Assembly: GCF_000828615.1 (NCBI RefSeq)
Contig: NZ_AP012273.1
Span: 2,790,001 to 2,854,000, forward strand
Direction of reading: 5' to 3'
Length of the DNA: 64,000 bases
Source: Thiolapillus brandeum
GTDB lineage: Bacteria; Pseudomonadota; Gammaproteobacteria; Chromatiales; Chromatiaceae
The notes under the pieces are model-generated. The model ran no database searches. It was not told the DNA's origin and was given only the letters and a program-made list of their open reading frames with translations. Below are positions 1-64,000 of this stretch, piece by piece (position 1 is the stretch's first letter; every line of letters starts with the position of its first letter). Made by a program: the position numbers and the translations under genes.

Positions 1-326
1 TCGAGAATCATGGAGATGGGCGTACGGCCACCAAAGCGGCGTTGGGGCTGGTGAATCCAACGGCCCGACATTTTGGGATTCATGGGATAGGCCGTGCGCA
101 GGGCGTCGGCAATGCGCAGCAGGTACTGGGAGCGGCGCAATACATTGGGATCATTGGGAAACACCGCCTTGCCCGCACGAAAATGGGCGAAATTCCTGGG
201 GCGCACTTCCTTGGGCATGGCCAGGATCTCATGCATGGTGCTGTTATCCAGCTTCCAGTTTTCCAGCAGGTTCATGACCGCGCGGGTAATGTCCGTCAGC
301 GCCTGCTGTTGCTTGTCATCACTCAT
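1..326 (-). CDS. MbcA/ParS/Xre-type antitoxin domain protein, truncated by window edge
   Basis: An open frame starts at the ATG at 326-324 and runs off the left edge with no stop (108 codons visible). The N-terminus reads MSDDKQQQALTDITRAVMNL. The later part has the pattern of the DUF2384 / MbcA-ParS-Xre toxin-binding domain: an ALRTAYP-type helix, then WIHQPQRRFGGRTPISMI, matching the family's W-(I/L)-x-x-P-x-x-x-(F/L)-G-G-x-x-P core. Members usually act as antitoxins paired with RES-domain toxins, but stand-alone copies occur. A partner would have to lie beyond the window. The family call rests on the short C-terminal motif. Confidence 0.6.
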   Translation of the reverse strand, partial: MSDDKQQQALTDITRAVMNLLENWKLDNSTMHEILAMPKEVRPRNFAHFRAGKAVFPNDPNVLRRSQYLLRIADALRTAYPMNPKMSGRWIHQPQRRFGGRTPISMIL

Positions 327-423
327 TTCTCTACTCCGGGAATACTTTTTTAATAATCTAATAATTTACTATTTTACTAGGTTATTGCCCGAATGCCAAT
401 GCAGGAAGCGGAAGGCAACGGCA

Positions 424-864
424 TCAACGGCCAAACAGGCGCTTCCACCAGCGCTTGCGATTGTTCGGCAATGGCCGGTCTGCTTCCAGATCCACGGGAG
501 GAATACGGCTGAGCACCCAGCCCGGCAAAGGCGGATTTTCGCTGTAGCCACAGACCACGCCCAGGTTGTTGGGATCGTATATTTTCACCATGGAGGGTTG
601 CTCGAGATCATCAGCATAGACGATACCGCAGTAGTCCTCCTCATGCTCTTCCCGCAGCAGCTTGTCCAGGCTGTCGAGAAAAGCCAGAAAATCTTCGGGA
701 CTGGCAAGCCCTTCCGGCAATGCCTCACCGATGGCATATACATACCAGCCTTGGGGATGTTCCCGCAGGCGCGCCCACAGGTCATCCAGGTGGTGCCAGC
801 GCAGGGCAGAGGTGAAGCTGCCACGGAAAGCCTTCATATAGTCGCTGTGTGCCTGTTCATCCAT
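424..864 (-). CDS. conserved hypothetical protein, 146 aa
   Basis: I do not recognise this protein. It is 146 residues, acidic in the first two thirds (for example LREEHEEDYCGIVYADDLEQP near 90-110), with a basic tail ending RKRWWKRLFGR that could touch membrane or nucleic acid. There is no signal peptide or membrane segment. It is divergent from purC with only 37 bases between the two starts, so the promoters must overlap. The antitoxin-like gene follows on the same strand after a gap of about 97 bases, so the two may be co-transcribed. Codon use looks like its neighbours. Confidence 0.65.
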   Translation of the reverse strand: MDEQAHSDYMKAFRGSFTSALRWHHLDDLWARLREHPQGWYVYAIGEALPEGLASPEDFLAFLDSLDKLLREEHEEDYCGIVYADDLEQPSMVKIYDPNNLGVVCGYSENPPLPGWVLSRIPPVDLEADRPLPNNRKRWWKRLFGR

Positions 865-901
865 AGGTATAATCTCTTTTTTACCTTTTTCTGTCTGAAT
901 T

Positions 902-1786
902 ATGACCGCTCTTTACCAGTCCGATATTTCAGGTCTCGAACTCATCAACCGTGGCAAGGTGCGCGATATCTATGCCGTGGATGAGCAGACCATGCTCATT
1001 GTCACCTCTGACCGACTTTCGGCCTTCGACGTGATTCTTCCCCAGCCCATTCCCGGCAAGGGCGAAGTGTTGACCCGGGTATCGACCTTCTGGTTCCGGC
1101 GCATGGCCCATGTTCTCCCCAACCATCTCACGGACATTCCTCTGCAGGACGTGGTGACAGACGCGGACGAAAGGGCGGCCCTGGGCGACCGGGCCATCGT
1201 AGTGCGGCGCCTCAAGCCCCTGCCCGTGGAAGCTATCGTGCGTGGCTACATTATCGGTTCGGGGTGGAAAGATTACCAGAAAAGCGGCCAGGTATGCGGC
1301 ATCGACCTGCCCCAGGGCCTGCAGCTGGCGGACAAATTGCCCGAGGCCATCTATACCCCCTCTACCAAGGCGGAACTGGGGGAACATGATGTCAATGTGG
1401 ATTTCGCCCACACGGTGAAACTCCTTGGCCGGGATCTCGCGGAACAGGTACGCGATGCCAGCCTGCGCATCTACACCGAAGCCGCGGCTTATGCCCTGGA
1501 GAAAGGCATCATAATCGCCGACACCAAGTTCGAGTTCGGCCTGGATGACAATGGCCGGTTGCACATCATCGACGAAGCCCTGACCCCGGATTCCTCCCGC
1601 TTCTGGCCCGCAGACCAGTACCGCCCCGGCATCAGCCCACCGAGCTTCGACAAGCAGTTCGTGCGCGATTATCTGGAGACCCTGGACTGGGACAAGACCC
1701 CTCCCGGCCCGGAACTGCCCGAGGAAATCATCCACAGGACTGCAGAAAAATATCGCGAGGCGGAGCAGCGTCTCACTGGCCGCTAG
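902..1786 (+). CDS. purC: phosphoribosylaminoimidazole-succinocarboxamide synthase
   Basis: Cytosolic purine-synthesis enzyme that ligates aspartate to CAIR with ATP to give SAICAR. At 294 aa it is the longer type of PurC (short bacterial forms are about 237 aa). Visible family blocks are [13 protein letters not shown] (13-25), [19 protein letters not shown] (about 37-55), [17 protein letters not shown] (about 110-126), [10 protein letters not shown] (about 204-213) and [13 protein letters not shown] (about 222-234). The last two form the substrate and ATP site. The ATG at 902 is the first start after the divergent unknown gene and fits the family N-terminus. A glutaredoxin gene begins 9 bases after the stop, so the genes probably form an operon continuing into srkA. 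Confidence 0.96.
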
Positions 1787-1795
1787 GGCATAACC

Positions 1796-2056
1796 GTGAA
1801 GGCCAGGAAAACACCGCGCATCACCCTCTACTCCACCCACAGTTGCAGCCACTGCCGCCAACTCAGGGCCTGGTTGAAACAACAGGGCCTGGCGTTTCGG
1901 GAATTCGATATCCAGCGCAATGCGCGGGCCTTCAAGGAATTCCAGCGCCACGGCGGACGCAGCGTGCCCCTGCTGGTGGCGGGAGATCAGACCATCCGCG
2001 GCTTCGATGCCAAACGCCTGCCGGCCCAACTGCGCAAGGCCGGCATCCCGCTGTGA
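1796..2056 (+). CDS. glutaredoxin family protein, GTG start
   Basis: An 86-aa thioredoxin-fold protein read from a GTG at 1796. The redox motif is C17-S-H-C20, followed by the cis-proline block SVPLLV (about 56-61) and a glutathione-binding-like GFD motif (about 69-71). This layout is that of small dithiol glutaredoxins that reduce protein disulfides or mixed disulfides with glutathione. CSHC differs from the classical CPYC. The gene sits 9 bases after purC and 7 bases before the likely TTG start of srkA. GshB is encoded further along the window, so glutathione should be available. Confidence 0.85.
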   Translation: MKARKTPRITLYSTHSCSHCRQLRAWLKQQGLAFREFDIQRNARAFKEFQRHGGRSVPLLVAGDQTIRGFDAKRLPAQLRKAGIPL

Positions 2057-2063
2057 GACCACT

Positions 2064-3041
2064 TTGAACCATCCCTACGAGCGCCTCTCACCGGAACGGA
2101 TTCTCGACGCAGTGGAAAGCCGTGGCTTTGAAGTCAACGGCAGCCTGCTGCCCCTGAACAGCTATGAGAACCGGGTGCTGCAAGTGGGCCTGGAGGATGC
2201 CCCTCCCCTGATCGCAAAATTTTACCGCCCCCGGCGCTGGACGGACGAGGCCATCCTGGAAGATCATCATTTCAGTCTGGAGCTGGCGGATCAGGAAATT
2301 CCTGTCGTACCCCCCCTGGTTGACACTGATGGGCAGAGCCTGTTCGAGTATCAGGGCTTCCGCTTCGCCCTCTATGCCCGCCAGGGGGGGCGCTGTCCCA
2401 ACCTCGAGAATCCGGATGACCTCCAATGGATCGGGCGCTTCATTGGCCGTATTCATGCCGTGGGCGCCGCCAGGCCTTTTGCCCACCGGGAAACCCTGAC
2501 GCCCCAAACCCTGGGATGGAGTGCCCTGGAATTTCTTGAGAACAGCGACTTTCTGACGCCGGATGTGCGCCATTCCTATCTGGCCCTGTGCCGGGAACTG
2601 CTGACACACATCGATGGATGGTTCCGGAAACAGGATTACCGCCCGCTGCGGCTGCATGGTGACTGCCACCCCGGAAATATCCTGTGGACGGATCAGGGTC
2701 CGCATTTCGTGGACATGGACGATTGCCGCAACGGTCCGGCCATTCAGGATCTGTGGATGCTGCTCTCGGGCGATCGCCGGGAAATGACCCTGCAACTGGG
2801 AGAACTGCTGGAAGGGTATCGCCTGTTCCATGATTTCGACACCCGGGAACTGGCGCTCATGGAACCCCTGCGCACCCTGCGCCTGATCCACTACAGCGCC
2901 TGGCTGGCGCGCCGCTGGGACGACCCGGCCTTTCCCAGGGCTTTTACCTGGTTTGGCGACAGTGCCTACTGGCAGGAACAACTAGCTATTCTGGAACAAC
3001 AGAAGAGGACCCTGGAGGCCCCTCCTTTGCTGCTGTACTGA
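2064..3041 (+). CDS. srkA: stress-response kinase A (YihE/RdoA family), TTG start
   Basis: A 325-aa member of the aminoglycoside-phosphotransferase/choline-kinase fold, close to E. coli SrkA (328 aa). The catalytic loop reads LHGDCHPGNILW and the metal-binding segment FVDMDDCRNGPAIQDLWML, both diagnostic. The frame is open upstream to 1920, but that extension overlaps the glutaredoxin gene. The TTG at 2064 gives MNHPYERLSPERIL, which aligns with the family start and length. SrkA counters stress-induced cell death in E. coli and in some bacteria is adjacent to dsbA. Here it follows a glutaredoxin, which fits a thiol-stress role by inference. The gene ends at a bidirectional terminator shared with fba. 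Confidence 0.9.
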   Translation: MNHPYERLSPERILDAVESRGFEVNGSLLPLNSYENRVLQVGLEDAPPLIAKFYRPRRWTDEAILEDHHFSLELADQEIPVVPPLVDTDGQSLFEYQGFRFALYARQGGRCPNLENPDDLQWIGRFIGRIHAVGAARPFAHRETLTPQTLGWSALEFLENSDFLTPDVRHSYLALCRELLTHIDGWFRKQDYRPLRLHGDCHPGNILWTDQGPHFVDMDDCRNGPAIQDLWMLLSGDRREMTLQLGELLEGYRLFHDFDTRELALMEPLRTLRLIHYSAWLARRWDDPAFPRAFTWFGDSAYWQEQLAILEQQKRTLEAPPLLLY

Positions 3042-3104
3042 CGGTTGGAGCGGAGTCTCAAACAAAGCCTCTTTCAAGTCGGATACAGAACCTTTCGTGA
3101 CAAC

Positions 3105-3130
3105 AAAAAAGGCGCCGAAGCGCCTTTTTT
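3105..3130. terminator. bidirectional rho-independent terminator between srkA and fba
   Basis: Perfect hairpin GGCGC-CGAA-GCGCC (3111-3124) flanked by six A on the left and six T on the right, so it reads as an intrinsic terminator on both strands. It lies between the convergent srkA (plus) and fba (minus) genes. Confidence 0.9.
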
Positions 3131-3149
3131 GTTGCGTTGAGGAGTGGAA

Positions 3150-4214
3150 TCAGCTGACCTTGGGATCCAGGGAGCCGGACTCGTAACGCTTGTACATCTC
3201 TTCCAGAGAGATGGGCTTGATCCTGGAAGCATGGCCTGCGGAGCCGAATGCCTCGAAGCGTGCCTTGCAGATACCCGCCATGGCTTCGGTGGAAGCCTTG
3301 AGGAATTTGCGTGGATCGAAGTTGGAGGGGTTCTCAGCCAGGTGACGGCGTACGGCACCCGTGGAAGCCATGCGCAGGTCGGTGTCGATGTTGACCTTGC
3401 GCACACCGTTCTTGATGCCTTCGACGATTTCTTCGACAGGCACGCCGTAGGTCTCGCCCATGTCACCACCAAACTCATTGATGATCTTCAGCCATTCCTG
3501 GGGAACGGAGGAAGAACCGTGCATGACCAGGTGAGTGTTGGGCAGGCGCGCATGGATCTCGCGGATACGGTCGATGCGCAGTACTTCGCCGGTAGGCGGC
3601 TTGGTGAACTTGTAGGCACCGTGGGAGGTGCCGATGGCGATGGCCAGGGCATCCACACCGGTTTTCTTGACAAAATCAGCAGCTTCATCAGGATCAGTGA
3701 GCAGTTGGTCCGTATCCAGCTTGTCGTCGGAACCGTGGCCGTCTTCCTCACCCATCATGCCGGTTTCCAGGGAACCCAGGCAGCCCAGCTCGCCCTCGAC
3801 GGAAACACCACCGGCGTGAGCCATATCCACCACGGTCTTGGTGACATCCACGTTGTATTCGAATGAAGACGGGGTTTTCATATCCGCCATCAGGGAGCCG
3901 TCCATCATCACGGAGGTGAAACCGGACTGGATGGAACGCAGGCATACCGCAGGCTCGGAGCCATGATCCTGGTGCATGACGATGGGAATATGCGGATACA
4001 TCTCCGTCGCTGCAGTAATCAGGTGACGCAAAAATGGTTCGCCGGCATAGGAACGGGCGCCGGCGCTGCCCTGCATGATGACCGGGCTGTCCAGTTCATC
4101 GGCAGCCTGCATGATGGCATGCACCTGCTCCATGTTGTTGACGTTGAATGCGGGCATGCCGAAGTCGTGTTCTGCGGCATAGTCCAGTAGTTGACGCATG
4201 GAAATCAGAGCCAT
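3150..4214 (-). CDS. fba: fructose-bisphosphate aldolase, class II, Calvin-cycle subtype
   Basis: A 354-aa zinc-dependent aldolase joining DHAP and glyceraldehyde-3-phosphate (or erythrose-4-phosphate) to the bisphosphate. The start [19 protein letters not shown] and the zinc/active-site block VMHQDHGS (about 79-86) are typical of class II enzymes, and the length and the YGVPVEEIV segment fit the CbbA (Calvin cycle) subgroup. It is the last gene of the minus-strand order tkt-gap-pgk-pyk-fba, 68 bases after pyk, and ends at the terminator at 3105-3130. A clear purine-rich site (GGAGAG) precedes the ATG. In an autotroph it would serve both gluconeogenesis and ribulose-bisphosphate regeneration. 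Confidence 0.96.
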
Positions 4215-4282
4215 GATTCTCTCCTTTTCAGGTTATTCAAAATTATCGGATTGTCCGGCAAGCCGTATGCCGGACGAAAAAT

Positions 4283-5731
4283 TTATTCGCATTCGGGAAC
4301 ATAGACATCCCCGACACGCACAATCTTCATGACGTTGGTGCCGCCTTCCACACCAGACAAATCACCCTTGGTGATGATCACGAGGTCACCATCGCGCACC
4401 GCGCCCCGGCGCCGCAACTCCTCGATGACCTCGATATTGGCCATCTGGGAATTATAGCCGGTCACATCGAAACTGACGGGATACACCCCCCGGTACAAGG
4501 TCACCTTGCGCCGCGTGGCCACGTGGGAGGTCAGGGCATAAATGGGAATCCCTGAAGAAATACGCGACATCCATTTGGCGGTGGAGCCGGATTCCGTCAG
4601 GGCGGCAATGGCCTTCACCCCCAGATGATTGGCGGTGTACATGGACGCCATGGCTATGGATTCATCGATACGTCCAAACACACTGTGCAGGCGGTGATCG
4701 GAAACCCGGGTGGCCGCCTGCTTTTCCGCCTCGGCGCAGACCCGCACCATGGCTTCCACGGCCTTGGCGGGATACTTGCCCGCAGCCGTCTCGGCAGACA
4801 GCATGACCGCATCCGTGCCATCGATAACCGCATTCGCCACATCGAATACTTCTGCCCGGGTGGGGATGGGACTGTCAATCATGGACTGCATCATCTGGGT
4901 GGCGGTAATCACCACGCAGTTCATGGATCGGGCCTTGCTGATAAGCATTTTCTGCACTGCGGGCAGTTCGGCATCACCAATCTCCACACCCAGGTCACCC
5001 CGGGCCACCATGATGGAATCCGAGGCGTCGATGATTTCGTCGATGGCCCCCAGGGCTTCGGCACGCTCTATCTTGGAAACAATGCCACCCTTGCCCCCGG
5101 CTTCGTTGAGCAGCTTGCGGGCCGCTTCCACGTCGTCGGCAGAGCGCACGAAAGAAACCGCCAGGTAGTCAGCCTCGATGCTGGCGGCAAATTTGATGTC
5201 TTCCTTGTCCTTCTTGGTCAGTGCCGGCGCAGAAAGCCCGCCACCCTGCTTGTTGATACCTTTTTTGTCTGACAGGGCACCACCAACCGTCACCTTGCAG
5301 CGCACTTCAGTTTCGATGACCTCGTCTACCCACAGGACGATTTGTCCATCGTCCAGCAACAGGGTGTCGCCCCGGGAAACCTCCTCGGGAAGCGCCTTGT
5401 AGGTCACACTGACCCGCTCCTGGTTGCCGCTCTTCTTGCCCAGGGCTGTATCCAGGATGAAGTGGTCACCCTCTTCCAGGTGGATGGGACCATCCTTGAA
5501 AGAGCCGATACGAATCTTGGGCCCCTGCAGATCCACCAGAACACCCACCTGACGACCGGATGCCCTGCAACGGTTGCGGATACGCTCAGCCCGCTCTGCA
5601 TGTTCCGCATGGGAGCCGTGGGAGAGGTTCAGACGAACGACATCCACACCTGCCGCTATGACCTCATCCAGAACCTTGAGATCATCAGTAGCGGGGCCCA
5701 GGGTGGCAACAATTTTCGTACGTCTTGGCAT
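4283..5731 (-). CDS. pyk: pyruvate kinase
   Basis: A 482-aa enzyme converting phosphoenolpyruvate and ADP to pyruvate and ATP. Landmarks are MPRRTKIVATLGPAT (1-15), RLNLSHGSHAEH (34-45), the metal and catalytic segment MVARGDLGVEIGD, and PTRAEVFDVANAVIDGTD followed by AVMLSAETAAGKYP. A C-terminal allosteric domain is present. It lies between pgk (28 bases upstream) and fba in an operon usual for gamma-proteobacterial autotrophs and pseudomonads. A single change in the usual MTRAEVSDVANA block (F for S) is not expected to be inactivating. Confidence 0.97.
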   Translation of the reverse strand: MPRRTKIVATLGPATDDLKVLDEVIAAGVDVVRLNLSHGSHAEHAERAERIRNRCRASGRQVGVLVDLQGPKIRIGSFKDGPIHLEEGDHFILDTALGKKSGNQERVSVTYKALPEEVSRGDTLLLDDGQIVLWVDEVIETEVRCKVTVGGALSDKKGINKQGGGLSAPALTKKDKEDIKFAASIEADYLAVSFVRSADDVEAARKLLNEAGGKGGIVSKIERAEALGAIDEIIDASDSIMVARGDLGVEIGDAELPAVQKMLISKARSMNCVVITATQMMQSMIDSPIPTRAEVFDVANAVIDGTDAVMLSAETAAGKYPAKAVEAMVRVCAEAEKQAATRVSDHRLHSVFGRIDESIAMASMYTANHLGVKAIAALTESGSTAKWMSRISSGIPIYALTSHVATRRKVTLYRGVYPVSFDVTGYNSQMANIEVIEELRRRGAVRDGDLVIITKGDLSGVEGGTNVMKIVRVGDVYVPECE

Positions 5732-5759
5732 AGGTTTCTCGGTTATTCAGACTATTGAC

Positions 5760-6941
5760 TCAGGACTTGGCGCGCTCTTCGAGCATGGCCACGGCGGGCA
5801 GCTTCTTGCCTTCCAGGAATTCGAGGAAAGCACCGCCGCCCGTGGAAATATAGGATATACGATCAGCGATGCCATATTTATCCACGGCAGCCAGGGTATC
5901 TCCGCCACCGGCAATGGAAAATGCCTTGGAATCAGCAATCGCCAGACCCAGCACCTTGGTGCCCTCACCAAACTGATCGAACTCGAATACGCCCACCGGG
6001 CCATTCCAGACAATGGTGCCTGCGGCCTTCATCATTTCACCGAAACGGGCCGCAGTCTCAGGGCCAATATCAAAGATCATATCGTCGTCCGCCACATCTT
6101 CCACCTTTTTGACGGTAGCTTCGGCATTCTCAGAAAATTCCTTGCCCACCACGACATCAGTGGGAACAGGAATCTCACCGCCCTTGGCCTTGGCCGCTTC
6201 CATGAGACGCTTGGCTTCATCCACCAGATCCTCTTCATACAGGGACTTCCCGACATTGTGACCCGCCGCTGCAATAAAGGTATTCGCAATGCCGCCACCG
6301 GGAATGAGCTGATCCACCACCTTGGACAGGCTTTCCAGCACGGTGAGCTTTGTGGATACCTTGGAACCACCAACGATGGCAGCCATGGGGCGATCCGGAT
6401 TGTCCAGGGCTTTGCCCAGGGCTTCCAACTCTCCCGCCAGCAGGGGACCGGCGCAGGCTACAGGAGCAAATTTGCCCGCACCATGGGTGGATGCCTGGGC
6501 GCGGTGCGCCGTGCCAAACGCATCCATGACGTAGATGTCGCACAAGGAAGCATATTTCCTTGACAGCTCCTCGTCATTGGCTTTTTCCCCCTTGTTGAAA
6601 CGCACATTCTCCAACAGCACCACCTGGCCATTCTCGAGTTCGGGAGCTTTTTCCAGGTAATCCTTCACCAGGGCGACGTCCTGGCCCAATGCTTCGGTCA
6701 GATAGTCCGCCACGGGCTTGAGGGAAAACTCTTCAGCAGGCTGGCCCTCGGTGGGGCGTCCCAGATGAGACATGAGCATGACCTTGGCCCCGGCATCGAT
6801 GCAATGCTTGATGGTGGGCAGGGAGGCGCGGATACGTTTGTCGGAAGTCACCTTGCCATCCTTGACGGGCACGTTGAGATCCTGACGGATCAGTACGCGC
6901 TTTCCGGAAAGATCGAGATCGGTCATCTTGATAACGGACAT
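5760..6941 (-). CDS. pgk: phosphoglycerate kinase
   Basis: A 393-aa monomeric kinase linking 3-phosphoglycerate and 1,3-bisphosphoglycerate, used in Calvin-cycle reduction and in glycolysis. Family blocks include [15 protein letters not shown] (about 14-28), [11 protein letters not shown] (about 55-65), [31 protein letters not shown], and the nucleotide loop [15 protein letters not shown] near the C-terminus. The length equals the bacterial norm. Gene gap spaces it 143 bases from gap upstream and 28 bases from pyk downstream. A GGAGATACC-type ribosome site stands before the ATG. Confidence 0.97.
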
Positions 6942-7084
6942 AATGGTATCTCCTGCTGAAATATGAAAACCTGAATGGCATCAGGAATGAAATTCAAAAC
7001 GGTTTGCAAAACCCCGGGTTTTGCAAAACATTCTGCCAGGCGCAAACGCAGGCAGGGCGGGAATTCCCGCCCTGCGCACTACGC

Positions 7085-10148
<3,064 letters not shown>

Positions 10149-10432
10149 AAGCCCCTCCCTATTTCAAGCTGATGAAAAACTCTGCCCCTCCACCTGTGCC
10201 GGAGGAAGGCCGGTTTTGAAGTTGCGGGGACATGGGCTGTAGCGTCCCCGTAGAAAATTCAATATTCAGTATTTGGAAAGCATAACCCCTGTGGCCAGCC
10301 AGCAACTACCGATGTTTTGAATATGCCCATAAACTGAAATTTGGTTCGGACATTCCCTGCACGAAAAAAACAAATGCCTTCATATTGTTAGGGGACTTTT
10401 CTCAATGAAACGTAGGGTATTCCATTCCTGCC
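10149..10432. other. intergenic region upstream of tkt
   Basis: The 284 bases hold the presumed promoter region of the tkt operon (read leftwards) and the 3' side of the redoxin gene, which points the same way. I see no gene, no intrinsic terminator and no convincing operator. A LysR-type (CbbR) T-N11-A site might be expected for a Calvin operon, but I cannot single one out. Confidence 0.4.
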
Positions 10433-10999
10433 TCATTCCTTTAACTCATCGATCCATTTGATGGAGCACCCCATGCTGGGCACCTGTTCTTCCGGGCCGC
10501 GCCCTGTTTCCGCCACTTGCCGCATGGCCTCGAACAGATCCCGGCGCGCATCTTCCTCTGCCGCCTGTTTGCCGCTCGCATCCAGACGTCCCCGGTACTG
10601 AAGCTCCAGATCGGCATTGTAACCAAAGAAGTCCGGAGTGCAGACTGCGCCATATGCCTTGGCCACCGCCTGGGTTTCATCCAGCAGATAAGGAAAGGGA
10701 AAATCATTCACCTGTGCCACCCGCTGCATATTCTCGAAAGAGTCTTCTGTATATTGACGGGGATCGTTGGACATGATCGCCACGGAATTGACCCCCAGCT
10801 CGCGCAGATCCCGGGCATCCCGCACCAGACGATCGAGAATCGCTTTTACATAGGGGCAATGGTTGCAGATGAACATCACCAGCAAACCCTTTTCCCCCTT
10901 GCAGTCATCCAGGGTCCAGATCTTCCCATCCACGCCGGGAAGGGAGAAATCGATAGCGGGTTTTCCGAGATCACATACAGGAGTCTGCAGGGATACCAT
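10433..10999 (-). CDS. thioredoxin-family redoxin (AhpC/TSA-like), CNHCPY motif
   Basis: A 188-aa protein with no signal peptide, so cytosolic. The thioredoxin-fold motif is CNHCPYVKAI (about 45-54), with C-x-x-C spacing and an unusual NH between the cysteines, preceded by the beta strand LLVMFI. TPDFFG (about 117-122) is the cis-proline region. Members of this PF00578 subgroup are widespread and poorly characterised, being proposed as peroxiredoxin-like or disulfide reductases. It is on the strand of the Calvin operon but 284 bases upstream, so probably separate. The divergent promoter region leads to the metK leader. Confidence 0.8.
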   Translation of the reverse strand: MVSLQTPVCDLGKPAIDFSLPGVDGKIWTLDDCKGEKGLLVMFICNHCPYVKAILDRLVRDARDLRELGVNSVAIMSNDPRQYTEDSFENMQRVAQVNDFPFPYLLDETQAVAKAYGAVCTPDFFGYNADLELQYRGRLDASGKQAAEEDARRDLFEAMRQVAETGRGPEEQVPSMGCSIKWIDELKE

Positions 11000-11072
11000 G
11001 ATGGGCGAATGCCGATTACCAGTTGCATCTGAATAGCCGCCTAGTTTAGCAAGGGAACCGAATAATAAAAAG

Positions 11073-11100
11073 TTGACAATTCTCCGGCCGTTGCCATAAT
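11073..11100 (+). promoter_or_regulatory. sigma-70-type promoter of the metK leader
   Basis: A consensus -35 box TTGACA (11073-11078) is followed after 16 bases by CATAAT (11095-11100), predicting a transcript start near 11107. The nearest gene on this strand is metK at 11278, which leaves a leader of about 170 bases. This is the strongest promoter match I noticed in the window. Confidence 0.65.
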
Positions 11101-11106
11101 GGCTTC

Positions 11107-11212
11107 GACAGCGCCAATTTGACTCAGATTGCGGGCGCTATATCAAGTGCAGCTAAAGCGAGCTTCCGGAAATTCCAGGGAACCCGTCTTTGCTGTGCAG
11201 GACGGGTTTTTT
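11107..11212 (+). ncRNA. candidate attenuated leader or small RNA upstream of metK, with intrinsic terminator
   Basis: Between the promoter and metK lies a stretch of about 106 bases ending in a clear intrinsic terminator: AACCCGTC (11181-11188), loop, GACGGGTT (11201-11208) and a T run to 11212. A terminator between a promoter and the gene it should drive implies either an attenuator/riboswitch or a free-standing small RNA. I do not find the consensus of SAM-I, and no short leader peptide with clustered methionines is evident. Short pairings such as GCGAGCTTCCGG near 11157-11168 are possible but I cannot assign a class. Confidence 0.45.
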
Positions 11213-11270
11213 ATGTACAGGATGTACACTATGCCGCGAACGCAGGGAAACACTGAGCGGCGCATGGGAT
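11213..11270 (+). repeat. degenerate copy of a GCCGCGA/GCGGCG palindromic repeat
   Basis: The segment between the leader terminator and metK contains TATGCCGCGA, then GCAGGGAA, then GAGCGGCGCATG. The same order of blocks occurs at 46845-46903 (TATGCCGCGA, CCAGGGAA, AAGCGGCGAATG). The outer blocks pair as a hairpin. I read it as a divergent member of a dispersed repeat family; the match is by eye. Confidence 0.35.
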
Positions 11271-11277
11271 AAATCAT

Positions 11278-12456
11278 ATGAGCAACTACACTTTCACTTC
11301 AGAGTCCGTATCCGAAGGCCACCCGGACAAGGTCGCCGACCAGATCTCCGATGCCGTTCTGGATGCCATCCTGGAACAGGATGACAACGCCCAACACGCG
11401 CGCGTGGCCTGTGAAACCATGATCAAGACCGGCGCAGTCATCGTTGCTGGTGAGATCACCACCAATGCCTGGGTGGATCTGGATGAACTGGTGCGCAAGG
11501 TCATCTGTGATATCGGCTATACCAGCTCTGATGTGGGCTTCGACGGCAGCACCTGTGCCGTCATGTCCCTCATCGGCAAGCAGTCCGGTGACATCGCCAT
11601 GGGCGTGGATCGCAACAAACCCGAAGAGCAGGGGGCTGGCGACCAGGGCATGATGTTCGGCTATGCCACCAATGAAACCGACGTCCTCATGCCCGCCCCC
11701 ATCACCTACGCTCACCGGCTGGTGCAGCGTCAGGCGGAAATGCGCAGGAACAAGATTCTTCCCTGGCTGCGCCCGGACGCCAAAAGCCAGGTGAGTCTGC
11801 ATTATGCCGATGGACAGGTCACCGGGGTGGATGCCGTGGTACTTTCCACCCAGCATGACGATGACATCAGCCTGCCGGATTTGCAGGAAGCCGTGATGGA
11901 GAACATCATCAAGCCCGTACTGCCCGAGGAATGGATCCGGGAGGACACCCGCATTCATATCAACCCCACGGGAAAATTCGTCATTGGCGGCCCTGTTGGG
12001 GACTGCGGTCTTACCGGGCGCAAGATCATCGTGGACACCTATGGTGGCGCCGCCCGCCACGGTGGGGGCGCTTTTTCCGGCAAGGATCCGTCCAAAGTGG
12101 ATCGTTCAGCAGCTTATGCAGGACGATACGTAGCCAAGAACATCGTGGCCGCCGGACTCGCCGACCGCTGTGAGATTCAGGTATCCTATGCCATTGGCGT
12201 GGCCGAACCCACTTCCGTATATATCGACACTTTTGGCACCGGAAAAATTGCCGATGACAAGATCGTGGAACTGGTGAAACAGCATTTCGATCTGCGCCCC
12301 TGGGGCATTCAGCAGATGCTGGATCTGGTACGCCCCATTTACCGCCAGACGGCTGCCTACGGTCATTTTGGTCGGGAATATGACGAGGCCAGTGGCGCGT
12401 TCAGCTGGGAGCGCACGGACAAGGCCGAAGCTCTCAGAGCCGACGCCGGACTATGA
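11278..12456 (+). CDS. metK: S-adenosylmethionine synthetase
   Basis: A 392-aa cytosolic enzyme making SAM from methionine and ATP. Diagnostic blocks are [21 protein letters not shown] (split here only by reading), the P-loop-like [19 protein letters not shown] (about 262-280) and [10 protein letters not shown] (about 122-131). The ATG at 11278 gives [18 protein letters not shown], the family start. It begins the methyl-cycle block metK-ahcY-metF. The gap to ahcY (175 bases) carries an SAH riboswitch, so ahcY can be regulated separately from metK. Confidence 0.97.
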
Positions 12457-12537
12457 GCCGAACCCGGGGAGCCTGACATCACTGAACATCTGTGGGCCAG
12501 GACGAACTCCGGCCCGCAACCTATTCGACGGCCGGCA

Positions 12538-12603
12538 CCGAGGAGCGCTGCGACAGGATCTTCCTGCCAGGCTCGGGCCAGGCTCAGCAACACAACGGCG
12601 CTC
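12538..12603 (+). promoter_or_regulatory. S-adenosylhomocysteine (SAH) riboswitch
   Basis: The leader of ahcY matches the SAH riboswitch consensus almost block for block: CCGAGGAGCGCTGCGAC at the 5' side, then TGCCAGGCTCGG, and finally AACGGCGCTC. Helix P1 is CCGAG (12538-12542) with CTCGG (12572-12576). The pseudoknot is GAGCGC (12543-12548) with GCGCTC (12598-12603). A small internal stem is CAGGA (12554-12558) with TCCTG (12562-12566). This class binds SAH and turns on SAH recycling genes. It lies 28 bases before the ahcY start codon, close enough to act on the ribosome site at about 12620. Confidence 0.92.
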
Positions 12604-12631
12604 ATCATTTGACATAGAACGAGGTTGAATC

Positions 12632-14029
<1,398 letters not shown>

Positions 14030-14037
14030 CAGGAATC

Positions 14038-14059
14038 GGCTGCCGGGATACCGGCAGCC
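14038..14059 (+). terminator. intercistronic hairpin between ahcY and metF
   Basis: Perfect 9-bp stem GGCTGCCGG / CCGGCAGCC with a GATA loop starts 9 bases after the ahcY stop and ends 7 bases before the metF ATG. There is no T run, so it is more likely an mRNA-stability or processing hairpin, or a partial block to metF translation, than a true terminator. Confidence 0.55.
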
Positions 14060-14066
14060 TCATATC

Positions 14067-14930
14067 ATGCAAGATTCAGACAACAACACATCCATCAGCT
14101 TCGAATTGTTCCCGCCCAAGACCGAAAAGGGCATGGACAAGCTCAAGACCACCGTCGCCAGGCTGGATGAACTCAAACCCGAGTACTTCAGCGTCACCTA
14201 TGGCGCTGGCGGCTCCACCCAGGAACGCACCTTTGCCACCGTGGACTGGCTGCGGAAACAGGGAATCGATACCGCCCCGCATCTGTCCTGCGTCGGCGCC
14301 GACAGGGAAGAGATAGCCGAAATTCTGGAACACTACCGCCATCAGGGAATCAGGCGTATCGTCGCCCTGCGCGGAGACCTGCCTTCAGGCTCCGGCCTGG
14401 GCGGCATGGGTGAACTCAACTATGCCAATGAGTTGGTGAGCTTCATCCGGGAACGGTTCGGGGATCACTTCCACATCGAGGTGGCGGCCTATCCCGAGTT
14501 CCACCCCCAGGCGGAAAACGCCCGGGCTGACCTGGACAATTTCGCGCGCAAGGTGCATAGCGGCGCCAATGGCGCCATCACCCAGTATTTCTACAATCCG
14601 GATGCCTACTGGCGATTCCTGGATGACTGCAACGCCCGGGACATAGACGTTCCGATCATTCCCGGCATCATGCCCATTACCAACTATCACTCTCTGGCCA
14701 GATTCTCCGATGCCTGTGGCGCAGAGATTCCGCGCTGGATACGCAAGCGCCTGGAAGCCTGGGGTGACGACCTCGACACCATCAGGGATTTCGGTGAAGA
14801 GGTGGTGAGCCAGCTATGCCGCAACCTCCTTGACGGCGGCGCACCGGGGCTGCATTTTTACACCATGAACCAGTCCGGCCCTGTCGTGAATATCTGCAAC
14901 AACCTCGGCCTCCGTGCGTCGGCCACGTAG
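14067..14930 (+). CDS. metF: 5,10-methylenetetrahydrofolate reductase
   Basis: A 287-aa flavoprotein TIM barrel reducing methylene-THF to methyl-THF, the methyl donor for methionine synthesis. The block SFELFPPKTEKGMDKL (about 10-25) with its catalytic glutamate, YGAGGSTQERTF (about 46-57), and the NADH/folate region ALRGDLP (about 100-106) are visible. The frame is open from 13983, but that part overlaps ahcY. The ATG at 14067 gives the usual family length and N-terminus. The 3' end overlaps rsmE by 17 bases. Together with metK and ahcY it forms an activated-methyl cycle unit. Confidence 0.95.
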   Translation: MQDSDNNTSISFELFPPKTEKGMDKLKTTVARLDELKPEYFSVTYGAGGSTQERTFATVDWLRKQGIDTAPHLSCVGADREEIAEILEHYRHQGIRRIVALRGDLPSGSGLGGMGELNYANELVSFIRERFGDHFHIEVAAYPEFHPQAENARADLDNFARKVHSGANGAITQYFYNPDAYWRFLDDCNARDIDVPIIPGIMPITNYHSLARFSDACGAEIPRWIRKRLEAWGDDLDTIRDFGEEVVSQLCRNLLDGGAPGLHFYTMNQSGPVVNICNNLGLRASAT

Positions 14931-15645
14931 CTACCTTCCCCTCAAAGTTGAACCCGGCAGCCTTGTCGAACTGCCGGCCGGTATAGTTCGCCACCTGGTG
15001 CAGGTATTGCGCATGCAGGCCGGGCAGGAAATCGTCCTGTTCAATGGAGAAGACGGCATCGACTACCGCGCTGTACTGACAGAAGCAGATCGACGCCGGG
15101 CCCGGGCCAGGATCCTCTCCGCCGGAAATCCGGAGCCCACACCAAAGCTGCAGATCCATCTCGCCCTGGGCTTGTCCCGGGGGGAACGCATGGATCTGGC
15201 CCTGCAGAAAGCCGTGGAACTGGGAGCAGCATCCATCGCCCCTTTGATCACGGATCGCGTTCAGCGAAAGCTCTCGCCTGAGCGGCTGGAAAAACGCATC
15301 CGGCACTGGCGGAAAATCATTATCAGCGCCTGCGAGCAATCCGGCCGATGCCGACTCCCCCGGTTGCATCAACCACAGACACTGACAGACTGGCTGCGGG
15401 ATCCGCCGGAAAAACCCCTGTTACTTGATCCTGCGGCACAATACTGCCTCAAGGAGCTCCCTCCCCCCGACAATGAACTTGGCCTGTTGATTGGCCCAGA
15501 AGGAGGTTTCAGTGATCAGGAACGGGAGCTGGCGCTGCAGGCAGGATGCACGGGTGTGCGTTTGGGACCACGGGTACTGCGCACGGAAACCGCTCCCCTT
15601 GCGGCTATCGCCGCCATTCAGGCGCTATGGGGGGATTTTTGCTAG
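14914..15645 (+). CDS. rsmE: 16S rRNA (uracil(1498)-N(3))-methyltransferase, GTG start
   Basis: A 243-aa SPOUT-class methyltransferase that uses SAM to methylate U1498 of 16S rRNA. The N-terminal PUA-like part begins MRRPRSYLPLKVEPGS. The SPOUT SAM-binding knot reads LLIGPEGGFSDQE (about 192-204) followed by LGPRVLRTETAPLAAIAA (about 218-235), both hallmark motifs. Translation from the GTG at 14914 overlaps metF by 17 bases and gives the right N-terminus. Its stop codon lies inside the left end of a fold-back repeat element. Confidence 0.95.
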   Translation: MRRPRSYLPLKVEPGSLVELPAGIVRHLVQVLRMQAGQEIVLFNGEDGIDYRAVLTEADRRRARARILSAGNPEPTPKLQIHLALGLSRGERMDLALQKAVELGAASIAPLITDRVQRKLSPERLEKRIRHWRKIIISACEQSGRCRLPRLHQPQTLTDWLRDPPEKPLLLDPAAQYCLKELPPPDNELGLLIGPEGGFSDQERELALQAGCTGVRLGPRVLRTETAPLAAIAAIQALWGDFC

Positions 15646-15924
15646 GAGTCTGTCGGGTTTGACCGTTTGACCGATTATTGCTCCTGCATAATCGGCATTT
15701 CCGCCATCCGTGGCGGTCAAGCGAAAATCACTGGGGGCGAATTAAATCAGTTTATCGAGCGAGGCGAAAAGAATGAATGGAGCATTCTTTCGCGCAAGCC
15801 CCGAAGGGGTGAAGTACAGGGAGGTACTTCACAATAGCAGGGCTATTTAACGAGTTCGATAAGCTGAGTTAATCGCCATCCAGGGATTTGCAGCCAAACA
15901 GCGTTAAATCCGACAGGCTCCTAG
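15642..15924. mobile_element. 283-bp fold-back (MITE-like) element with 19-bp terminal inverted repeats
   Basis: The left end CTAGGAGTCTGTCGGGTTT (15642-15660) and the right end AAATCCGACAGGCTCCTAG (15906-15924) are inverted repeats matching at 17 of 19 positions. Inside are nested palindromes, including TTAAATCAGTTTATCGA (about 15742-15758) against TCGATAAGCTGAGTTAA (about 15856-15872) and GTGAAGTAC/GTACTTCAC (about 15809-15832). No coding capacity is seen. CTAG at both ends could be a 4-bp target duplication, as IS5-group elements make, but it is also part of the palindrome. It fills the gap between convergent rsmE and chpC. Confidence 0.7.
15668..15718 (+). repeat. copy 1 of a 51-bp double-hairpin repeat, inside the fold-back element
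   Basis: The first stem is CCGATTAT (15671-15678) with ATAATCGG (15688-15695) around the loop TGCTCCTGC, followed by CCGCCA-TCCG-TGGCGG. A second copy at 46915-46965 keeps the loop and the second hairpin, and its first stem differs by paired, compensating changes. Confidence 0.7.
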
Positions 15925-15936
15925 AAGACGTCTGCT

Positions 15937-16407
15937 TCAAAGATCAGCAACCAGTTCTCCCAGACGATCCAGGTCAGGAATCAGCGCTTCGGTTTCCTGA
16001 ACCTTGACCTTGTAAGATACCGGCCAGTCGCCGGGCCAGGGATCATCCTCGATGACCACCAGGTTCTCTTCATTGAGCTTGACCATTCTTGGCATACCCG
16101 TAGCCTCGATCCCTAAAAAAGGCATCTTGAGGCGGTCCGAGAATACATGCACTACGATAATGCGCTTGCGGCCCCGGGTCTCTTCTCGCGCCACACCCAG
16201 CAGGCGCTCCATGGAAATCAGCGGCAGAGTAAGATTTCTCCAGGAGAAATTGCCCAGCAGCCAGCCTGCATCCTGATCCGCATCCTCGATCTCCCGGTAA
16301 CCAAGAATCTCGATGACCGTGGAAACCGGCAACAGCAAGGGAGTCTGCCGCTGGGGAATGAGCAGCCCCTGAAGATCATCATCCATGTGCAGCTGTACAT
16401 TAGCCAT
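15937..16407 (-). CDS. chpC: CheW-like chemosensory adaptor of the Chp/Pil system
   Basis: A 156-aa CheW-domain protein, cytosolic, with LLLPVSTVIEILGYREIED (about 23-41), WLLGNFSWRNLTLPLISMERLLG (about 49-71) and a final basic/hydrophobic segment. It overlaps the end of chpA by 8 bases, so the two are translationally coupled. In Pseudomonas the Chp cluster ends with chpC, a CheW homologue proposed to add inputs to the pilus chemosensory system, and the position here matches. Unlike Pseudomonas there is no chpB (CheB) gene between chpA and chpC. Confidence 0.85.
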   Translation of the reverse strand: MANVQLHMDDDLQGLLIPQRQTPLLLPVSTVIEILGYREIEDADQDAGWLLGNFSWRNLTLPLISMERLLGVAREETRGRKRIIVVHVFSDRLKMPFLGIEATGMPRMVKLNEENLVVIEDDPWPGDWPVSYKVKVQETEALIPDLDRLGELVADL

Positions 16408-19400
16408 CAGCCTTCTCTCCCAGCAAGGTGTATATGTTCTCCAGCAGATCCGTCTCCTGATAGGGCTTTCCCAGGTAGCGGTTTACACCCAGATCCATGG
16501 CGCGTTGACGGTGCTTTTCACCGGTGCGCGATGTGATCATGATAATGGGAATATCAGCAAGCTCACGGGTATGGCGAATATGCCGCGCCAATTCGTAACC
16601 ATCCATGCGCGGCATCTCTATATCCAGCAGCATGACGTCCGGCTTGGCATCCTGAAGGACGGTAATCGCATCCACACCGTCCTTGGCGGTAAGCACCTGC
16701 ATATTGTGGCGTTCCAGCAAGCGGCTGGTAACCTTGCGCACGGTAATGGAGTCATCCACAACCATGACAGTGATGCCCTTGACCTCTTCCTGGTGCTCCT
16801 GGATGGGAACATGAGCGACCACATCGGTGCGTACCAGGGCATTGACATCCAGTAGCAGAGCGATCTTGCCGTCTGCCAGGATAGTGCCTCCCGTGAACCA
16901 GCGAACACCACTGAGCTGAGCGCCGATGGACTTGACCACCACCTGGTAGTTGCCCAGCAGTTGATCCAGCTGAATGGCCATACGCTGTTCGCCGGAGCGT
17001 ACCAGCAACAGAGGATACCATTTGGCGGCATCAGTCAGTACCGGATCGGCAATCCCCAGCATGGCCCCGAGATAGCGGACAGGATAAACATGTCCGTTGT
17101 ATTCAATGCCCTCTGAGGATCCCCGATAGCAAGACTCCAGATCCTGTCTGGAGGCGCGAATGATAACCTCTGCGGATCCATGGGGTATGGCGAAGGTTTC
17201 ATCCGCCACCTGCACCAGCAGGGCTTCTGAAATTGCCAGCGTAAAGGGCAGGCGAATGACAAAGCTACTGCCGCGTCCCTGCTGGGAGAGAATCTCCAGG
17301 GATCCGCCAAGCTGCTTGATCTCGCTCACCACCGCATCCATACCCACCCCACGGCCCGCAACCTGGGTCACTTCGGTAGCCGTGGTAAAACCCGGTTGCA
17401 GGATAAACTGGTACAGGGCATCTTCATCCACCTCGGCATTTTCTTCCAGCAGTCCATTGGCCACAGCCTTGCGGCGAATGGCATCACTGTCCAGGCCGGC
17501 ACCATCATCGGATATGGTAAGCACCACTTCGGTGCCTTCCCGGGACATGACCAGGGACACCTTCCCTGTCTCCGGCTTTTCGTTGCTACGGCGTTGTTCA
17601 GGCGGTTCGATGCCATGAGCAACAGCGTTGCGCAACAAGTGCTCCAGGGGGCCCATGATGCGATTGAGAATGGTACGGTCGATTTCACCTTCAGCGCCGG
17701 CCACATCCAGCTCGGCCTTCTTGCCCAGGTTCTGCGCGGTCTGGCGCACTACCCTTTGCAATCGTGATGCCTGGCGGTTGAAGGGCACCATGCGCGTGCG
17801 CAACAGGCCATCCTGCAGATCATTGGTCACCCGTGACTGTTGAAGCATCAGGGTGTCGGCATCCCTGGTCTGGTCACTCAGGGTCTCGCCGATGTTGGAC
17901 AAGTCGTTGATGGTCTCCGAGAGCGCCCGGGACAATTGCTGCAAAGTCGAATACTGATCCATCTCCAGGGGATCGAATTCCTGGTAGCGCTGGGTTTCAG
18001 CCTCCCTTTCATGACGAGAGCGGATTTGCGCCTCGGTTTCGAGTTCCAGGGCCCTCAACTGTTTGCGCAGACGCGCAATAGTCTCATTGAGTTCATCCAG
18101 GTTGTTCTGAACGGTCTTGTTGTGCTGCTCCAGACGGGCACGATAGATACTCACCTCGCCAGCATTGTTTACCAGCTGGTCGAGAAGTTCTGCCAGTACG
18201 CGAACGCGTTCACCCTTGCCAGCCAGTTCCTCTTCAGGTTGCAGAGGAGGGGGACGCTGTGCATCCCGGGCAGGCGCTTCGCCACCTGGGAAAGGCAGCA
18301 CGCTGCCTTCCAGGTCACGCAGCTGGCTGTCCCCCATAAGCTCGGAATCCATCAGCACCTGGGAATCCATGAGCAGGGACGATTCAGCCTGTGTATCCCC
18401 GGTGATGCTGGTTTCAGTCAACTGGGAGGCACCACGGGACATCTGAGACTCAGACGCAGCGCCTGCATCCTTTTCCGTTGCAGTGACCCTGGGCAGTTGC
18501 CATTCACGGCCTTCCGCGGCCGCTTCCAGGGCACGGGTTACTGCCGTCACATCCGGCAGAGCGGCGGATCGCTGCAATTGGTCAATGCTTGTCTCCAGAC
18601 CATCCAGGCCGAGACGAACCAGGGGAATCAGCTCACTATCCGGTTCTCTCTCTCCGGAAGCGAGGTTCTCAAAAAGCGATTCAAGAGCATGACTGAGATT
18701 GCCCAAGGGGAAGAGACCGGCAAAGCGCGCATTTCCCTTCATGGTATGCAGGTTGCGCATCAGGCCATCCACGGATTCCCGCGCCGTAATATCCTGTTCC
18801 CATTGGGTGTAAAAATTCTCCAACTGCTCGCCTATCTCGGCCGCTTCCTCAAGGAAGATGTCGAGAAGCTCGGGATCCACATCCGGAGGAAGCGCCGTTT
18901 CATTGACAGAGGGCTCCGGTGTCGGCTCATGCAACTGGGAGATACTTTCCTCTTCGTTCCAGGATTCCGACAGAAGAATGGATTCCGGCTCTTCATCCAG
19001 GTGCTGATGCTCATTCTCTTCTTCATCAGCAACAGACTCTGCTTCTTCAGGCAGTAACTGGCGCATACCGTCGAGAAGGGAGTTCAAGGTGTCACTTTGC
19101 TCACTCAAGTCAGGCAGTTTGCCGTTGAGGTGCAAGAGATCCAGTGAGCTTTCCACCTCCTCGATGAGCGACACTACCTTGTTTCTGGTATCCGGATCCA
19201 CCGTTCCACCGCTGGCATCCAGCATACCGAAGAATGACCCCAGTCCCTGCAACAGCCCTTCCAATGGCGCAAGTCCTGCATGCCGGGCACCCTCCTCGAG
19301 GGCCTCCAGGTTGGATTGGATACGGCCACTGGCATCAGGGTTGGGCTCCTCCTGCCAGTCCAGGAGGTTGCCGGCAAGATTTTCCAGTTGTTTGCCAGCC

Positions 19401-22387
19401 TCTTCCAGGAAACGTCCACGGGTTTCCTGGTCGGGAATAAAATCGGATACGGCTTCACTGTCACCACTGGCCTGCAGTTCGGATATGACATCCGGCAGGA
19501 CACTGTCCAGCTCGCGAATATCTTCCAGCAACGCTTCCCAACCATCGATCTCTACGCCTGGGGTATTGATCGCATCCAGCATGAGTTGCATAGTGTCCCT
19601 GAATCGCTGCAGGACAGACAATGCCGACTCGTCACAGGCATAGGACAGCTGATGCATGTGTTTGCAATAGTGCTCCATTTCTCCGGCCAAAGCCGCCATG
19701 GGCAGGACTTCGGCAAGATGGGAACTGCCATGAAGTGTATGAACGGCACGCACCAGCTCCGCATCCATCACACAGCGATCACAATCGGCAATGAATTCGT
19801 CGATAACTTTCAGGTGCGTAGCAGACTCGGCACGGAATATTTCCACCAGATCTTCCGCCAGAAGAATGGAAGAACTTTCCAGGACACTGTCAGCTTCCTT
19901 GGCAAGCTGTTCATCCATGTCGAACAGATTTTCTCCCTCCAGCTCCAATTCTTCCGACAGTGGCTCCTCGAGTCCGGCAAGTTCAGAGTCGAATTGCTCT
20001 TCTTCAATTTCCCCGGATTCCATTTCCTCGGGAGCTTCCGGCTCGGGAGCCTTCCGGGCTTCTGCCAGGGCAAAACCTCTCTCCTGCAGCCCGTTGACGT
20101 CCACGGCAACCATGCCACCCTGAGCCTGGGCCTCAATCAAAGCAGGAACGGCGGAAACCACTTCATCAAGATAGGAAATAACCTCGGAGGAAGGTTTGAC
20201 ACTGCCTTCCATGATTCGGTTGAGCAGGTTCTCCACTGCCCAGGCAAACTCGCCAATGACATGAGCACCCACCATCCGCCCACTTCCCTTGAGGGTATGG
20301 AAAGAACGACGAAAATCCTGCAATGCGGCCTCGTTGCCGGAATCCTCGCGCCACAGTGGATACTGCGACTGTATGACTTCCAACTCCTCTCCCGCTTCCT
20401 CCATGAAGATATCAAAGATATCCGCATCGATTTCATCCATCTGGGTAGGCGTCACCTCAGAAGCTGCTTCTATGGCTTCTGATGACATACCAGCAGCAGC
20501 TACACCAGCAATGGTTTCCCCTTCCACGGGCTGATCCGCCAGTCCGCCATCATGGTCATCCGGAGTTTCCCCGGTGTCCGCTGCCACCAGCGTAAGCTCA
20601 TCCTCTGCAACATCTTCAAGAGGCATGGAATCGGAAAACAGCTCTTCACTCGCAGCATCAACACCAGGGGTTTCTTCGCCATCTTCGAATTCCGGATGCA
20701 CCAACGCTTCTGCAGCAGCTGTTTCAGAAATCAGGCTCTGCAGGGCTTCCTCTGCGTAATCAGTGAATTTCTCCAGGTTGATACGCTTTTCCAGACGAGC
20801 CTCGAGGTAGTATTCGATACCGGCAAAGAAATCCACCAACGCACTTTGTTGAACACCATCGAGTCCCTTGTCATCAATCGCGAACTCACGCAATACAGGC
20901 TCCGCCTGCTTCATGAGATCCGAAATTTTGTCCAGGCCTGCAAGAGAGAAAACACCTATAAGTTTATGTACATTGTCGGCCACTTTGCTCAGACCGGCTT
21001 CAGCGGCTGTACCACGCAGATATTTCTCCACGCCTTCCTTGATCTGGGAAAACTCGGAAAATGCTTCCTGAATGACACGCTCTACACTCTCTTCGGCTTC
21101 CTGATCCTGGACAGCTTCTGCTGAGGCTTCCACATCACCGGAAGAGGAGACGTCAAGGGCATTCTCCACTTCCACCATGGCGGTGGCGATTTCCATCAGG
21201 CTGTCATCATCGAGCAGCTCACCACTCTCAGCGGAGAGGGACAGCTGTTCACTCACTTCAGCAAGCTTTTCCCGTAACAGCCCGCGCCCCAACATGCCCA
21301 GAGTATCCCCGGTTTTGTTGAGCAGATCACCCAAGCCTTCCAGCCTATGCACTTCTTCCCGATCACCACGAATATACAGGTCCAGTGATTCCTTGACCCG
21401 CCCGAGGTCTTCACGCAAAGCCCCGGCAACGGCATCCAAAACATTTTCATCAGCACCGGTCACTGCTTCAGAGGCCGATTTGTGGATCTGATCAGGGAAA
21501 CTGTTGGCCAGGTCGGCAGTACGTTTTACCGTCTGAACCACGGTATTGTCCGAATGAGAACGGGAAACAAAATAGAGCAGGTTTTTCAGCAGATCAATGG
21601 GAAAATCCCGAACCGTGGCTTCCTCACCATGAGCAATCAGATCCTTGAACACCCGGTCAATGCGACTGAACAGGCGTTTGACCTCCTGGTCAGCAGTAAA
21701 CTCCCCATCGATCAGGGTGATAACCAGCGCTTCGGCAGCATCCATCAAGCGGCGCAGGCGCAAAGTCCCGGCCATGGCGTTGATTTTCTGCAGCACCTGA
21801 AGAACTTCATTCAGGCCCTGATCAATGTCGTTTTCGTTGTACCAGTTCAGTAGTGCCTTGTGGAATTCGTTGCGCAGACTTCTGGTCAATCCGGGGATCC
21901 TGGCACTACCTGAGCCGGGTACCACGGGTTCTCTTTCTACCAGCCGGTCAAGATTTGGTGCATACAGAACCACCTCAGACGCTGGCGCCATGCTGCGCGC
22001 AGCGCGCAGATCATTCATGGCGGGCAACAATACCAATGGAATATCGGGCTCCCCCTTCTCCAGACGATTAAGGTAGGGGGGCAGCTGTATAAGGCCCAGC
22101 ATCAGGGATTCCACAAGGCGCTCATTTCCCTTTAGTTCGCCGTCGGCAAGGAGCCTGGCAACACGCTCCATCTCCTCGACCAACATCCCGGCGCCATATA
22201 CCTGCACCATGCGCAGAGTACCAAGCAGTTGATGGACATACTTCAGGTACTCCTGAATGCCCTCGCCCTTAAATCCTGCCTGCACATACTCTTCCAATGC
22301 CTGGCGAGCAAGAAGTATGGTTTCATCCATACCTTCCTTTACCCAGCGCAGGGTAGCGTAATCAGGCTTTTCCACGTCAGTCATCAA
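16400..22387 (-). CDS. chpA: hybrid CheA-type histidine kinase with multiple Hpt domains and a receiver (ChpA/PilL)
   Basis: A 1995-aa cytosolic kinase controlling type IV pilus motility and surface responses. From the N-terminus there are several Hpt-like helical domains. Candidate phospho-histidine positions are H52 (HQLLG), H474 (HKLIG), H696 (HTLKG), H883 (HTLHG) and H1214 (HTMKG). Only H696 and H1214 have the full H-T-x-K-G motif. After a linker come a dimerisation helix, an ATPase domain (N box HLLRNAVAHGIE, DDGAGLD, GRGVGMDAV), a CheW-like regulatory domain and a C-terminal receiver with D in MLLDIEMPRMDGY. This order matches Pseudomonas ChpA. It follows pilJ by 77 bases. Confidence 0.95.
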   Translation of the reverse strand: MMTDVEKPDYATLRWVKEGMDETILLARQALEEYVQAGFKGEGIQEYLKYVHQLLGTLRMVQVYGAGMLVEEMERVARLLADGELKGNERLVESLMLGLIQLPPYLNRLEKGEPDIPLVLLPAMNDLRAARSMAPASEVVLYAPNLDRLVEREPVVPGSGSARIPGLTRSLRNEFHKALLNWYNENDIDQGLNEVLQVLQKINAMAGTLRLRRLMDAAEALVITLIDGEFTADQEVKRLFSRIDRVFKDLIAHGEEATVRDFPIDLLKNLLYFVSRSHSDNTVVQTVKRTADLANSFPDQIHKSASEAVTGADENVLDAVAGALREDLGRVKESLDLYIRGDREEVHRLEGLGDLLNKTGDTLGMLGRGLLREKLAEVSEQLSLSAESGELLDDDSLMEIATAMVEVENALDVSSSGDVEASAEAVQDQEAEESVERVIQEAFSEFSQIKEGVEKYLRGTAAEAGLSKVADNVHKLIGVFSLAGLDKISDLMKQAEPVLREFAIDDKGLDGVQQSALVDFFAGIEYYLEARLEKRINLEKFTDYAEEALQSLISETAAAEALVHPEFEDGEETPGVDAASEELFSDSMPLEDVAEDELTLVAADTGETPDDHDGGLADQPVEGETIAGVAAAGMSSEAIEAASEVTPTQMDEIDADIFDIFMEEAGEELEVIQSQYPLWREDSGNEAALQDFRRSFHTLKGSGRMVGAHVIGEFAWAVENLLNRIMEGSVKPSSEVISYLDEVVSAVPALIEAQAQGGMVAVDVNGLQERGFALAEARKAPEPEAPEEMESGEIEEEQFDSELAGLEEPLSEELELEGENLFDMDEQLAKEADSVLESSSILLAEDLVEIFRAESATHLKVIDEFIADCDRCVMDAELVRAVHTLHGSSHLAEVLPMAALAGEMEHYCKHMHQLSYACDESALSVLQRFRDTMQLMLDAINTPGVEIDGWEALLEDIRELDSVLPDVISELQASGDSEAVSDFIPDQETRGRFLEEAGKQLENLAGNLLDWQEEPNPDASGRIQSNLEALEEGARHAGLAPLEGLLQGLGSFFGMLDASGGTVDPDTRNKVVSLIEEVESSLDLLHLNGKLPDLSEQSDTLNSLLDGMRQLLPEEAESVADEEENEHQHLDEEPESILLSESWNEEESISQLHEPTPEPSVNETALPPDVDPELLDIFLEEAAEIGEQLENFYTQWEQDITARESVDGLMRNLHTMKGNARFAGLFPLGNLSHALESLFENLASGEREPDSELIPLVRLGLDGLETSIDQLQRSAALPDVTAVTRALEAAAEGREWQLPRVTATEKDAGAASESQMSRGASQLTETSITGDTQAESSLLMDSQVLMDSELMGDSQLRDLEGSVLPFPGGEAPARDAQRPPPLQPEEELAGKGERVRVLAELLDQLVNNAGEVSIYRARLEQHNKTVQNNLDELNETIARLRKQLRALELETEAQIRSRHEREAETQRYQEFDPLEMDQYSTLQQLSRALSETINDLSNIGETLSDQTRDADTLMLQQSRVTNDLQDGLLRTRMVPFNRQASRLQRVVRQTAQNLGKKAELDVAGAEGEIDRTILNRIMGPLEHLLRNAVAHGIEPPEQRRSNEKPETGKVSLVMSREGTEVVLTISDDGAGLDSDAIRRKAVANGLLEENAEVDEDALYQFILQPGFTTATEVTQVAGRGVGMDAVVSEIKQLGGSLEILSQQGRGSSFVIRLPFTLAISEALLVQVADETFAIPHGSAEVIIRASRQDLESCYRGSSEGIEYNGHVYPVRYLGAMLGIADPVLTDAAKWYPLLLVRSGEQRMAIQLDQLLGNYQVVVKSIGAQLSGVRWFTGGTILADGKIALLLDVNALVRTDVVAHVPIQEHQEEVKGITVMVVDDSITVRKVTSRLLERHNMQVLTAKDGVDAITVLQDAKPDVMLLDIEMPRMDGYELARHIRHTRELADIPIIMITSRTGEKHRQRAMDLGVNRYLGKPYQETDLLENIYTLLGEKADG

Positions 22388-22464
22388 TCATCCTCGGGAT
22401 GAACTGCTGAATCATCGCCAGGACAAATCTGAATACAGTCCCGGCAATGCACCAGAAGCTAGCG

Positions 22465-24582
22465 TTATACCTTGTCTGGCAGTACGAAGCCGGCAACGGA
22501 CTGACGCAGCTGGTTGGTCTTTTCTGCCAGTTCCCCGATCTCGGCCGCAGCGTTTCGGGTACCATCTGTTGTCTGCTGGGTGATCTCCTGGATTACACCC
22601 ATGGTGTCATTGAGTTGGCGCGCCTCGGAAGACTCTTGTTGGGCTGAATCAGCCAGTCGCGTGATGATCCCGGCAATCTCGTTGGATACCGTCTCGATTT
22701 CCTGCAGGGCGGCACCGGCATCCTCTGCCAGGCCAGCACCACCAACCACCTCCGTGGTACTGGCTTCCATGGAACTGACCGCTTCGTTGGTATCCGCCTG
22801 AATGGTCTGAACCAATGCCTCAATCTGCTTGGTTGCATTGGCAGAACGTTCTGCAAGACGCTGTACTTCGTCGGCAACCACCGCGAAACCACGACCTGCT
22901 TCACCGGCCATGGCTGCCTGCATGGCAGCGTTCAAAGCGAGGATGTTGGTCTGGTCAGCAATATCCTCGATCAGCTCCACGATGTTACCGATCTCCTGGG
23001 AGCTTTCACCCAGTCGTTTGATCCGCTTCGAGGTTTCCTGGATCTGTTCACGAATATTGTCCATGCCATTGATGGTTCTGCGCACCGCTTCGCCACCCTT
23101 GGATGCAAGTTCCACCGAGTTCTGGGCAACCTGGGCAGATTCCGTAGCATCGTCGGCCATGGTTTCCAGGGCATTCGTCATTTTGTCAATAGTCGAGCTG
23201 GCACCGGTAATCTGTTCGCGCTGATGCTCTGCGGCATCCGCCAGATGATGGATAGTGGCCTGGGTTTCCTGGGCCGACCCGGATACTTCCTCCGTGGTCT
23301 GGTTGATGGATTCAACCACCTCGCGCATGGCCTCGATGGCGTAGTTGATGGAGTCTGCGATGGCGCCGGTGATGTCCTCTGTTACCGTGGCCTGCACCGA
23401 CAAGTCACCGTCCGCCAGGTCTCCCATTTCATCGAGAAGACGACGAATAGCTTCCTGGTTTCTCTGGTACTGCTCGGAGGTGGCTTCTTCCCGGCGTTTT
23501 GCCTGACCTACCAGCACCATGCCCAGCAGAACCAGCAGTACAGCTGACAGGGCGCCCAGACCGGTTACCAGTTTGGCGTTCACGGGAACCGGGCCAATCT
23601 TGAGGTCCGCAGCATCAGTACCGTACAGATGAATCAGGTTTCCTACTTCTTCAGCAACCTTGTCGGAAGATAGTGAAAGTTGACTGGGAACATCCATGTC
23701 GGGCAGTACTTCACCCGTTGCAAGGGCTTCCTGCGCTTTCTCGCTCATGCCGGTTTCGCCCACAGCCTCGAGTGCCGGAAGCACATCCGAAATCATCCCC
23801 AGAATCATGCCCAGCGAGTCGTCCAGATCACCCAGAATTGCGGTGACTTCCAGCAGGCCCTCCTTGATTTTTTCGTCTTCCACGGCCTTGATGCCCAGTA
23901 CCGGACTGCCATTCACCAGGGCATCGATAACAGTTTTCAGCTCATCTACGTCCTGAGTCAGCTGATCCACTGCAAGGGCCGTGGCAGAGCCACCGGCGAG
24001 TACGTCGTTGAGGGCAGAGTTGATACGTTCCGTGAGAAACAACTGGCGGGTCGCATAATAGATCTGGGTCGGGTCGCTTTTCCCTTCCACAAGAGCATTG
24101 GTCACCTCGTTGGAGACTTCAAGGAGATCAGGAAGCGTATCCCGAATGCCATTGATGATTTCATTCACTGACAGAATAGCATCCTGGTTGTCGAGAATAG
24201 CATCAACATGAGAACGCAACTCCAACCAGGCATTTTCCACCTTATGCAATTCCGGCTGAATTGCAGCGGGAGAGGGCGGCAGGTTCTGTTCGGGCGAACC
24301 GTTCTTGAGCATATCGAGAATCTGCGAGAACCTGTCTCGTGATTCCTGCATGCGGGCAAAGGAAGCTTCCTTACCGCTCGCCGCCTCGGAAGCATATTTT
24401 GCAATCCGGTGAGCAAGCACCTGCTGTTCAGACGCACCCAGTATGTATTTGTCCAGGTCTGCACTGTGCTTGGCCCAGGCGACAAAGGCCATAACCCCCG
24501 CAACCATCGAGACCACCAGCAAAACAGAAAGCAGTGGAACCAGGACCGACCGGCTGGATCCTTTCTTTGCTCTAGCTACCAT
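22465..24582 (-). CDS. pilJ: type IV pilus methyl-accepting chemotaxis protein
   Basis: A 705-aa inner-membrane chemoreceptor with a transmembrane segment at about 13-35, a large periplasmic part, a second segment at about 338-360 ([19 protein letters not shown]), HAMP-like helices and a long signalling coiled coil. The hairpin tip reads [19 protein letters not shown] then [18 protein letters not shown], close to PilJ. In Pseudomonas PilJ senses the pilus/pilin state and feeds ChpA. No pilK methyltransferase or chpB esterase gene is present nearby. The 237-base gap to pilI contains a CTACCTG/CAGGTAG hairpin (24679-24700), which might tune pilJ expression. Confidence 0.93.
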
Positions 24583-24819
24583 TTCATTAACCCCTTCATA
24601 TTGTGCGTTCTACCCACCCAGCTTAGAGTGTTTGTCATTCTATAACGAGTTATCGCTACAGTATTGGTTAGTTCAATTCTACCTGCGCCAACACAGGTAG
24701 GTGTACACATCCCACGTCGTCATCCAACAAGCTGTTGCAAAACACCGTTGTTCTACAGCCTGATTGCCGCACAAGGGTGTGCAGGCTTTTTCATCATCCT
24801 GCCAGGACTCTCTCCGGGA

Positions 24820-25374
24820 TTACGCGGCTGCCGACATAAAACGCTCGTCATTCGCCAACGCAGCCATGCTGAAAACCGGCCAAACGCCATCATCCAGCCC
24901 AAAAACATCGTACACATAACGACCAAGAAGTCCGTCAAAACGGCTATCCGGAATCTGTTTACTCATGGGAAGGTGACGCATTCCCAGCACCGAGGAAACC
25001 AGCAGTCCCATGGATGCCCCCCTGTTTCGTATGACCATTACCCGGGACTGGTCATCGACCACTACCGGACTACCGCCAATAAATTGCTGCAGATCCACAA
25101 TGGGAAGCAGCTCCCCACGGATATTGGCCAATCCCAACATCCACTTGCGGGTACCGGGCACACGGGTAACCGAATCCGGGTAAGGCAACAATTCACGGAT
25201 TTCATCCATAGCGGAAATAATCTTTACACCATCCAGCACGAAAGCCAGCCCTTGCCAGTCCTCTTCCTTTACCATGGTGGCAGGAACCAATGACTCCTGC
25301 CCTCGACTGCGCTCATCCACCTGGGATAAATATTGCAGCACCGTTTGCAGAGAATGGCCGCCCCTATCGGACAT
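24820..25374 (-). CDS. pilI: CheW-like adaptor of the pilus chemosensory system
   Basis: A 184-aa CheW-domain protein expected to couple the PilJ receptor to the ChpA kinase. Visible features are GLAFVLDGVKIISAMDEIRELL (about 42-63, read in parts), the adaptor core WMLGLANIRGELLPIVDLQ (about 78-96) and VSSVLGMRHLP. Its ATG shares one base with the TGA of pilH (TGATG), a tight translational coupling. Order and length match Pseudomonas PilI. Confidence 0.93.
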   Translation of the reverse strand: MSDRGGHSLQTVLQYLSQVDERSRGQESLVPATMVKEEDWQGLAFVLDGVKIISAMDEIRELLPYPDSVTRVPGTRKWMLGLANIRGELLPIVDLQQFIGGSPVVVDDQSRVMVIRNRGASMGLLVSSVLGMRHLPMSKQIPDSRFDGLLGRYVYDVFGLDDGVWPVFSMAALANDERFMSAAA

Positions 25375-25736
25375 CAGCTGATCATCTCGCTGACTTTGTT
25401 CAACAGCTCACCCACATCAACCGGCTTTACCAGGTAATCCTTAGCGCCCTGGCGCATCCCCCACTCACGATCCGTATCCTGATCCTTGGTGGTTACAATG
25501 ATAATGGGTATGTGCTTGGTCGATGCGTTGCGGTGAATCTTCCTGGTGGCCTGAAAACCATTGAGCCCTGGCATCACCACATCCATGAGAATAAGGTCTG
25601 GCATTTCTTCCGTGGCTTTCTGCACACCTTCTTCTCCATCTGTAGCCACAACCACCTGATAACCCTCTCCGTCAAGCGCAGAGCTGAATATATGCACCTC
25701 TGTGGGAGAATCGTCAACAATCAGTACTTTTGCCAT
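25374..25736 (-). CDS. pilH: single-domain response regulator of twitching motility
   Basis: A 120-aa CheY-like receiver. The acidic pocket is VDD near residues 7-9, the phospho-acceptor aspartate is in DLILMDVVMPGLNGF (about 50-64), and the conserved lysine is in YLVKPVD (about 102-108). In Pseudomonas PilH works opposite to PilG, probably as a phosphate sink or on retraction. It lies between pilG (40 bases) and pilI (1-base overlap). Confidence 0.94.
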   Translation of the reverse strand: MAKVLIVDDSPTEVHIFSSALDGEGYQVVVATDGEEGVQKATEEMPDLILMDVVMPGLNGFQATRKIHRNASTKHIPIIIVTTKDQDTDREWGMRQGAKDYLVKPVDVGELLNKVSEMIS

Positions 25737-25776
25737 ATTTCTTGTTTCCTTCTTGGTTTGTTACTTGAAAGATATT

Positions 25777-26184
25777 TTATGCGGCCTTGGGAATATGCCG
25801 GCGTATTGCATCCAGCAATTCATCCCGGCTGAACGGTTTGGTCAGGTACTGATCGGATCCCGCCAGACGCCCTTTGGCGCGATCAAACAATCCATCCTTG
25901 CTGGACAACATGACTACCGGTGTATCGCTGTAAGCCTTGTTGTTCTTGATCAGCGCACAGGTCTGATAGCCATCCAGGCGCGGCATCATGATGTCCACAA
26001 AGATCAGATCCGGATGGTGATCCGCCACCAGAGACAAGGCCTCAAACCCATCCTCTGCAGTAACGACTTCACACCCTGCCTTGGACAGCAGGTTCTCCGC
26101 AGTGCGCCGGATGGTTTTGCTGTCATCAATAACCATTATCTTGAGACCGGAAACTCCGGAAGTTTCATCATTCATTACCGCCAC
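25777..26184 (-). CDS. pilG: single-domain response regulator of twitching motility
   Basis: A 135-aa CheY-like receiver with a short N-terminal extension (MAVMNDETSGVSGLKIMVID). The phospho-acceptor region is DLIFVDIMMPRLDGY, and the switch lysine is in YLTKPF. PilG is the output of ChpA that promotes pilus extension and cAMP signalling in Pseudomonas. It heads the pilGHIJ-chpA-chpC series. In Pseudomonas gshB lies directly next to pilG, but here a rhodanese and a small exported protein are inserted. Confidence 0.94.
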   Translation of the reverse strand: MAVMNDETSGVSGLKIMVIDDSKTIRRTAENLLSKAGCEVVTAEDGFEALSLVADHHPDLIFVDIMMPRLDGYQTCALIKNNKAYSDTPVVMLSSKDGLFDRAKGRLAGSDQYLTKPFSRDELLDAIRRHIPKAA

Positions 26185-26310
26185 TCACTCTGTATACACA
26201 ACGACCATGATCTGGAAAATATACTACATCGTAATCTCGTGAGCAGAAAAACATGTCTCCACACCCCAAACTTGTGTTGCAACACAGCGGAATCAAACGG
26301 CAGGTTCAGC

Positions 26311-27069
26311 TTACTGCTCTTTAGCGGCACTGGGGATAATGGTCGTCAGCCCCCAAAACTCCCACATACGCATACCGCCCCGGTAATATTTGACCTTGTC
26401 CGCCGGGTAGTGTGTCGCCAGCAGGCCGCGAATCGCCCGGGGAGACTGGCCACAGTCCGGGCCATTGCAATACAACACCAGATCCTTTGCGCCGGTAAAA
26501 TCCCAGTCTTCGGTTTTATACTTGGTATCGATGATGCCCCATTTCTCCAGCAGCGATGTAAAAAAACCGACATCTCCCCGCTCTTTGGCCCCAAATTTTT
26601 CCAGCAACTCAGCCACTTCAGGAGAATCCGGCTCCTTGTTGAATAGCGTAAACGGGATATTCACCGAACCGGGAATGGTGCCTTTCTTGTACCAGGATGG
26701 CGTGCGCGCATCGATAAGCACACCACTGCCATCGCGCAACTGATGTTCCATGAAATCAAACATCTCCACCTCGCCATAGGTCTCGACATCAGGACTGGGA
26801 CTGATGGGCTTGAGGCAATGAGGCGGACAAGGACGAATAGTCTTGGCAAAATAACCGCTGAGTTCGTAATTGGGATCCTGGACGCGCTGCACCTTCACCG
26901 AGCTGCCATCATGAATGACATAGATATAGGGCTTGTCCGCTGTCAGGCCCACGAACTTGTTGTCCACCCCCACCTTCACTTCTTCGGCAATTGCCAAGGA
27001 CCCCAGCAGAGTGAAACCTGCAAGAAAACCAACCATGAATTTCAAACCCTTGTTCATCTCCAACTTCAT
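26311..27069 (-). CDS. exported rhodanese-domain protein
   Basis: A 252-aa protein read from the ATG at 27069, which has a GGAGAGGTGGG ribosome site; an upstream in-frame start at 27114 would add 15 residues before the signal peptide. MKLEMNKGLKFMVGFLAGFT and following form a signal peptide cleaved near residue 28 (AIA-EE). A CPPHC pair (C81, C85) is followed by a rhodanese domain with IDARTP (about 119-124), the active loop YCNGPDCGQSPRAI with the probable catalytic C206, and RGGMRMWEFWGLTT. Rhodaneses transfer sulfane sulfur. In a sulfur oxidizer a periplasmic sulfur-carrier role is plausible inference. It lies 126 bases before pilG. Confidence 0.88.
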   Translation of the reverse strand: MKLEMNKGLKFMVGFLAGFTLLGSLAIAEEVKVGVDNKFVGLTADKPYIYVIHDGSSVKVQRVQDPNYELSGYFAKTIRPCPPHCLKPISPSPDVETYGEVEMFDFMEHQLRDGSGVLIDARTPSWYKKGTIPGSVNIPFTLFNKEPDSPEVAELLEKFGAKERGDVGFFTSLLEKWGIIDTKYKTEDWDFTGAKDLVLYCNGPDCGQSPRAIRGLLATHYPADKVKYYRGGMRMWEFWGLTTIIPSAAKEQ

Positions 27070-27136
27070 CTCTATTCCCACCTCTCCTGACTGTCTTGTT
27101 CTTCTCAAAATCAAAATTGCACTCTTAATCTGCGTA

Positions 27137-27502
27137 CTACCTGTTCATCTTTCTATTGATGATCATTCGCCGAACCTGTGACATGGACGCCCCATGGACA
27201 TAAGATTTGAATACCTCGGCTTTATCCTTTTCCACAAGAGATTCATAAAATGAGTAAGTGCCTTTTGCCTTGGCTTTGAGCAACTGCTCAAACTCCTGTT
27301 GACTCAGTGCACCAGCCTCCTTCTTTTCCAGGCCTTCCACAACATTGTCTTTACCGGTATTGGAAGGAGGAACCTGGGGTTCGGAAAGCTTGGACGATTC
27401 AGCATCGATATATTTCAGATACTCTTCTTCCGACAAAGCCAGACAGTTGCTGGTGGATATGGCAAAAAAACCGGCAAAGGCCAGCAGTTTTCCCTTGGAC
27501 AT
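27137..27502 (-). CDS. small exported protein of unknown function
   Basis: A 121-aa protein read from the ATG at 27502, which has a GGAGGG ribosome site; the frame extends to 27712 but without a good start signal. It begins with a signal peptide (MSKGKLLAFAGFFAISTSNC, cut near CLA-L). The mature part is charged and helical (EEEYLKYIDAESSKL, EFEQLLKAKAKGTYSFYESL) and ends in a basic helix QVRRMIINRKMNR. No known domain is apparent. It precedes the rhodanese by 67 bases, so the two probably form one transcript leading into the pil/chp genes. It is divergent from gshB. Confidence 0.7.
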   Translation of the reverse strand: MSKGKLLAFAGFFAISTSNCLALSEEEYLKYIDAESSKLSEPQVPPSNTGKDNVVEGLEKKEAGALSQQEFEQLLKAKAKGTYSFYESLVEKDKAEVFKSYVHGASMSQVRRMIINRKMNR

Positions 27503-27734
27503 GATCCCTCCTTCATCATATTGAAACCGGCCCTTCTGATCAGAAAAGCTCAGAAACCGTGTTATGTCGCCCTCATAACCGATTATTATTGTTGGCAATA
27601 TATTTTTGCCTTTATGCTGCCAACATAGCAAGCTATGCACACCAGCGCAAGGCTGTGGTGCAAATTCTTTACCACTACTTCCCAGCCCCGCATCCCCTGA
27701 ATACTGAGACATTTTGACGACCGGTGACTATAGC

Positions 27735-28685
27735 ATGACTCTTGATATTGGAATTGTGATGGACCCCATAAATACAATAAAAATCGCCAAGGACAGCAGC
27801 TTCGCCATGCTTCTTGAAGCTCAAAGAAGACACTGGAGCATCCATTACATGGAGATGGACTCACTCTACCTGGAAAACGGACAGCCCATGGCGCGAACCC
27901 GCATCCTGAAGGTATGTGACGATCCTGAGCATTGGTTTGAATTCGAAAACGAAACCACCATACCCGTGGAAAAACTCAACGCCATCCTCATGCGCAAGGA
28001 TCCTCCCTTCGACATGGAATACATCTACGCCACTTACCTTCTAGAGCAGGCTGAGGCCAGGGGAACCCTGGTGGTCAATCGTCCCCAGGCTCTGCGTGAT
28101 GCCAACGAGAAGCTGTTCACGAGCTGGTTTCCCCAGTGCACGCCGGATACCCTGGTATCCCGGTGCTATAGTGATTTCTCCCGTTTTCTTGCCCGGCATG
28201 GGGACATCATCCTCAAACCCCTGGGAGGCATGGGAGGCGAATCCATATTTCGTGTCAAAGAGGACGACCCCAACATCAATGTCATCCTGGAAACTCTGAC
28301 AGCCCGGCAGACACGCTACACCATGGCGCAGAAGTTCATTCCTGAAATCAGCAATGGCGACAAGCGTATACTGGTAGTCAACGGTGAAGCCGTGCCCTGG
28401 GCACTGGCCCGGGTTCCCAGAAAAGGGGAGACCCGGGGCAACCTGGCAGCCGGAGGAAGCGCGCATGGCACACCCCTTGGCGACCGTGACCACTGGATTG
28501 TGGAACAAGTCGCACCTCGCCTGAAAGAAGCAGGCATATTGTTTGCAGGATTGGATGTAATCGGCGACTATCTCACGGAAATCAATGTTACCAGCCCCAC
28601 TTGTATCCGGGAGCTGGACAGTCTCTACAACCTCAACATCAGCGGTATGCTGATGGATAGCATCGAGAACAAGATCCGGGCATGA
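27735..28685 (+). CDS. gshB: glutathione synthetase
   Basis: A 316-aa ATP-grasp ligase adding glycine to gamma-glutamylcysteine. The start MTLDIGIVMDPINTIKIAKD with DSSFAMLLEAQRR matches E. coli GshB (also 316 aa). Further blocks are the ATP-grasp loop KPLGGMGGESIFRV (about 163-176), GDKRILVVNGEAVPWALARVP and the metal site DYLTEINVTSPTCIREL near the C-terminus. An upstream ATG at 27714 is in frame, but the start at 27735 fits the family better. It overlaps apbE by 4 bases. In Pseudomonas gshB likewise sits between pilG and tonB. Confidence 0.95.
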   Translation: MTLDIGIVMDPINTIKIAKDSSFAMLLEAQRRHWSIHYMEMDSLYLENGQPMARTRILKVCDDPEHWFEFENETTIPVEKLNAILMRKDPPFDMEYIYATYLLEQAEARGTLVVNRPQALRDANEKLFTSWFPQCTPDTLVSRCYSDFSRFLARHGDIILKPLGGMGGESIFRVKEDDPNINVILETLTARQTRYTMAQKFIPEISNGDKRILVVNGEAVPWALARVPRKGETRGNLAAGGSAHGTPLGDRDHWIVEQVAPRLKEAGILFAGLDVIGDYLTEINVTSPTCIRELDSLYNLNISGMLMDSIENKIRA

Positions 28686-29749
28686 GTTATCGCCGCTTCA
28701 TTTTCCTGATTCTGCTCACTGCCTTCGCCTTGGCGGCCTGTGAGAAAAACGAACCTGTGCACAACAGCCGGTTTCTGGCCTTTGGCACTCTGACCGATGT
28801 CAGTATCGTCGGCGTGCCCCGCAACAAAGCCATTGCCGCCGTGGAATCCCTGGAGCAGGATTTCACCATCATGAACCATGCCTGGCATGCCTGGGCGCCC
28901 GGCCCCCTGACCCGCACCAACAAGCTGCTCGCAGAAGGAAAGCGTTTTGCACTGCCCCCATCGGTGCTGGTGTTGATGCAGAAATCCGCTGAACTGGCGA
29001 AACAAAGTGACAACCTGTTCAATCCCGCCATTGGCCGCCTCATTCGCCTTTGGGGATTTCAGCGCGACACTCTTGGCGAGTGGCAGCCCCCGGACGAGAA
29101 GGCCGTAAAAGAACTGGTGAATGCTCACCCGAGCATGGATGACATCGTCATCGACGGCATCCATGCCCAGTGCAGCAACCCCCTGGTGCAGCTGGACTTT
29201 GGCGCCATCGGTAAAGGATACGGCATCGACCTGGCGATCGAGCACCTCAAGGAAATGGGCATCAGGAATGCCATCGTCAACAGTGGTGGCGACTTGCGCG
29301 CCATAGGCTCCCGCGGCGGCCATCCCTGGCGCATCGCCATTCGCGGTGCCAGCGGCTCCGGTATCCTGGGATTCCTGTATGTATCCGGAGACGAAAGCGT
29401 ATTCACCTCTGGCAACTATGAACGCAACTACCTGTGGAAGGGCAGGATCTACCACCACATCATCGACCCCCGCAGCGGTTATCCCGCCCGGGGTACACGC
29501 TCGGTCACCGTTATCCATGACAATGCCACCGTGGCGGATGCTGCGGCTACCGCCTTGTTCGTTGCCGGCCCCAGGCACTGGCAACGCATCGCCCGGCAAA
29601 TGGGGATAAAATATGTGTTATTGGTGGATGAAAACAATATTGTGCATATGAACCCGGCCATGGCGAAAAGGGTGCACTTGATGGACAGGAATCAGCCCGT
29701 AGAGATTTCTCCGCCACTGACAGCAGACAGCAACAAGACCTCCCCATGA
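28682..29749 (+). CDS. apbE: FAD:protein FMN transferase, lipoprotein
   Basis: A 355-aa ApbE-family protein with a lipoprotein signal (LTAFALAACEKNE, lipobox cysteine near 20). ApbE attaches FMN to threonines of target proteins such as Nqr and Rnf subunits, outside the cytoplasmic membrane. Motifs include LDFGAIGKGYGIDLA (about 172-186), NSGGDLRAIG (about 201-210), HIIDPRSGYPA (about 260-270) and the late DAAATALFVAG, all typical. It is translationally coupled to both gshB (4-base overlap) and the TonB-like gene (4-base overlap). It has no counterpart at this position in the Pseudomonas order. Confidence 0.95.
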   Translation: MSYRRFIFLILLTAFALAACEKNEPVHNSRFLAFGTLTDVSIVGVPRNKAIAAVESLEQDFTIMNHAWHAWAPGPLTRTNKLLAEGKRFALPPSVLVLMQKSAELAKQSDNLFNPAIGRLIRLWGFQRDTLGEWQPPDEKAVKELVNAHPSMDDIVIDGIHAQCSNPLVQLDFGAIGKGYGIDLAIEHLKEMGIRNAIVNSGGDLRAIGSRGGHPWRIAIRGASGSGILGFLYVSGDESVFTSGNYERNYLWKGRIYHHIIDPRSGYPARGTRSVTVIHDNATVADAAATALFVAGPRHWQRIARQMGIKYVLLVDENNIVHMNPAMAKRVHLMDRNQPVEISPPLTADSNKTSP

Positions 29750-30627
29750 GCACCACCCACCACCACCCCCGCAACGAAGCGCTGATTACCATGGCGGTCA
29801 TCGCGGTAATTCTGCATGCCCTGTTCATTCTGGGGGTGAATTTCCGCATGCCTGAACCTCAGCCCCAACTCACCCAGCCCAGCCTGGACGTCATTCTCGT
29901 GCCGCCCAAAAAGCAGCAGCCAAAACCTGAAGAGGCTGATTTTCTCTCCCAACAGAACAGCCAGGGCGGCACTGACAGGAAAGGGCAATCCCGACCCAAC
30001 GCCGAGCCCACCCGGCCAGCGCTCAAGCAAAGCAAAAAGGCGGCTGAAGAACACATCCGCAGTGGTGTGAAAACACCCCAGGTACAGCAGCAACCCAAAG
30101 TAGTCACTACCCACAAAGCATCGAAACACCAAGTGAAGCCCGTTCGCGAAGTACCGGTGAAAGCCCGGCAGAAACCCGATGTGACCCATCTGTTGTCCAG
30201 CACCCGTCAGGAAATCGCCCGCCTGACCGCTGAGCTGGACCGAAACAGCCAGTACGCCTCCCAGCGCCCGCGCCACAAGGCCATCAATGCCAGTACCAGG
30301 GAATACCGCTATGCCGCCTACCTGGATGCCTGGCGCAAGAAAGTGGAGCGGGTGGGCAATCTGAATTACCCGGACGAAGCCAAACGCAAGAAACTCTACG
30401 GCGACCTGCTGTTGCATGTGGCCCTGCGCTCGGACGGTTCGGTACAACAAATCCGCGTAGTGAGATCATCCGGCTACCAGCTTCTCGATGATGCGGCGGT
30501 ACGCATCGTAAGGCTGGCCTCGCCTTTTGCTCCCTTCCCGGAAGAAATCCGCAAGGAAATCGATATTCTGGACATTACCCGTACCTGGCAGTTCCTCAGC
30601 AACAACCGCCTGTTCTCCGGCAAGTAG
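29746..30627 (+). CDS. TonB-like energy transducer
   Basis: A 293-aa protein with a short cytosolic N-terminus, one transmembrane helix at about 12-31 (TMAVIAVILHALFILGV), a proline/lysine/glutamine-rich periplasmic linker (about 35-150) and a C-terminal TonB domain: LNYPDEAKRKKLYGDLLLHV, then SDGSVQQIRVVRSSGY and the final beta strand. TonB transmits proton-motive force to outer-membrane receptors. In Pseudomonas the gene at this place, between gshB and yqgE, is tonB3, which is needed for twitching motility, so a pilus-related role is a reasonable inference. No exbB/exbD is nearby. Confidence 0.87.
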   Translation: MSTTHHHPRNEALITMAVIAVILHALFILGVNFRMPEPQPQLTQPSLDVILVPPKKQQPKPEEADFLSQQNSQGGTDRKGQSRPNAEPTRPALKQSKKAAEEHIRSGVKTPQVQQQPKVVTTHKASKHQVKPVREVPVKARQKPDVTHLLSSTRQEIARLTAELDRNSQYASQRPRHKAINASTREYRYAAYLDAWRKKVERVGNLNYPDEAKRKKLYGDLLLHVALRSDGSVQQIRVVRSSGYQLLDDAAVRIVRLASPFAPFPEEIRKEIDILDITRTWQFLSNNRLFSGK

Positions 30628-30668
30628 TCCTGTAGCGGTTCCATTCGCTCTGCTGGTACAATATTGGC

Positions 30669-31232
30669 ATGAGCGAATCTTCCTCACTCACGAATCACTT
30701 TCTGATCGCCCTGCCGGTTCTGCAGGATCCCAACTTTTCCCGTACCGTAACCTACATCTGCGAGCATAACAGCGATGGCGCCATGGGTATCGTCATCAAT
30801 CGCCCTTGCGACCTGGAGCTCACCGACATCCTGCATCACATGGACATCGAACAGACGCCAAAGACCCCTGCCGACATCCCCGTGCATATTGGCGGGCCGG
30901 TCCAGGAAGACCGGGGATTCCTGCTCCATTCCCCGCCCAAACGCTGGGACTCCACCCTGGTGATCAGCGAACATATCGCCGTGACCACCTCCCGTGATCT
31001 GCTCCGGGCCCTGGCCCTGGGTGAAGGCCCCAAAGAACTGTTCATTGCCCTTGGCTACGCGGGCTGGGGCCCCGGACAACTCGAACAGGAGTTGCAGCAG
31101 GACAGCTGGTTGTTCAGCCCCGCCTCCCGGGAAATCATTTTTCACACCCCTGTCGAGAAACGCTGGGACGCCGCCGCAACTCTGGCAGGGGTGGATCTGA
31201 ACCTGATCAGCAATATCGGCGGCCATGCCTGA
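30669..31232 (+). CDS. yqgE: YqgE family protein (UPF0301)
   Basis: A 187-aa UPF0301 protein. The start SSLTNHFLIALPVLQDPNFS and VTYICEHNSDGAMGIVINRP (about 26-45) are family signatures, with IHIGGPVQEDRGF-like sequence (VHIGGPVQEDRGFLLHS) and GYAGWGPGQLEQEL (about 127-140). Function is unresolved. It is classically adjacent to ruvX, as here, with an 8-base overlap. The ATG at 30669 fits the conserved N-terminus. Confidence 0.95.
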   Translation: MSESSSLTNHFLIALPVLQDPNFSRTVTYICEHNSDGAMGIVINRPCDLELTDILHHMDIEQTPKTPADIPVHIGGPVQEDRGFLLHSPPKRWDSTLVISEHIAVTTSRDLLRALALGEGPKELFIALGYAGWGPGQLEQELQQDSWLFSPASREIIFHTPVEKRWDAAATLAGVDLNLISNIGGHA

Positions 31233-31629
31233 GACCCTGCTGGGCTTTGACTACGGCACCCACAAGATCGGCGTGGCTGTGGGCCAGGAATTGACCGGCA
31301 CAGCCAATCCCCTCACCGTATTGAACCTGGTCAAAGGCAAACCCGACTGGGAAGGCATCCGCTGTCTCATCGACGAGTGGCGTCCCCAGGGCCTGGTAGT
31401 GGGGCTGCCCATCGGTCCCCGGGAGGAAGAAACCCCCATGACCACGGCAGCCCGTAAATTCGCCCGTCAGCTGGAAGGGCGCTTCGGTCTGCCTGTACAC
31501 CTGGCGGACGAACGGCTAACATCCCGGGAAGCCTGGAGCCGCATCGGCGGCATTGCCACCCGGGATGTGACGCGCATCGACTCCATGGCCGCCAAACTCA
31601 TCCTCGAAACCTGGTTCAGCAGCCTATGA
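31225..31629 (+). CDS. ruvX: putative pre-16S rRNA nuclease / Holliday junction resolvase-like protein
   Basis: A 134-aa YqgF-family RNase-H-fold nuclease. The first acidic residue is in LGFDYGTHKIGVAVG (4-18), GLVVGLPIG follows (about 56-64), the second acid is in DERLTS (about 93-98), and ID near 114 may supply the third. In E. coli the protein is needed for 16S rRNA 5' maturation; a resolvase role has also been proposed. It overlaps yqgE by 8 bases and pyrR by 4. Confidence 0.94.
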   Translation: MPETLLGFDYGTHKIGVAVGQELTGTANPLTVLNLVKGKPDWEGIRCLIDEWRPQGLVVGLPIGPREEETPMTTAARKFARQLEGRFGLPVHLADERLTSREAWSRIGGIATRDVTRIDSMAAKLILETWFSSL

Positions 31630-32165
31630 GCAAACGCATCTTCATGCAGCAGGACGCCATCCTGAACATCATCCAGGGCATGGCCCGCCTCACCCGCAGG
31701 CACTTGCAGGAGCGGAATATTCCTGATCCCGCCATGATCGGCATCCACACCGGCGGCGTATGGATCGCCCAGCGTCTGCATCAGTTGCTGGACATCGAGC
31801 CCCCCCTGGGACAACTGGATATCAGTTTCTACCGGGACGATTTCACCCGCATTGGCATGAACCCCCAGGTCAAGCCCTCGCAGATTTCCTTTGAAGTGGA
31901 GGATCGGCATATCATCCTCGTGGATGACGTCATCCAATCCGGGCGAACCATACGCGCAGCCATGAACGAAATCTTCGACTTTGGCCGCCCTGCGTCCATC
32001 ACTCTGGTGAGCCTCATCGAGCGCAGTGGCCGGGAGCTGCCCATCCAGCCGGACATCATGGGCCTGGAACCGCCCCTGGGGGACAAAGAACACATCCGCC
32101 TGCTGGGACCGGATCCCCTGGTGCTGGAAATCAGCGGCCGGCGAGACGAGCGGGAGGCTTCATGA
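31626..32165 (+). CDS. pyrR: PyrR bifunctional regulator / uracil phosphoribosyltransferase
   Basis: A 179-aa type I phosphoribosyltransferase. The PRPP loop is [19 protein letters not shown] (about 97-115), and [12 protein letters not shown] (about 39-50) and [11 protein letters not shown] (about 67-77) are family blocks. Gram-positive PyrR controls pyr mRNA by binding RNA. In Pseudomonas-like bacteria a pyrR homologue lies before pyrB and its regulatory role is less clear. I see no obvious PyrR-binding attenuator upstream, and the gene is coupled by 4-base overlaps to ruvX and pyrB. Confidence 0.93.
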
Positions 32166-33136
32166 ACAGCCAGATCCGGCAAACCGACTCCCAGGGGCGG
32201 TTGCGCCATTTTCTAAGCATCGAGGGCTTTCGCCGGGAGCAACTGGAACAGATTCTGGATACGGCGGAATCCTTCGCCATGCTGCCCGGACGACAGGTGA
32301 AGAAAGTGCCCCTGCTGCGGGGTAAAATCATCACCAACCTGTTCTTCGAGAACAGCACCCGTACCCGCACCACCTTCGAGCTGGCCGCCAAACTGCTGTC
32401 AGCAGATGTGATCAATTTCAACGTCAATGTCTCGGCCACCGCCAAGGGGGAGACCCTGCTGGATACCCTGCGCAACATCGAGGCCATGCATTCAGACATG
32501 TTCGTGGTGCGTCACCAGGCCTCCGGCGCGGCCCATTTCATTGCCCGCCATGCCGCCCCGGGAGTCAGTGTGATCAACGCCGGGGACGGACGCCATGCCC
32601 ATCCCACCCAGGCCATGCTGGACATGTTCACCATCCGCCGCCACAAGGGAGACTTCACTCCCCTGAGGGTGGCCATCGTCGGAGACATCCAGCATTCCCG
32701 GGTGGCCCGCTCCCAGATCATGGCCCTCAACACCCTTGGGGTGAGCGAGGTGCGGGTCATCGCCCCACGCACCCTGCTCCCCGCCGAAGCACGCACCCTG
32801 GGAGTACACGTCTATCACAATCTGGAACAGGGACTGGAGGATGTGGACGTGATCATCATGCTGCGTCTGCAGAAGGAACGCATGGAACATGCCCTGCTGC
32901 CCTCGGAACACGAATACTTCCAGCTCTACGGGCTGACCACCGAACGCCTCAGACGCGCCGGGCCCGACGCCATCGTCATGCATCCCGGCCCCATCAACCG
33001 GGGGGTGGAAATTGCCTCTGAAGTCGCCGACGGCCCCCAATCGGTGATCCTGCAGCAGGTGAGCTACGGCATCGCCGTGCGCATGGCGGTCATGTCCATG
33101 GCCCTGGGCGCCACTGCCGGGGAGGCCCCATCATGA
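32162..33136 (+). CDS. pyrB: aspartate carbamoyltransferase catalytic subunit
   Basis: A 324-aa enzyme condensing carbamoyl phosphate and aspartate, the first committed step of pyrimidine synthesis. The carbamoyl-phosphate motif [13 protein letters not shown] (about 61-73), HPTQAMLDM (about 149-157) and the late [12 protein letters not shown] (about 275-286) are clear. It overlaps pyrX by 4 bases. In pseudomonads this catalytic chain (about 330 aa) forms a dodecamer with inactive dihydroorotase-like subunits instead of a PyrI regulatory chain, and the gene pair here predicts the same. Confidence 0.97.
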
Positions 33137-34416
33137 ACCGCATCCATATCCGGGGTGGGCGTCTCATCGACCCAGCCAACGCTATCGACGCCGAGCGGGA
33201 TCTGTGGCTGGAACACGGCAAGGTGCTGGCCGTGGGAGAAGCACCTGCGGATTTCAAACCCGACCAGATCATCGACGCCCGGGGCAAAATCGTCTGTCCC
33301 GGCCTCATCGACCTCGGCGTACACCTGCGTGAACCCGGCCAGGAACACAAAGGCACCATCGGCAGCGAAGGCCGGGCCGCCGCCCGGGGGGGAATCACCA
33401 CCCTGGTATGCATGCCGGACACCCAGCCCGTCATCGACACTCCGGCAGTCTGGGAACTCATCCGCCGCCGCGCCAAAGCCTGTGGCAATGCGCGGGTGCT
33501 GGCCATCGGTGCTCTGACCCACGAATTAGCCGGAGAACAGCTGGCGGAAATGGGCGCCCTGAAGCGGGCGGGCTGCGTCGCCGTGAGCAACACCCGTCGG
33601 CCCATGGCCAACACCCTGGTCACCCGACACGCCCTGGAATACGCCAGCACCTTCAGCCTGCCCGTGATCCTGTGCAGTGAAGATCCCCACCTCAAGGCCG
33701 GTGGCTGCGTACACGAAGGCGCCGTGGCCAGCCGCCTGGGCCTGCCCGGCATTCCCGCTGCGGCCGAGACCGTCGCCGTCGCCCGGGATCTGGCCCTGAC
33801 GGAACATACCGGTTGCCGCAGCCATTTTCACACCCTGTCCACGGGCCGGGCCATAGAAATGATCCGCCAGGCCCGCCAGGGTGGTGCAAAACTTACCGCA
33901 GGCGTGGCCATACATCAGCTGTTCCTCATGGATCAGGACGTGGCCGACTTCAACACCGCCTGTCACGTGGATCCACCCCTGCGCACCCAGAGCGACCGGG
34001 ATCGCCTGCGCCAGGCCCTGCGCGATGGCGACATCCAGGTCATCTGCTCGAACCATCAGCCCCACGAGGCGGATGCCAAGACCGAACCCTTCCCCCTCAC
34101 AGCGCCGGGCATCTCCGGCCTGGAGACCCTGCTGCCCCTTAGCCTGAAGCTGGTGGAAGAAGGTCTGCTGGATCTGGCCACCGCCATTGCCGCTCTCACC
34201 AGCGGCCCGGCCCGGGTGCTGGATCTGCCCCTGGGACGCCTGGATCCCGGGCGCAGCGCCGACATCTGCATTTTCGATCCTGAGGCCATCTGGAAGCTGG
34301 ATCCCGAAACCATGGCCAGCCAGGGGAAAAACACACCCTTCGCCGGTTGGGAATTCCGTGGCCGGGTCACTCATACCCTGTTCGAAGGCCGACTCACCTG
34401 GAGTATCGACTCATGA
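33133..34416 (+). CDS. pyrX: inactive dihydroorotase-like subunit of aspartate carbamoyltransferase (PyrX / PyrC')
   Basis: A 427-aa amidohydrolase-fold protein. Active dihydroorotases have an H-x-H zinc motif in LIDxHVHLREPG; here the place reads [12 protein letters not shown], with G62 instead of the first histidine. The catalytic aspartate of the usual TDHAPH motif is replaced by asparagine, N307 in CSNHQPH. The later SHFHTLSTG block survives. Loss of both sites marks it as the catalytically dead PyrC' class, known in Pseudomonas to be needed for ATCase assembly. It is coupled to pyrB and to the PyrK-like gene by 4-base overlaps. An active pyrC must be elsewhere. Confidence 0.9.
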
Positions 34417-35276
34417 AACATCCGGAACACCGTGGCAGCATTTTTGTCGAAGACGCCGAAATCCTCAGCCAAGACGCCTTTCCCGGCAAACAGTACATCC
34501 TGCGCCTGCAGGCACCGCGTTGCGCAGCCAGGGCCCGCCCCGGACAGTTCGTGCATCTCACCGTTGATCCGCAGCGACCCATGCGCCGTCCCATTTCCAT
34601 AATGCGTGCCCATCCCGGTGAAGGCTGGATAGACCTGCTCTACAAGGAGGTTGGAGAAGGCACGGCCCTGCTGGCCAGGCGCAAGGCCGGAGAAATCATC
34701 AGCAACCTGGGCCCCATCGGGCAGCCTTTCCAGGTGAGCCGGAAACGCCCCCTGCTCATGGGCGGCGGCGTGGGCATGCCCCCCATGTTGTTCGTCGCGG
34801 AGAGTCTCAAGGACAGTGACCGCCAGCCTCTGGTGATCCTGGGTTCGGAAGTCCCCTTTCCCTTTACTCCGCGTCCGTCAGAGATCATGGTGCCGGGCAT
34901 TCCTGATGGAATCATCGCCACCCTGCCATTGCTGGACGACTGGGGTATCGCCTGCCGCCTCACATCCGGCCAGGACATGCCCGGCGTGCACCAGGGCTAT
35001 GTCACCGACCTGGCCCGGCACTGGCTGAATACCCTGGATGATGAAGCAAAGAATGAAGTGGAAGTCCTGGCCTGCGGCCCTCATCCCATGCTGGAAGCCG
35101 TGGTCGCCCTGGCCCGGGAATTCGACCTGCCCGTGCAGGTATCCCTGGAGGAATTCATGGCCTGTGGCGTGGGCGGCTGCGCCGGCTGCGCGGTGGAGGT
35201 GCAAACGGAAAACGGCCCGTCCATGCAGCGGGTCTGCGTGGACGGGCCGGTGTTCGACGGCTACCGGGTATTCTGA
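34413..35276 (+). CDS. dihydroorotate dehydrogenase electron-transfer subunit-like protein (PyrK family)
   Basis: A 287-aa ferredoxin-reductase-type protein read from the ATG at 34413, which overlaps the pyrX stop. It has the FAD block RRPISIM (about 66-72), a nucleotide-binding glycine motif GGGVGMPPM and a C-terminal [2Fe-2S] site with C251, C256, C259 and C275 (CGVGGCAGC spacing). PyrK passes electrons from PyrD type 1B to NAD, yet no pyrD is adjacent. It may pair with a PyrD elsewhere or have another partner. Size and motifs fit PyrK better than toluene-dioxygenase reductases. Confidence 0.82.
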   Translation: MKHPEHRGSIFVEDAEILSQDAFPGKQYILRLQAPRCAARARPGQFVHLTVDPQRPMRRPISIMRAHPGEGWIDLLYKEVGEGTALLARRKAGEIISNLGPIGQPFQVSRKRPLLMGGGVGMPPMLFVAESLKDSDRQPLVILGSEVPFPFTPRPSEIMVPGIPDGIIATLPLLDDWGIACRLTSGQDMPGVHQGYVTDLARHWLNTLDDEAKNEVEVLACGPHPMLEAVVALAREFDLPVQVSLEEFMACGVGGCAGCAVEVQTENGPSMQRVCVDGPVFDGYRVF

Positions 35277-35328
35277 GAACTGCGCCTTTCCCGGCAGATT
35301 TGTCCTGAACCAATCAGCGCCGACGAAA

Positions 35329-36447
35329 TCAGTAATCGTCCACCAGCATGGCGGCATCCAGATCCCGCGCCCGGGAGCCAGGAGTGTTGTCTCCCAGCTT
35401 GATCATCAGGCGTACTTCGTTGGCGGAATCGGCATGTTTGAGGGCATCTGCTTCAGTGATCTCACCTTCCAGGTAGAGCTCGTACAGAGCCTGGTCGAAG
35501 GTGATCATGCCATGCTCGCGGGAACGCTTCATGAGTTCCTTGAGTTCGTGGATCTTGCCCTTGAGAATCAGATCCGATGCCAAGGGCGTATTCAGTAACA
35601 CTTCAATGGCGGCCCGGCGGCCCACGCCATCGGCCCGGGGAATGAGCTGCTGGGCGAGAATGCCCTTGAGGTTCAGGGACAAATCCATGAGAGCCTGTTC
35701 CTTGCGCTCCTCGGGAAAGAAGTGCAGGATCCGCTCCAGGGCCTGGTTGGCGTTGTTGGCATGCAGAGTCGTAAGCACCAAATGGCCCGTTTCGGCAAAA
35801 GTCAGGGCATGTTCCATGACTTCCTTGGTGCGAATCTCGCCAATGAGTATCACATCCGGGGCCTGACGTAGAGTATTCTTCAGGGCGACTTCGTAAGACT
35901 CGGTATCAATGCCCACTTCCCGTTGAGCCACAATGCAGCCTTCATGCTGGTGAAGAAATTCGATGGGATCCTCGATACAAATGATATGCCCGTCACTCTT
36001 TCGGTTGCGGTAACCCAACATGGCTGCCAGGGAAGTGGATTTACCCGTGCCCGTAGCACCCACGAAAACAATCAATCCACGCTTGATCATAGCCAGCTGC
36101 TTGATGATGGGAGGAAGCTTCAGATCCTCGAAACTGGGAATGTCGGTTTCGATACGGCGCAGCACCATGGCTACGGCATCGCGCTGCACAAAGGCGCTTA
36201 CGCGGAATCGACCAATACCCGGGGCGCTGACACCGAAGTTGCATTCCTTGGTATGACGAAACTCCTCCCGCTGCTCAGGGGACATCAAGCCATAGGCCAG
36301 CTCGCGACTCTGATCTGCCGTAAGTGGTGTTTTGGCCACAGGCTTGATATGACCATCCACTTTGACACATGGTGGGCGTCCTACAGTGATAAACAGATCG
36401 GATGCTTTCTTGTCCGCCATCAGGCGGAGTATGTCATTGAAATCCAT
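35329..36447 (-). CDS. pilU: type IV pilus retraction ATPase accessory protein
   Basis: A 372-aa PilT/GspE-family ATPase. Walker A is GATGTGKSTSLAAML (about 132-146), followed by the Asp box with CIEDPIEF, Walker B DVILIGEIR, and the His box HLVLTTLHANNA. The N-terminal PAS-like half starts MDFNDILRLMADKKASDLF, as in PilU. It lacks the PilT AIRNLIRE motif. PilU helps PilT retract pili under load. It follows pilT by 111 bases on the minus strand. Confidence 0.95.
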   Translation of the reverse strand: MDFNDILRLMADKKASDLFITVGRPPCVKVDGHIKPVAKTPLTADQSRELAYGLMSPEQREEFRHTKECNFGVSAPGIGRFRVSAFVQRDAVAMVLRRIETDIPSFEDLKLPPIIKQLAMIKRGLIVFVGATGTGKSTSLAAMLGYRNRKSDGHIICIEDPIEFLHQHEGCIVAQREVGIDTESYEVALKNTLRQAPDVILIGEIRTKEVMEHALTFAETGHLVLTTLHANNANQALERILHFFPEERKEQALMDLSLNLKGILAQQLIPRADGVGRRAAIEVLLNTPLASDLILKGKIHELKELMKRSREHGMITFDQALYELYLEGEITEADALKHADSANEVRLMIKLGDNTPGSRARDLDAAMLVDDY

Positions 36448-36558
36448 GTACTAACCTCGAAAAAATGCGTCTGTCATTCAGGCAAGATAAAACCGCTCAG
36501 GACGCTTCAATACTTCTGCCAGAGCAGGTTCGCGCCAACCCGTTGCTCAAGGAATTCA

Positions 36559-37596
36559 TCAGGTAAAGGCTTCCTTGTTTTGCGCTCTGGAACGGGCATC
36601 CTGACGGGTGACAAGGCCCTTCTGCAGCAACTCCTTGAGATGCTGATCCAGAGTCTGCATGCCCACGGCCTGGCCGGTCTGGATGGCGGAATACATCTGC
36701 GCCACCTTGTCCTCGCGAATCAGATTCCGGATCGCGGGGGTTCCAATCATGATCTCCCAGGCTGCGGTACGCCCACCTCCCACTTTCTTCAGCAGGGTCT
36801 GGGCGATAACCGCCCTCAGGGACTCTGACAACATGGAACGCACCATGGATTTTTCGCCCGCCGGGAATACATCCACGACACGGTCGATGGTCTTGGCGGC
36901 GGAACTGGTATGCAGGGTGCCGAACACCAGGTGGCCGGTCTCGGCAGCCGTGAGGGCCAGCCGGATGGTTTCCAGATCCCGCAATTCACCCACCAGGATG
37001 ATATCCGGGTCTTCCCGAAGGGCGGAACGCAGGGCTTCGGAAAAACCCAGGGTATCACGATGCACTTCCCGCTGATTGATCAGGCATTTCTTGCTCTGGT
37101 GTACGAATTCTATGGGATCTTCGATAGTCAGCACATGGCCGTACTCATTGTCGTTGATATAGTCGATCATCGCGGCCAGGGTAGTGGATTTACCAGAACC
37201 CGTAGGTCCGGTTACCAGCACAATGCCACGGGGCGCATCACAGATGGTCTTGAAAGTAGAGGGGCACCCCAGATCATCCAAGGTCAACACCTTGGACGGA
37301 ATGGTTCTGAATACTGCTGCTGCGCCGCGATCCTGATTGAAGGCATTGACCCTGAATCGCGCCAGCCCCGGAATTTCAAAAGAAAAATCCACTTCCATGA
37401 ATTCTTCATAGTCCCGGCGCTGCTTGTCATTCATGATGTCGTACACCAACGAATGCACGGTCTTGTGATCGAGCGCCGGCACGTTGATGCGCCGGATATC
37501 ACCATCGACACGTATCATGGGGGGCAATCCCGCCGACAGGTGCAAATCAGAAGCGTTGTGTTTTACGCTGAACGCAAGAAGCTCTGTAATATCCAT
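36559..37596 (-). CDS. pilT: type IV pilus retraction ATPase
   Basis: A 345-aa hexameric motor that depolymerises type IV pili and drives twitching motility. It begins MDITELLAFSVKHNASDLHL. Walker A is TGPTGSGKSTTLAAM, and the Asp box, Walker B (DIILVGELRD) and His box (HLVFGTLHTSSA) follow. The C-terminal AIRNLIRE motif, required for retraction, is present. It is divergent from yggS with 221 bases between the starts, as in Pseudomonas. With pilU and the pil/chp genes it shows the organism twitches. Confidence 0.97.
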   Translation of the reverse strand: MDITELLAFSVKHNASDLHLSAGLPPMIRVDGDIRRINVPALDHKTVHSLVYDIMNDKQRRDYEEFMEVDFSFEIPGLARFRVNAFNQDRGAAAVFRTIPSKVLTLDDLGCPSTFKTICDAPRGIVLVTGPTGSGKSTTLAAMIDYINDNEYGHVLTIEDPIEFVHQSKKCLINQREVHRDTLGFSEALRSALREDPDIILVGELRDLETIRLALTAAETGHLVFGTLHTSSAAKTIDRVVDVFPAGEKSMVRSMLSESLRAVIAQTLLKKVGGGRTAAWEIMIGTPAIRNLIREDKVAQMYSAIQTGQAVGMQTLDQHLKELLQKGLVTRQDARSRAQNKEAFT

Positions 37597-37817
37597 GAAT
37601 CCCCTCTCAAATTAACTCCGCTCCCTTTACATGCCCGGTTTTGGGAAAAGCCGATTGGCCAGGGCATGACAACCATCATACGCAAGACCACCAGCTCAAT
37701 CCTTCAGGCACTGCACAAAAGCAGCTAAAAATTCAACTTTCCCTGCAGGTATGATAGTACAGGCCGGTAAAATCCGATAAGGTATTTTTATCAGTCTTTT
37801 CTGACCCGGAATACATC

Positions 37818-38501
37818 ATGGCCACTTTGAAAGAAAGACTATCACAGCTGCGCTCGCAGATAAGCAGCACTGCCCGATCTTGTGACAGGGATCCCTCAGA
37901 TATCACCCTTCTTGCCGTGAGCAAGACCCGTCCGGTGGAAGATATCCTGCAGGCAGTAGCAGCCGGACAACGGGCATTCGGGGAGAACTACCTGCAGGAT
38001 GCCCTGCCCAAGATCAGCCGCCTGCAGAACCTGGACCTCGAATGGCATTTTATCGGGCGCATCCAGTCCAACAAAACCCGGGATATTGCCGAGAACTTTT
38101 CATGGGTACACGCCCTGGACAAGTTCAAACATGCCCGGCGCCTGAGCGATCAACGCCCCCCGGGCCTGCCTGCTTTGAACGTCTGTATTCAATTGAATCT
38201 TACCGGAGAGTCGAGCAAGGGCGGTATCCGCGCCGATGAGCTGGCCGGTTTGCTTGAAAAGCTGCAGCAGCTGCCCCATTTGCAGGTACGCGGACTCATG
38301 ACCATGCCACCAGCCAGTGCCGATGAAACCCGGCAGCACCAGGTGTTTGGCACACTGCGGGAACTTTTGAAACAAATGAATCAGCGAGGCCACAACCTGG
38401 ATACCCTGTCCATGGGCATGTCCGGAGATATGCAGGCAGCGATCTGCGAAGGCGCTACAATAGTGCGCATAGGCACGGCAATATTTGGACCGAGAATATG
38501 A
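37818..38501 (+). CDS. yggS: pyridoxal-phosphate homeostasis protein (YggS family)
   Basis: A 227-aa single-domain TIM-barrel PLP-binding protein (PLPBP). The PLP lysine is in LLAVSKTRP (about 31-39), and FGENYLQDALPK (about 54-65), WHFIGRIQSNK (about 75-85), LMTMPP and the phosphate-binding SMGMSGDMQAAI (about 195-206) are conserved. It manages PLP supply and amino-acid balance rather than catalysing a reaction. It overlaps proC by 4 bases in the standard yggS-proC-yggT order. Confidence 0.95.
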   Translation: MATLKERLSQLRSQISSTARSCDRDPSDITLLAVSKTRPVEDILQAVAAGQRAFGENYLQDALPKISRLQNLDLEWHFIGRIQSNKTRDIAENFSWVHALDKFKHARRLSDQRPPGLPALNVCIQLNLTGESSKGGIRADELAGLLEKLQQLPHLQVRGLMTMPPASADETRQHQVFGTLRELLKQMNQRGHNLDTLSMGMSGDMQAAICEGATIVRIGTAIFGPRI

Positions 38502-39328
38502 ATACGAAGACCCTGGCTTTCATTGGTGGCGGCAACATGGCCAGCGCCATGATCAACGGTTTGATCGAAGACGGTACTGAGCCCAGCCATATCCTGGTCG
38601 CGGAGCCTGATGAAACACGCAGGGAACAGCTGGCGGCACGTTTTGGCGTCCATACCCTGAGCGACAACAGCGAAGCCGCCCACCAGGCTGATGTCCTGAT
38701 TCTGGCCGTAAAGCCCCAGGCGCTCAAAACCGTGGCAAAAGGGTTATCGCCCGCTTTGCAGCAGCATACCCCTCTTTGCCTGTCCATCGCTGCCGGCATC
38801 CGGCATGCCAGCCTGCAGGCCTGGCTGGGCCAGGATGTTCCAGTGATCCGCGTCATGCCCAACACCCCCGCCATGCTGGGGGCCGGCGCCAGCGGCCTGT
38901 ATGCTCCCGGGAACATCGATGCAGCCCAGCGGGAAGTGGCGGAACACATCATGCGCGCCACAGGTATTGCCGTATGGCTGGAAGATGAAAGCCTGATGGA
39001 TGCCCTGACTGCGGTTTCCGGCAGCGGGCCTGCCTATTTCTTTCGGTTCATGGAAGCTATGGAAACCACCGCACAGGAGCTGGGGCTTTCGGAAAAGACC
39101 GCACACCTGCTGGTGCTGCAAACCGCCCTGGGCGCTGCACGCATGGCCATGGAAAGCACGGCCCCTCTCAAGGAACTGCGCAGCAGCGTCACTTCTCCCG
39201 GCGGCACCACGGAAGCCGCGCTGAAAGTTTTCACGGAAGGCGGGCTGGCGCAACTCGTGCAACAGGCCCTGACAGCCGCCAGGGATCGCTCCATCGAGTT
39301 GTCGGACTCCCTGGGAGGGGATGAATAA
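38498..39328 (+). CDS. proC: pyrroline-5-carboxylate reductase
   Basis: A 276-aa NAD(P)H enzyme for the last step of proline synthesis. The dinucleotide motif is FIGGGNMASAMINGL (about 8-22). VIRVMPNTPAMLGAGASGLY (about 112-131) and the C-terminal SVTSPGGTTEAALKVF (about 230-245) are the family signature. Its TAA stop and the yggT ATG share one base region at 39328, so the genes are coupled. Confidence 0.97.
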   Translation: MNTKTLAFIGGGNMASAMINGLIEDGTEPSHILVAEPDETRREQLAARFGVHTLSDNSEAAHQADVLILAVKPQALKTVAKGLSPALQQHTPLCLSIAAGIRHASLQAWLGQDVPVIRVMPNTPAMLGAGASGLYAPGNIDAAQREVAEHIMRATGIAVWLEDESLMDALTAVSGSGPAYFFRFMEAMETTAQELGLSEKTAHLLVLQTALGAARMAMESTAPLKELRSSVTSPGGTTEAALKVFTEGGLAQLVQQALTAARDRSIELSDSLGGDE

Positions 39329-39906
39329 TGGGCGACGATTACCTGACCAATCCACTGGTATTTCTTGTACAGTTTCTGTTCGAAGCTTACATCCTGGTAG
39401 TGTTGCTGCGCTTCTTCCTGCAACTCACCCGTTCGGATTTCTACAATCCCCTGTCCCAGTTCATTGTCCGGATCACCTCCCCGGTACTCATTCCCCTGCG
39501 TCGGGTGATACCGGGCATGGGTGGCATGGATATCGCCGCCCTGGCGCTGGCCTGGGCCTTGAAAGCCCTGGAACTGCTCATCGTGACGGCTTTGTCCGGG
39601 GCGGGATTGCAGCTGCTGTTGGCCATTCTTGGCGCCATCCCGGGGCTGGTGGAACTGTGCATCAACATCTTCCTCTATGCCATTATCATTCAGGCCATAC
39701 TCAGTTGGGTGAACCCGGGCACCTACAACCCGGCCGCCTCACTGCTGGACAGTTTCACTGCCCCCGTACTACGCCCGGTGCAGCGTTTCATTCCCCCTGT
39801 TGGAGGCCTGGATCTGTCTCCCATGGTCGCCATACTGGGACTCATACTGCTGAAAATGCTGCTCATTCCTCCCTTGCAGCAAATGGTAGTCGCCCTGCTT
39901 TCATGA
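39328..39906 (+). CDS. yggT: YggT family membrane protein
   Basis: A 192-aa integral membrane protein with two YGGT repeats. Repeat one has FLVQFLFEAYILVVLLRFFLQ, then the motif NPLSQFIVRITSPVLIPLRR (about 33-52). Repeat two has a second hydrophobic pair, then NPAASLLDSFTAPVLRPVQR (about 130-149). The family is implicated in osmotic tolerance and, in other lineages, division or membrane organisation. It is coupled to proC and overlaps yggU by 4 bases. Confidence 0.93.
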   Translation: MGDDYLTNPLVFLVQFLFEAYILVVLLRFFLQLTRSDFYNPLSQFIVRITSPVLIPLRRVIPGMGGMDIAALALAWALKALELLIVTALSGAGLQLLLAILGAIPGLVELCINIFLYAIIIQAILSWVNPGTYNPAASLLDSFTAPVLRPVQRFIPPVGGLDLSPMVAILGLILLKMLLIPPLQQMVVALLS

Positions 39907-40187
39907 GCAGCAGCTGGTACCGAACCGACGGCGAAGATCTGTTGCTGTTCATCCGGGTACAGCCCCGGTCAAGCAAGGATGGTTTTGCCGAGGTCATGGA
40001 AAATGTGCGCAAACTGCGCATCAAGGCTGCCCCCGTGGATGGTAAGGCCAATAACCATCTGATCCGCTATCTTTCCAAACGCCTGGGCATTCCCAAATCC
40101 CGTATTCAAGTGGAAACCGGCCATACCAGCCGCAACAAACGCATTCGTCTGAAAGGCCTGCATAAACTTCCTGACGACCTGGACTGA
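39903..40187 (+). CDS. yggU: YggU family protein (DUF167)
   Basis: A 94-aa soluble DUF167 protein beginning at the ATG at 39903 inside the end of yggT. It contains LFIRVQPRSSKDGFAEV (about 15-31), LRIKAAPVDGKANNHLIRYL (about 38-57) and LGIPKSRIQVETGHTSRNKRI, the family core. Function is unknown. The yggS-proC-yggT-yggU string is conserved across gammaproteobacteria. Confidence 0.92.
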   Translation: MSSSWYRTDGEDLLLFIRVQPRSSKDGFAEVMENVRKLRIKAAPVDGKANNHLIRYLSKRLGIPKSRIQVETGHTSRNKRIRLKGLHKLPDDLD

Positions 40188-40358
40188 TTTATGGTTATCC
40201 CGGGAACCAGGAATGCCTGCGAGCGACGCCTTGTTCAGTAGCCTTCCCGGCTTCCTGCAACCCTGTTGAATTGATCCCCCGGTGAATATCTATTGATAAA
40301 CTCCGGTGCAGAGGAGTATATTTTGGGAAATTGGCACAAGGGGGGCGAATAGAAAATC

Positions 40359-42332
40359 ATGGGGACAGGAGAACTTAAGGACCAATTGCAGGACTTTTCA
40401 CGCTGGAAGATCCGCCAGCTGCATACCATGGAGCAACTGGAAGGCTGGCTCAAACAACAAGGCCTGTTTACCTCCCAGGCACAACAAGCCATTCAGCATG
40501 CAAGCCTCACACTACGCCAGGACTACGTCACTGTAGCCATCGTAGGCGAGTTTTCCCGTGGCAAGACCGAACTGATCAATTCCCTTTTCTTTGGAGACCA
40601 TGCCTTCCGCCTGCTGCCCACGGATGCGGGTCGCACCACCATGTGCCCCACGGAAATATTCCAGGACAACCAGGAAGAACCCTACCTGCGCCTGCTGCCC
40701 ATAGAAACCCGCATGGAAGAAACCAGCCTCTATGACCTGCAGTCCCAACCGGAAAAATGGGAGCACATCCCCCTGAACATCGACGACAGCGAGGACATGT
40801 ACAACAAGCTGTTGAAGATCAAGGAAAACAAAATGGTGCCCCGGGATACCGCTGCCCAAATGGGTCTGGATGACCTGAATGAAGCAGACGATGATCTGGA
40901 ACGGTTGGTATCCATCCCGGCCTGGCGCCTGGCCCATCTCAACTACCGCCATCCCCTTCTGGCCCAGGGACTGAGGATTCTCGACACTCCCGGCCTCAAC
41001 GCCGTGAGCGCAGAACCGGAACTGACCTATGAGATACTGCCCAACGCCCAGGCGCGGCTGTTCGTCCTTGGCGCAGACACCGGCGTCACCAAATCCGACA
41101 TGGATATGTGGCAGCAACTCATACAGCAGCCCGGCACACGCAAGAAACTGGGCGCCATCGTAGTGCTCAACAAGACCGACACCTTGTGGGATGAGTTGCG
41201 CAGTGACGACGAAGTCAATTTGACCATCGAACGCCAGCGCCTGGAAGTGGCACAGACTCTGGAAGTCAAACACAAGCAGATTTTTGCCGTTTCCGCACAC
41301 AAGGGCCTGCTCGGACGTATCAAGAAGGACAAGTCACTTGAAGAACGCTCTGGTATTCCCAAGCTGGAGAAACATCTGGCAGAAACCCTGGTGCACAACC
41401 GCCAGGCACTGATCGTGGAACAGTCCACCGAACTGGTACACAACGCCCTGGACAATATCAAGGCTCTGGTGTCCTCACGCCTCAAGCGCATGAAGAAGCA
41501 GTCCCAGGAACTCAAGGACCTCAGCTCCAAGAGCGAAGCCGCCATCGACAAGCTGCTCAAGCAGGCCCAGGCGGACAAGGCCCGTTACCAGGCCAGTATC
41601 AACGCCTACAAGCAGTCCCGGGCGGACTTCACCACCCATGGAAAAATATTGCTGGATGCCCTGTCACCCCAGACCCTGCACCACATCATAGACAAGTCCA
41701 AGAATCATATGTCCGGCGCCTGGACTACCATTGGTCTGAAAGAGGCCATGCGCCAATTGTTTGATGACATCAACAGCCAGATGGAAATCGCTGCCAACCA
41801 GTCCCAGGAAATGCGCCGCCTGATCCGCACCATCTACCGCCGGTTCCAGACGCGTCATGGCATGAATCTCGGTGATCCACGCATGCTGTCCCTGATCAGC
41901 CATCAAGTCGAACTCAACATCATCTACCAGGAAGCTGAAATATTCCGCAAGAGCCCAAGAACCGCCCTTACGGAAAAACATTTCGCCATCAAGCGTTATT
42001 TTCACACCGTGGTACGGCGCGTGGAACTCACTTTCCGCAACGCCCATAACGATGCCAAAGACTGGTTGGAAACCGCTCTCGACCCCCTTACCGCCCAGGT
42101 ACATGAACATCGTGCCGTACTCTCGCAACAGCTGTCTGATCTCAAGCTCACAGGCCGCTCCCGTACTACAGTGCGTCAACGTTTGAGAGCCTTGAAGCAG
42201 GATACCGCACAGCAGAAAACCCAACTTGGCACCCTGCAAAAGGTCATCACGACTCTTGAAAGCCCTTTACCCGACAGGAATCAGATGGACGTTAGGAAAA
42301 CTCCGGAAGAAAAGATAAAGAAAACCGCCTGA
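40359..42332 (+). CDS. bacterial dynamin-like GTPase
   Basis: A 657-aa large GTPase. Motifs are the P-loop GEFSRGKT (G63-T70), the G3 motif DTPG near 209 and the G4 motif NKTD near 271. Long helical segments with coiled-coil character follow (about 360-430, LKRMKKQSQELKDLSSKSE, and again near 590-640). I see no transmembrane helix, so membrane contact, if any, would be peripheral or through a partner. Bacterial dynamin-like proteins remodel or protect membranes, and many occur as tandem pairs; this one is single. It is 171 bases after yggU and stands alone. Its cellular role cannot be read from sequence. Confidence 0.88.
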   Translation: MGTGELKDQLQDFSRWKIRQLHTMEQLEGWLKQQGLFTSQAQQAIQHASLTLRQDYVTVAIVGEFSRGKTELINSLFFGDHAFRLLPTDAGRTTMCPTEIFQDNQEEPYLRLLPIETRMEETSLYDLQSQPEKWEHIPLNIDDSEDMYNKLLKIKENKMVPRDTAAQMGLDDLNEADDDLERLVSIPAWRLAHLNYRHPLLAQGLRILDTPGLNAVSAEPELTYEILPNAQARLFVLGADTGVTKSDMDMWQQLIQQPGTRKKLGAIVVLNKTDTLWDELRSDDEVNLTIERQRLEVAQTLEVKHKQIFAVSAHKGLLGRIKKDKSLEERSGIPKLEKHLAETLVHNRQALIVEQSTELVHNALDNIKALVSSRLKRMKKQSQELKDLSSKSEAAIDKLLKQAQADKARYQASINAYKQSRADFTTHGKILLDALSPQTLHHIIDKSKNHMSGAWTTIGLKEAMRQLFDDINSQMEIAANQSQEMRRLIRTIYRRFQTRHGMNLGDPRMLSLISHQVELNIIYQEAEIFRKSPRTALTEKHFAIKRYFHTVVRRVELTFRNAHNDAKDWLETALDPLTAQVHEHRAVLSQQLSDLKLTGRSRTTVRQRLRALKQDTAQQKTQLGTLQKVITTLESPLPDRNQMDVRKTPEEKIKKTA

Positions 42333-42690
42333 TTCTCCCTATCTTTTGCTTCATCAGCAGAAAACCGCCAGTGTTCTATACTAAAGAATAGACGTTTATC
42401 CAAAAAGCCCGGCAAGTTTTTTGGTGATCTGCCGGTCATGTTGATGGAAGCATTGATTGTGCCCAAAGCACTCAGCCTTTAGATATTCCGGATGAAGCAG
42501 ATTGCGCCTGGCAGGTTTGAACACAAGGCAAAATCCGCAACCATAGAGTCGGCTATTGGTAACGACTGCAGGGATGCAGGAGGTAGAGCAATGCAGAGAG
42601 CAGTTGCCGAGAACTTCAACGCAGTTGTCAGACCTGCCAGGTACAGGATGCGGATTTGCAATCCCTTAAAAAAATACCGAGGAGAACATT
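42333..42690 (+). promoter_or_regulatory. long intergenic leader with crossing inverted repeats upstream of a DUF4426 gene
   Basis: The 358-base gap holds no convincing gene. CCTGGCAGGT (42507-42516) is the exact complement of ACCTGCCAGG (42632-42641). AAATCCGCA (42531-42539) is the exact complement of TGCGGATTT (42649-42657). The two helices cross each other, so they form a pseudoknot or two exclusive folds. Between them ACTGC (42565-42569) can pair with GCAGT (42600-42604). The 3' helix ends 33 bases before the DUF4426 start codon, and a good ribosome site GAGGAG follows. I could not match it to a known riboswitch class. Confidence 0.5.
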
Positions 42691-43137
42691 ATGCAAACAT
42701 TGAAACTTGTCTTTCTATCCCTGGCCACCCTGTTGCTGACCAGCAGCCTTGCCCAGGCAGAGAACAGCACCAGGACTGACGGCTATACCATTCACCACAA
42801 CGCCTTCCTGAGTACCGAACTTGCACCGGACATGGCCAGCCGCTACAACATCCGGCGCAGCCCAAACCGGGCGGTGATCAATATCAGCATCATCAGGAAC
42901 GTGCCAGGCACCACAGGCAAACCCGTTACCGCCAAGGTCAAGGTCGTGTCCCACAATCTGCGTGGCCAGGTGCGAAACATCCCGGTACGGGAGATCAAGG
43001 AACAGAATGCGGTTTATTACATTGGAGAGTTCCTGGTGGAAAACCAGGAATCCGTGACCTTTACTATCGAAGCGATACCCAGCGGTGAAAACAAGCCCCT
43101 GCAGGCTTCGCTGAAACAGCAGTTCTTCACCCGCTGA
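42691..43137 (+). CDS. exported DUF4426 protein
   Basis: A 148-aa protein with a signal peptide (KLVFLSLATLLLTSSLAQA, cut near residue 23 before ENST). The mature beta-rich part, with YTIHHNAFLSTELAP (about 32-46), RRSPNRAVINISI and VYYIGEFLVENQESVTF, corresponds to the DUF4426 family. In Pseudomonas a member lies a few genes from yggT-proC, so the neighbourhood is conserved. Function is unknown; the periplasmic location is inferred. The ribosome site GAGGAG is strong. It converges with the sulfite-exporter-like gene, and their 3' ends overlap by 11 bases. Confidence 0.85.
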   Translation: MQTLKLVFLSLATLLLTSSLAQAENSTRTDGYTIHHNAFLSTELAPDMASRYNIRRSPNRAVINISIIRNVPGTTGKPVTAKVKVVSHNLRGQVRNIPVREIKEQNAVYYIGEFLVENQESVTFTIEAIPSGENKPLQASLKQQFFTR

Positions 43138-43819
43138 TCAGATTGTCGGGGCGAAGCTGCAGCAGCATCATCAGACCAAAGACCATTACCAGGCCCCCGG
43201 CAATTTTTCGCGCCATGGGCTTGCGCAGGAACCCCCCCATCCACCCAGCCGCTGCTCCCATGAGCAGCAGATTGGGCAGGGTACCCAGGCCGAAAGCCCC
43301 CATGAGCAGTGCGCCATGCAGCACACCACCCGCTGACAGAGACCAGATCAACACACTGTACACCAGACCACAGGGCAACCAGCCCCAGACCATGCCCAGG
43401 AAAAACGCCTGAACAGGCGAACCTACGGGCAATAGTTTGCGTCCCAGGGGCTCGATACGCTTCCAGACAACGGACCCCGCCCTTTCGACCCGCGCCAGGC
43501 CCATCCACCAGCCGCCCAGATAGAGCCCCATCATGATCATGAACAATCCGGCTATCACGCTCAACACCTGCCGGGTAGCCTGCAATGGCCCCGCTTGGGC
43601 AAGGAGCAGGCCAAGACCACCGGCAACCATGCCCGCCACCATGTAGCTGACGATACGCCCCAGATTGTAAGCCAGTTGCAACCCCCAGAACCGGGGGCTG
43701 GCCGCATCCTGCCGGGGCAGGCCCAGGGTGAGAGCTCCCACAATACCACCGCACATGCCCAGACAATGCACACCCCCGAGCAAGCCCACGATGAATGCTG
43801 CCGGCAGATCCGTTTCCAC
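43127..43819 (-). CDS. sulfite exporter TauE/SafE-family-like membrane protein, GTG start
   Basis: A 230-aa polytopic membrane protein. The first helix ends in GGVHCLGMCGGIVGAL (about 15-30), the H-C-x-G-M-C-G-G motif typical of the cytochrome-oxidase-associated DsbD-like branch of this superfamily, often linked to copper or cytochrome c assembly. A second motif, WGWLPCGLVYSVL (about 144-156), has the partner cysteine. So the protein is more likely a metal or redox carrier than a sulfite exporter. The GTG start overlaps the TAG stop of the ampG-like gene by one base. Confidence 0.82.
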   Translation of the reverse strand: METDLPAAFIVGLLGGVHCLGMCGGIVGALTLGLPRQDAASPRFWGLQLAYNLGRIVSYMVAGMVAGGLGLLLAQAGPLQATRQVLSVIAGLFMIMMGLYLGGWWMGLARVERAGSVVWKRIEPLGRKLLPVGSPVQAFFLGMVWGWLPCGLVYSVLIWSLSAGGVLHGALLMGAFGLGTLPNLLLMGAAAGWMGGFLRKPMARKIAGGLVMVFGLMMLLQLRPDNLISG

Positions 43820-45144
43820 TATACCTCAGCCTCCTGCAACAGCCGTTGCTCCCGCTTCATCAGCACCAGAATGAGTAACACCGAAGGAATGCCCAGCGCT
43901 GCCGCATACACAAAGAAGAACGGATAGCTGGTGCCATCCACTACCAGGCCGGAAAAGCCCGCCACAAATTTTGCCAACAACAACATGATGGAACTGAACA
44001 GGGCGTACTGGGTAGCCGTGTATGCCTTGTTGGTCAGGGATGACAGGTAAGCGACAAAGGTCGTGGTGGCAATCCCGGCCGCCAGATTGTCCGCCCCCAC
44101 CACCAGGATCAGCCACAACAACCTGGCTTCCTGTGTGGCCAGCCAGGCAAACAGCAGATTGGTGAGTACCACCAGCACCGCCCCCAGCAGCAGCATGCGC
44201 ATCTTGCCATAGCGCATTACCAGTACCCCACCCACCAGCGCTCCCGCAATGGTCACGAACGGCCCCACGGTCTTGGTCACCAGTCCGATTTCAAGCTCGG
44301 TATAACCCATATCGATATAAAAAGGATTCGCCATCACACCCAGGGTGATATCGCTGATGCGGTACACCATGATGAATCCCAGTATGACAACGGCGAACAG
44401 TCCCTGCCGGACAAAAAACTCCCGGAAGGGATCCAGCACCGCCCCGATGAACCAGTGCTTCAGGCGCACCAGAACCGGCAACCCCCGATAGGCTGCTGCA
44501 CCTGAGGGTTGCGGATGATCCGGTTCCGCTATGATCATCACCATGACGGGGCCAATGAGCATGAAAGCCGCCATGAACAAGTAGGCAACCGGCCAGGAGT
44601 AATAGTAAGCCAGACTGAAGGCACCACCACCCGCAACGATCATGCCCAGGCGGTAGCCCAGCTGGTACGCACCCGCCATAGCGCCCTGATAATCTTCTTC
44701 AATGGCTTCGATACGCCAGGCATCGATGCTGATGTCCTGGGTAGCCGAGGAAAAGGCCGTGATCAATGCAAACAGCACCGTGGCCTGTAAATGCCCCACG
44801 GGATCACTGGACGCCATGCTTACCAAACCATAGATCACACCGATCTGTGCCAGGAGCATCCAGCCCCGGCGTTGTCCCAGGGCTTTGGTGAGCACCGGCA
44901 CCGGCGCCCGGTCGATAAGTGGTGACCAGAAGAATTTCAATCCGTAGGCCAGGGCCACCCAGCTGACAAAACCAATGGTCGTCTTGTCCACGCCTTCCAC
45001 CCGCAACCAGGCCGACAAAGTGCCGAATACCAGCAGTATGGGCAGACCAGCAGAGAATCCCAGGAACAGCATGGAGACGACCTTGGGATTGCGGTAGACC
45101 AGAAAAGATTCGGTCCAGCCATGCTGTTTACCGGCCGGGCTCAA
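43819..45144 (-). CDS. AmpG-like MFS transporter (muropeptide permease family), TTG start
   Basis: A polytopic carrier of about 441 aa with 12 or more membrane helices. SMLFLGFSAGLPILLVFGTLS near the start, SSATQDISIDAWRIE (about 135-149, here with AF before) and YRISDITLGVMANPFYIDMGY are close to AmpG, which imports anhydro-muropeptides for peptidoglycan recycling. The open frame extends to 45312 but this overlaps xthA. No ATG fits the frame, and the TTG at 45144 overlaps the xthA stop (TTGA), giving coupling and a sensible N-terminus. A CTG or later start is possible. Confidence 0.85.
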   Translation of the reverse strand: MSPAGKQHGWTESFLVYRNPKVVSMLFLGFSAGLPILLVFGTLSAWLRVEGVDKTTIGFVSWVALAYGLKFFWSPLIDRAPVPVLTKALGQRRGWMLLAQIGVIYGLVSMASSDPVGHLQATVLFALITAFSSATQDISIDAWRIEAIEEDYQGAMAGAYQLGYRLGMIVAGGGAFSLAYYYSWPVAYLFMAAFMLIGPVMVMIIAEPDHPQPSGAAAYRGLPVLVRLKHWFIGAVLDPFREFFVRQGLFAVVILGFIMVYRISDITLGVMANPFYIDMGYTELEIGLVTKTVGPFVTIAGALVGGVLVMRYGKMRMLLLGAVLVVLTNLLFAWLATQEARLLWLILVVGADNLAAGIATTTFVAYLSSLTNKAYTATQYALFSSIMLLLAKFVAGFSGLVVDGTSYPFFFVYAAALGIPSVLLILVLMKREQRLLQEAEV

Positions 45145-45926
45145 GATTCCATCCCGATGTCGTAATCCATGATCAAGGGCGCATGGTCGGAAAAACGCTT
45201 GCGCTTGTATATGGATGCGCTCAATACCTTGTCCTTCAGGCCTGGGGTGATCACCTGGTAGTCGATACGCCAGCCCACGTTCTTCTCCCAGGCCCGGCCA
45301 CGGTTGGACCACCAGGTGTACTGATCAGGCTCCTGGTTCACCACGCGGAAGGCATCCACGAAACCGGCCGGACCGAACAGCTCATCCATCCAGGCCCGCT
45401 CTTCGGGAAGAAAGCCGGAATTCTTCTGGTTGGAACGCCAGTTCTTCAGGTCGATAGCCTTGTGAGCGATATTCCAATCGCCACAAATAATGTATTCGCG
45501 GCCACCCTTGCGCAGCTCGATCAGGTAAGGCAACAGCTTTTTCATAACCCGGAACTTGATGGCCTGGCGTTCTTCACTATGGGAACCGGAAGGCATATAC
45601 AGGGATATCACACTCAGATTCTCGTACCTGGCTTCAATCCAACGCCCTTCCGCATCGAACCAGTCCCAGCCTATGCCCTGCACCACGGCATCCGGCTCTT
45701 TCCGGCAATAGATGCCGACCCCACTGTAACCCTTGCGCTCCGCAGGATGATAGAAGCAGTGAAAGCTCGGCGGCCAGAACTGGCGATCAGTGATCTGATC
45801 CGCCTGGGCCTTGAGCTCCTGCAGGCAGACCACGTCTGCCTTCTGCCGCCGGAGCCAATGATAGAAACCCTTGCGGGCCGCAGCCCGGATACCGTTGACA
45901 TTGATAGTGATGACACGCATGACCAC
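45141..45926 (-). CDS. xthA: exodeoxyribonuclease III family nuclease (Crc-related)
   Basis: A 261-aa endonuclease/exonuclease/phosphatase-fold protein. The catalytic residues are kept: E in LQELK (about 36-40), D and N in CGDWNIAH (about 152-159) and D-H in FSDHAPL near the end. Its nearest context is the Pseudomonas crc-pyrE pair, where Crc is the catalytically altered relative. Here the gene is also next to pyrE, but divergent and with an intact active site, so it should act in DNA repair. The start is a GTG at 45926 (8 bases from AGGAG) or the ATG at 45920. Confidence 0.92.
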
Positions 45927-45979
45927 AGATTATACTCCTGATACCATGGCGCCATCATTTTCAAACCCCAGAGATCACC

Positions 45980-46624
45980 ATGCAGGAATACAAAAAAGAA
46001 TTTCTTGATTTCGCCCTGGATGTGGGCGTGCTGCGCTTTGGCGAGTTCACTCTCAAATCCGGTCGCATCAGCCCCTATTTCTTCAACGCAGGCCTGTTCA
46101 ACACAGGCGCCGCTCTGGCCCGCCTGGGCAGGTATTACGCCCAGGCCATCGCGGACGCCGACATCCGGTTTGACGTACTCTATGGGCCAGCCTACAAGGG
46201 CATCCCCCTGGCCGCTGTCACTGCTGCTGCCTTGTATGACCAGCATGGCCGCGATCTAGCCTATGCCTTCAACCGCAAAGAGGCCAAGGATCATGGAGAA
46301 GGCGGTGTTATCGTCGGGCATCCCCTGGAGGGAGATATACTCATCATCGACGATGTGATCTCCGCTGGCACCTCGGTGCGGGAATCCATGGATATCATCC
46401 AACAACAGGGGGCCAGGGCGGCAGGCGTAGTCATTGCCCTGGATCGGCAGGAAAAAGGCCAGGGAGAATTGTCCGCCATCCAGGAAGTCGAGCGCGACTA
46501 TGGCATTCCTGTGGCGAGTATCGTGAAACTGGAAGACCTGATCACCTACCTCGAGGACAAGGGAGACAACGACGAGCAGTTGGCCGCCGTAAGCGCCTAT
46601 CGGAAGCAATATGGTGTGAATTGA
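45980..46624 (+). CDS. pyrE: orotate phosphoribosyltransferase
   Basis: A 214-aa type I phosphoribosyltransferase converting orotate and PRPP to OMP. Motifs are [15 protein letters not shown] (about 25-39), [12 protein letters not shown] (about 70-81), the catalytic loop [16 protein letters not shown] (about 94-109) and the PRPP loop [17 protein letters not shown] (about 121-137). It lies 53 bases from the divergent nuclease gene, so the promoters share that space. The terminator at 46813-46844 lies nearly 190 bases downstream. Confidence 0.97.
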
Positions 46625-46845
46625 ACCAACCCGCCAGCATATCGGGGCGTCTTGGCCAGATATCCATAAGAATATGGTAATTTAGTTGAGCCAGATCAAT
46701 ATGGTTTGATCAGGAAGGAGTAAACTGCCTCTCAAGGCATTGGAAACAATACCTTATGGGTAAATTAACGTTATCCAGAATGTTCTCACTCCTCCTGACT
46801 GTTGTCAGATTTAGCCCGCCGACTCCTTTACGGCGGGCTTTTTTA
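46625..46845 (+). ncRNA. candidate small RNA or long 3' UTR of pyrE ending in an intrinsic terminator
   Basis: The 188 bases after pyrE encode no protein I can support. The stretch includes the hairpin GATCAA-TATGG-TTGATC (about 46694-46710), a purine run AGGAAGGAG (46712-46720) without a following start codon, and the strong terminator AGCCCGCCG/CGGCGGGCT plus six T (46813-46844). Either pyrE has a long 3' UTR or a separate small RNA starts in the A+T-rich part near 46670. Evidence for a separate promoter is weak. Confidence 0.35.
46813..46844 (+). terminator. rho-independent terminator
   Basis: The 9-bp stem AGCCCGCCG (46813-46821) with CGGCGGGCT (46831-46839) and the run of T to 46844 is a textbook intrinsic terminator for rightward transcription from pyrE or a small RNA. 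Confidence 0.88.
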
Positions 46846-47062
46846 TGCCCAGGGACGGGCTGTATGCCGCGAGAGGCCAGGGAAGGCCGAAGCGGCGAAT
46901 GCCCAAGGATGGGCTGACCGAAAATCGCTCCTGCATTTTCGGCACTTCCGCCTTCCATGGCGGTCGTATGCCGCAAGAGGCCAGGGCACTGGAACCGTTC
47001 CCTTCCATTCCGGCATTTCCTCCATCCATGGAGCGGCGAATGCCCGGAGAACGGGTAAAGCA
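46845..47062. repeat. tandemly arranged dispersed repeat (GCCGCGAGAGGCCAGGG units)
   Basis: Two similar blocks are present. GTATGCCGCGAGAGGCCAGG (from 46862) recurs as GTATGCCGCAAGAGGCCAGG (from 46966). GCGGCGAATGCCCAAGGATG (from 46891) recurs in part as GCGGCGAATGCCCGGAGAA (from 47033). TGCCC-AGGGACGGGCT at 46846 and TGCCC-AAGGATGGGCT at 46900 repeat once more. Each unit folds as a hairpin via its GCCGC and GCGGC ends. One part (46915-46965) is shared with the fold-back element at 15642-15924. No coding function is evident. Confidence 0.65.
46915..46965 (+). repeat. copy 2 of the 51-bp double-hairpin repeat
   Basis: Stem CCGAAAAT (46918-46925) with ATTTTCGG (46935-46942) around the loop CGCTCCTGC, followed by CCGCCT-TCCA-TGGCGG. 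Relative to copy 1 at 15668-15718, both strands of the first stem have changed in step (TT to AA and AA to TT), which keeps the pairing. Confidence 0.7.
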
Positions 47063-47094
47063 GCTACGGATCGCCGACCATTCCCCCGAACCTC

Positions 47095-47574
47095 CTACAT
47101 GGGAAGGTTCCAATACACCCCGCCCGTGGAAACGATCACCGTGAGCAGTCCCAATACCAGGTTGAAAGTCACCAGCCGCCGTATACCCGCCAGGGCCTGC
47201 CCACCCGCTGGCCAGTTTTCAGCCGCCACCGCCTTTTTGAGGGCGGCGTAGGGGACGAAAAAGATGTAAAAGAACACCAGCATCATCACCAGTCCCATGC
47301 CAAACATCAGATGCACATGCAGGGCCAGACCACCCATGCCGCCATAGACACCGAAGATCATCCAGAAGCCACTTGCCAGAATCAACAGAATGCACAGCCA
47401 TACCCAGGGGAAGAACCGGCCAAACACGCCCCGCCACAAACGCAGCCTCAAGGGTGGCTCAAGGCTTTCCACGGCAGTCGGACGCAACACCATGTGCGCA
47501 AAGAACATACCTCCGACCCATATCACCACGGACAATACATGCAGGGGAATGGCGAAATTCATACCAAAATTCAT
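47095..47574 (-). CDS. CopD-family membrane protein
   Basis: A 159-aa integral membrane protein read from the ATG at 47574 (AAGG ribosome site about 9 bases before); the frame upstream to 48048 is antisense to the CoA-binding gene. There are four membrane helices: FAIPLHVLSVVIWVGGMFFAHM, WVWLCILLILASGFWMIFGVY, HLMFGMGLVMMLVFFYIFFVPY and VTFNLVLGLLTVIVSTGG. Conserved histidines in helices 1 and 3 and the size match the CopD domain (PF05425) seen in copper-resistance proteins and in short stand-alone membrane proteins. Copper transport is possible but not shown. It is divergent from the CoA-binding gene. Confidence 0.8.
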   Translation of the reverse strand: MNFGMNFAIPLHVLSVVIWVGGMFFAHMVLRPTAVESLEPPLRLRLWRGVFGRFFPWVWLCILLILASGFWMIFGVYGGMGGLALHVHLMFGMGLVMMLVFFYIFFVPYAALKKAVAAENWPAGGQALAGIRRLVTFNLVLGLLTVIVSTGGVYWNLPM

Positions 47575-47649
47575 GATCGAGTACCTTCGACAGTAAGTTT
47601 GGGAGTATTCTATCAAGTCGGCGACTATATTCTTTCCCGGAAAAATATC

Positions 47650-48027
47650 ATGAATCCAGCTGAGCATCATGTCGTGGTACTGGGCGCCACAGCGAAGCCC
47701 GACCGCTACGCCAACCAGGCCATCCGCCTCCTCAAGGGCAAGGGTTACCATCACATCACCCCGGTTCATCCCAAACTGGCGGTCAGCGAAGGGATCCCCG
47801 TCACCCACAAGCTGTCCCGGATCAATGATCCAGTGGACACCCTGACCCTGTACGTAGGACCAGCACGACTGGAACCCATGATTGGCGACATTCTGGACCT
47901 CAAACCCGGGCGGGTTATCTTCAACCCGGGTACTGAGTCGGCCAAACTCCAGCAGGCTCTGGATCAGGCCGCTATCCCCTGGGAAGAAGCCTGCACCCTG
48001 GTGCTGCTGCGTACCGGCCAGTTTTGA
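47650..48027 (+). CDS. CoA-binding domain protein (YccU-like)
   Basis: A 125-aa soluble Rossmann protein starting at the ATG at 47650; the longer frame from 47311 overlaps the divergent CopD-like gene. HVVVLGATAKPDRYANQAI (about 7-25), HITPVHPKLAVSEGIPVTH (about 34-52) and PGRVIFNPGTES (about 85-96) resemble the succinyl-CoA synthetase alpha CoA-binding fold of PF13380. No reaction is known. The greB TTG start follows 4 bases after the stop. Confidence 0.82.
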   Translation: MNPAEHHVVVLGATAKPDRYANQAIRLLKGKGYHHITPVHPKLAVSEGIPVTHKLSRINDPVDTLTLYVGPARLEPMIGDILDLKPGRVIFNPGTESAKLQQALDQAAIPWEEACTLVLLRTGQF

Positions 48028-48031
48028 CACC

Positions 48032-48547
48032 TTGAAGGCCAGGCCCACAAAGAAATCCCCTTATATCACCCGCGAGGGCCATGAAGCCCTGCGCCGGGAG
48101 GAAGCCGAATTGTGGAAAAAACGCCGCCGGGTGGTAAAAATCCTGGCGGCGGCAGCCGCAGAAGGTGATCGCTCGGAGAATGCCGAGTACCAATATCGCA
48201 AGAAACAGCTGCGGGAAATGGACAGGCGCATCCGCTACCTGCAGAAACGCATCCCGGAATTGAAGGTGGTCACCCAGGCACCCGGTACTCCAGACAAGGT
48301 ATTCTTCGGAGCCTGGATCACTCTGGCTGCCCCGGATGGGGATGAATTCACCTACCGCATCGTGGGCGCCGACGAATTCAACCCCGCAGACAACTGGATC
48401 AGCGTGGATTCCCCCATGGCCAGGGCCTTGCTGGGAAAATCGGTGGAAGATGAGGTGCTGGTACAGACCCCCACGGGCCAGAGGGAACTTCTTATTCTGG
48501 AAGTCGCTTACACCCCGCCCCGGAAACCAACCCGCAGTACCGATTGA
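48032..48547 (+). CDS. greB: transcription elongation factor GreB, TTG start
   Basis: A 171-aa Gre factor rescuing backtracked RNA polymerase by stimulating transcript cleavage. YITREGHEALRREEAELW, then the coiled-coil tip AEGDRSENAEYQYRKKQLRE with the acidic residues needed for cleavage, RRIRYLQKR, KVFFGAWITL and SVDSPMARALLGKSVEDEV align with E. coli GreB (158 aa). The frame opens at 47882 but that part overlaps the CoA-binding gene. The TTG at 48032 gives the natural N-terminus. Confidence 0.92.
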   Translation: MKARPTKKSPYITREGHEALRREEAELWKKRRRVVKILAAAAAEGDRSENAEYQYRKKQLREMDRRIRYLQKRIPELKVVTQAPGTPDKVFFGAWITLAAPDGDEFTYRIVGADEFNPADNWISVDSPMARALLGKSVEDEVLVQTPTGQRELLILEVAYTPPRKPTRSTD

Positions 48548-48560
48548 GGAATGGCAGGGT

Positions 48561-48911
48561 TTACATATCTACAGGCATGTAAAAAAATATGAAGCGGCCA
48601 TTCCCGATATCCACCTTGAGCCTGGCCCCATGATACAAACCATAATCCACATAGCCCGGAACCGCGCTGTTTGCATGGCATTCGCTGGCATGCCGGGGGG
48701 ATTCGAAATCCCGGTCCCGGTCATACCAGGATAGCAGCATGTGCTCACCCAGGCGCTCATCCGCCACGGCATTGGCCAACTTCATGGCCGCAAGGTAATC
48801 CGCGGGTGATGGCTTGGGAGACAACTCGACGATATCGACTCCGGAATAGTCCGGTTCCCGGGGAATGGAACAGGTCGGAGGATTGATCTTGTCTGGCTTG
48901 AAGTCAGTCAT
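48561..48911 (-). CDS. AF1514-like conserved protein
   Basis: A 116-aa soluble protein read from the ATG at 48911; the extended frame to 48992 is inside the CDGSH gene. Segments such as DYLAAMKLANAVADERLGEHMLLSWYDRDRDFESP (in parts), HASECHA and VPGYVDYGLYHGARLKVDIGNGRFIFFYM recall the AF1514 family of unknown function. This assignment is from memory of the pattern and is tentative. It overlaps the CDGSH gene by 8 bases, so the two are translationally linked. Confidence 0.65.
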   Translation of the reverse strand: MTDFKPDKINPPTCSIPREPDYSGVDIVELSPKPSPADYLAAMKLANAVADERLGEHMLLSWYDRDRDFESPRHASECHANSAVPGYVDYGLYHGARLKVDIGNGRFIFFYMPVDM

Positions 48912-49155
48912 CTTCCAGCAGGTGCTTGTGGGAACCATCGCAAAATGGCGGTTTCCTGGTGCGCTTGCAGGTGCAGAAATAATAGTCATCATCCTTGGGA
49001 GCGGTGAATGCTACCGGTTCAAACTCAGTATCTGCATGGGAGCCGTCGCAGAAAGGCTGCTTCTGGCTACGCCCACAGCTGCACCAATAAACCGTCTCAC
49101 CTTCCTTGAGAGTCACTATGGCGGGCTTGGTGCCCGCTACCAGAGGAATTGCCAA
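48904..49155 (-). CDS. double CDGSH iron-sulfur domain protein
   Basis: An 83-aa protein with two tandem CDGSH motifs, C-S-C-G-x5-PFCDGSH (about 25-39) and C-T-C-K-x5-PFCDGSH (about 61-75). Each should bind a [2Fe-2S] cluster through three cysteines and one histidine. Bacterial two-motif members are small and soluble and are thought to act in redox or iron-sulfur/ROS homeostasis. There is no signal peptide or membrane anchor. It overlaps the AF1514-like gene downstream. Confidence 0.93.
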   Translation of the reverse strand: MAIPLVAGTKPAIVTLKEGETVYWCSCGRSQKQPFCDGSHADTEFEPVAFTAPKDDDYYFCTCKRTRKPPFCDGSHKHLLEDD

Positions 49156-49244
49156 AGTATTGCTCCTGTTTGATTTTCAGGGGGTTGACCCCAATTTATT
49201 GAAAAGACATTTAATATTCTGTCAAATGAGCCTGGCAGCCGACT

Positions 49245-49275
49245 GTTGAAAAAGACCATAAAAGGCTTTTTCAAC
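49245..49275. terminator. terminator-like hairpin in the divergent CDGSH/htpX region
   Basis: GTTGAAAAAG (49245-49254) and CTTTTTCAAC (49266-49275) form a perfect 10-bp stem. It resembles a terminator hairpin but lies between divergent genes in a 255-base gap with no gene ending there. It might be a repeat remnant. The remaining gap is A+T-rich and holds the presumed htpX and CDGSH promoters. Confidence 0.45.
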
Positions 49276-49410
49276 ATGCTGCTAATTACTCAGTACGCTT
49301 TTTGAGAAAAGAAGTAAGTCATTCCTCGCTCCAGGCATGCTGAGTAGTTACCTAACCTTCTAGGTCAAACATATTACCGTTAAAACGACGACGCAACACG
49401 GAAATCAACC

Positions 49411-50286
49411 ATGCTTAGAATACTCTTGTTCCTTGGCACCAATGTCGCGATATTGGCAGTGCTCAGCATCACCATGCGCATTCTGGGCGTGGATGACATG
49501 CTGAACCACAATGGTGGCGGACTGAATCTCAACAGCCTGCTTATCATGTCCGCCATCATCGGCTTTGCCGGTTCCTTCATTTCTCTGTTCGCCTCCAAGT
49601 GGCTGGCGAAATCCAGCATGGGGGTCAAAGTCATCGACAGTCCGGTCAGTCCCACGGAACGCTGGCTGCTGCAAACCGTTGCCCGCCTGGCGCAACAAGC
49701 TGGCATCGAGATGCCGGAAGTGGGCATTTTCCCCAGCGCATCACCCAATGCCTTTGCCACCGGGTGGAACAAAAATGATGCCTTGGTAGCCGTTAGCATG
49801 GGGCTGTTGCAGAACATGAACAAGGACGAGATCGAGGCGGTGCTGGGCCACGAAATCAGCCATGTGGCCAATGGCGACATGGTGACCCTGACCCTGATCC
49901 AGGGAGTGGTCAACACTTTTGTGGTGTTCTTTTCCCGAATCATCGGACATATCGTGGATCGCACGGTATTCAACACCCGGGAAGGTTATGGTCCGGCTTA
50001 CTGGATCACTTCTCTCATCGCCCAGTTCGTACTCGGCATCCTGGCCATGATGATCGTTGCCTGGTTCTCCCGCTGGCGGGAATTCCGCGCTGATGCTGGC
50101 GGCGCCGCATTGGCGGGCCGGCAAAAAATGATCAGCGCCCTGCAACGCCTGGGGCAAACAAAACCCGAACCCTTACCGGACGAAATGGCGGCTTTTGGAA
50201 TTGCCGGGGGCGGTCTGCATGAACTGTTTGCCAGCCATCCGCCTCTGGAAAAGCGCATTCAGGCGCTGCAGGCAGCCGCGTCCTGA
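49411..50286 (+). CDS. htpX: membrane zinc metalloprotease HtpX
   Basis: A 291-aa inner-membrane protease of M48 type involved in membrane-protein quality control. The zinc motif is [11 protein letters not shown] (about 147-157) and the third ligand lies in the [14 protein letters not shown] region (about 222-235). Hydrophobic helices are at about 4-24, 35-55, 158-180 and 192-212. The length matches E. coli HtpX (293). It is a lone plus-strand gene, converging on rsfS. In many bacteria it is heat-shock or Cpx induced; I could not see such a box. Confidence 0.95.
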
Positions 50287-50289
50287 GCC

Positions 50290-50353
50290 TGAATCCATGA
50301 TTCATCGAGGCGCATCGCAGAAGTCCATGGATTCAGACCCGGATCTTTCCGGG
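50290..50353. terminator. pair of hairpins between convergent htpX and rsfS
   Basis: TGAATCCATG (50290-50299) pairs exactly with CATGGATTCA (50326-50335), and CCCGGA (50338-50343) pairs with TCCGGG (50348-50353). The location between convergent genes suggests a shared terminator or a repeat. There is no strong T run. Confidence 0.55.
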
Positions 50354-50366
50354 TAGCGGAAAAAGC

Positions 50367-50744
50367 TTACTGCCCGGGATTGTCCCGGCCCCGCTCCCGG
50401 GACAATTTTTCTGCCGCCTCGGAATCCACGGCCCAGAGTTTTTCCAACTGGTAGAAATCCCGCACCTTGGCCTGCATGATATGCACCACCACGCCATTGA
50501 GATCCACCAGGGCCCATTCACCTTCATTCAGGCCCTCAACCCCCAGGGGCGGCTCGCCTGCGAGCTTGGACTGAAAGGCAACCGCTTCAGCCGAGGATTT
50601 GACATGCCGGTCGGAAGTACCCGAGGCAATGACGAAATAGTCGGCAATACTGGTTTTGTCACGCACGTCCAGGACCACGATATCCGTAGCCTTGAGGTCT
50701 TCCAGCACATTCACGACCAGGTCGCGCAGTTCATCAATATCCAT
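50367..50744 (-). CDS. rsfS: ribosome silencing factor
   Basis: A 125-aa YbeB/RsfS protein that binds ribosomal protein L14 and blocks subunit joining in starvation. VNVLEDLKATDIVVLDVRDKTSIADYFVIASGTSDRHVKSSAE (read in parts, about 10-53), and WALVDLNGVVVHIMQAKVRDFYQLEKLW (about 80-107), are its signatures. It usually follows nadD, but here nothing precedes it on the same strand within the window except the epimerase gene 51 bases upstream, so the order is atypical. Confidence 0.95.
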   Translation of the reverse strand: MDIDELRDLVVNVLEDLKATDIVVLDVRDKTSIADYFVIASGTSDRHVKSSAEAVAFQSKLAGEPPLGVEGLNEGEWALVDLNGVVVHIMQAKVRDFYQLEKLWAVDSEAAEKLSRERGRDNPGQ

Positions 50745-50795
50745 AGATCAGGTTCGTTATTGAATACATATGCCCAATGATACCATCCAGAGAGA

Positions 50796-51680
50796 TCATT
50801 CAATGGCATCATTCTCAGGGAAACAGGTCCGCAGACCGCTGTCCAGGTCGGGATAACGGAGAGTCACCCCCAGTTCCCGCAACATGCGGCTGTTATCGAT
50901 ACGACGGGATTCCGCCAGATAGGAACGCATACCGGCAGACAGGCTGCTCTGTGCCTGGGCAAGATCGATAACCGGTGGCCGGGAAAGACCTGCAGCATCC
51001 GCTACGCAGTTGAAGTAATGAGCCATATTGTCAGGCTGGCCATCAGTGACATTGTAGATACTTCCACTTCGACCACGTTCCATGGCTGCCATGCAGACCT
51101 GCACCAGGTCATGGGCATGAATCCGGTTGGTCCAGGGCGCCTCATTCTCCCCCACCATAGGCTTGCCCTGGCGCAGACGCTCCAGAGGCAGTTTTCCGGG
51201 ACCATAGATGCCCGCCACCCGCAGGATCACCCATTCACCGTCGGTCTGTTCCCCCCATTGCTGCAACTGCTGCTCCGCGTCCAGGCGTCGGCGTGCGCGA
51301 TCCGCAACCGGAGCAGGTGGACGATGCTCATCCACCCATTCCCCCTGGCAATGGCCATAGACACCGGTGGTGCTGAGCAGCACCACCCGCCGTGGCTGGC
51401 CACTATCTTTCAAGGCCCTCAGAAAATGCTTCAGGCGCAAATCCACTACCCCGGATCGGGGTGGCGGCACCAGATACCACACCACAGCCCCTGCCGTGGG
51501 CCAGCCAATCTCCACCGGCTGATCCAGATCCCGCTGCAATCCAGGGATACCCTGCCTCTCCAGCTCACCCAGGCTTTCAGCACTGCGCACCAATCCCCGG
51601 GCCAGGCCTCCTGGCAACGCCATGGCAAGGCGCAAGCCGACATACCCACACCCCACGATCAGAGCCTTTTCGTTCCCCAT
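50796..51680 (-). CDS. NAD-dependent epimerase/dehydratase (YeeZ-like SDR)
   Basis: A 294-aa extended-SDR protein with the nucleotide motif ALIVGCGYVGLRLAMAL (5-21), the strand VVLLSTTGVYGHCQG (about 100-114) and the substrate-side RIHAHDLVQVCMAAME. The sequence resembles YeeZ-like putative epimerases, whose substrates are unknown. The start is the ATG at 51680 preceded by GTGGGA; the frame is open to 51719 but has no better site. It is divergent from the ferredoxin-reductase gene and precedes rsfS by 51 bases. Confidence 0.85.
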   Translation of the reverse strand: MGNEKALIVGCGYVGLRLAMALPGGLARGLVRSAESLGELERQGIPGLQRDLDQPVEIGWPTAGAVVWYLVPPPRSGVVDLRLKHFLRALKDSGQPRRVVLLSTTGVYGHCQGEWVDEHRPPAPVADRARRRLDAEQQLQQWGEQTDGEWVILRVAGIYGPGKLPLERLRQGKPMVGENEAPWTNRIHAHDLVQVCMAAMERGRSGSIYNVTDGQPDNMAHYFNCVADAAGLSRPPVIDLAQAQSSLSAGMRSYLAESRRIDNSRMLRELGVTLRYPDLDSGLRTCFPENDAIE

Positions 51681-51754
51681 TGTTCCCACGGTTTTAATAA
51701 ACGTCCAAATCAGCGACAATTGAAGCGATTTTACCCGAACTCAAGAAGAATCCC

Positions 51755-52756
51755 ATGAGCTTTACCGTCAAACTATCCCCCAGTGGCCACACCTTTGAAG
51801 TAGAGGAAGGTGAAACCATACTCGATGCCGCCATCCGCCAGGACATAGGCCTGCCCTATGGTTGCCGAAATGGTTTCTGTGGCGCCTGCATCGCCACTCA
51901 GCTCTCCGGTGAGATCGAGTATCCGGATGGGGAACCGGACAAGCTCCTGGACGCATCAGACGATGCCTGCCTGCCCTGCCAGGCCGTGCCCGCTTCTGAC
52001 GTGGAATTGAAAGTCAGGGAGATCCAGGCGGCAAAAGAGATAGAACCACGAATCATGCCGGTAAAAGTCGCCAAAATCGACCATCTTGCCGATGATGTAG
52101 TACGTCTGTATCTGAAACTGCCAGAAGAACAACGCCTGCAGTTCCTGGCCGGCCAATACCTGGATTTCATCCTTGAAGATGGCCGCCGCCGGGCTTTCTC
52201 CATTGCCAACGCCCCCCATGACGAGAAATACATCGAGTTGCACATCCGCCATGTGGATGGCGGCGTTTTCACCGACTGGGCCTTCACCCAGATGAAAGAG
52301 AAGACCATCCTGCGCATCGAGGCGCCCCTGGGTGGCTTCACCCTGAACGAGGACTCCGACCGCCCCATGCTGTTCATTGCCGGCGGCACGGGCTTTGCCC
52401 CGGTCAAGGCCCAGATCGAGCATGCCTTCCACAGTGGCATCACGCGCCCCATGGAACTGTACTGGGGAGTACGTGCTCAGGCAGACCTCTACCTTCCGGA
52501 TCTGCCCCGCCAATGGGAAAAGGAACATGACAACTTCCGCTTCATACCCGTGCTTTCCGAGCCGGATGCCGACTGGGAAGGCCGCACTGGCTGGGTGCAT
52601 GAGGCGGTACTGGAGGATCATGACAATCCGGCTGATTATGACATCTACATGGCGGGGCCGCCCGTGATGGTCAAGGCAGCAAGAGATACGCTAGTCGCCA
52701 AAGGCGTGCCCGAAGAACAGATGTATTACGACTCTTTCGAGTATGCCGCCGACTGA
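51755..52756 (+). CDS. 2Fe-2S ferredoxin / FAD-NAD reductase fusion (CDP-6-deoxy-glucoseen reductase-like)
   Basis: A 333-aa electron-transfer protein. An N-terminal plant-type [2Fe-2S] domain has PYGCRNGFCGACIATQLSG, with a fourth cysteine in ACLPCQA (about 67-73). A reductase domain follows, with FAD block RAFSIANAP (about 147-155) and NAD block IAGGTGFAPVKAQIE (about 207-221). Automated databases often name this family CDP-6-deoxy-delta-3,4-glucoseen reductase, but most members outside deoxysugar clusters serve unknown oxygenases or reductases. It borders the exopolysaccharide locus, so a deoxysugar role is possible but unproven. Confidence 0.88.
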   Translation: MSFTVKLSPSGHTFEVEEGETILDAAIRQDIGLPYGCRNGFCGACIATQLSGEIEYPDGEPDKLLDASDDACLPCQAVPASDVELKVREIQAAKEIEPRIMPVKVAKIDHLADDVVRLYLKLPEEQRLQFLAGQYLDFILEDGRRRAFSIANAPHDEKYIELHIRHVDGGVFTDWAFTQMKEKTILRIEAPLGGFTLNEDSDRPMLFIAGGTGFAPVKAQIEHAFHSGITRPMELYWGVRAQADLYLPDLPRQWEKEHDNFRFIPVLSEPDADWEGRTGWVHEAVLEDHDNPADYDIYMAGPPVMVKAARDTLVAKGVPEEQMYYDSFEYAAD

Positions 52757-52765
52757 CAGTATGTT

Positions 52766-52791
52766 GAAAAAGGCCCTCTGTGGCCTTTTCA
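52766..52791. terminator. bidirectional terminator between reductase and wcaJ-type gene
   Basis: GAAAAAGGCC (52766-52775) pairs with GGCCTTTTC (52782-52790) around CTCTGT. A- and T-rich arms allow termination in both directions. It sits between two convergent genes. Confidence 0.75.
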
Positions 52792-52812
52792 TCCCGGCGG
52801 TCAATAGCCGGA

Positions 52813-54225
52813 TCAATACGCCTTCTGGTGCACAAACCCCTTGAACAAGGTGATAAAAATAATTTTCAGGTCGAACCACAAAGACCAGTTCTCAATGTAG
52901 TACAGGTCATACTCGACCCGCTTTTCCATCTTGTCCAGAGTATCGGTCTCCCCTCGCCAACCATTGATCTGGGCCCAACCAGTGATACCGGGCTTGACCC
53001 GGTGGCGCTGCATATAGGCTTCCACCTGGTCCTTGTACATCTCGTTGTGCGCCAGGGCGTGGGGGCGTGGCCCGACAATGGACATGCGTCCCTGCAACAC
53101 ATTGAAGAATTGGGGCAGTTCATCCAGGCTGGTACGGCGTAAAAAGGCGCCAAAGGGCGTCACTCTGGGGTCATTCTTCTTCGCCTGGGTCACCTGGCCG
53201 TCTTTCTCTTCATGGATCTCCATGGTGCGAAACTTGTACACGGTAATGGGCTTGCCATCCCAGCCATGGCGTTTCTGCTTGAACAGCACCGGCCCCGGTG
53301 AACTCAACTTGACCCCGAGAGCAATGATCACCAGCAATGGACTGATCAGCAACAGGATAATGAAAGCCAGCACCCGGTCTTCCACAGCCTTGATCAATCG
53401 GTTGGCGCCTTCCATGGGAGAAGCGCGCAAATCCAGAACCGGCACACCGGCCACCTCGGTAATGGAATGATTGAGCAGGCGGAACCCAAAGATATCCGGT
53501 ACCAGGCGGATCTTTACCGTACTGTGACGCAGCAGTTGCAGAATCTCCTGCATACGCTTTTCCGCCCGCAGAGGTAAAGCCAGCCAGATCTCATCCACAT
53601 AATCTTTCCTGTTTTCCAGTTGGCGGCAACCTTTCTCGCATGAAATCACCGGAATGCCGCCAACTTCCTTACCCTGTAGTCCAGGGTCATCATCCCAGAA
53701 AGAAACCAGATCATATCCCACCCACTGGGCATCAAGCAGTTGGCGGGCGACGTTCCTCCCCAGAGTTCCCGCCCCCACCACCACAATATGCCGGTGATTC
53801 AAGCCTTGGCGGCGCATATAGTTGAACACGACCCTCACCACCACCCTCACCAGCACCAACCCCAACCAGGCGATCCCCACCCAGCTGGCCGCCCAATACC
53901 GGGAATAGAGCGCGCCACTCTTGGTGCCAAAGGCCAGCAGCACCATGATCAACACCACCACACCCCAGGCCAGAGTGGTCATCCAGATCTGCTGCCATAG
54001 GCCTTTTCCGCGCCAGGAGTGATACAGCTTGAACAAAGGCAGGATGATCGCAGCCAGCAAGGCGCCCAGCACCAGCGCCAGCTCGTAGCTGCTTGTCAGC
54101 TCCAGATGATCGAAGCGGATATAGAATGCCAGGACACCGCCAAACACAACGATGCACAGATCCAGCAATCTTGCTGCAAAAGAAAAAACGGGTGAATATT
54201 CCCTGATCAACCCTTGTTTAAACAT
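52813..54225 (-). CDS. undecaprenyl-phosphate sugar-1-phosphate transferase (WcaJ-type, polyprenol-P hexose-1-P)
   Basis: A 470-aa protein starting at the ATG at 54225 with a GGAG site; the frame extends upstream without such a site. The N-terminal half has four or five hydrophobic helices, then a Rossmann-like CoA-binding-type domain (HIVVVGAGTLGRNVARQL, about 165-182). The C-terminal catalytic domain has SSPGPVLFKQKRHGWDGK (about 318-335), YKFRTM, RRTSLDELPQFFNVL and GPRPHALAHNE, the bacterial sugar transferase signature. It starts exopolysaccharide repeat units on the lipid carrier. It matches the TIGR03023-type glucose transferases best. Confidence 0.92.
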   Translation of the reverse strand: MFKQGLIREYSPVFSFAARLLDLCIVVFGGVLAFYIRFDHLELTSSYELALVLGALLAAIILPLFKLYHSWRGKGLWQQIWMTTLAWGVVVLIMVLLAFGTKSGALYSRYWAASWVGIAWLGLVLVRVVVRVVFNYMRRQGLNHRHIVVVGAGTLGRNVARQLLDAQWVGYDLVSFWDDDPGLQGKEVGGIPVISCEKGCRQLENRKDYVDEIWLALPLRAEKRMQEILQLLRHSTVKIRLVPDIFGFRLLNHSITEVAGVPVLDLRASPMEGANRLIKAVEDRVLAFIILLLISPLLVIIALGVKLSSPGPVLFKQKRHGWDGKPITVYKFRTMEIHEEKDGQVTQAKKNDPRVTPFGAFLRRTSLDELPQFFNVLQGRMSIVGPRPHALAHNEMYKDQVEAYMQRHRVKPGITGWAQINGWRGETDTLDKMEKRVEYDLYYIENWSLWFDLKIIFITLFKGFVHQKAY

Positions 54226-54387
54226 GATTCTCCATTGGGATAGATGTAAAGCCCTTGCGCATGTTATCTTCTCAGACCACGCGCCTGCTGCCGGGATAGC
54301 GGCCGCCGACAGTAATTTTACTGTGTAAATGCCTGCTCCGATACATCGGAAAGCCCCTCTTCTTCCATTGGTGTAAACAGCAGGAAC
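54226..54387. promoter_or_regulatory. divergent intergenic region with a perfect 7-bp-arm palindrome
   Basis: The 162 bases between the divergent wcaJ-type gene and the membrane protein contain ACAGTAA-TT-TTACTGT (54309-54324), a dyad of the size of an operator, and a short dyad CCGAT-AC-ATCGG (about 54336-54348). Regulation of the exopolysaccharide genes from here is plausible. The binding protein is unknown. Confidence 0.45.
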
Positions 54388-55626
54388 ATGGACACACCTA
54401 TGGACAGTATGCCTCCAGGACAAAAACGCACTCCATGCGCCTTGCCGGCCATCGCAGCCCTGGCCATCAGCGCAATCACGCTCATCATGGGCTATGTCTT
54501 GTGGCACATGCCGGATACCACGGGCACGGACGGCCTCGCTCCCCTGGAGATTTCCGGCAGCGATATCATGTTCGACCCCCACCTGGGGAAGCGCCTTCCC
54601 CAGGGTGTTGAAGTACAGGCACCCGGAGCTGATCAGCAAAGCATACTACTGCTATCCCGCACCGGCTTTCAGGCAGAGCAATACCCGCTGCTCCACTACC
54701 GCATTGCCAACCGTTCACCCGGCCTGAAAATTGCCTTGTTCTGGCGCAGCAGTGCTACTCCTGAAACCACGCGCTTTGTGGATCTGCAGCAAAACCTGAC
54801 CGGACAAGGCATTCTCTCCCTGGAACACAACACCTGGTGGAAAGGAACCATCACTGATCTCGGGTTCAACATTCAGGGAGGACGCCCTGGTGATACGAGC
54901 ATCATCCGCGACCTGAAGTTTTCCCCGCCGGGAACCATAACCCTGCTTCAAACCATTCTTGCGGACTGGACCAGCGTAGAAGCCTGGAGCATGTCCTCCA
55001 TAAATTTTCTTTTCAACGCCAGCCCCCACTCACGCCTGTCTCCCGTTGTGGCCACTGCATGCTGGTTGGGGCTGGCCCTGCTCCTGTATGCCGGATGGAA
55101 CTTCAAACAGTATCACAGGCTCTTTCCACGCCCATGCCGCGGAGGCCTGCTCCTGTTGATCGCGATTCCCTGGCTCATGTTATACGCGCGCTGGCAACTC
55201 AACTACTGGACTCAGCTCAATGAGACGCGGCAACTGTATTCGGGAAAAACCCAGAACGAAAAACACCTGCTGGCGGAAGATGCTGTTATCTACCGCTATG
55301 CGCAACACCTGAAAAACCAGGTGCTGCCACAATCACCTGCCCGCATCATCATTCTGCGCAAGGCCTACCGGGATTACCTGCGTCTCAAACTTCAATACTA
55401 TCTGCTTCCCCATAACAGCTATAACTATGACAGTTTCCCTCAGGCAGACTATTTGCAGAACGGAGACTACCTGCTGATTCTGGGCGATATCCCCGGTCTG
55501 CAGTACAACCAGGCCAATAAACGACTTGAATGGACTCAGGGCCGGCACCTCAGGGCAAAGCTACTGGATGAATCCCCTCTTGGGCGCCTGTACCAGGTTG
55601 ATTCTTCCGGGGAGGATCAAGGATGA
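54388..55626 (+). CDS. integral membrane protein of unknown function, exopolysaccharide locus
   Basis: A 412-aa protein that I cannot assign. It has a helix at about 20-40 (LPAIAALAISAITLIMGYVLW), a long extracytoplasmic segment (about 41-225), then two further helices at about 225-243 and 253-271, and a soluble tail of about 140 residues with many tyrosines (YYLLPHNSYNYDS near 340). The topology suits a subunit that works with a membrane glycosyltransferase. It is coupled by a 4-base overlap to the next gene, a larger membrane protein, so the two likely act together. Confidence 0.7.
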   Translation: MDTPMDSMPPGQKRTPCALPAIAALAISAITLIMGYVLWHMPDTTGTDGLAPLEISGSDIMFDPHLGKRLPQGVEVQAPGADQQSILLLSRTGFQAEQYPLLHYRIANRSPGLKIALFWRSSATPETTRFVDLQQNLTGQGILSLEHNTWWKGTITDLGFNIQGGRPGDTSIIRDLKFSPPGTITLLQTILADWTSVEAWSMSSINFLFNASPHSRLSPVVATACWLGLALLLYAGWNFKQYHRLFPRPCRGGLLLLIAIPWLMLYARWQLNYWTQLNETRQLYSGKTQNEKHLLAEDAVIYRYAQHLKNQVLPQSPARIIILRKAYRDYLRLKLQYYLLPHNSYNYDSFPQADYLQNGDYLLILGDIPGLQYNQANKRLEWTQGRHLRAKLLDESPLGRLYQVDSSGEDQG

Positions 55627-57035
55627 CCGGACTGCTGCTGGCACTATGCCTGCCTCCCGCCCTGGGTATCGCCTGGCTATCCCGCTATTGGAAAAGCAGC
55701 CACTGGAGCGCCATTGCCGGTTATGGTTTCCTGTTGGGAATATTGGCAACCACCCTGCTGATGCAACTGTGGAATGCCCTGGGCCTGAAACTGGCGTTCT
55801 ATCCCATGGCCGCAATACTGGCGGCGCTTACCCTGTTGGCATTCTACAAGCGGCCTCTCCGCCAGGCATCCACACCCCCCCCTTCCACACCGGTGAAGAG
55901 CGTGGGGGGCAAATGGTTGTTCTGGCTGCTTGCGGGATTGCTGCTGCTTCAGTACGGCGGCATCCTGCTGGAGATCATCTGGCGGCCTCTGTATCCCTGG
56001 GATGCATGGATGAACTGGGCACCCAAGGCGCGGGTATGGTTTGAATTCAGGGAACTGGTTCCCTGGATCAGCAGGGCAGCGTGGCTGCACCTGGAGCCCG
56101 GAGAACTGGCCTATACCCTGGGCAACCCCAAGGCATCCCTCTACCCCCCATTGGTTCCCCTGGTACAGACCTGGATGGCATTGGGGCTGGGAGCATGGAA
56201 CGACAGCCTGATCAACCTGCCCTGGCTGCTCTGCAGCATCACCCTGGGGCTCGGGCTGTACGGCCAGGCCAGGAATCTGGGCAGTTCTCCCTTATCGGCT
56301 ATGCTAGTGACATTTGGCGTATTGAGCCTTCCGTATGTGAGTATTCACACGGCCCTGGCAGGTTATGCGGATCTGTGGCTCAGCACTTTTATCAGCCTGG
56401 GAGCCATCGCTTTTTTCCTCTGGACTCTGACCCGTGATCCCAGGCAACTGATCCTGGCAATACTCATGGCCATTGCCGCCACCCAGACCAAGGTGCCTGG
56501 TATCGCCTGGGTGGCAATGCTCATCCTTGCTTGGCTATTGAGCGTTGCACCACGTATCACCATCACCGGTATTCTTGGCGGCATCCTTGTTCTGTCCTAC
56601 CTGTGGATTTCGGGAGGCACGAGTATGGATATTCCCCTGCTGGGCAGGCTCGTTCTTTCCCCGGAACGAATCACCCTGCCGGGAATCGACTCATTCACCC
56701 TCGATTACCATCCCGTATGGAAAGCCTTTTGGCAGGCATGGTGGGTGCAGGGAAGCTGGCTGTTCTTTGGGTGGCTGTTTCCCCTGGTGCTGATCTATGC
56801 CATCTTCAGCAGAAGACTGTCGCCCAGGCTGTTGCCCGCAACGTTTCTCGTGGTGGAAGCGTTCCTGTTCCTGTTCATCACCTTCTTTTTCACCTACCAC
56901 TACGCTTCGGCTCTGGACGGTACGACTATCAACAGAGCCACCCTGCACATGGTCCCCATGCTGTTCTTCTACCTGCTGTTGCTATTCCAGCCAAAGGAAA
57001 CAGCAAACACGGCCCGGGAACACCTTCACCAGTAA
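55623..57035 (+). CDS. polytopic membrane protein, GT-C glycosyltransferase-like
   Basis: A 470-aa protein with about ten hydrophobic helices. It shows a loop YPWDAWMNWAPKARVWFEF (about 125-143) after the first helices, with an aspartate, as in GT-C enzymes that use lipid-linked sugars. PLVPLVQTWMALGLGAWND and TKVPGIAWVAMLIL are further features. I infer a GT-C (family 39-like) fold; no signature is decisive. It is coupled to the 54388 gene. The two may modify or assemble the exopolysaccharide. A hairpin TTCACCAGT/ACTGGTGAA (57025-57048) covers its stop. Confidence 0.65.
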   Translation: MTGLLLALCLPPALGIAWLSRYWKSSHWSAIAGYGFLLGILATTLLMQLWNALGLKLAFYPMAAILAALTLLAFYKRPLRQASTPPPSTPVKSVGGKWLFWLLAGLLLLQYGGILLEIIWRPLYPWDAWMNWAPKARVWFEFRELVPWISRAAWLHLEPGELAYTLGNPKASLYPPLVPLVQTWMALGLGAWNDSLINLPWLLCSITLGLGLYGQARNLGSSPLSAMLVTFGVLSLPYVSIHTALAGYADLWLSTFISLGAIAFFLWTLTRDPRQLILAILMAIAATQTKVPGIAWVAMLILAWLLSVAPRITITGILGGILVLSYLWISGGTSMDIPLLGRLVLSPERITLPGIDSFTLDYHPVWKAFWQAWWVQGSWLFFGWLFPLVLIYAIFSRRLSPRLLPATFLVVEAFLFLFITFFFTYHYASALDGTTINRATLHMVPMLFFYLLLLFQPKETANTAREHLHQ

Positions 57036-57125
57036 CAAGACTGGTGAAAAACGCTGTTTTTCGGCGGTCTGATTGCCCCACTGGGATGCGCGGCCATTTT
57101 CAATAGCTATGAGTTATTGATAAAA

Positions 57126-57148
57126 AAGGGAGCGCAATGCGCTCCCTT
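57126..57148. terminator. hairpin terminator between convergent genes
   Basis: AAGGGAGCGC (57126-57135), loop AAT, GCGCTCCCTT (57139-57148). It is preceded by AAAA and lies between the membrane protein gene and the SLH protease gene that run towards each other. Confidence 0.75.
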
Positions 57149-57168
57149 CAATTTGCTTTTTCAGGCGC

Positions 57169-58740
57169 CTACAAGTTAAAGGTACGCACCAGGAATACCG
57201 CCATTTGCGCTCGGGTCACGTTACTATCCGGGCAGTAGTTACTGCTATCACAACCGGAAGTGATATTTTCAGAAACCAGCTGCTCTATCCAACTGGCTGC
57301 CCAGTAGTCCACGGGCACGTCGTCAAACAACGTGCCTGTAGCTGCTGGTGGCGCATAGGCTGAGCCATGCTCGGAACGCAGCAGAAAAATGGACATCTGC
57401 GCCCGGGTCACATTGTCATCCGGGCAGTAGTCGCTGCCACCGCAGCCTCCCGTGATGCCATCTGAAGCCAGCTGTTCAACCCATGCCGCCGCCCAGTAAC
57501 TCAACGGAACATCCGTAAAAACGGTACCCGACGCCGCAGGCGGCGTGTATTCGCTGCCATTGATTCCCCGTTCCAGAAAAACCGCCATTTCGGCGCGGGT
57601 GACGGGATCCTCCGGACAATAGTTGTTTCCACCACAGCCCGAGGTTATACCACTGGACCCCAGGGTCTGAATGAAATCGTAAGCCCAGTAATCGAAAGGC
57701 ACATCATCGAACAGCGGCCCGGTATAGACATCATTGAAAAACCAGTTGGCGGTGTCATTGAAATAAATGTCCGCAGATGAGATCACCACGTGATCTGTGG
57801 CAACAAAACTCCCGCCAACCGAGCACTGGGCAAACCCCGTCTCGGAATTGTCAAACTGCAGATTGACATCGCAATCCGTACTCGTGATTCCCTGATAAAC
57901 CAGGCGAATACTGTAATCATCCGCTGTCGAAGCGGTTTCATCGATACCACTGATGGCATAGCCCAAGGTCGCCACATCGTCAGCAGCCAGCGTACGTTGA
58001 GCTTCATCATTCATAGTGCCCTGCTGCATCACGGCTTCCGTATCCGCCACACCCAGCAATACACCCACACTGCGATCTGCATTGGCGGCGAAAAGGTGCC
58101 CATTGGGAAGTTGCCCCAGATCACGAGAATAAGTACTCGAATCCACGACCGAATCCAGGGTGAAGGGATTATTGTTGGAAATACGGAACCAGTGCAGGTT
58201 GACATCATCACCCCGGACATCATCACTGGAGCCTATCACCCCATCCACACCTGCATCCAGGTTGAACACACCATCAACGCCCTTGGTCGCCTTGGTATAG
58301 TTTGTATCGCCCCCGGAAAGACCTGACTCAGAGGCTGCGTTGGGGTGTGCCATTCCCAGGCAATGTCCCATCTCATGAAGGACCACAGATTCAAAATCCA
58401 CCTCACCAGCAGGAATATTAGTGTCTGCATCAAACAACAGGTTTCCCGTGGTGGCTTGCCGGGCATTATATGTCGCCACCACATTGCGCACCGATGTCTC
58501 CATGTCGGTGGCATGAGGGTCTGCTGGATTGATACATACTTTCACGACGACTTCCTGGTTGGCGCCAGTACCGGTATACCCCGAAGGATGGGTAACGATA
58601 TCCAATCCATTGGAATCTCCTGCAAACATATAAGTGCCAGCCTGAACACCAGCAGCTGCCACGCAAAGCATAGCGCCCGCCAGGGGAATCAGAATGGAAG
58701 AGCCGGGCTCGCCTGTGGCAATTCTTTTCTTTGCAATCAC
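57169..58740 (-). CDS. secreted metzincin-type protease with three C-terminal SLH domains
   Basis: A 523-aa exported protein. A signal peptide (about 15-35) precedes a zinc metzincin domain with HEMGHCLGMAH (H122-H131, the HExxHxxGxxH motif) and a plausible Met-turn near EAVMQQGTMND. The C-terminus carries three S-layer homology repeats at 343-406, 407-470 and 471-523. Each has a DVPxxYW start, a GC...YCP pair and a VTRAEMAVFL or VTRAQM motif. SLH trimers anchor proteins to surface glycans. A disulfide in each repeat is inferred. It is 17 bases after the small exported gene, and in the same direction. Confidence 0.88.
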   Translation of the reverse strand: MIAKKRIATGEPGSSILIPLAGAMLCVAAAGVQAGTYMFAGDSNGLDIVTHPSGYTGTGANQEVVVKVCINPADPHATDMETSVRNVVATYNARQATTGNLLFDADTNIPAGEVDFESVVLHEMGHCLGMAHPNAASESGLSGGDTNYTKATKGVDGVFNLDAGVDGVIGSSDDVRGDDVNLHWFRISNNNPFTLDSVVDSSTYSRDLGQLPNGHLFAANADRSVGVLLGVADTEAVMQQGTMNDEAQRTLAADDVATLGYAISGIDETASTADDYSIRLVYQGITSTDCDVNLQFDNSETGFAQCSVGGSFVATDHVVISSADIYFNDTANWFFNDVYTGPLFDDVPFDYWAYDFIQTLGSSGITSGCGGNNYCPEDPVTRAEMAVFLERGINGSEYTPPAASGTVFTDVPLSYWAAAWVEQLASDGITGGCGGSDYCPDDNVTRAQMSIFLLRSEHGSAYAPPAATGTLFDDVPVDYWAASWIEQLVSENITSGCDSSNYCPDSNVTRAQMAVFLVRTFNL

Positions 58741-58757
58741 TGTATCGTCCTCCCGGT

Positions 58758-59309
58758 TCAGTCCAGTTTTTTCATGTGCGGATGGTGCAGTAGTTTCTGC
58801 AAAAAGCGCTCTGTTTCTGCCAGATCCACCAGATCCTGCACTTGAGAGTACCTTTGGGCATCATTCTGCAGATTGGACCACTCGATGGTTCTGCCGGGTT
58901 CACTCCCCCCCGGCGACACCTTGAGGATCGTATAGGTGTTGTCTGAAATGGCGAACAACTGTGCTCCCTGAACGCGGCTTGCCGCTTCAGCCATGTGTAA
59001 TTTTTCTGCAAGAGCACTCTTGTTGAAGGCCGTGACAGACTTACGCGCCATGCGGTCACTCAGAATTTTCATCTCCTCGCCGGTAAGAAAATACTCATAA
59101 TCACCAGCCTGTTTCATGTACGCCGGCAAATGCACCTGTACGCGCCCACTGTCGAAAACCCGCAACATGGGAATACCATCGTAAGCCACCATGTCATGGG
59201 TCTGGGAATAATTCAGCAATTGCTGCTCACCAGAGGGAGCAGCCATGGCTACTGACAGCCAACTGCTACAGCTGACCAGCAAAACCAGTAAACGAAAAAT
59301 CTTAGCCAT
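58758..59309 (-). CDS. small exported protein, partner of the SLH protease
   Basis: A 183-aa protein read from the ATG at 59309; the frame extends to 59558 but only this start gives a signal peptide (MAKIFRLLVLLVSCSSWLSV, cut near AMA-AP). The mature part has a beta-strand-rich first half (VAYDGIPMLRVFDSGRVQVHLP) and a helical C-terminus (YSQVQDLVDLAETERFLQKLL). No known domain is evident. It is upstream of the protease with 17 bases between, so co-expression is expected. An inhibitor, chaperone or substrate role would be conjecture. Confidence 0.7.
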   Translation of the reverse strand: MAKIFRLLVLLVSCSSWLSVAMAAPSGEQQLLNYSQTHDMVAYDGIPMLRVFDSGRVQVHLPAYMKQAGDYEYFLTGEEMKILSDRMARKSVTAFNKSALAEKLHMAEAASRVQGAQLFAISDNTYTILKVSPGGSEPGRTIEWSNLQNDAQRYSQVQDLVDLAETERFLQKLLHHPHMKKLD

Positions 59310-59533
59310 ACTCTTGCTCTCCAAAAGGCTTGGGAAATCACTCAAACAAGACACCCGGTTAAGCCAGGTATCCTTATGCGGATAATTACCAAGAAAGTCA
59401 TCCCGGCGCTTGGCCAGACCGGTATCGGGGCACCAATTGTAGCAGCAGAACAGGAAGGTGTGGGAAGTCCGGTTTTCGATTGTGGCCGGTTTCTCAGCAT
59501 GGAAATAAACTGCCCCGGAAAAGGAACTCCCTT

Positions 59534-61066
59534 TCAGGGCTGGTGTTTTTCCCGCCATCGGCTTTCTCCCACCGACACGTGCTTGAACACCATGCGAAAC
59601 AGGCGTTTCAACAGATCAGGGCGGTTCATCACCCGCCAGGCGGCATAGACAGGGTGACGCAGGTAATAGCGCAGTATTTCCCTGGAGTATGCGGCGTTGT
59701 ACTCTTCCATCAGTCGTGAAATATCTTCCCTGCTGAAATCTTCAGTCGCCAGCAATGGGGCACCGTGACTCTGGGTGGCCATTCCCAGATCCCGGTCTCG
59801 CACATCTTCCTCCATGTAACCGTGCTTTAGGGCATCCTCATAAAGCTCAGTACCATACAAAGGGGTGGCAATGAGAACACTGGGTATGGCATCCGCCTCT
59901 CTGAGAAGCTTCAAAGCCAGATCCGTAGTGGCCCGCATGTCGTCCAGAGTCTCGCCAGGAAAACCGATGACAAAACTCAGGGCCGTGCGCAGGCGGATTT
60001 TCCTGCAATTGCGTATCACTTCAATGAGGTATTCCAGGGAAGTATCCTTCTTGATCACCTTGTCCAGGGTTTCCTGCCTGCCGGATTCCACCGCAATATT
60101 CAACTGTTTGCAGCCGGACTTCTTGATTTTCTTCAGAATCCGCATATTGAGGGTATCCCCACGCACGCCATTGGGCGTGTCCCAGCGAATATGCATTTGA
60201 TTGCCAATGATGCCATCCAGGATCTGCTCGAAGCGGCGCTTGTGCAAACTGAGATTGTCATCCTCGAAATGGAACTGGGAAATGCCGTATTGCTCCTGCA
60301 GCAGTTTCAGATGTTCGATCACATACTCCACGGAATGCCAACGGTATTTCCTGCCCATATGCAGAGCCACTGAGCAGAACACGCATTTGTAGGGGCAGCC
60401 CCGGCTGGTAAAGATGGATATCTGCGGCCCCTTGAAGTTGGAGCGGCTCAGATACAGGTAAGGGCTGTTCAGATAATCCGAAAAATCAATAAGATCGTAA
60501 GCAGGGAACGGAAACTTGTCCAACTGCTTGAGATATTCCCTGGGCTTGAACATCAGCAATCCGGCATGCATGGAGGCAACCCCCTCTATGCTGCTCAGGG
60601 ACTGGCCAGCCCCAAAGCGTTGCACGAATTCCCTGAAACTTTCCTCTCCTTCCCCCACCACGACATAATCGCATTTTCCCGATTGCAACAAGGCTTCATA
60701 ACGAATGGTGGCGTGGGGTCCCCCAAAGACCACCAGGGCATTGGGAGCAGCTTTGCGACTCAAAGCCGCCACTTCTTCCGCATATTCGGCCTGCGCCGTA
60801 AACGGCATGGAGATTCCAACGATGTCCGGCTGCAGCTCGGCGATACGCCGTTCTATGGCGGGCATGGGTGTGCCGAATACATCCATGCCATCCCTGTGTT
60901 CCATCGCAAAATCCGTCACCAGGCAATCGAGGATATGCAGTTCGCAGTGATCCCGGATCATGGAAGCGATGCTGAGAATTCCCAGGGGAAAATAAGTATT
61001 GAATGAAGCGGATTGGGGGGAATACCCCTGGGGTGGATTGATCAGCAGGACTCGAGGGGTATTCAT
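59534..61066 (-). CDS. B12-binding-type radical SAM protein
   Basis: A 510-aa protein starting at the ATG at 61066. The N-terminal part (1-190) is a B12-binding-like Rossmann region with INPPQGYSP and VFGGPHATIRYEALL. The radical SAM core has SRGCPYKCVFC with C224, C228 and C231 for the 4Fe-4S cluster, and SFVIGFPGETLDDM further on. This architecture makes methylases and other modifications of lipids, sugars or small molecules. No substrate can be read. It lies between the small exported gene and the pyruvyl-transferase gene in the same direction, with 91 bases to the latter. Confidence 0.87.
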   Translation of the reverse strand: MNTPRVLLINPPQGYSPQSASFNTYFPLGILSIASMIRDHCELHILDCLVTDFAMEHRDGMDVFGTPMPAIERRIAELQPDIVGISMPFTAQAEYAEEVAALSRKAAPNALVVFGGPHATIRYEALLQSGKCDYVVVGEGEESFREFVQRFGAGQSLSSIEGVASMHAGLLMFKPREYLKQLDKFPFPAYDLIDFSDYLNSPYLYLSRSNFKGPQISIFTSRGCPYKCVFCSVALHMGRKYRWHSVEYVIEHLKLLQEQYGISQFHFEDDNLSLHKRRFEQILDGIIGNQMHIRWDTPNGVRGDTLNMRILKKIKKSGCKQLNIAVESGRQETLDKVIKKDTSLEYLIEVIRNCRKIRLRTALSFVIGFPGETLDDMRATTDLALKLLREADAIPSVLIATPLYGTELYEDALKHGYMEEDVRDRDLGMATQSHGAPLLATEDFSREDISRLMEEYNAAYSREILRYYLRHPVYAAWRVMNRPDLLKRLFRMVFKHVSVGESRWREKHQP

Positions 61067-61157
61067 CAGACAAATCCCTGTCGCAAGGGGCACACACAGT
61101 ATTCCGGTTTATTCTTGGTTGTTTCCCGGAACCAGAACAAACCCTGAACCCACGGAT

Positions 61158-62273
61158 TCAGAGTGTTTCGATTATTCTGGCGAAATCCTTTGTAGTCAAG
61201 CTTTGGGACTCTGCTACATAGTCCCGCATACCGGACAGTACTTCCGGTTTCCTGTCCGCCAGATACCGCCTGCCCTGTATCACAAAATCCAGGGCCGCCG
61301 GTACATTTCCGTTCAACTCATAACAAAGGGGAGATAAGCCCAGATCAGCCATCAGGCCCGTCACTTTCTCATCATACGAAAATGCCAGCATGGGCTTTTC
61401 CAGCAACAAGGCCAGAATCAAGGCATGAAAACGCATGCCAAAAACCATCTCGCAGCCATCGAAAACAGCGCCAGCGCCTGCCAGCCCCTGGGCGGAATCC
61501 CAGGTTCGCACCTCACGCAGCGCCAGGGATGATCTCAATCGCTCACAGAACTCAATGTCCATCCTGGGATCAAAAGCGACCAGTACGGGATCAAGCCCCT
61601 GCTCCACCAGTCCCTTGATCAGCCCTACCCAGAATGAAAATCCTTCTTTCTTCCCCGACGGGTTCCATGGCCGTGGCGCTATGGCAACCAGGTTCTTCTG
61701 CACGGGCATGGCAACGTCTGGGCGCAGGATCTTACCCAAAGCCAGTACAGGATCCCTGGTCAGCCGGTAATCGTCACGGGGGCACAGTTCCCCGGCAATA
61801 TCGAGTGACAGTCGATCCCGCAGGCTTACGCTGGAAGCATGCCGCAGTATCTCATGCAGCAGATACCTCCCCGGAGCGCTTCTGGGCCTGCGCAAGCTGT
61901 TGGCAAACAGGGCATAAGGAATCCGTTTCTGTCTCAGGTAGAGAGTACGGGAATGCCAGCCGATCAAATGAGTAAGCGGCGTGTCATACAACAATCCTCC
62001 GGCGCCAATGATCACCCGGTCCGGCAGCGGCTGTCCTGTATTTCTGGCGTGCCGCCTGACGGTGTTCCTCAGACGCTGAAAATAGTCCGGCAGGTTCCTG
62101 TAGTCCAGCCAGCGTACCTGGGATTGAATTGCCTGAGATACCGTTGGTGAAAATGTATATAGCAACGGCTCCATCCCATTGGCTTCCAGGAAGCCCGATT
62201 CCGCCAAGCCAATGAGTTCATCACCAAGATTTCCACCGCCAAAGCCTCCCATGATGGCGCAGTTTGCACTCAT
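61158..62273 (-). CDS. polysaccharide pyruvyl transferase family protein
   Basis: A 371-aa protein read from the ATG at 62273, which overlaps the TGA of the flippase gene (ATGA). It opens with CAIMGGFGGGNLGDELIGLA (5-24), matching the GGxGxxNxGDE signature of the CsaB/WcaK-type family, and has AIAPRPWNPSGKK (about 204-216) and VFGMRFHALILALLLEKP (about 285-302), the conserved M-R-x-H-x-L block. Members add pyruvate ketals to surface glycans. This call is to family only; the acceptor is unknown. It lies in an exopolysaccharide operon with wzx and a polymerase. Confidence 0.88.
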   Translation of the reverse strand: MSANCAIMGGFGGGNLGDELIGLAESGFLEANGMEPLLYTFSPTVSQAIQSQVRWLDYRNLPDYFQRLRNTVRRHARNTGQPLPDRVIIGAGGLLYDTPLTHLIGWHSRTLYLRQKRIPYALFANSLRRPRSAPGRYLLHEILRHASSVSLRDRLSLDIAGELCPRDDYRLTRDPVLALGKILRPDVAMPVQKNLVAIAPRPWNPSGKKEGFSFWVGLIKGLVEQGLDPVLVAFDPRMDIEFCERLRSSLALREVRTWDSAQGLAGAGAVFDGCEMVFGMRFHALILALLLEKPMLAFSYDEKVTGLMADLGLSPLCYELNGNVPAALDFVIQGRRYLADRKPEVLSGMRDYVAESQSLTTKDFARIIETL

Positions 62274-63496
62274 GCCGCCTGGCCTCCTGTCAGGAACCCT
62301 GGAGCCTGAATACGCCTCAACCACCATGCCTGATAGGCAAATGCAATCAGGTGCGCAAGAATGACGGCAATGAGCAGCCCGCTAACACCATCTACAGGCA
62401 TGAGCAACCCTGCGGCGAGCCCAAGGGTGGCAAGGGCCGATACCAGGGACTGCAAGCGAATCCGGTGGTATCCATGAAAAGTCAGTAGGGTTCCCAAGTA
62501 TCCCAGGCCAACACGAAGCACCGCGATCACCGCAAAATAGGGCATGAATTGCGCCAGGTCCTGCAGTGCCTGCCCATACAGCAACCGAACCACCTGCAGC
62601 GGAAAACCCCAAAGGGGCAGCCAGACAGCCATTGCCAGGAAGAAGCACAACCCGAGATAGTATCGCTTGTGGATATCACCCTGCTCACCTCTCAGACGCG
62701 GCAGGAAAAACACCGTCAATATCTCAGTCAGCATCATGACCATGAGCACAACCCGCACACCTCCCTGGTACATGGCCAGTTGCTCCGGCAACAGCAGATA
62801 CATGAGTGTGGAATCCAGCAGCAACAGAGCATAGCCCACCAATGCAGTGACACCGTACAAAGACGAACGTTTCAGATATACGGCAATTCGCCGCCAGTGT
62901 AAAACCGGGTGATGAGCCGCCAGGTGCAGGTGGATGAAATATCCTCTGGAGACCAGCATCATCAACACACGCAACAGGAAAAATACCCCAATGACTGTCC
63001 ACAAGGACACCGCACCAACCAAGACCAGGAGTCCAACTCCAAGCAACACACCCAGACTGTAGAAAGTCTGAGTGACAGTCTCGACCTGGTAGCGTCCCTG
63101 CACTCTGAAGTGATAGAGATAGTGTTGTGACAAGGCCAGCATGACGGTAGAGAGCAGCAACATCAGGTAAGGAAGATAGTCCTCAGACAACTGCCCCCGG
63201 AAGGAAAACAATACCAGCCCCACACCGCCCATTAGCAGAAGACCCAGTGCACTGGTGATGTACTTCACTTTCAACAGAGCCGCGATCCGAAAATACCTGG
63301 CCCGTAACACCGCCTCCACCACCAGGAAGTAAAGGCCAAAATCCATCAGCACCAGGGCAAAGTTTGCCAACAGGAATATAAATGACAAACGCCCGAATTC
63401 TGCTTCATCCAGCAATCGGGCAAGCCAGAAGAATACCAGGCTGTTACCGGCAAAACGGGCAAAAAAGGAAAAACCGTTAAGCAGAAAATCCTTCAC
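62270..63496 (-). CDS. polysaccharide flippase (Wzx/MATE-like)
   Basis: A 408-aa polytopic membrane protein with about 12 helices, beginning FLLNGFSFFARFAGNSLVFFWLARLLDEAEFG (in parts). This beginning, where a helix runs into EFGRLSF, is typical of Wzx exporters of lipid-linked repeat units (PF01943/PF13440). ILTVFFLPRLRGEQGDIH corresponds to the usual mid-protein motif. It overlaps the pyruvyl-transferase gene by 4 bases and follows the polymerase-like gene by 8 bases. Confidence 0.85.
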   Translation of the reverse strand: MKDFLLNGFSFFARFAGNSLVFFWLARLLDEAEFGRLSFIFLLANFALVLMDFGLYFLVVEAVLRARYFRIAALLKVKYITSALGLLLMGGVGLVLFSFRGQLSEDYLPYLMLLLSTVMLALSQHYLYHFRVQGRYQVETVTQTFYSLGVLLGVGLLVLVGAVSLWTVIGVFFLLRVLMMLVSRGYFIHLHLAAHHPVLHWRRIAVYLKRSSLYGVTALVGYALLLLDSTLMYLLLPEQLAMYQGGVRVVLMVMMLTEILTVFFLPRLRGEQGDIHKRYYLGLCFFLAMAVWLPLWGFPLQVVRLLYGQALQDLAQFMPYFAVIAVLRVGLGYLGTLLTFHGYHRIRLQSLVSALATLGLAAGLLMPVDGVSGLLIAVILAHLIAFAYQAWWLRRIQAPGFLTGGQAA

Positions 63497-63504
63497 GAAA
63501 TCGG

Positions 63505-64000
63505 CTACGCGATGCCTGGCATCTGTGGCGATGAAACAGGCTTCCGTTCCTTGATGTCAAACCGCAATGCCAGCAGGCGCTTGCCCACCCACCAGGCGAT
63601 CAGTGCGGGCAGAAAACCGAAATACATGATTGGGATAACCCCCGAAGTCACCATTCTTGCCATATTCAGGGAAACCAGCAGCAGCAATATACGAGAATGG
63701 ACGTCTTTGGTTCCGGCCAGAAGCTCATACGCGCCCCCGGCAAACAGGCCCATGACAACAGCATGCAGAACCACCCCGGGGATGCCAAAATTCACATAGG
63801 CCTCACCAGGTGCAGTAACCGTGATCCCCCCACCGGGGAACTCCAGGTCAAACAGCTTCTTCAAGTAGTCTCCCAAAAACTCACCAGGCACGCCGGGAAC
63901 CCCCACCATCAGGTCATCGATAAAACTGCTCCCCAGGAAAAAACTGGTGTTGTCGAATTCAGTAAGTATGGTTTGCAGATTGCCGACATGTACAACAGCA
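63505..64000 (-). CDS. O-antigen/exopolysaccharide polymerase-like membrane protein, 5' end beyond window
   Basis: The open frame continues from 63505 to the right window edge without a stop (the ATG at 63909 is internal), so only the C-terminal 165 codons are seen. A segment NTSFFLGSSFIDDL, then PGGGITVTAPGEAYVNFGIPGV, is the periplasmic loop typical of Wzy-like polymerases, followed by hydrophobic helices (VVLHAVVMGLFAGGAYELL, ILLLLVSLNMARMVTSGV). The assignment is from topology and the loop, not from a decisive motif. Confidence 0.65.
   Translation of the reverse strand, partial: AVVHVGNLQTILTEFDNTSFFLGSSFIDDLMVGVPGVPGEFLGDYLKKLFDLEFPGGGITVTAPGEAYVNFGIPGVVLHAVVMGLFAGGAYELLAGTKDVHSRILLLLVSLNMARMVTSGVIPIMYFGFLPALIAWWVGKRLLALRFDIKERKPVSSPQMPGIA

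Follow-up and report, generated by a model that had tools for sequence, protein, structure and literature searches.

Genes and layout of the locus

The window (the whole stretch of 64,000 nucleotides of Thiolapillus brandeum DNA that was analysed) contains, on the minus strand at positions 57169-58740, an open reading frame of 523 amino acids encoding a predicted secreted matrixin-like metalloprotease with a C-terminal trio of SLH repeats. Pfam matches the product to PF00413 (Matrixin; 29.2 bits, E 9.8e-7, cut-off 24) and to PF00395 (SLH; 72.6 bits, 2.5e-20, cut-off 20.8), the latter in three tandem repeats. The translation holds the zinc-binding motif HEMGHCLGMAH at residues 122-132 (58345-58377, minus strand), which has the HExxHxxGxxH form of matrixin-like metzincins, and the three SLH repeats, each with a Cys pair, occupy residues 344-523 (57172-57711, minus strand) according to the repeat profile, AlphaFold2 and Foldseek; an earlier note on this DNA had described a three-SLH protein with this zinc site, and that description is borne out. 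Orthologs that are 74-85% identical are present in three congeners (G136, G137 and G138), and the zinc site and the sequence AVMQQGT, which we take to be the Met-turn, are kept in all four protease orthologs, with a single M/L change inside the zinc motif. By family match the product is a matrixin-like protease, with predicted activity. Pfam finds no barrel family in the protein, which sets it apart from OmpM-type tethers, where SLH is combined with a porin barrel.

Beside the protease gene lies a gene for a small protein with a signal-peptide-like start and no Pfam match (58758-59450, minus strand), which adjoins the protease in 4/4 genomes and is 56-61% identical in G136, G137 and G138. It is followed by a gene for a B12-binding radical SAM protein (59534-61093, minus strand; PF02310 and PF04055). 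The latter is missing between the same neighbours in G136 and was therefore dropped as a part of the anchoring system discussed below; it is probably a passenger. The next gene encodes a ketal-pyruvyl-transferase-like enzyme of family PF04230 (61158-62273, minus strand), which lies on the same strand as the protease gene and 2,418 bp from it, inside the 4 kb that the earlier note had given.

The earlier note had also placed a flippase and a partial polymerase nearby. The assignment of the polymerase holds: the 3′ part of the Wzy-like gene (63505-64000, minus strand) scores below the TIGR04370 cut-off (28.7 bits, cut-off 40), but the complete protein of 409 amino acids (L010, 7006-8235) passes PF01901 (29.7 bits, cut-off 24.2). 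The flippase gene (62270-63496, minus strand) is called Wzx-like from its position, from orthologs that are 74-77% identical in two congeners and from a weak match to PF01943 (17.4 bits, E 0.003), which is below the cut-off of 28.2. One end of the locus is formed by a gene for a WcaJ-type undecaprenyl-phosphate glucose phosphotransferase (52813-54237, minus strand; TIGR03023 568.9 bits, cut-off 410.75), a flank conserved in G137, G139 and G140. The locus also encodes WecB, a UDP-GlcNAc 2-epimerase (478.8 bits), and a putative chain-length protein whose match to Wzz, like that of the flippase to its own family, is under the cut-off. Between the WcaJ-type gene and the protease gene, two conserved proteins of 412 and 470 amino acids that flank the cassette are encoded on the plus strand (54388-57035); both have orthologs in G138, and the longer one also in G139 and G140. 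A palindromic terminator-like hairpin with a 10-bp stem (57126-57148) separates the convergent gene groups.

No other PF04230 gene was found in the genome, and this one is sited between two SLH genes, the second of which lies beyond the window, 5,178 bp away on the other side, and encodes a three-SLH product of 1,571 amino acids. When a 1.1-kb gene was placed at random in the chromosome (200,000 draws), the nearest SLH gene was equally close in 4.3% of the draws and the second in 0.75%. At its end the transferase gene has a hairpin resembling a terminator and a site resembling a promoter, which makes its co-transcription with the protease gene uncertain; terminator-like sites number 24 vs 10.6 in shuffles, and promoter-like sites 5 vs 7.7.

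SLH repeats and the predicted fold of the trio

Pfam identifies 18 SLH proteins in the T. brandeum genome, and 44 repeats are counted by HMM. The protease is therefore one of 18 and not a special partner of the transferase; the second SLH gene of the locus and the other 16 were out of reach of the earlier note. Gly29, Arg43 and the pair Cys30 and Cys36 are present in 44/44 repeats, and Trp13 in 35/44; the seed of the repeat profile demanded Gly29 and the Cys pair, not Arg43, and the Pfam search, free of this requirement, gave the same 18 proteins. All five residues are present in each of the three repeats of the protease. Trp13, Gly29 and Arg43 are the SLH pocket residues named in PMC6081394.

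The best of five AlphaFold2 models of the protease trio has a pLDDT of 91.5, and the other four range from 36 to 57. An input of five sequences had given a pLDDT of 40 and was not used, and the addition of two sequences from viral contigs gave the one good model. With this model as the query, all 15 Foldseek matches in the PDB at E < 0.001 are SLH domains of Sap or SpaA (TMq 0.66-0.82), and 11 of the 15 matched chains come from complexes with pyruvylated ligands. Compared with 3PYW the TM scores are 0.82/0.85, which corresponds to the three-lobed SLH trimer fold in the single confident model of five. The fold of the best model and the pocket residues read from the sequence both speak for the proposal of the earlier note. 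By likeness of the model to Sap and SpaA trimers, which bind 4,6-pyruvyl-ManNAc, the trio may bind a similar ligand.

A trio that served as an export or sorting module, or as a structural spacer, and bound no glycan would agree with the C-terminal location of the SLH part in 16/18 proteins and with the single repeat found in five of them. However, the SLH part is N-terminal in two L016 proteins and likewise in a protein encoded beside a PF04230 gene in G563, a genome of another class, and a spacer role would leave the invariant Gly29 and Arg43 unexplained; we consider this explanation very improbable.

The location of the putative ligand can be approached from the proteins that carry the repeats. 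In L024 the trio is found on a sulfatase-like enzyme, which looks inner-membrane-bound, and this trio would therefore be periplasmic. In addition, the SLH domains of outer-membrane tethers in Deinococcus-Thermus and cyanobacteria bind pyruvylated wall polymers, according to PMC10628300. These two observations would suit trios that bind a pyruvylated glycan which is itself periplasmic or peptidoglycan-linked, the exopolysaccharide being incidental. Such a location is nevertheless unlikely, considering that the SLH proteins besides L024 look exported and have no membrane anchor (as judged by eye), that the sole PF04230 gene found sits in a WcaJ/Wzx/Wzy-type locus, and that the same trio occurs in a tail-type protein encoded by a viral contig, in agreement with a ligand that is accessible from outside. 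Among other mobile elements, 33 plasmid records hold other SLH proteins (mostly of Bacillota and 26-34% identical among the 30 listed), and three unannotated faecal phage records contain an SLH trio 28-32% identical to that of L121.

The transferase-like enzyme and its distribution

The product of 61158-62273 matches PF04230 with 101.6 bits (cut-off 25.3; 9.3e-29 for the 389-amino-acid reading of the frame). It is CsaB-like by Pfam, TIGR03609 and residues, but by the curated score it is not a CsaB equivalog: the CsaB profile TIGR03609 gives 106.9 bits over positions 3-291 of 301, about half of the cut-off of 213.1. In a search of 170 genomes with this profile, T. brandeum, G136 and G137 have three of the top four scores; the highest belongs to G158, which is without SLH. 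The putative PEP-binding residues are conserved among aligned PF04230 enzymes (R152 in 27/27, R281 in 26/27, H283 in 27/27 and K303 in 25/27). Their match to R148, R306, H308 and K328 of CsaB is tentative and follows the spacing described in PMC10435577 (R-x-H and H+20=K), together with column conservation. These residues are equally conserved in the enzymes of SLH-free genomes and therefore do not single out this enzyme. A phmmer search found no related solved structure, and an 11-row transferase profile matches Pvg1p (5AX7) weakly, at 7e-5 over a short stretch. Judging from these sequence features, the enzyme is predicted to transfer pyruvate, which CsaB puts on lipid-linked ManNAc-GlcNAc.

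The earlier note had regarded the absence of co-occurrence in related genomes as evidence against its proposal, and the congeners answer in two ways. G136 and G137 have the same locus arrangement as T. brandeum and share the pairing; the three descend from one ancestor and are therefore counted as one event. In the SLH-rich congener G138 the cassette is replaced: this particular enzyme is gone, which speaks against the pairing, but the new cassette has a different PF04230 gene, which speaks for it. G139 and G140 carry PF04230 at this locus but are SLH-free, and so count against the proposal. The G138 protein is 35% identical over 343 amino acids (212 bits) to the PF04230 protein of G563, whose gene is separated from a Cys-SLH gene by 24 bp, an independent case of adjacency. 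When 59 other genomes that all had a PF04230 match were searched with the G563 protein, the highest score was 54 bits, and the G138 and G563 enzymes form a 100/100 clade in the tree.

The wider distribution was assessed in samples of 170 genomes of the order and 370 of the class. PF04230 is present in 62/170 and 55/370 genomes (53 over the cut-off), and SLH in five and nine, respectively. A general link between SLH and PF04230 in Gammaproteobacteria is not significant: in the class sample PF04230 occurs in 3/9 SLH genomes vs 52/361 others (p = 0.14). Cys-type SLH was seen in six genomes in all. Of the lineages whose observed repeats all carry the Cys pair, 3/3 have PF04230, vs 1/7 among the remaining class-sample genomes with SLH (p = 0.033, with small numbers and one of the three doubtful). 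The doubtful one is G480, whose Cys-SLH gene is on a 3.1-kb contig. Its PF04230 gene, which belongs to a third clade, lies on a separate contig, and its remaining SLH genes represent another type; contamination is therefore possible, and G480 was still counted. Among the typed SLH genomes that lack PF04230, none was seen to carry the Cys pair throughout its repeats: in G199 and G419 the pair is present in 1/3, and G374 is untypeable. The SLH repeats of G029, from another genus, and of G803 lack the Cys pair, and these two genomes were left out of consideration; PF04230 was not found in G029.

This distribution bears on the possibility that the exopolysaccharide is decorated by the transferase for reasons unconnected with SLH and that the trios bind another target (one another, peptidoglycan or a different polymer), the genes being neighbours in a surface-structure island. 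The SLH-free congeners with PF04230 in the same locus, the 6/9 SLH genomes of the class sample without PF04230 and the periplasmic location expected for the L024 trio all speak for it, as does the polyamine-modified peptidoglycan that other SLH domains bind (PMC10628300). Yet the presence of PF04230 in the Cys-pair lineages, as far as the small numbers go, and the second enzyme type common to the distant Cys-SLH genomes G138 and G563 are not what it would lead us to expect. Furthermore, Gly29 and Arg43 are invariant, and the SLH of polyamine-type OmpM1 matches the best trio model poorly (E 1.3, for an OmpM1 chain with a single SLH instead of three). We regard a different SLH ligand as rather unlikely, albeit as the most serious competitor.

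Proposed anchoring on a putative pyruvylated polysaccharide

The explanation that we favour, with a chance of being right that we put at about even, is that Cys-pair trios anchor proteins on a pyruvylated Wzx/Wzy-type polysaccharide of this locus. It draws directly on sequence, residues, predicted fold and gene linkage. The locus would make a Wzx/Wzy-type surface polysaccharide, located outside the cell; the CsaB-like enzyme would add ketal pyruvate to its repeat, presumably on ManNAc (UDP-ManNAc can come from the WecB encoded there). On this polymer the Cys-pair trios of the protease, the 1,571-amino-acid protein and 11/16 other SLH proteins would dock via the Gly29/Arg43 pocket, in the way in which Sap and SpaA attach to pyruvylated polymers of the wall. 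Display of the protease on a pyruvylated exopolysaccharide, with both the pyruvylation and the binding predicted, is plausible and has more support than the earlier note could draw on.

Sap of B. anthracis and SpaA of P. alvei, together with CsaB, share with the T. brandeum system the three-SLH module, the Trp13/Gly29/Arg43 pocket, the predicted fold, a PF04230 enzyme, a UDP-GlcNAc 2-epimerase and SLH genes beside the transferase; the P. alvei cluster comprises csaB, tagA, tagO, slhA and spaA (PMC6801904). In contrast, T. brandeum is a gammaproteobacterium with an invariant Cys30/Cys36 pair per repeat and a Wzx/Wzy-type locus, its enzyme is under the CsaB cut-off, and its ligand is putative. 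The diderm Terrabacteria (Thermus, Deinococcus and cyanobacteria; OmpM-type) have in common with it a Gram-negative envelope and SLH on a pyruvylated polymer, the latter putative in T. brandeum, but OmpM-type SLH tethers an outer-membrane protein to the wall, whereas the T. brandeum proteins are barrel-less and mostly have a C-terminal trio. Gracilicutes are reported in PMC10628300 to lack OmpM. Xanthan and colanic acid, pyruvylated exopolysaccharides of Proteobacteria, likewise have a PF04230 enzyme in the exopolysaccharide locus; we know of no SLH proteins tied to these systems.

The combination had been called unusual for Gram-negatives in the earlier note. This fits Pseudomonadota, where SLH is rare but known (41 species are named in PMC6081394), and not diderms at large, since SLH on a pyruvylated polymer is already on record for Thermus and cyanobacteria (PMC10628300). 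Such display has been studied in detail in Bacillota, and there are reports of it from diderm Terrabacteria; no description for Pseudomonadota was found in the literature searched, in which Gammaproteobacteria SLH papers were covered by title. The T. brandeum system may be a Gram-negative version of an anchoring known elsewhere, with binding predicted. More tentatively, and with the balance somewhat against it, Pseudomonadota could have a surface-anchoring system of their own, in which disulfide-locked trios dock many exported proteins (proteases, Kelch-repeat and cytochrome c proteins) on pyruvylated Wzx/Wzy polysaccharide, SLH genes move between classes in company with dedicated PF04230 enzymes, so that a replacement cassette has to supply another pyruvyl transferase, and phage tails grip the same glycan by the same trio.

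If anchoring on the pyruvylated polysaccharide is true, a cultured sulfur bacterium of deep-sea vents shows many exported proteins on its exopolysaccharide via one removable acid group, and the Cys-locked SLH fold may be of practical use in protein display. A testable role for one PF04230 enzyme of a Gram-negative exopolysaccharide locus would follow as well.

The protease and its polysaccharide locus

The gene at 57169-58740 (-) encodes a protein that matches PF00413 above the cut-off and carries three SLH repeats according to Pfam. The zinc motif, with one M/L change, and the AVMQQGT stretch are kept in this protease and its three orthologs, which agrees with the zinc-site, three-SLH protease described in the earlier note. 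The PF04230 gene, the Wzx-like gene and the polymerase-like gene that the same note placed on the strand of the protease are all seen upstream of it, where a small protein, a B12 radical SAM protein, the PF04230 protein, and Wzx-like and Wzy-like proteins are encoded on one strand. WcaJ (52813-54237) scores well above its cut-off. Past the window end lie a Sel1-type protein (labelled by eye), a Wzz-like protein, a 1,571-aa protein with a trio of tandem SLH repeats, two glycosyltransferases and WecB (478.8 bits against a cut-off of 210.15). The main text of the Thiolapillus brandeum Hiromi 1 genome paper (PMC4136832) mentions neither an S-layer nor an exopolysaccharide.

The small protein (58758-59450, -) belongs to no known family and adjoins the SLH protease in 4/4 genomes; as a guess, it is perhaps a chaperone or inhibitor of the protease.

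SLH repeats with a cysteine pair

The source genome (G000; 3,153,637 bases, 3 contigs) contains 38 SLH domains in 18 proteins (PF00395, E <= 0.001). A profile built from 36 of its repeats and run on fetched loci detected 44 repeats there, with three in each of 13 proteins and one in each of five. In the numbering of PMC6081394, Gly29, Cys30, Cys36 and Arg43 are present in 44/44 repeats and Trp13 in 35/44; the putative pocket arginine, which the earlier note had singled out for checking along with a model of the SLH trimer, is thereby retained throughout. Because the Cys pair is invariant, we infer a Cys30/Cys36 disulfide. The third window repeat aligns with a Sap repeat ungapped from Trp13 to Arg43.

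Modelling of the trio from five sequences gave a pLDDT of 40. With seven sequences the best of five models reached pLDDT 91.5 and pTM 0.85, the other four having 57, 41, 38 and 36. This predicted trimer would resemble the SLH domains of Sap and SpaA, which make up all 15 of its matches with E < 0.001 (TMq 0.66-0.82); 11 of these chains are in complex with a pyruvylated ligand and 4 are unliganded.

The passengers of the G000 SLH proteins include Kelch repeats, a second reprolysin-like protease and a sulfatase-like enzyme. Among loci fetched outside the window, the 912-aa product of L024:4420-7158 (-) has a sulfatase domain, hydrophobic helices at its N-terminus (by eye) and, at its C-terminus, an SLH trio, which would lie in the periplasm. 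Two adjacent proteins at L016:3169-7620 (-) have one N-terminal SLH repeat each, long repeats and a common C-terminal part; we suppose that they are perhaps homotrimers, with the trio assembled from three chains. The protein at L011:13953-14771 (-) has a terminal hydrophobic stretch and an Arg-rich tail, presumably resembling PEP-CTERM/IPTL-CTERM sorting signals.

Cys-type trios were also seen on two IMG/VR contigs. At L120:2263-4296 (+), the trio lies within the reading frame of an FAD-dependent oxidoreductase. At L121:3936-5279 (-), it belongs to a protein of 447 aa that resembles tail proteins weakly; of its two neighbours, one has a match to central tail fiber J and the other (1,257 aa, without PHROG match) is read as a tape measure. 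A phage tail may thus grip host glycan via the SLH module.

The PF04230 enzyme and its linkage to SLH proteins

A single PF04230 gene was found in G000; its product has CsaB (TIGR03609) as its top NCBIfam model (106.9 bits against a cut-off of 213.1), followed by WcaK with 23.8. Among 170 genomes of the order, all 170 belonging to one family, TIGR03609 matched 48, none above the cut-off; the top scores were 124.9 (G158), 107.8 and 99.7 (congeners G136 and G137) and 106.1 (G000), the remainder being <= 82. Putative equivalents of CsaB residues R148, R306, H308 and K328 (PMC10435577) are R152 (27/27), R281 (26/27), H283 (27/27) and K303 (25/27) across 27 PF04230 proteins, the majority of which come from SLH-free genomes.

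SLH occurs in 5/170 genomes of the order and PF04230 in 62/170. Within the genus (n = 10), the four SLH genomes, each with at least 33 to 39 domains, all have PF04230, which is found in 2/6 SLH-free congeners (G139, G140). The order protease, small protein, PF04230, Wzx, Sel1-type, 1,571-aa protein is kept in G136 and G137; of these two, only G136 shows Wzy-like and Wzz-like proteins and only G137 the radical SAM gene. In the congener G138 the protease is near the 1,571-aa SLH protein, and the adjoining polysaccharide cassette differs and has a different PF04230 protein. In the class sample SLH occurs in 9/370 genomes, PF04230 in 55/370 (53 above cut-off) and both in G000, G327 and G480. The class-wide association is not significant (p = 0.14).

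The Cys pair was typed in the class-sample SLH genomes apart from G374. All repeats seen in the G000 proteins and in the C66 protein of G480 carry it, G199 and G419 have it in one of three repeats, and no repeat seen in G324, G327, G469 or G533 has it; the matched G327 repeat lacks Arg43 too. In another genus of the order, one contig (L033, G029:C178) encodes SLH proteins without the pair, and PF04230 was not found in G029; the contig may be a contaminant.

Among 397 Pseudomonadota, the Cys-SLH trio profile (E <= 1e-8) matched G000, G563 (29 matches) and, weakly and without the Cys pair, G803. G563, from another class, carries two PF04230 genes. One (L101:13316-14383) begins 24 bp past an SLH gene on the same strand (L101:14408-17791), whose product combines an SLH trio at its N-terminus with cytochrome c and FG-GAP domains; a glycosyltransferase gene comes after the PF04230 gene. 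No SLH gene was found beside the other within the 19 kb examined. In 33 distinct repeats of 11 G563 proteins, Trp13, Cys30, Cys36 and Arg43 are all 33/33 and Gly29 is 25/33, its losses being confined to third repeats; the third SpaA repeat likewise lacks Gly29 (PMC6081394). The L101 enzyme and the G138 PF04230 enzyme share 35% identity over 343 aa (212 bits) and group together with 100/100 support in a 35-sequence tree. Against 61 PF04230-positive genomes, the G563 enzyme gave 215 bits for G138 and <= 54 bits in the 59 other than itself and G138, and the G138 enzyme scored at most 43 bits among 169 other genomes of the order. By identity, bit scores and clade, the two genomes, Cys-SLH-rich and of different classes, therefore have in common an enzyme type found nowhere else in these samples.

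The linkage in G000, G136 and G137 was inherited from one ancestor and counts once. Two more events, partly independent, are the SLH/PF04230 adjacency in G563 and the enzyme type common to G138 and G563. PF04230 is present in 3/3 Cys lineages (the genus, G563 and the doubtful G480) versus 1/7 of the remaining class-sample SLH genomes (p = 0.033, G563 being drawn from another sample than the seven), which is suggestive of coupling with Cys-type SLH, not proof.

Proposed anchoring on a pyruvylated polymer

From the observed genes, residues and linkage and the predicted fold, we infer the chemistry, binding and place. Most likely, the PF04230 enzyme would add pyruvate onto the repeat of a Wzx/Wzy polymer, and SLH trios would hold exported proteins on the pyruvylated product. 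The principle is already known, since the literature describes SLH proteins and CsaB as functionally coupled in Bacillota and also has data on CsaB of Thermus (PMC6801904, PMC6030368), and SLH binds pyruvylated polymer in cyanobacteria and Deinococcus-Thermus (PMC10628300). Compared with those systems, four things are new here: the group of bacteria concerned, the Cys pair in the repeats, the placement in an exopolysaccharide locus and the number of proteins in the set.
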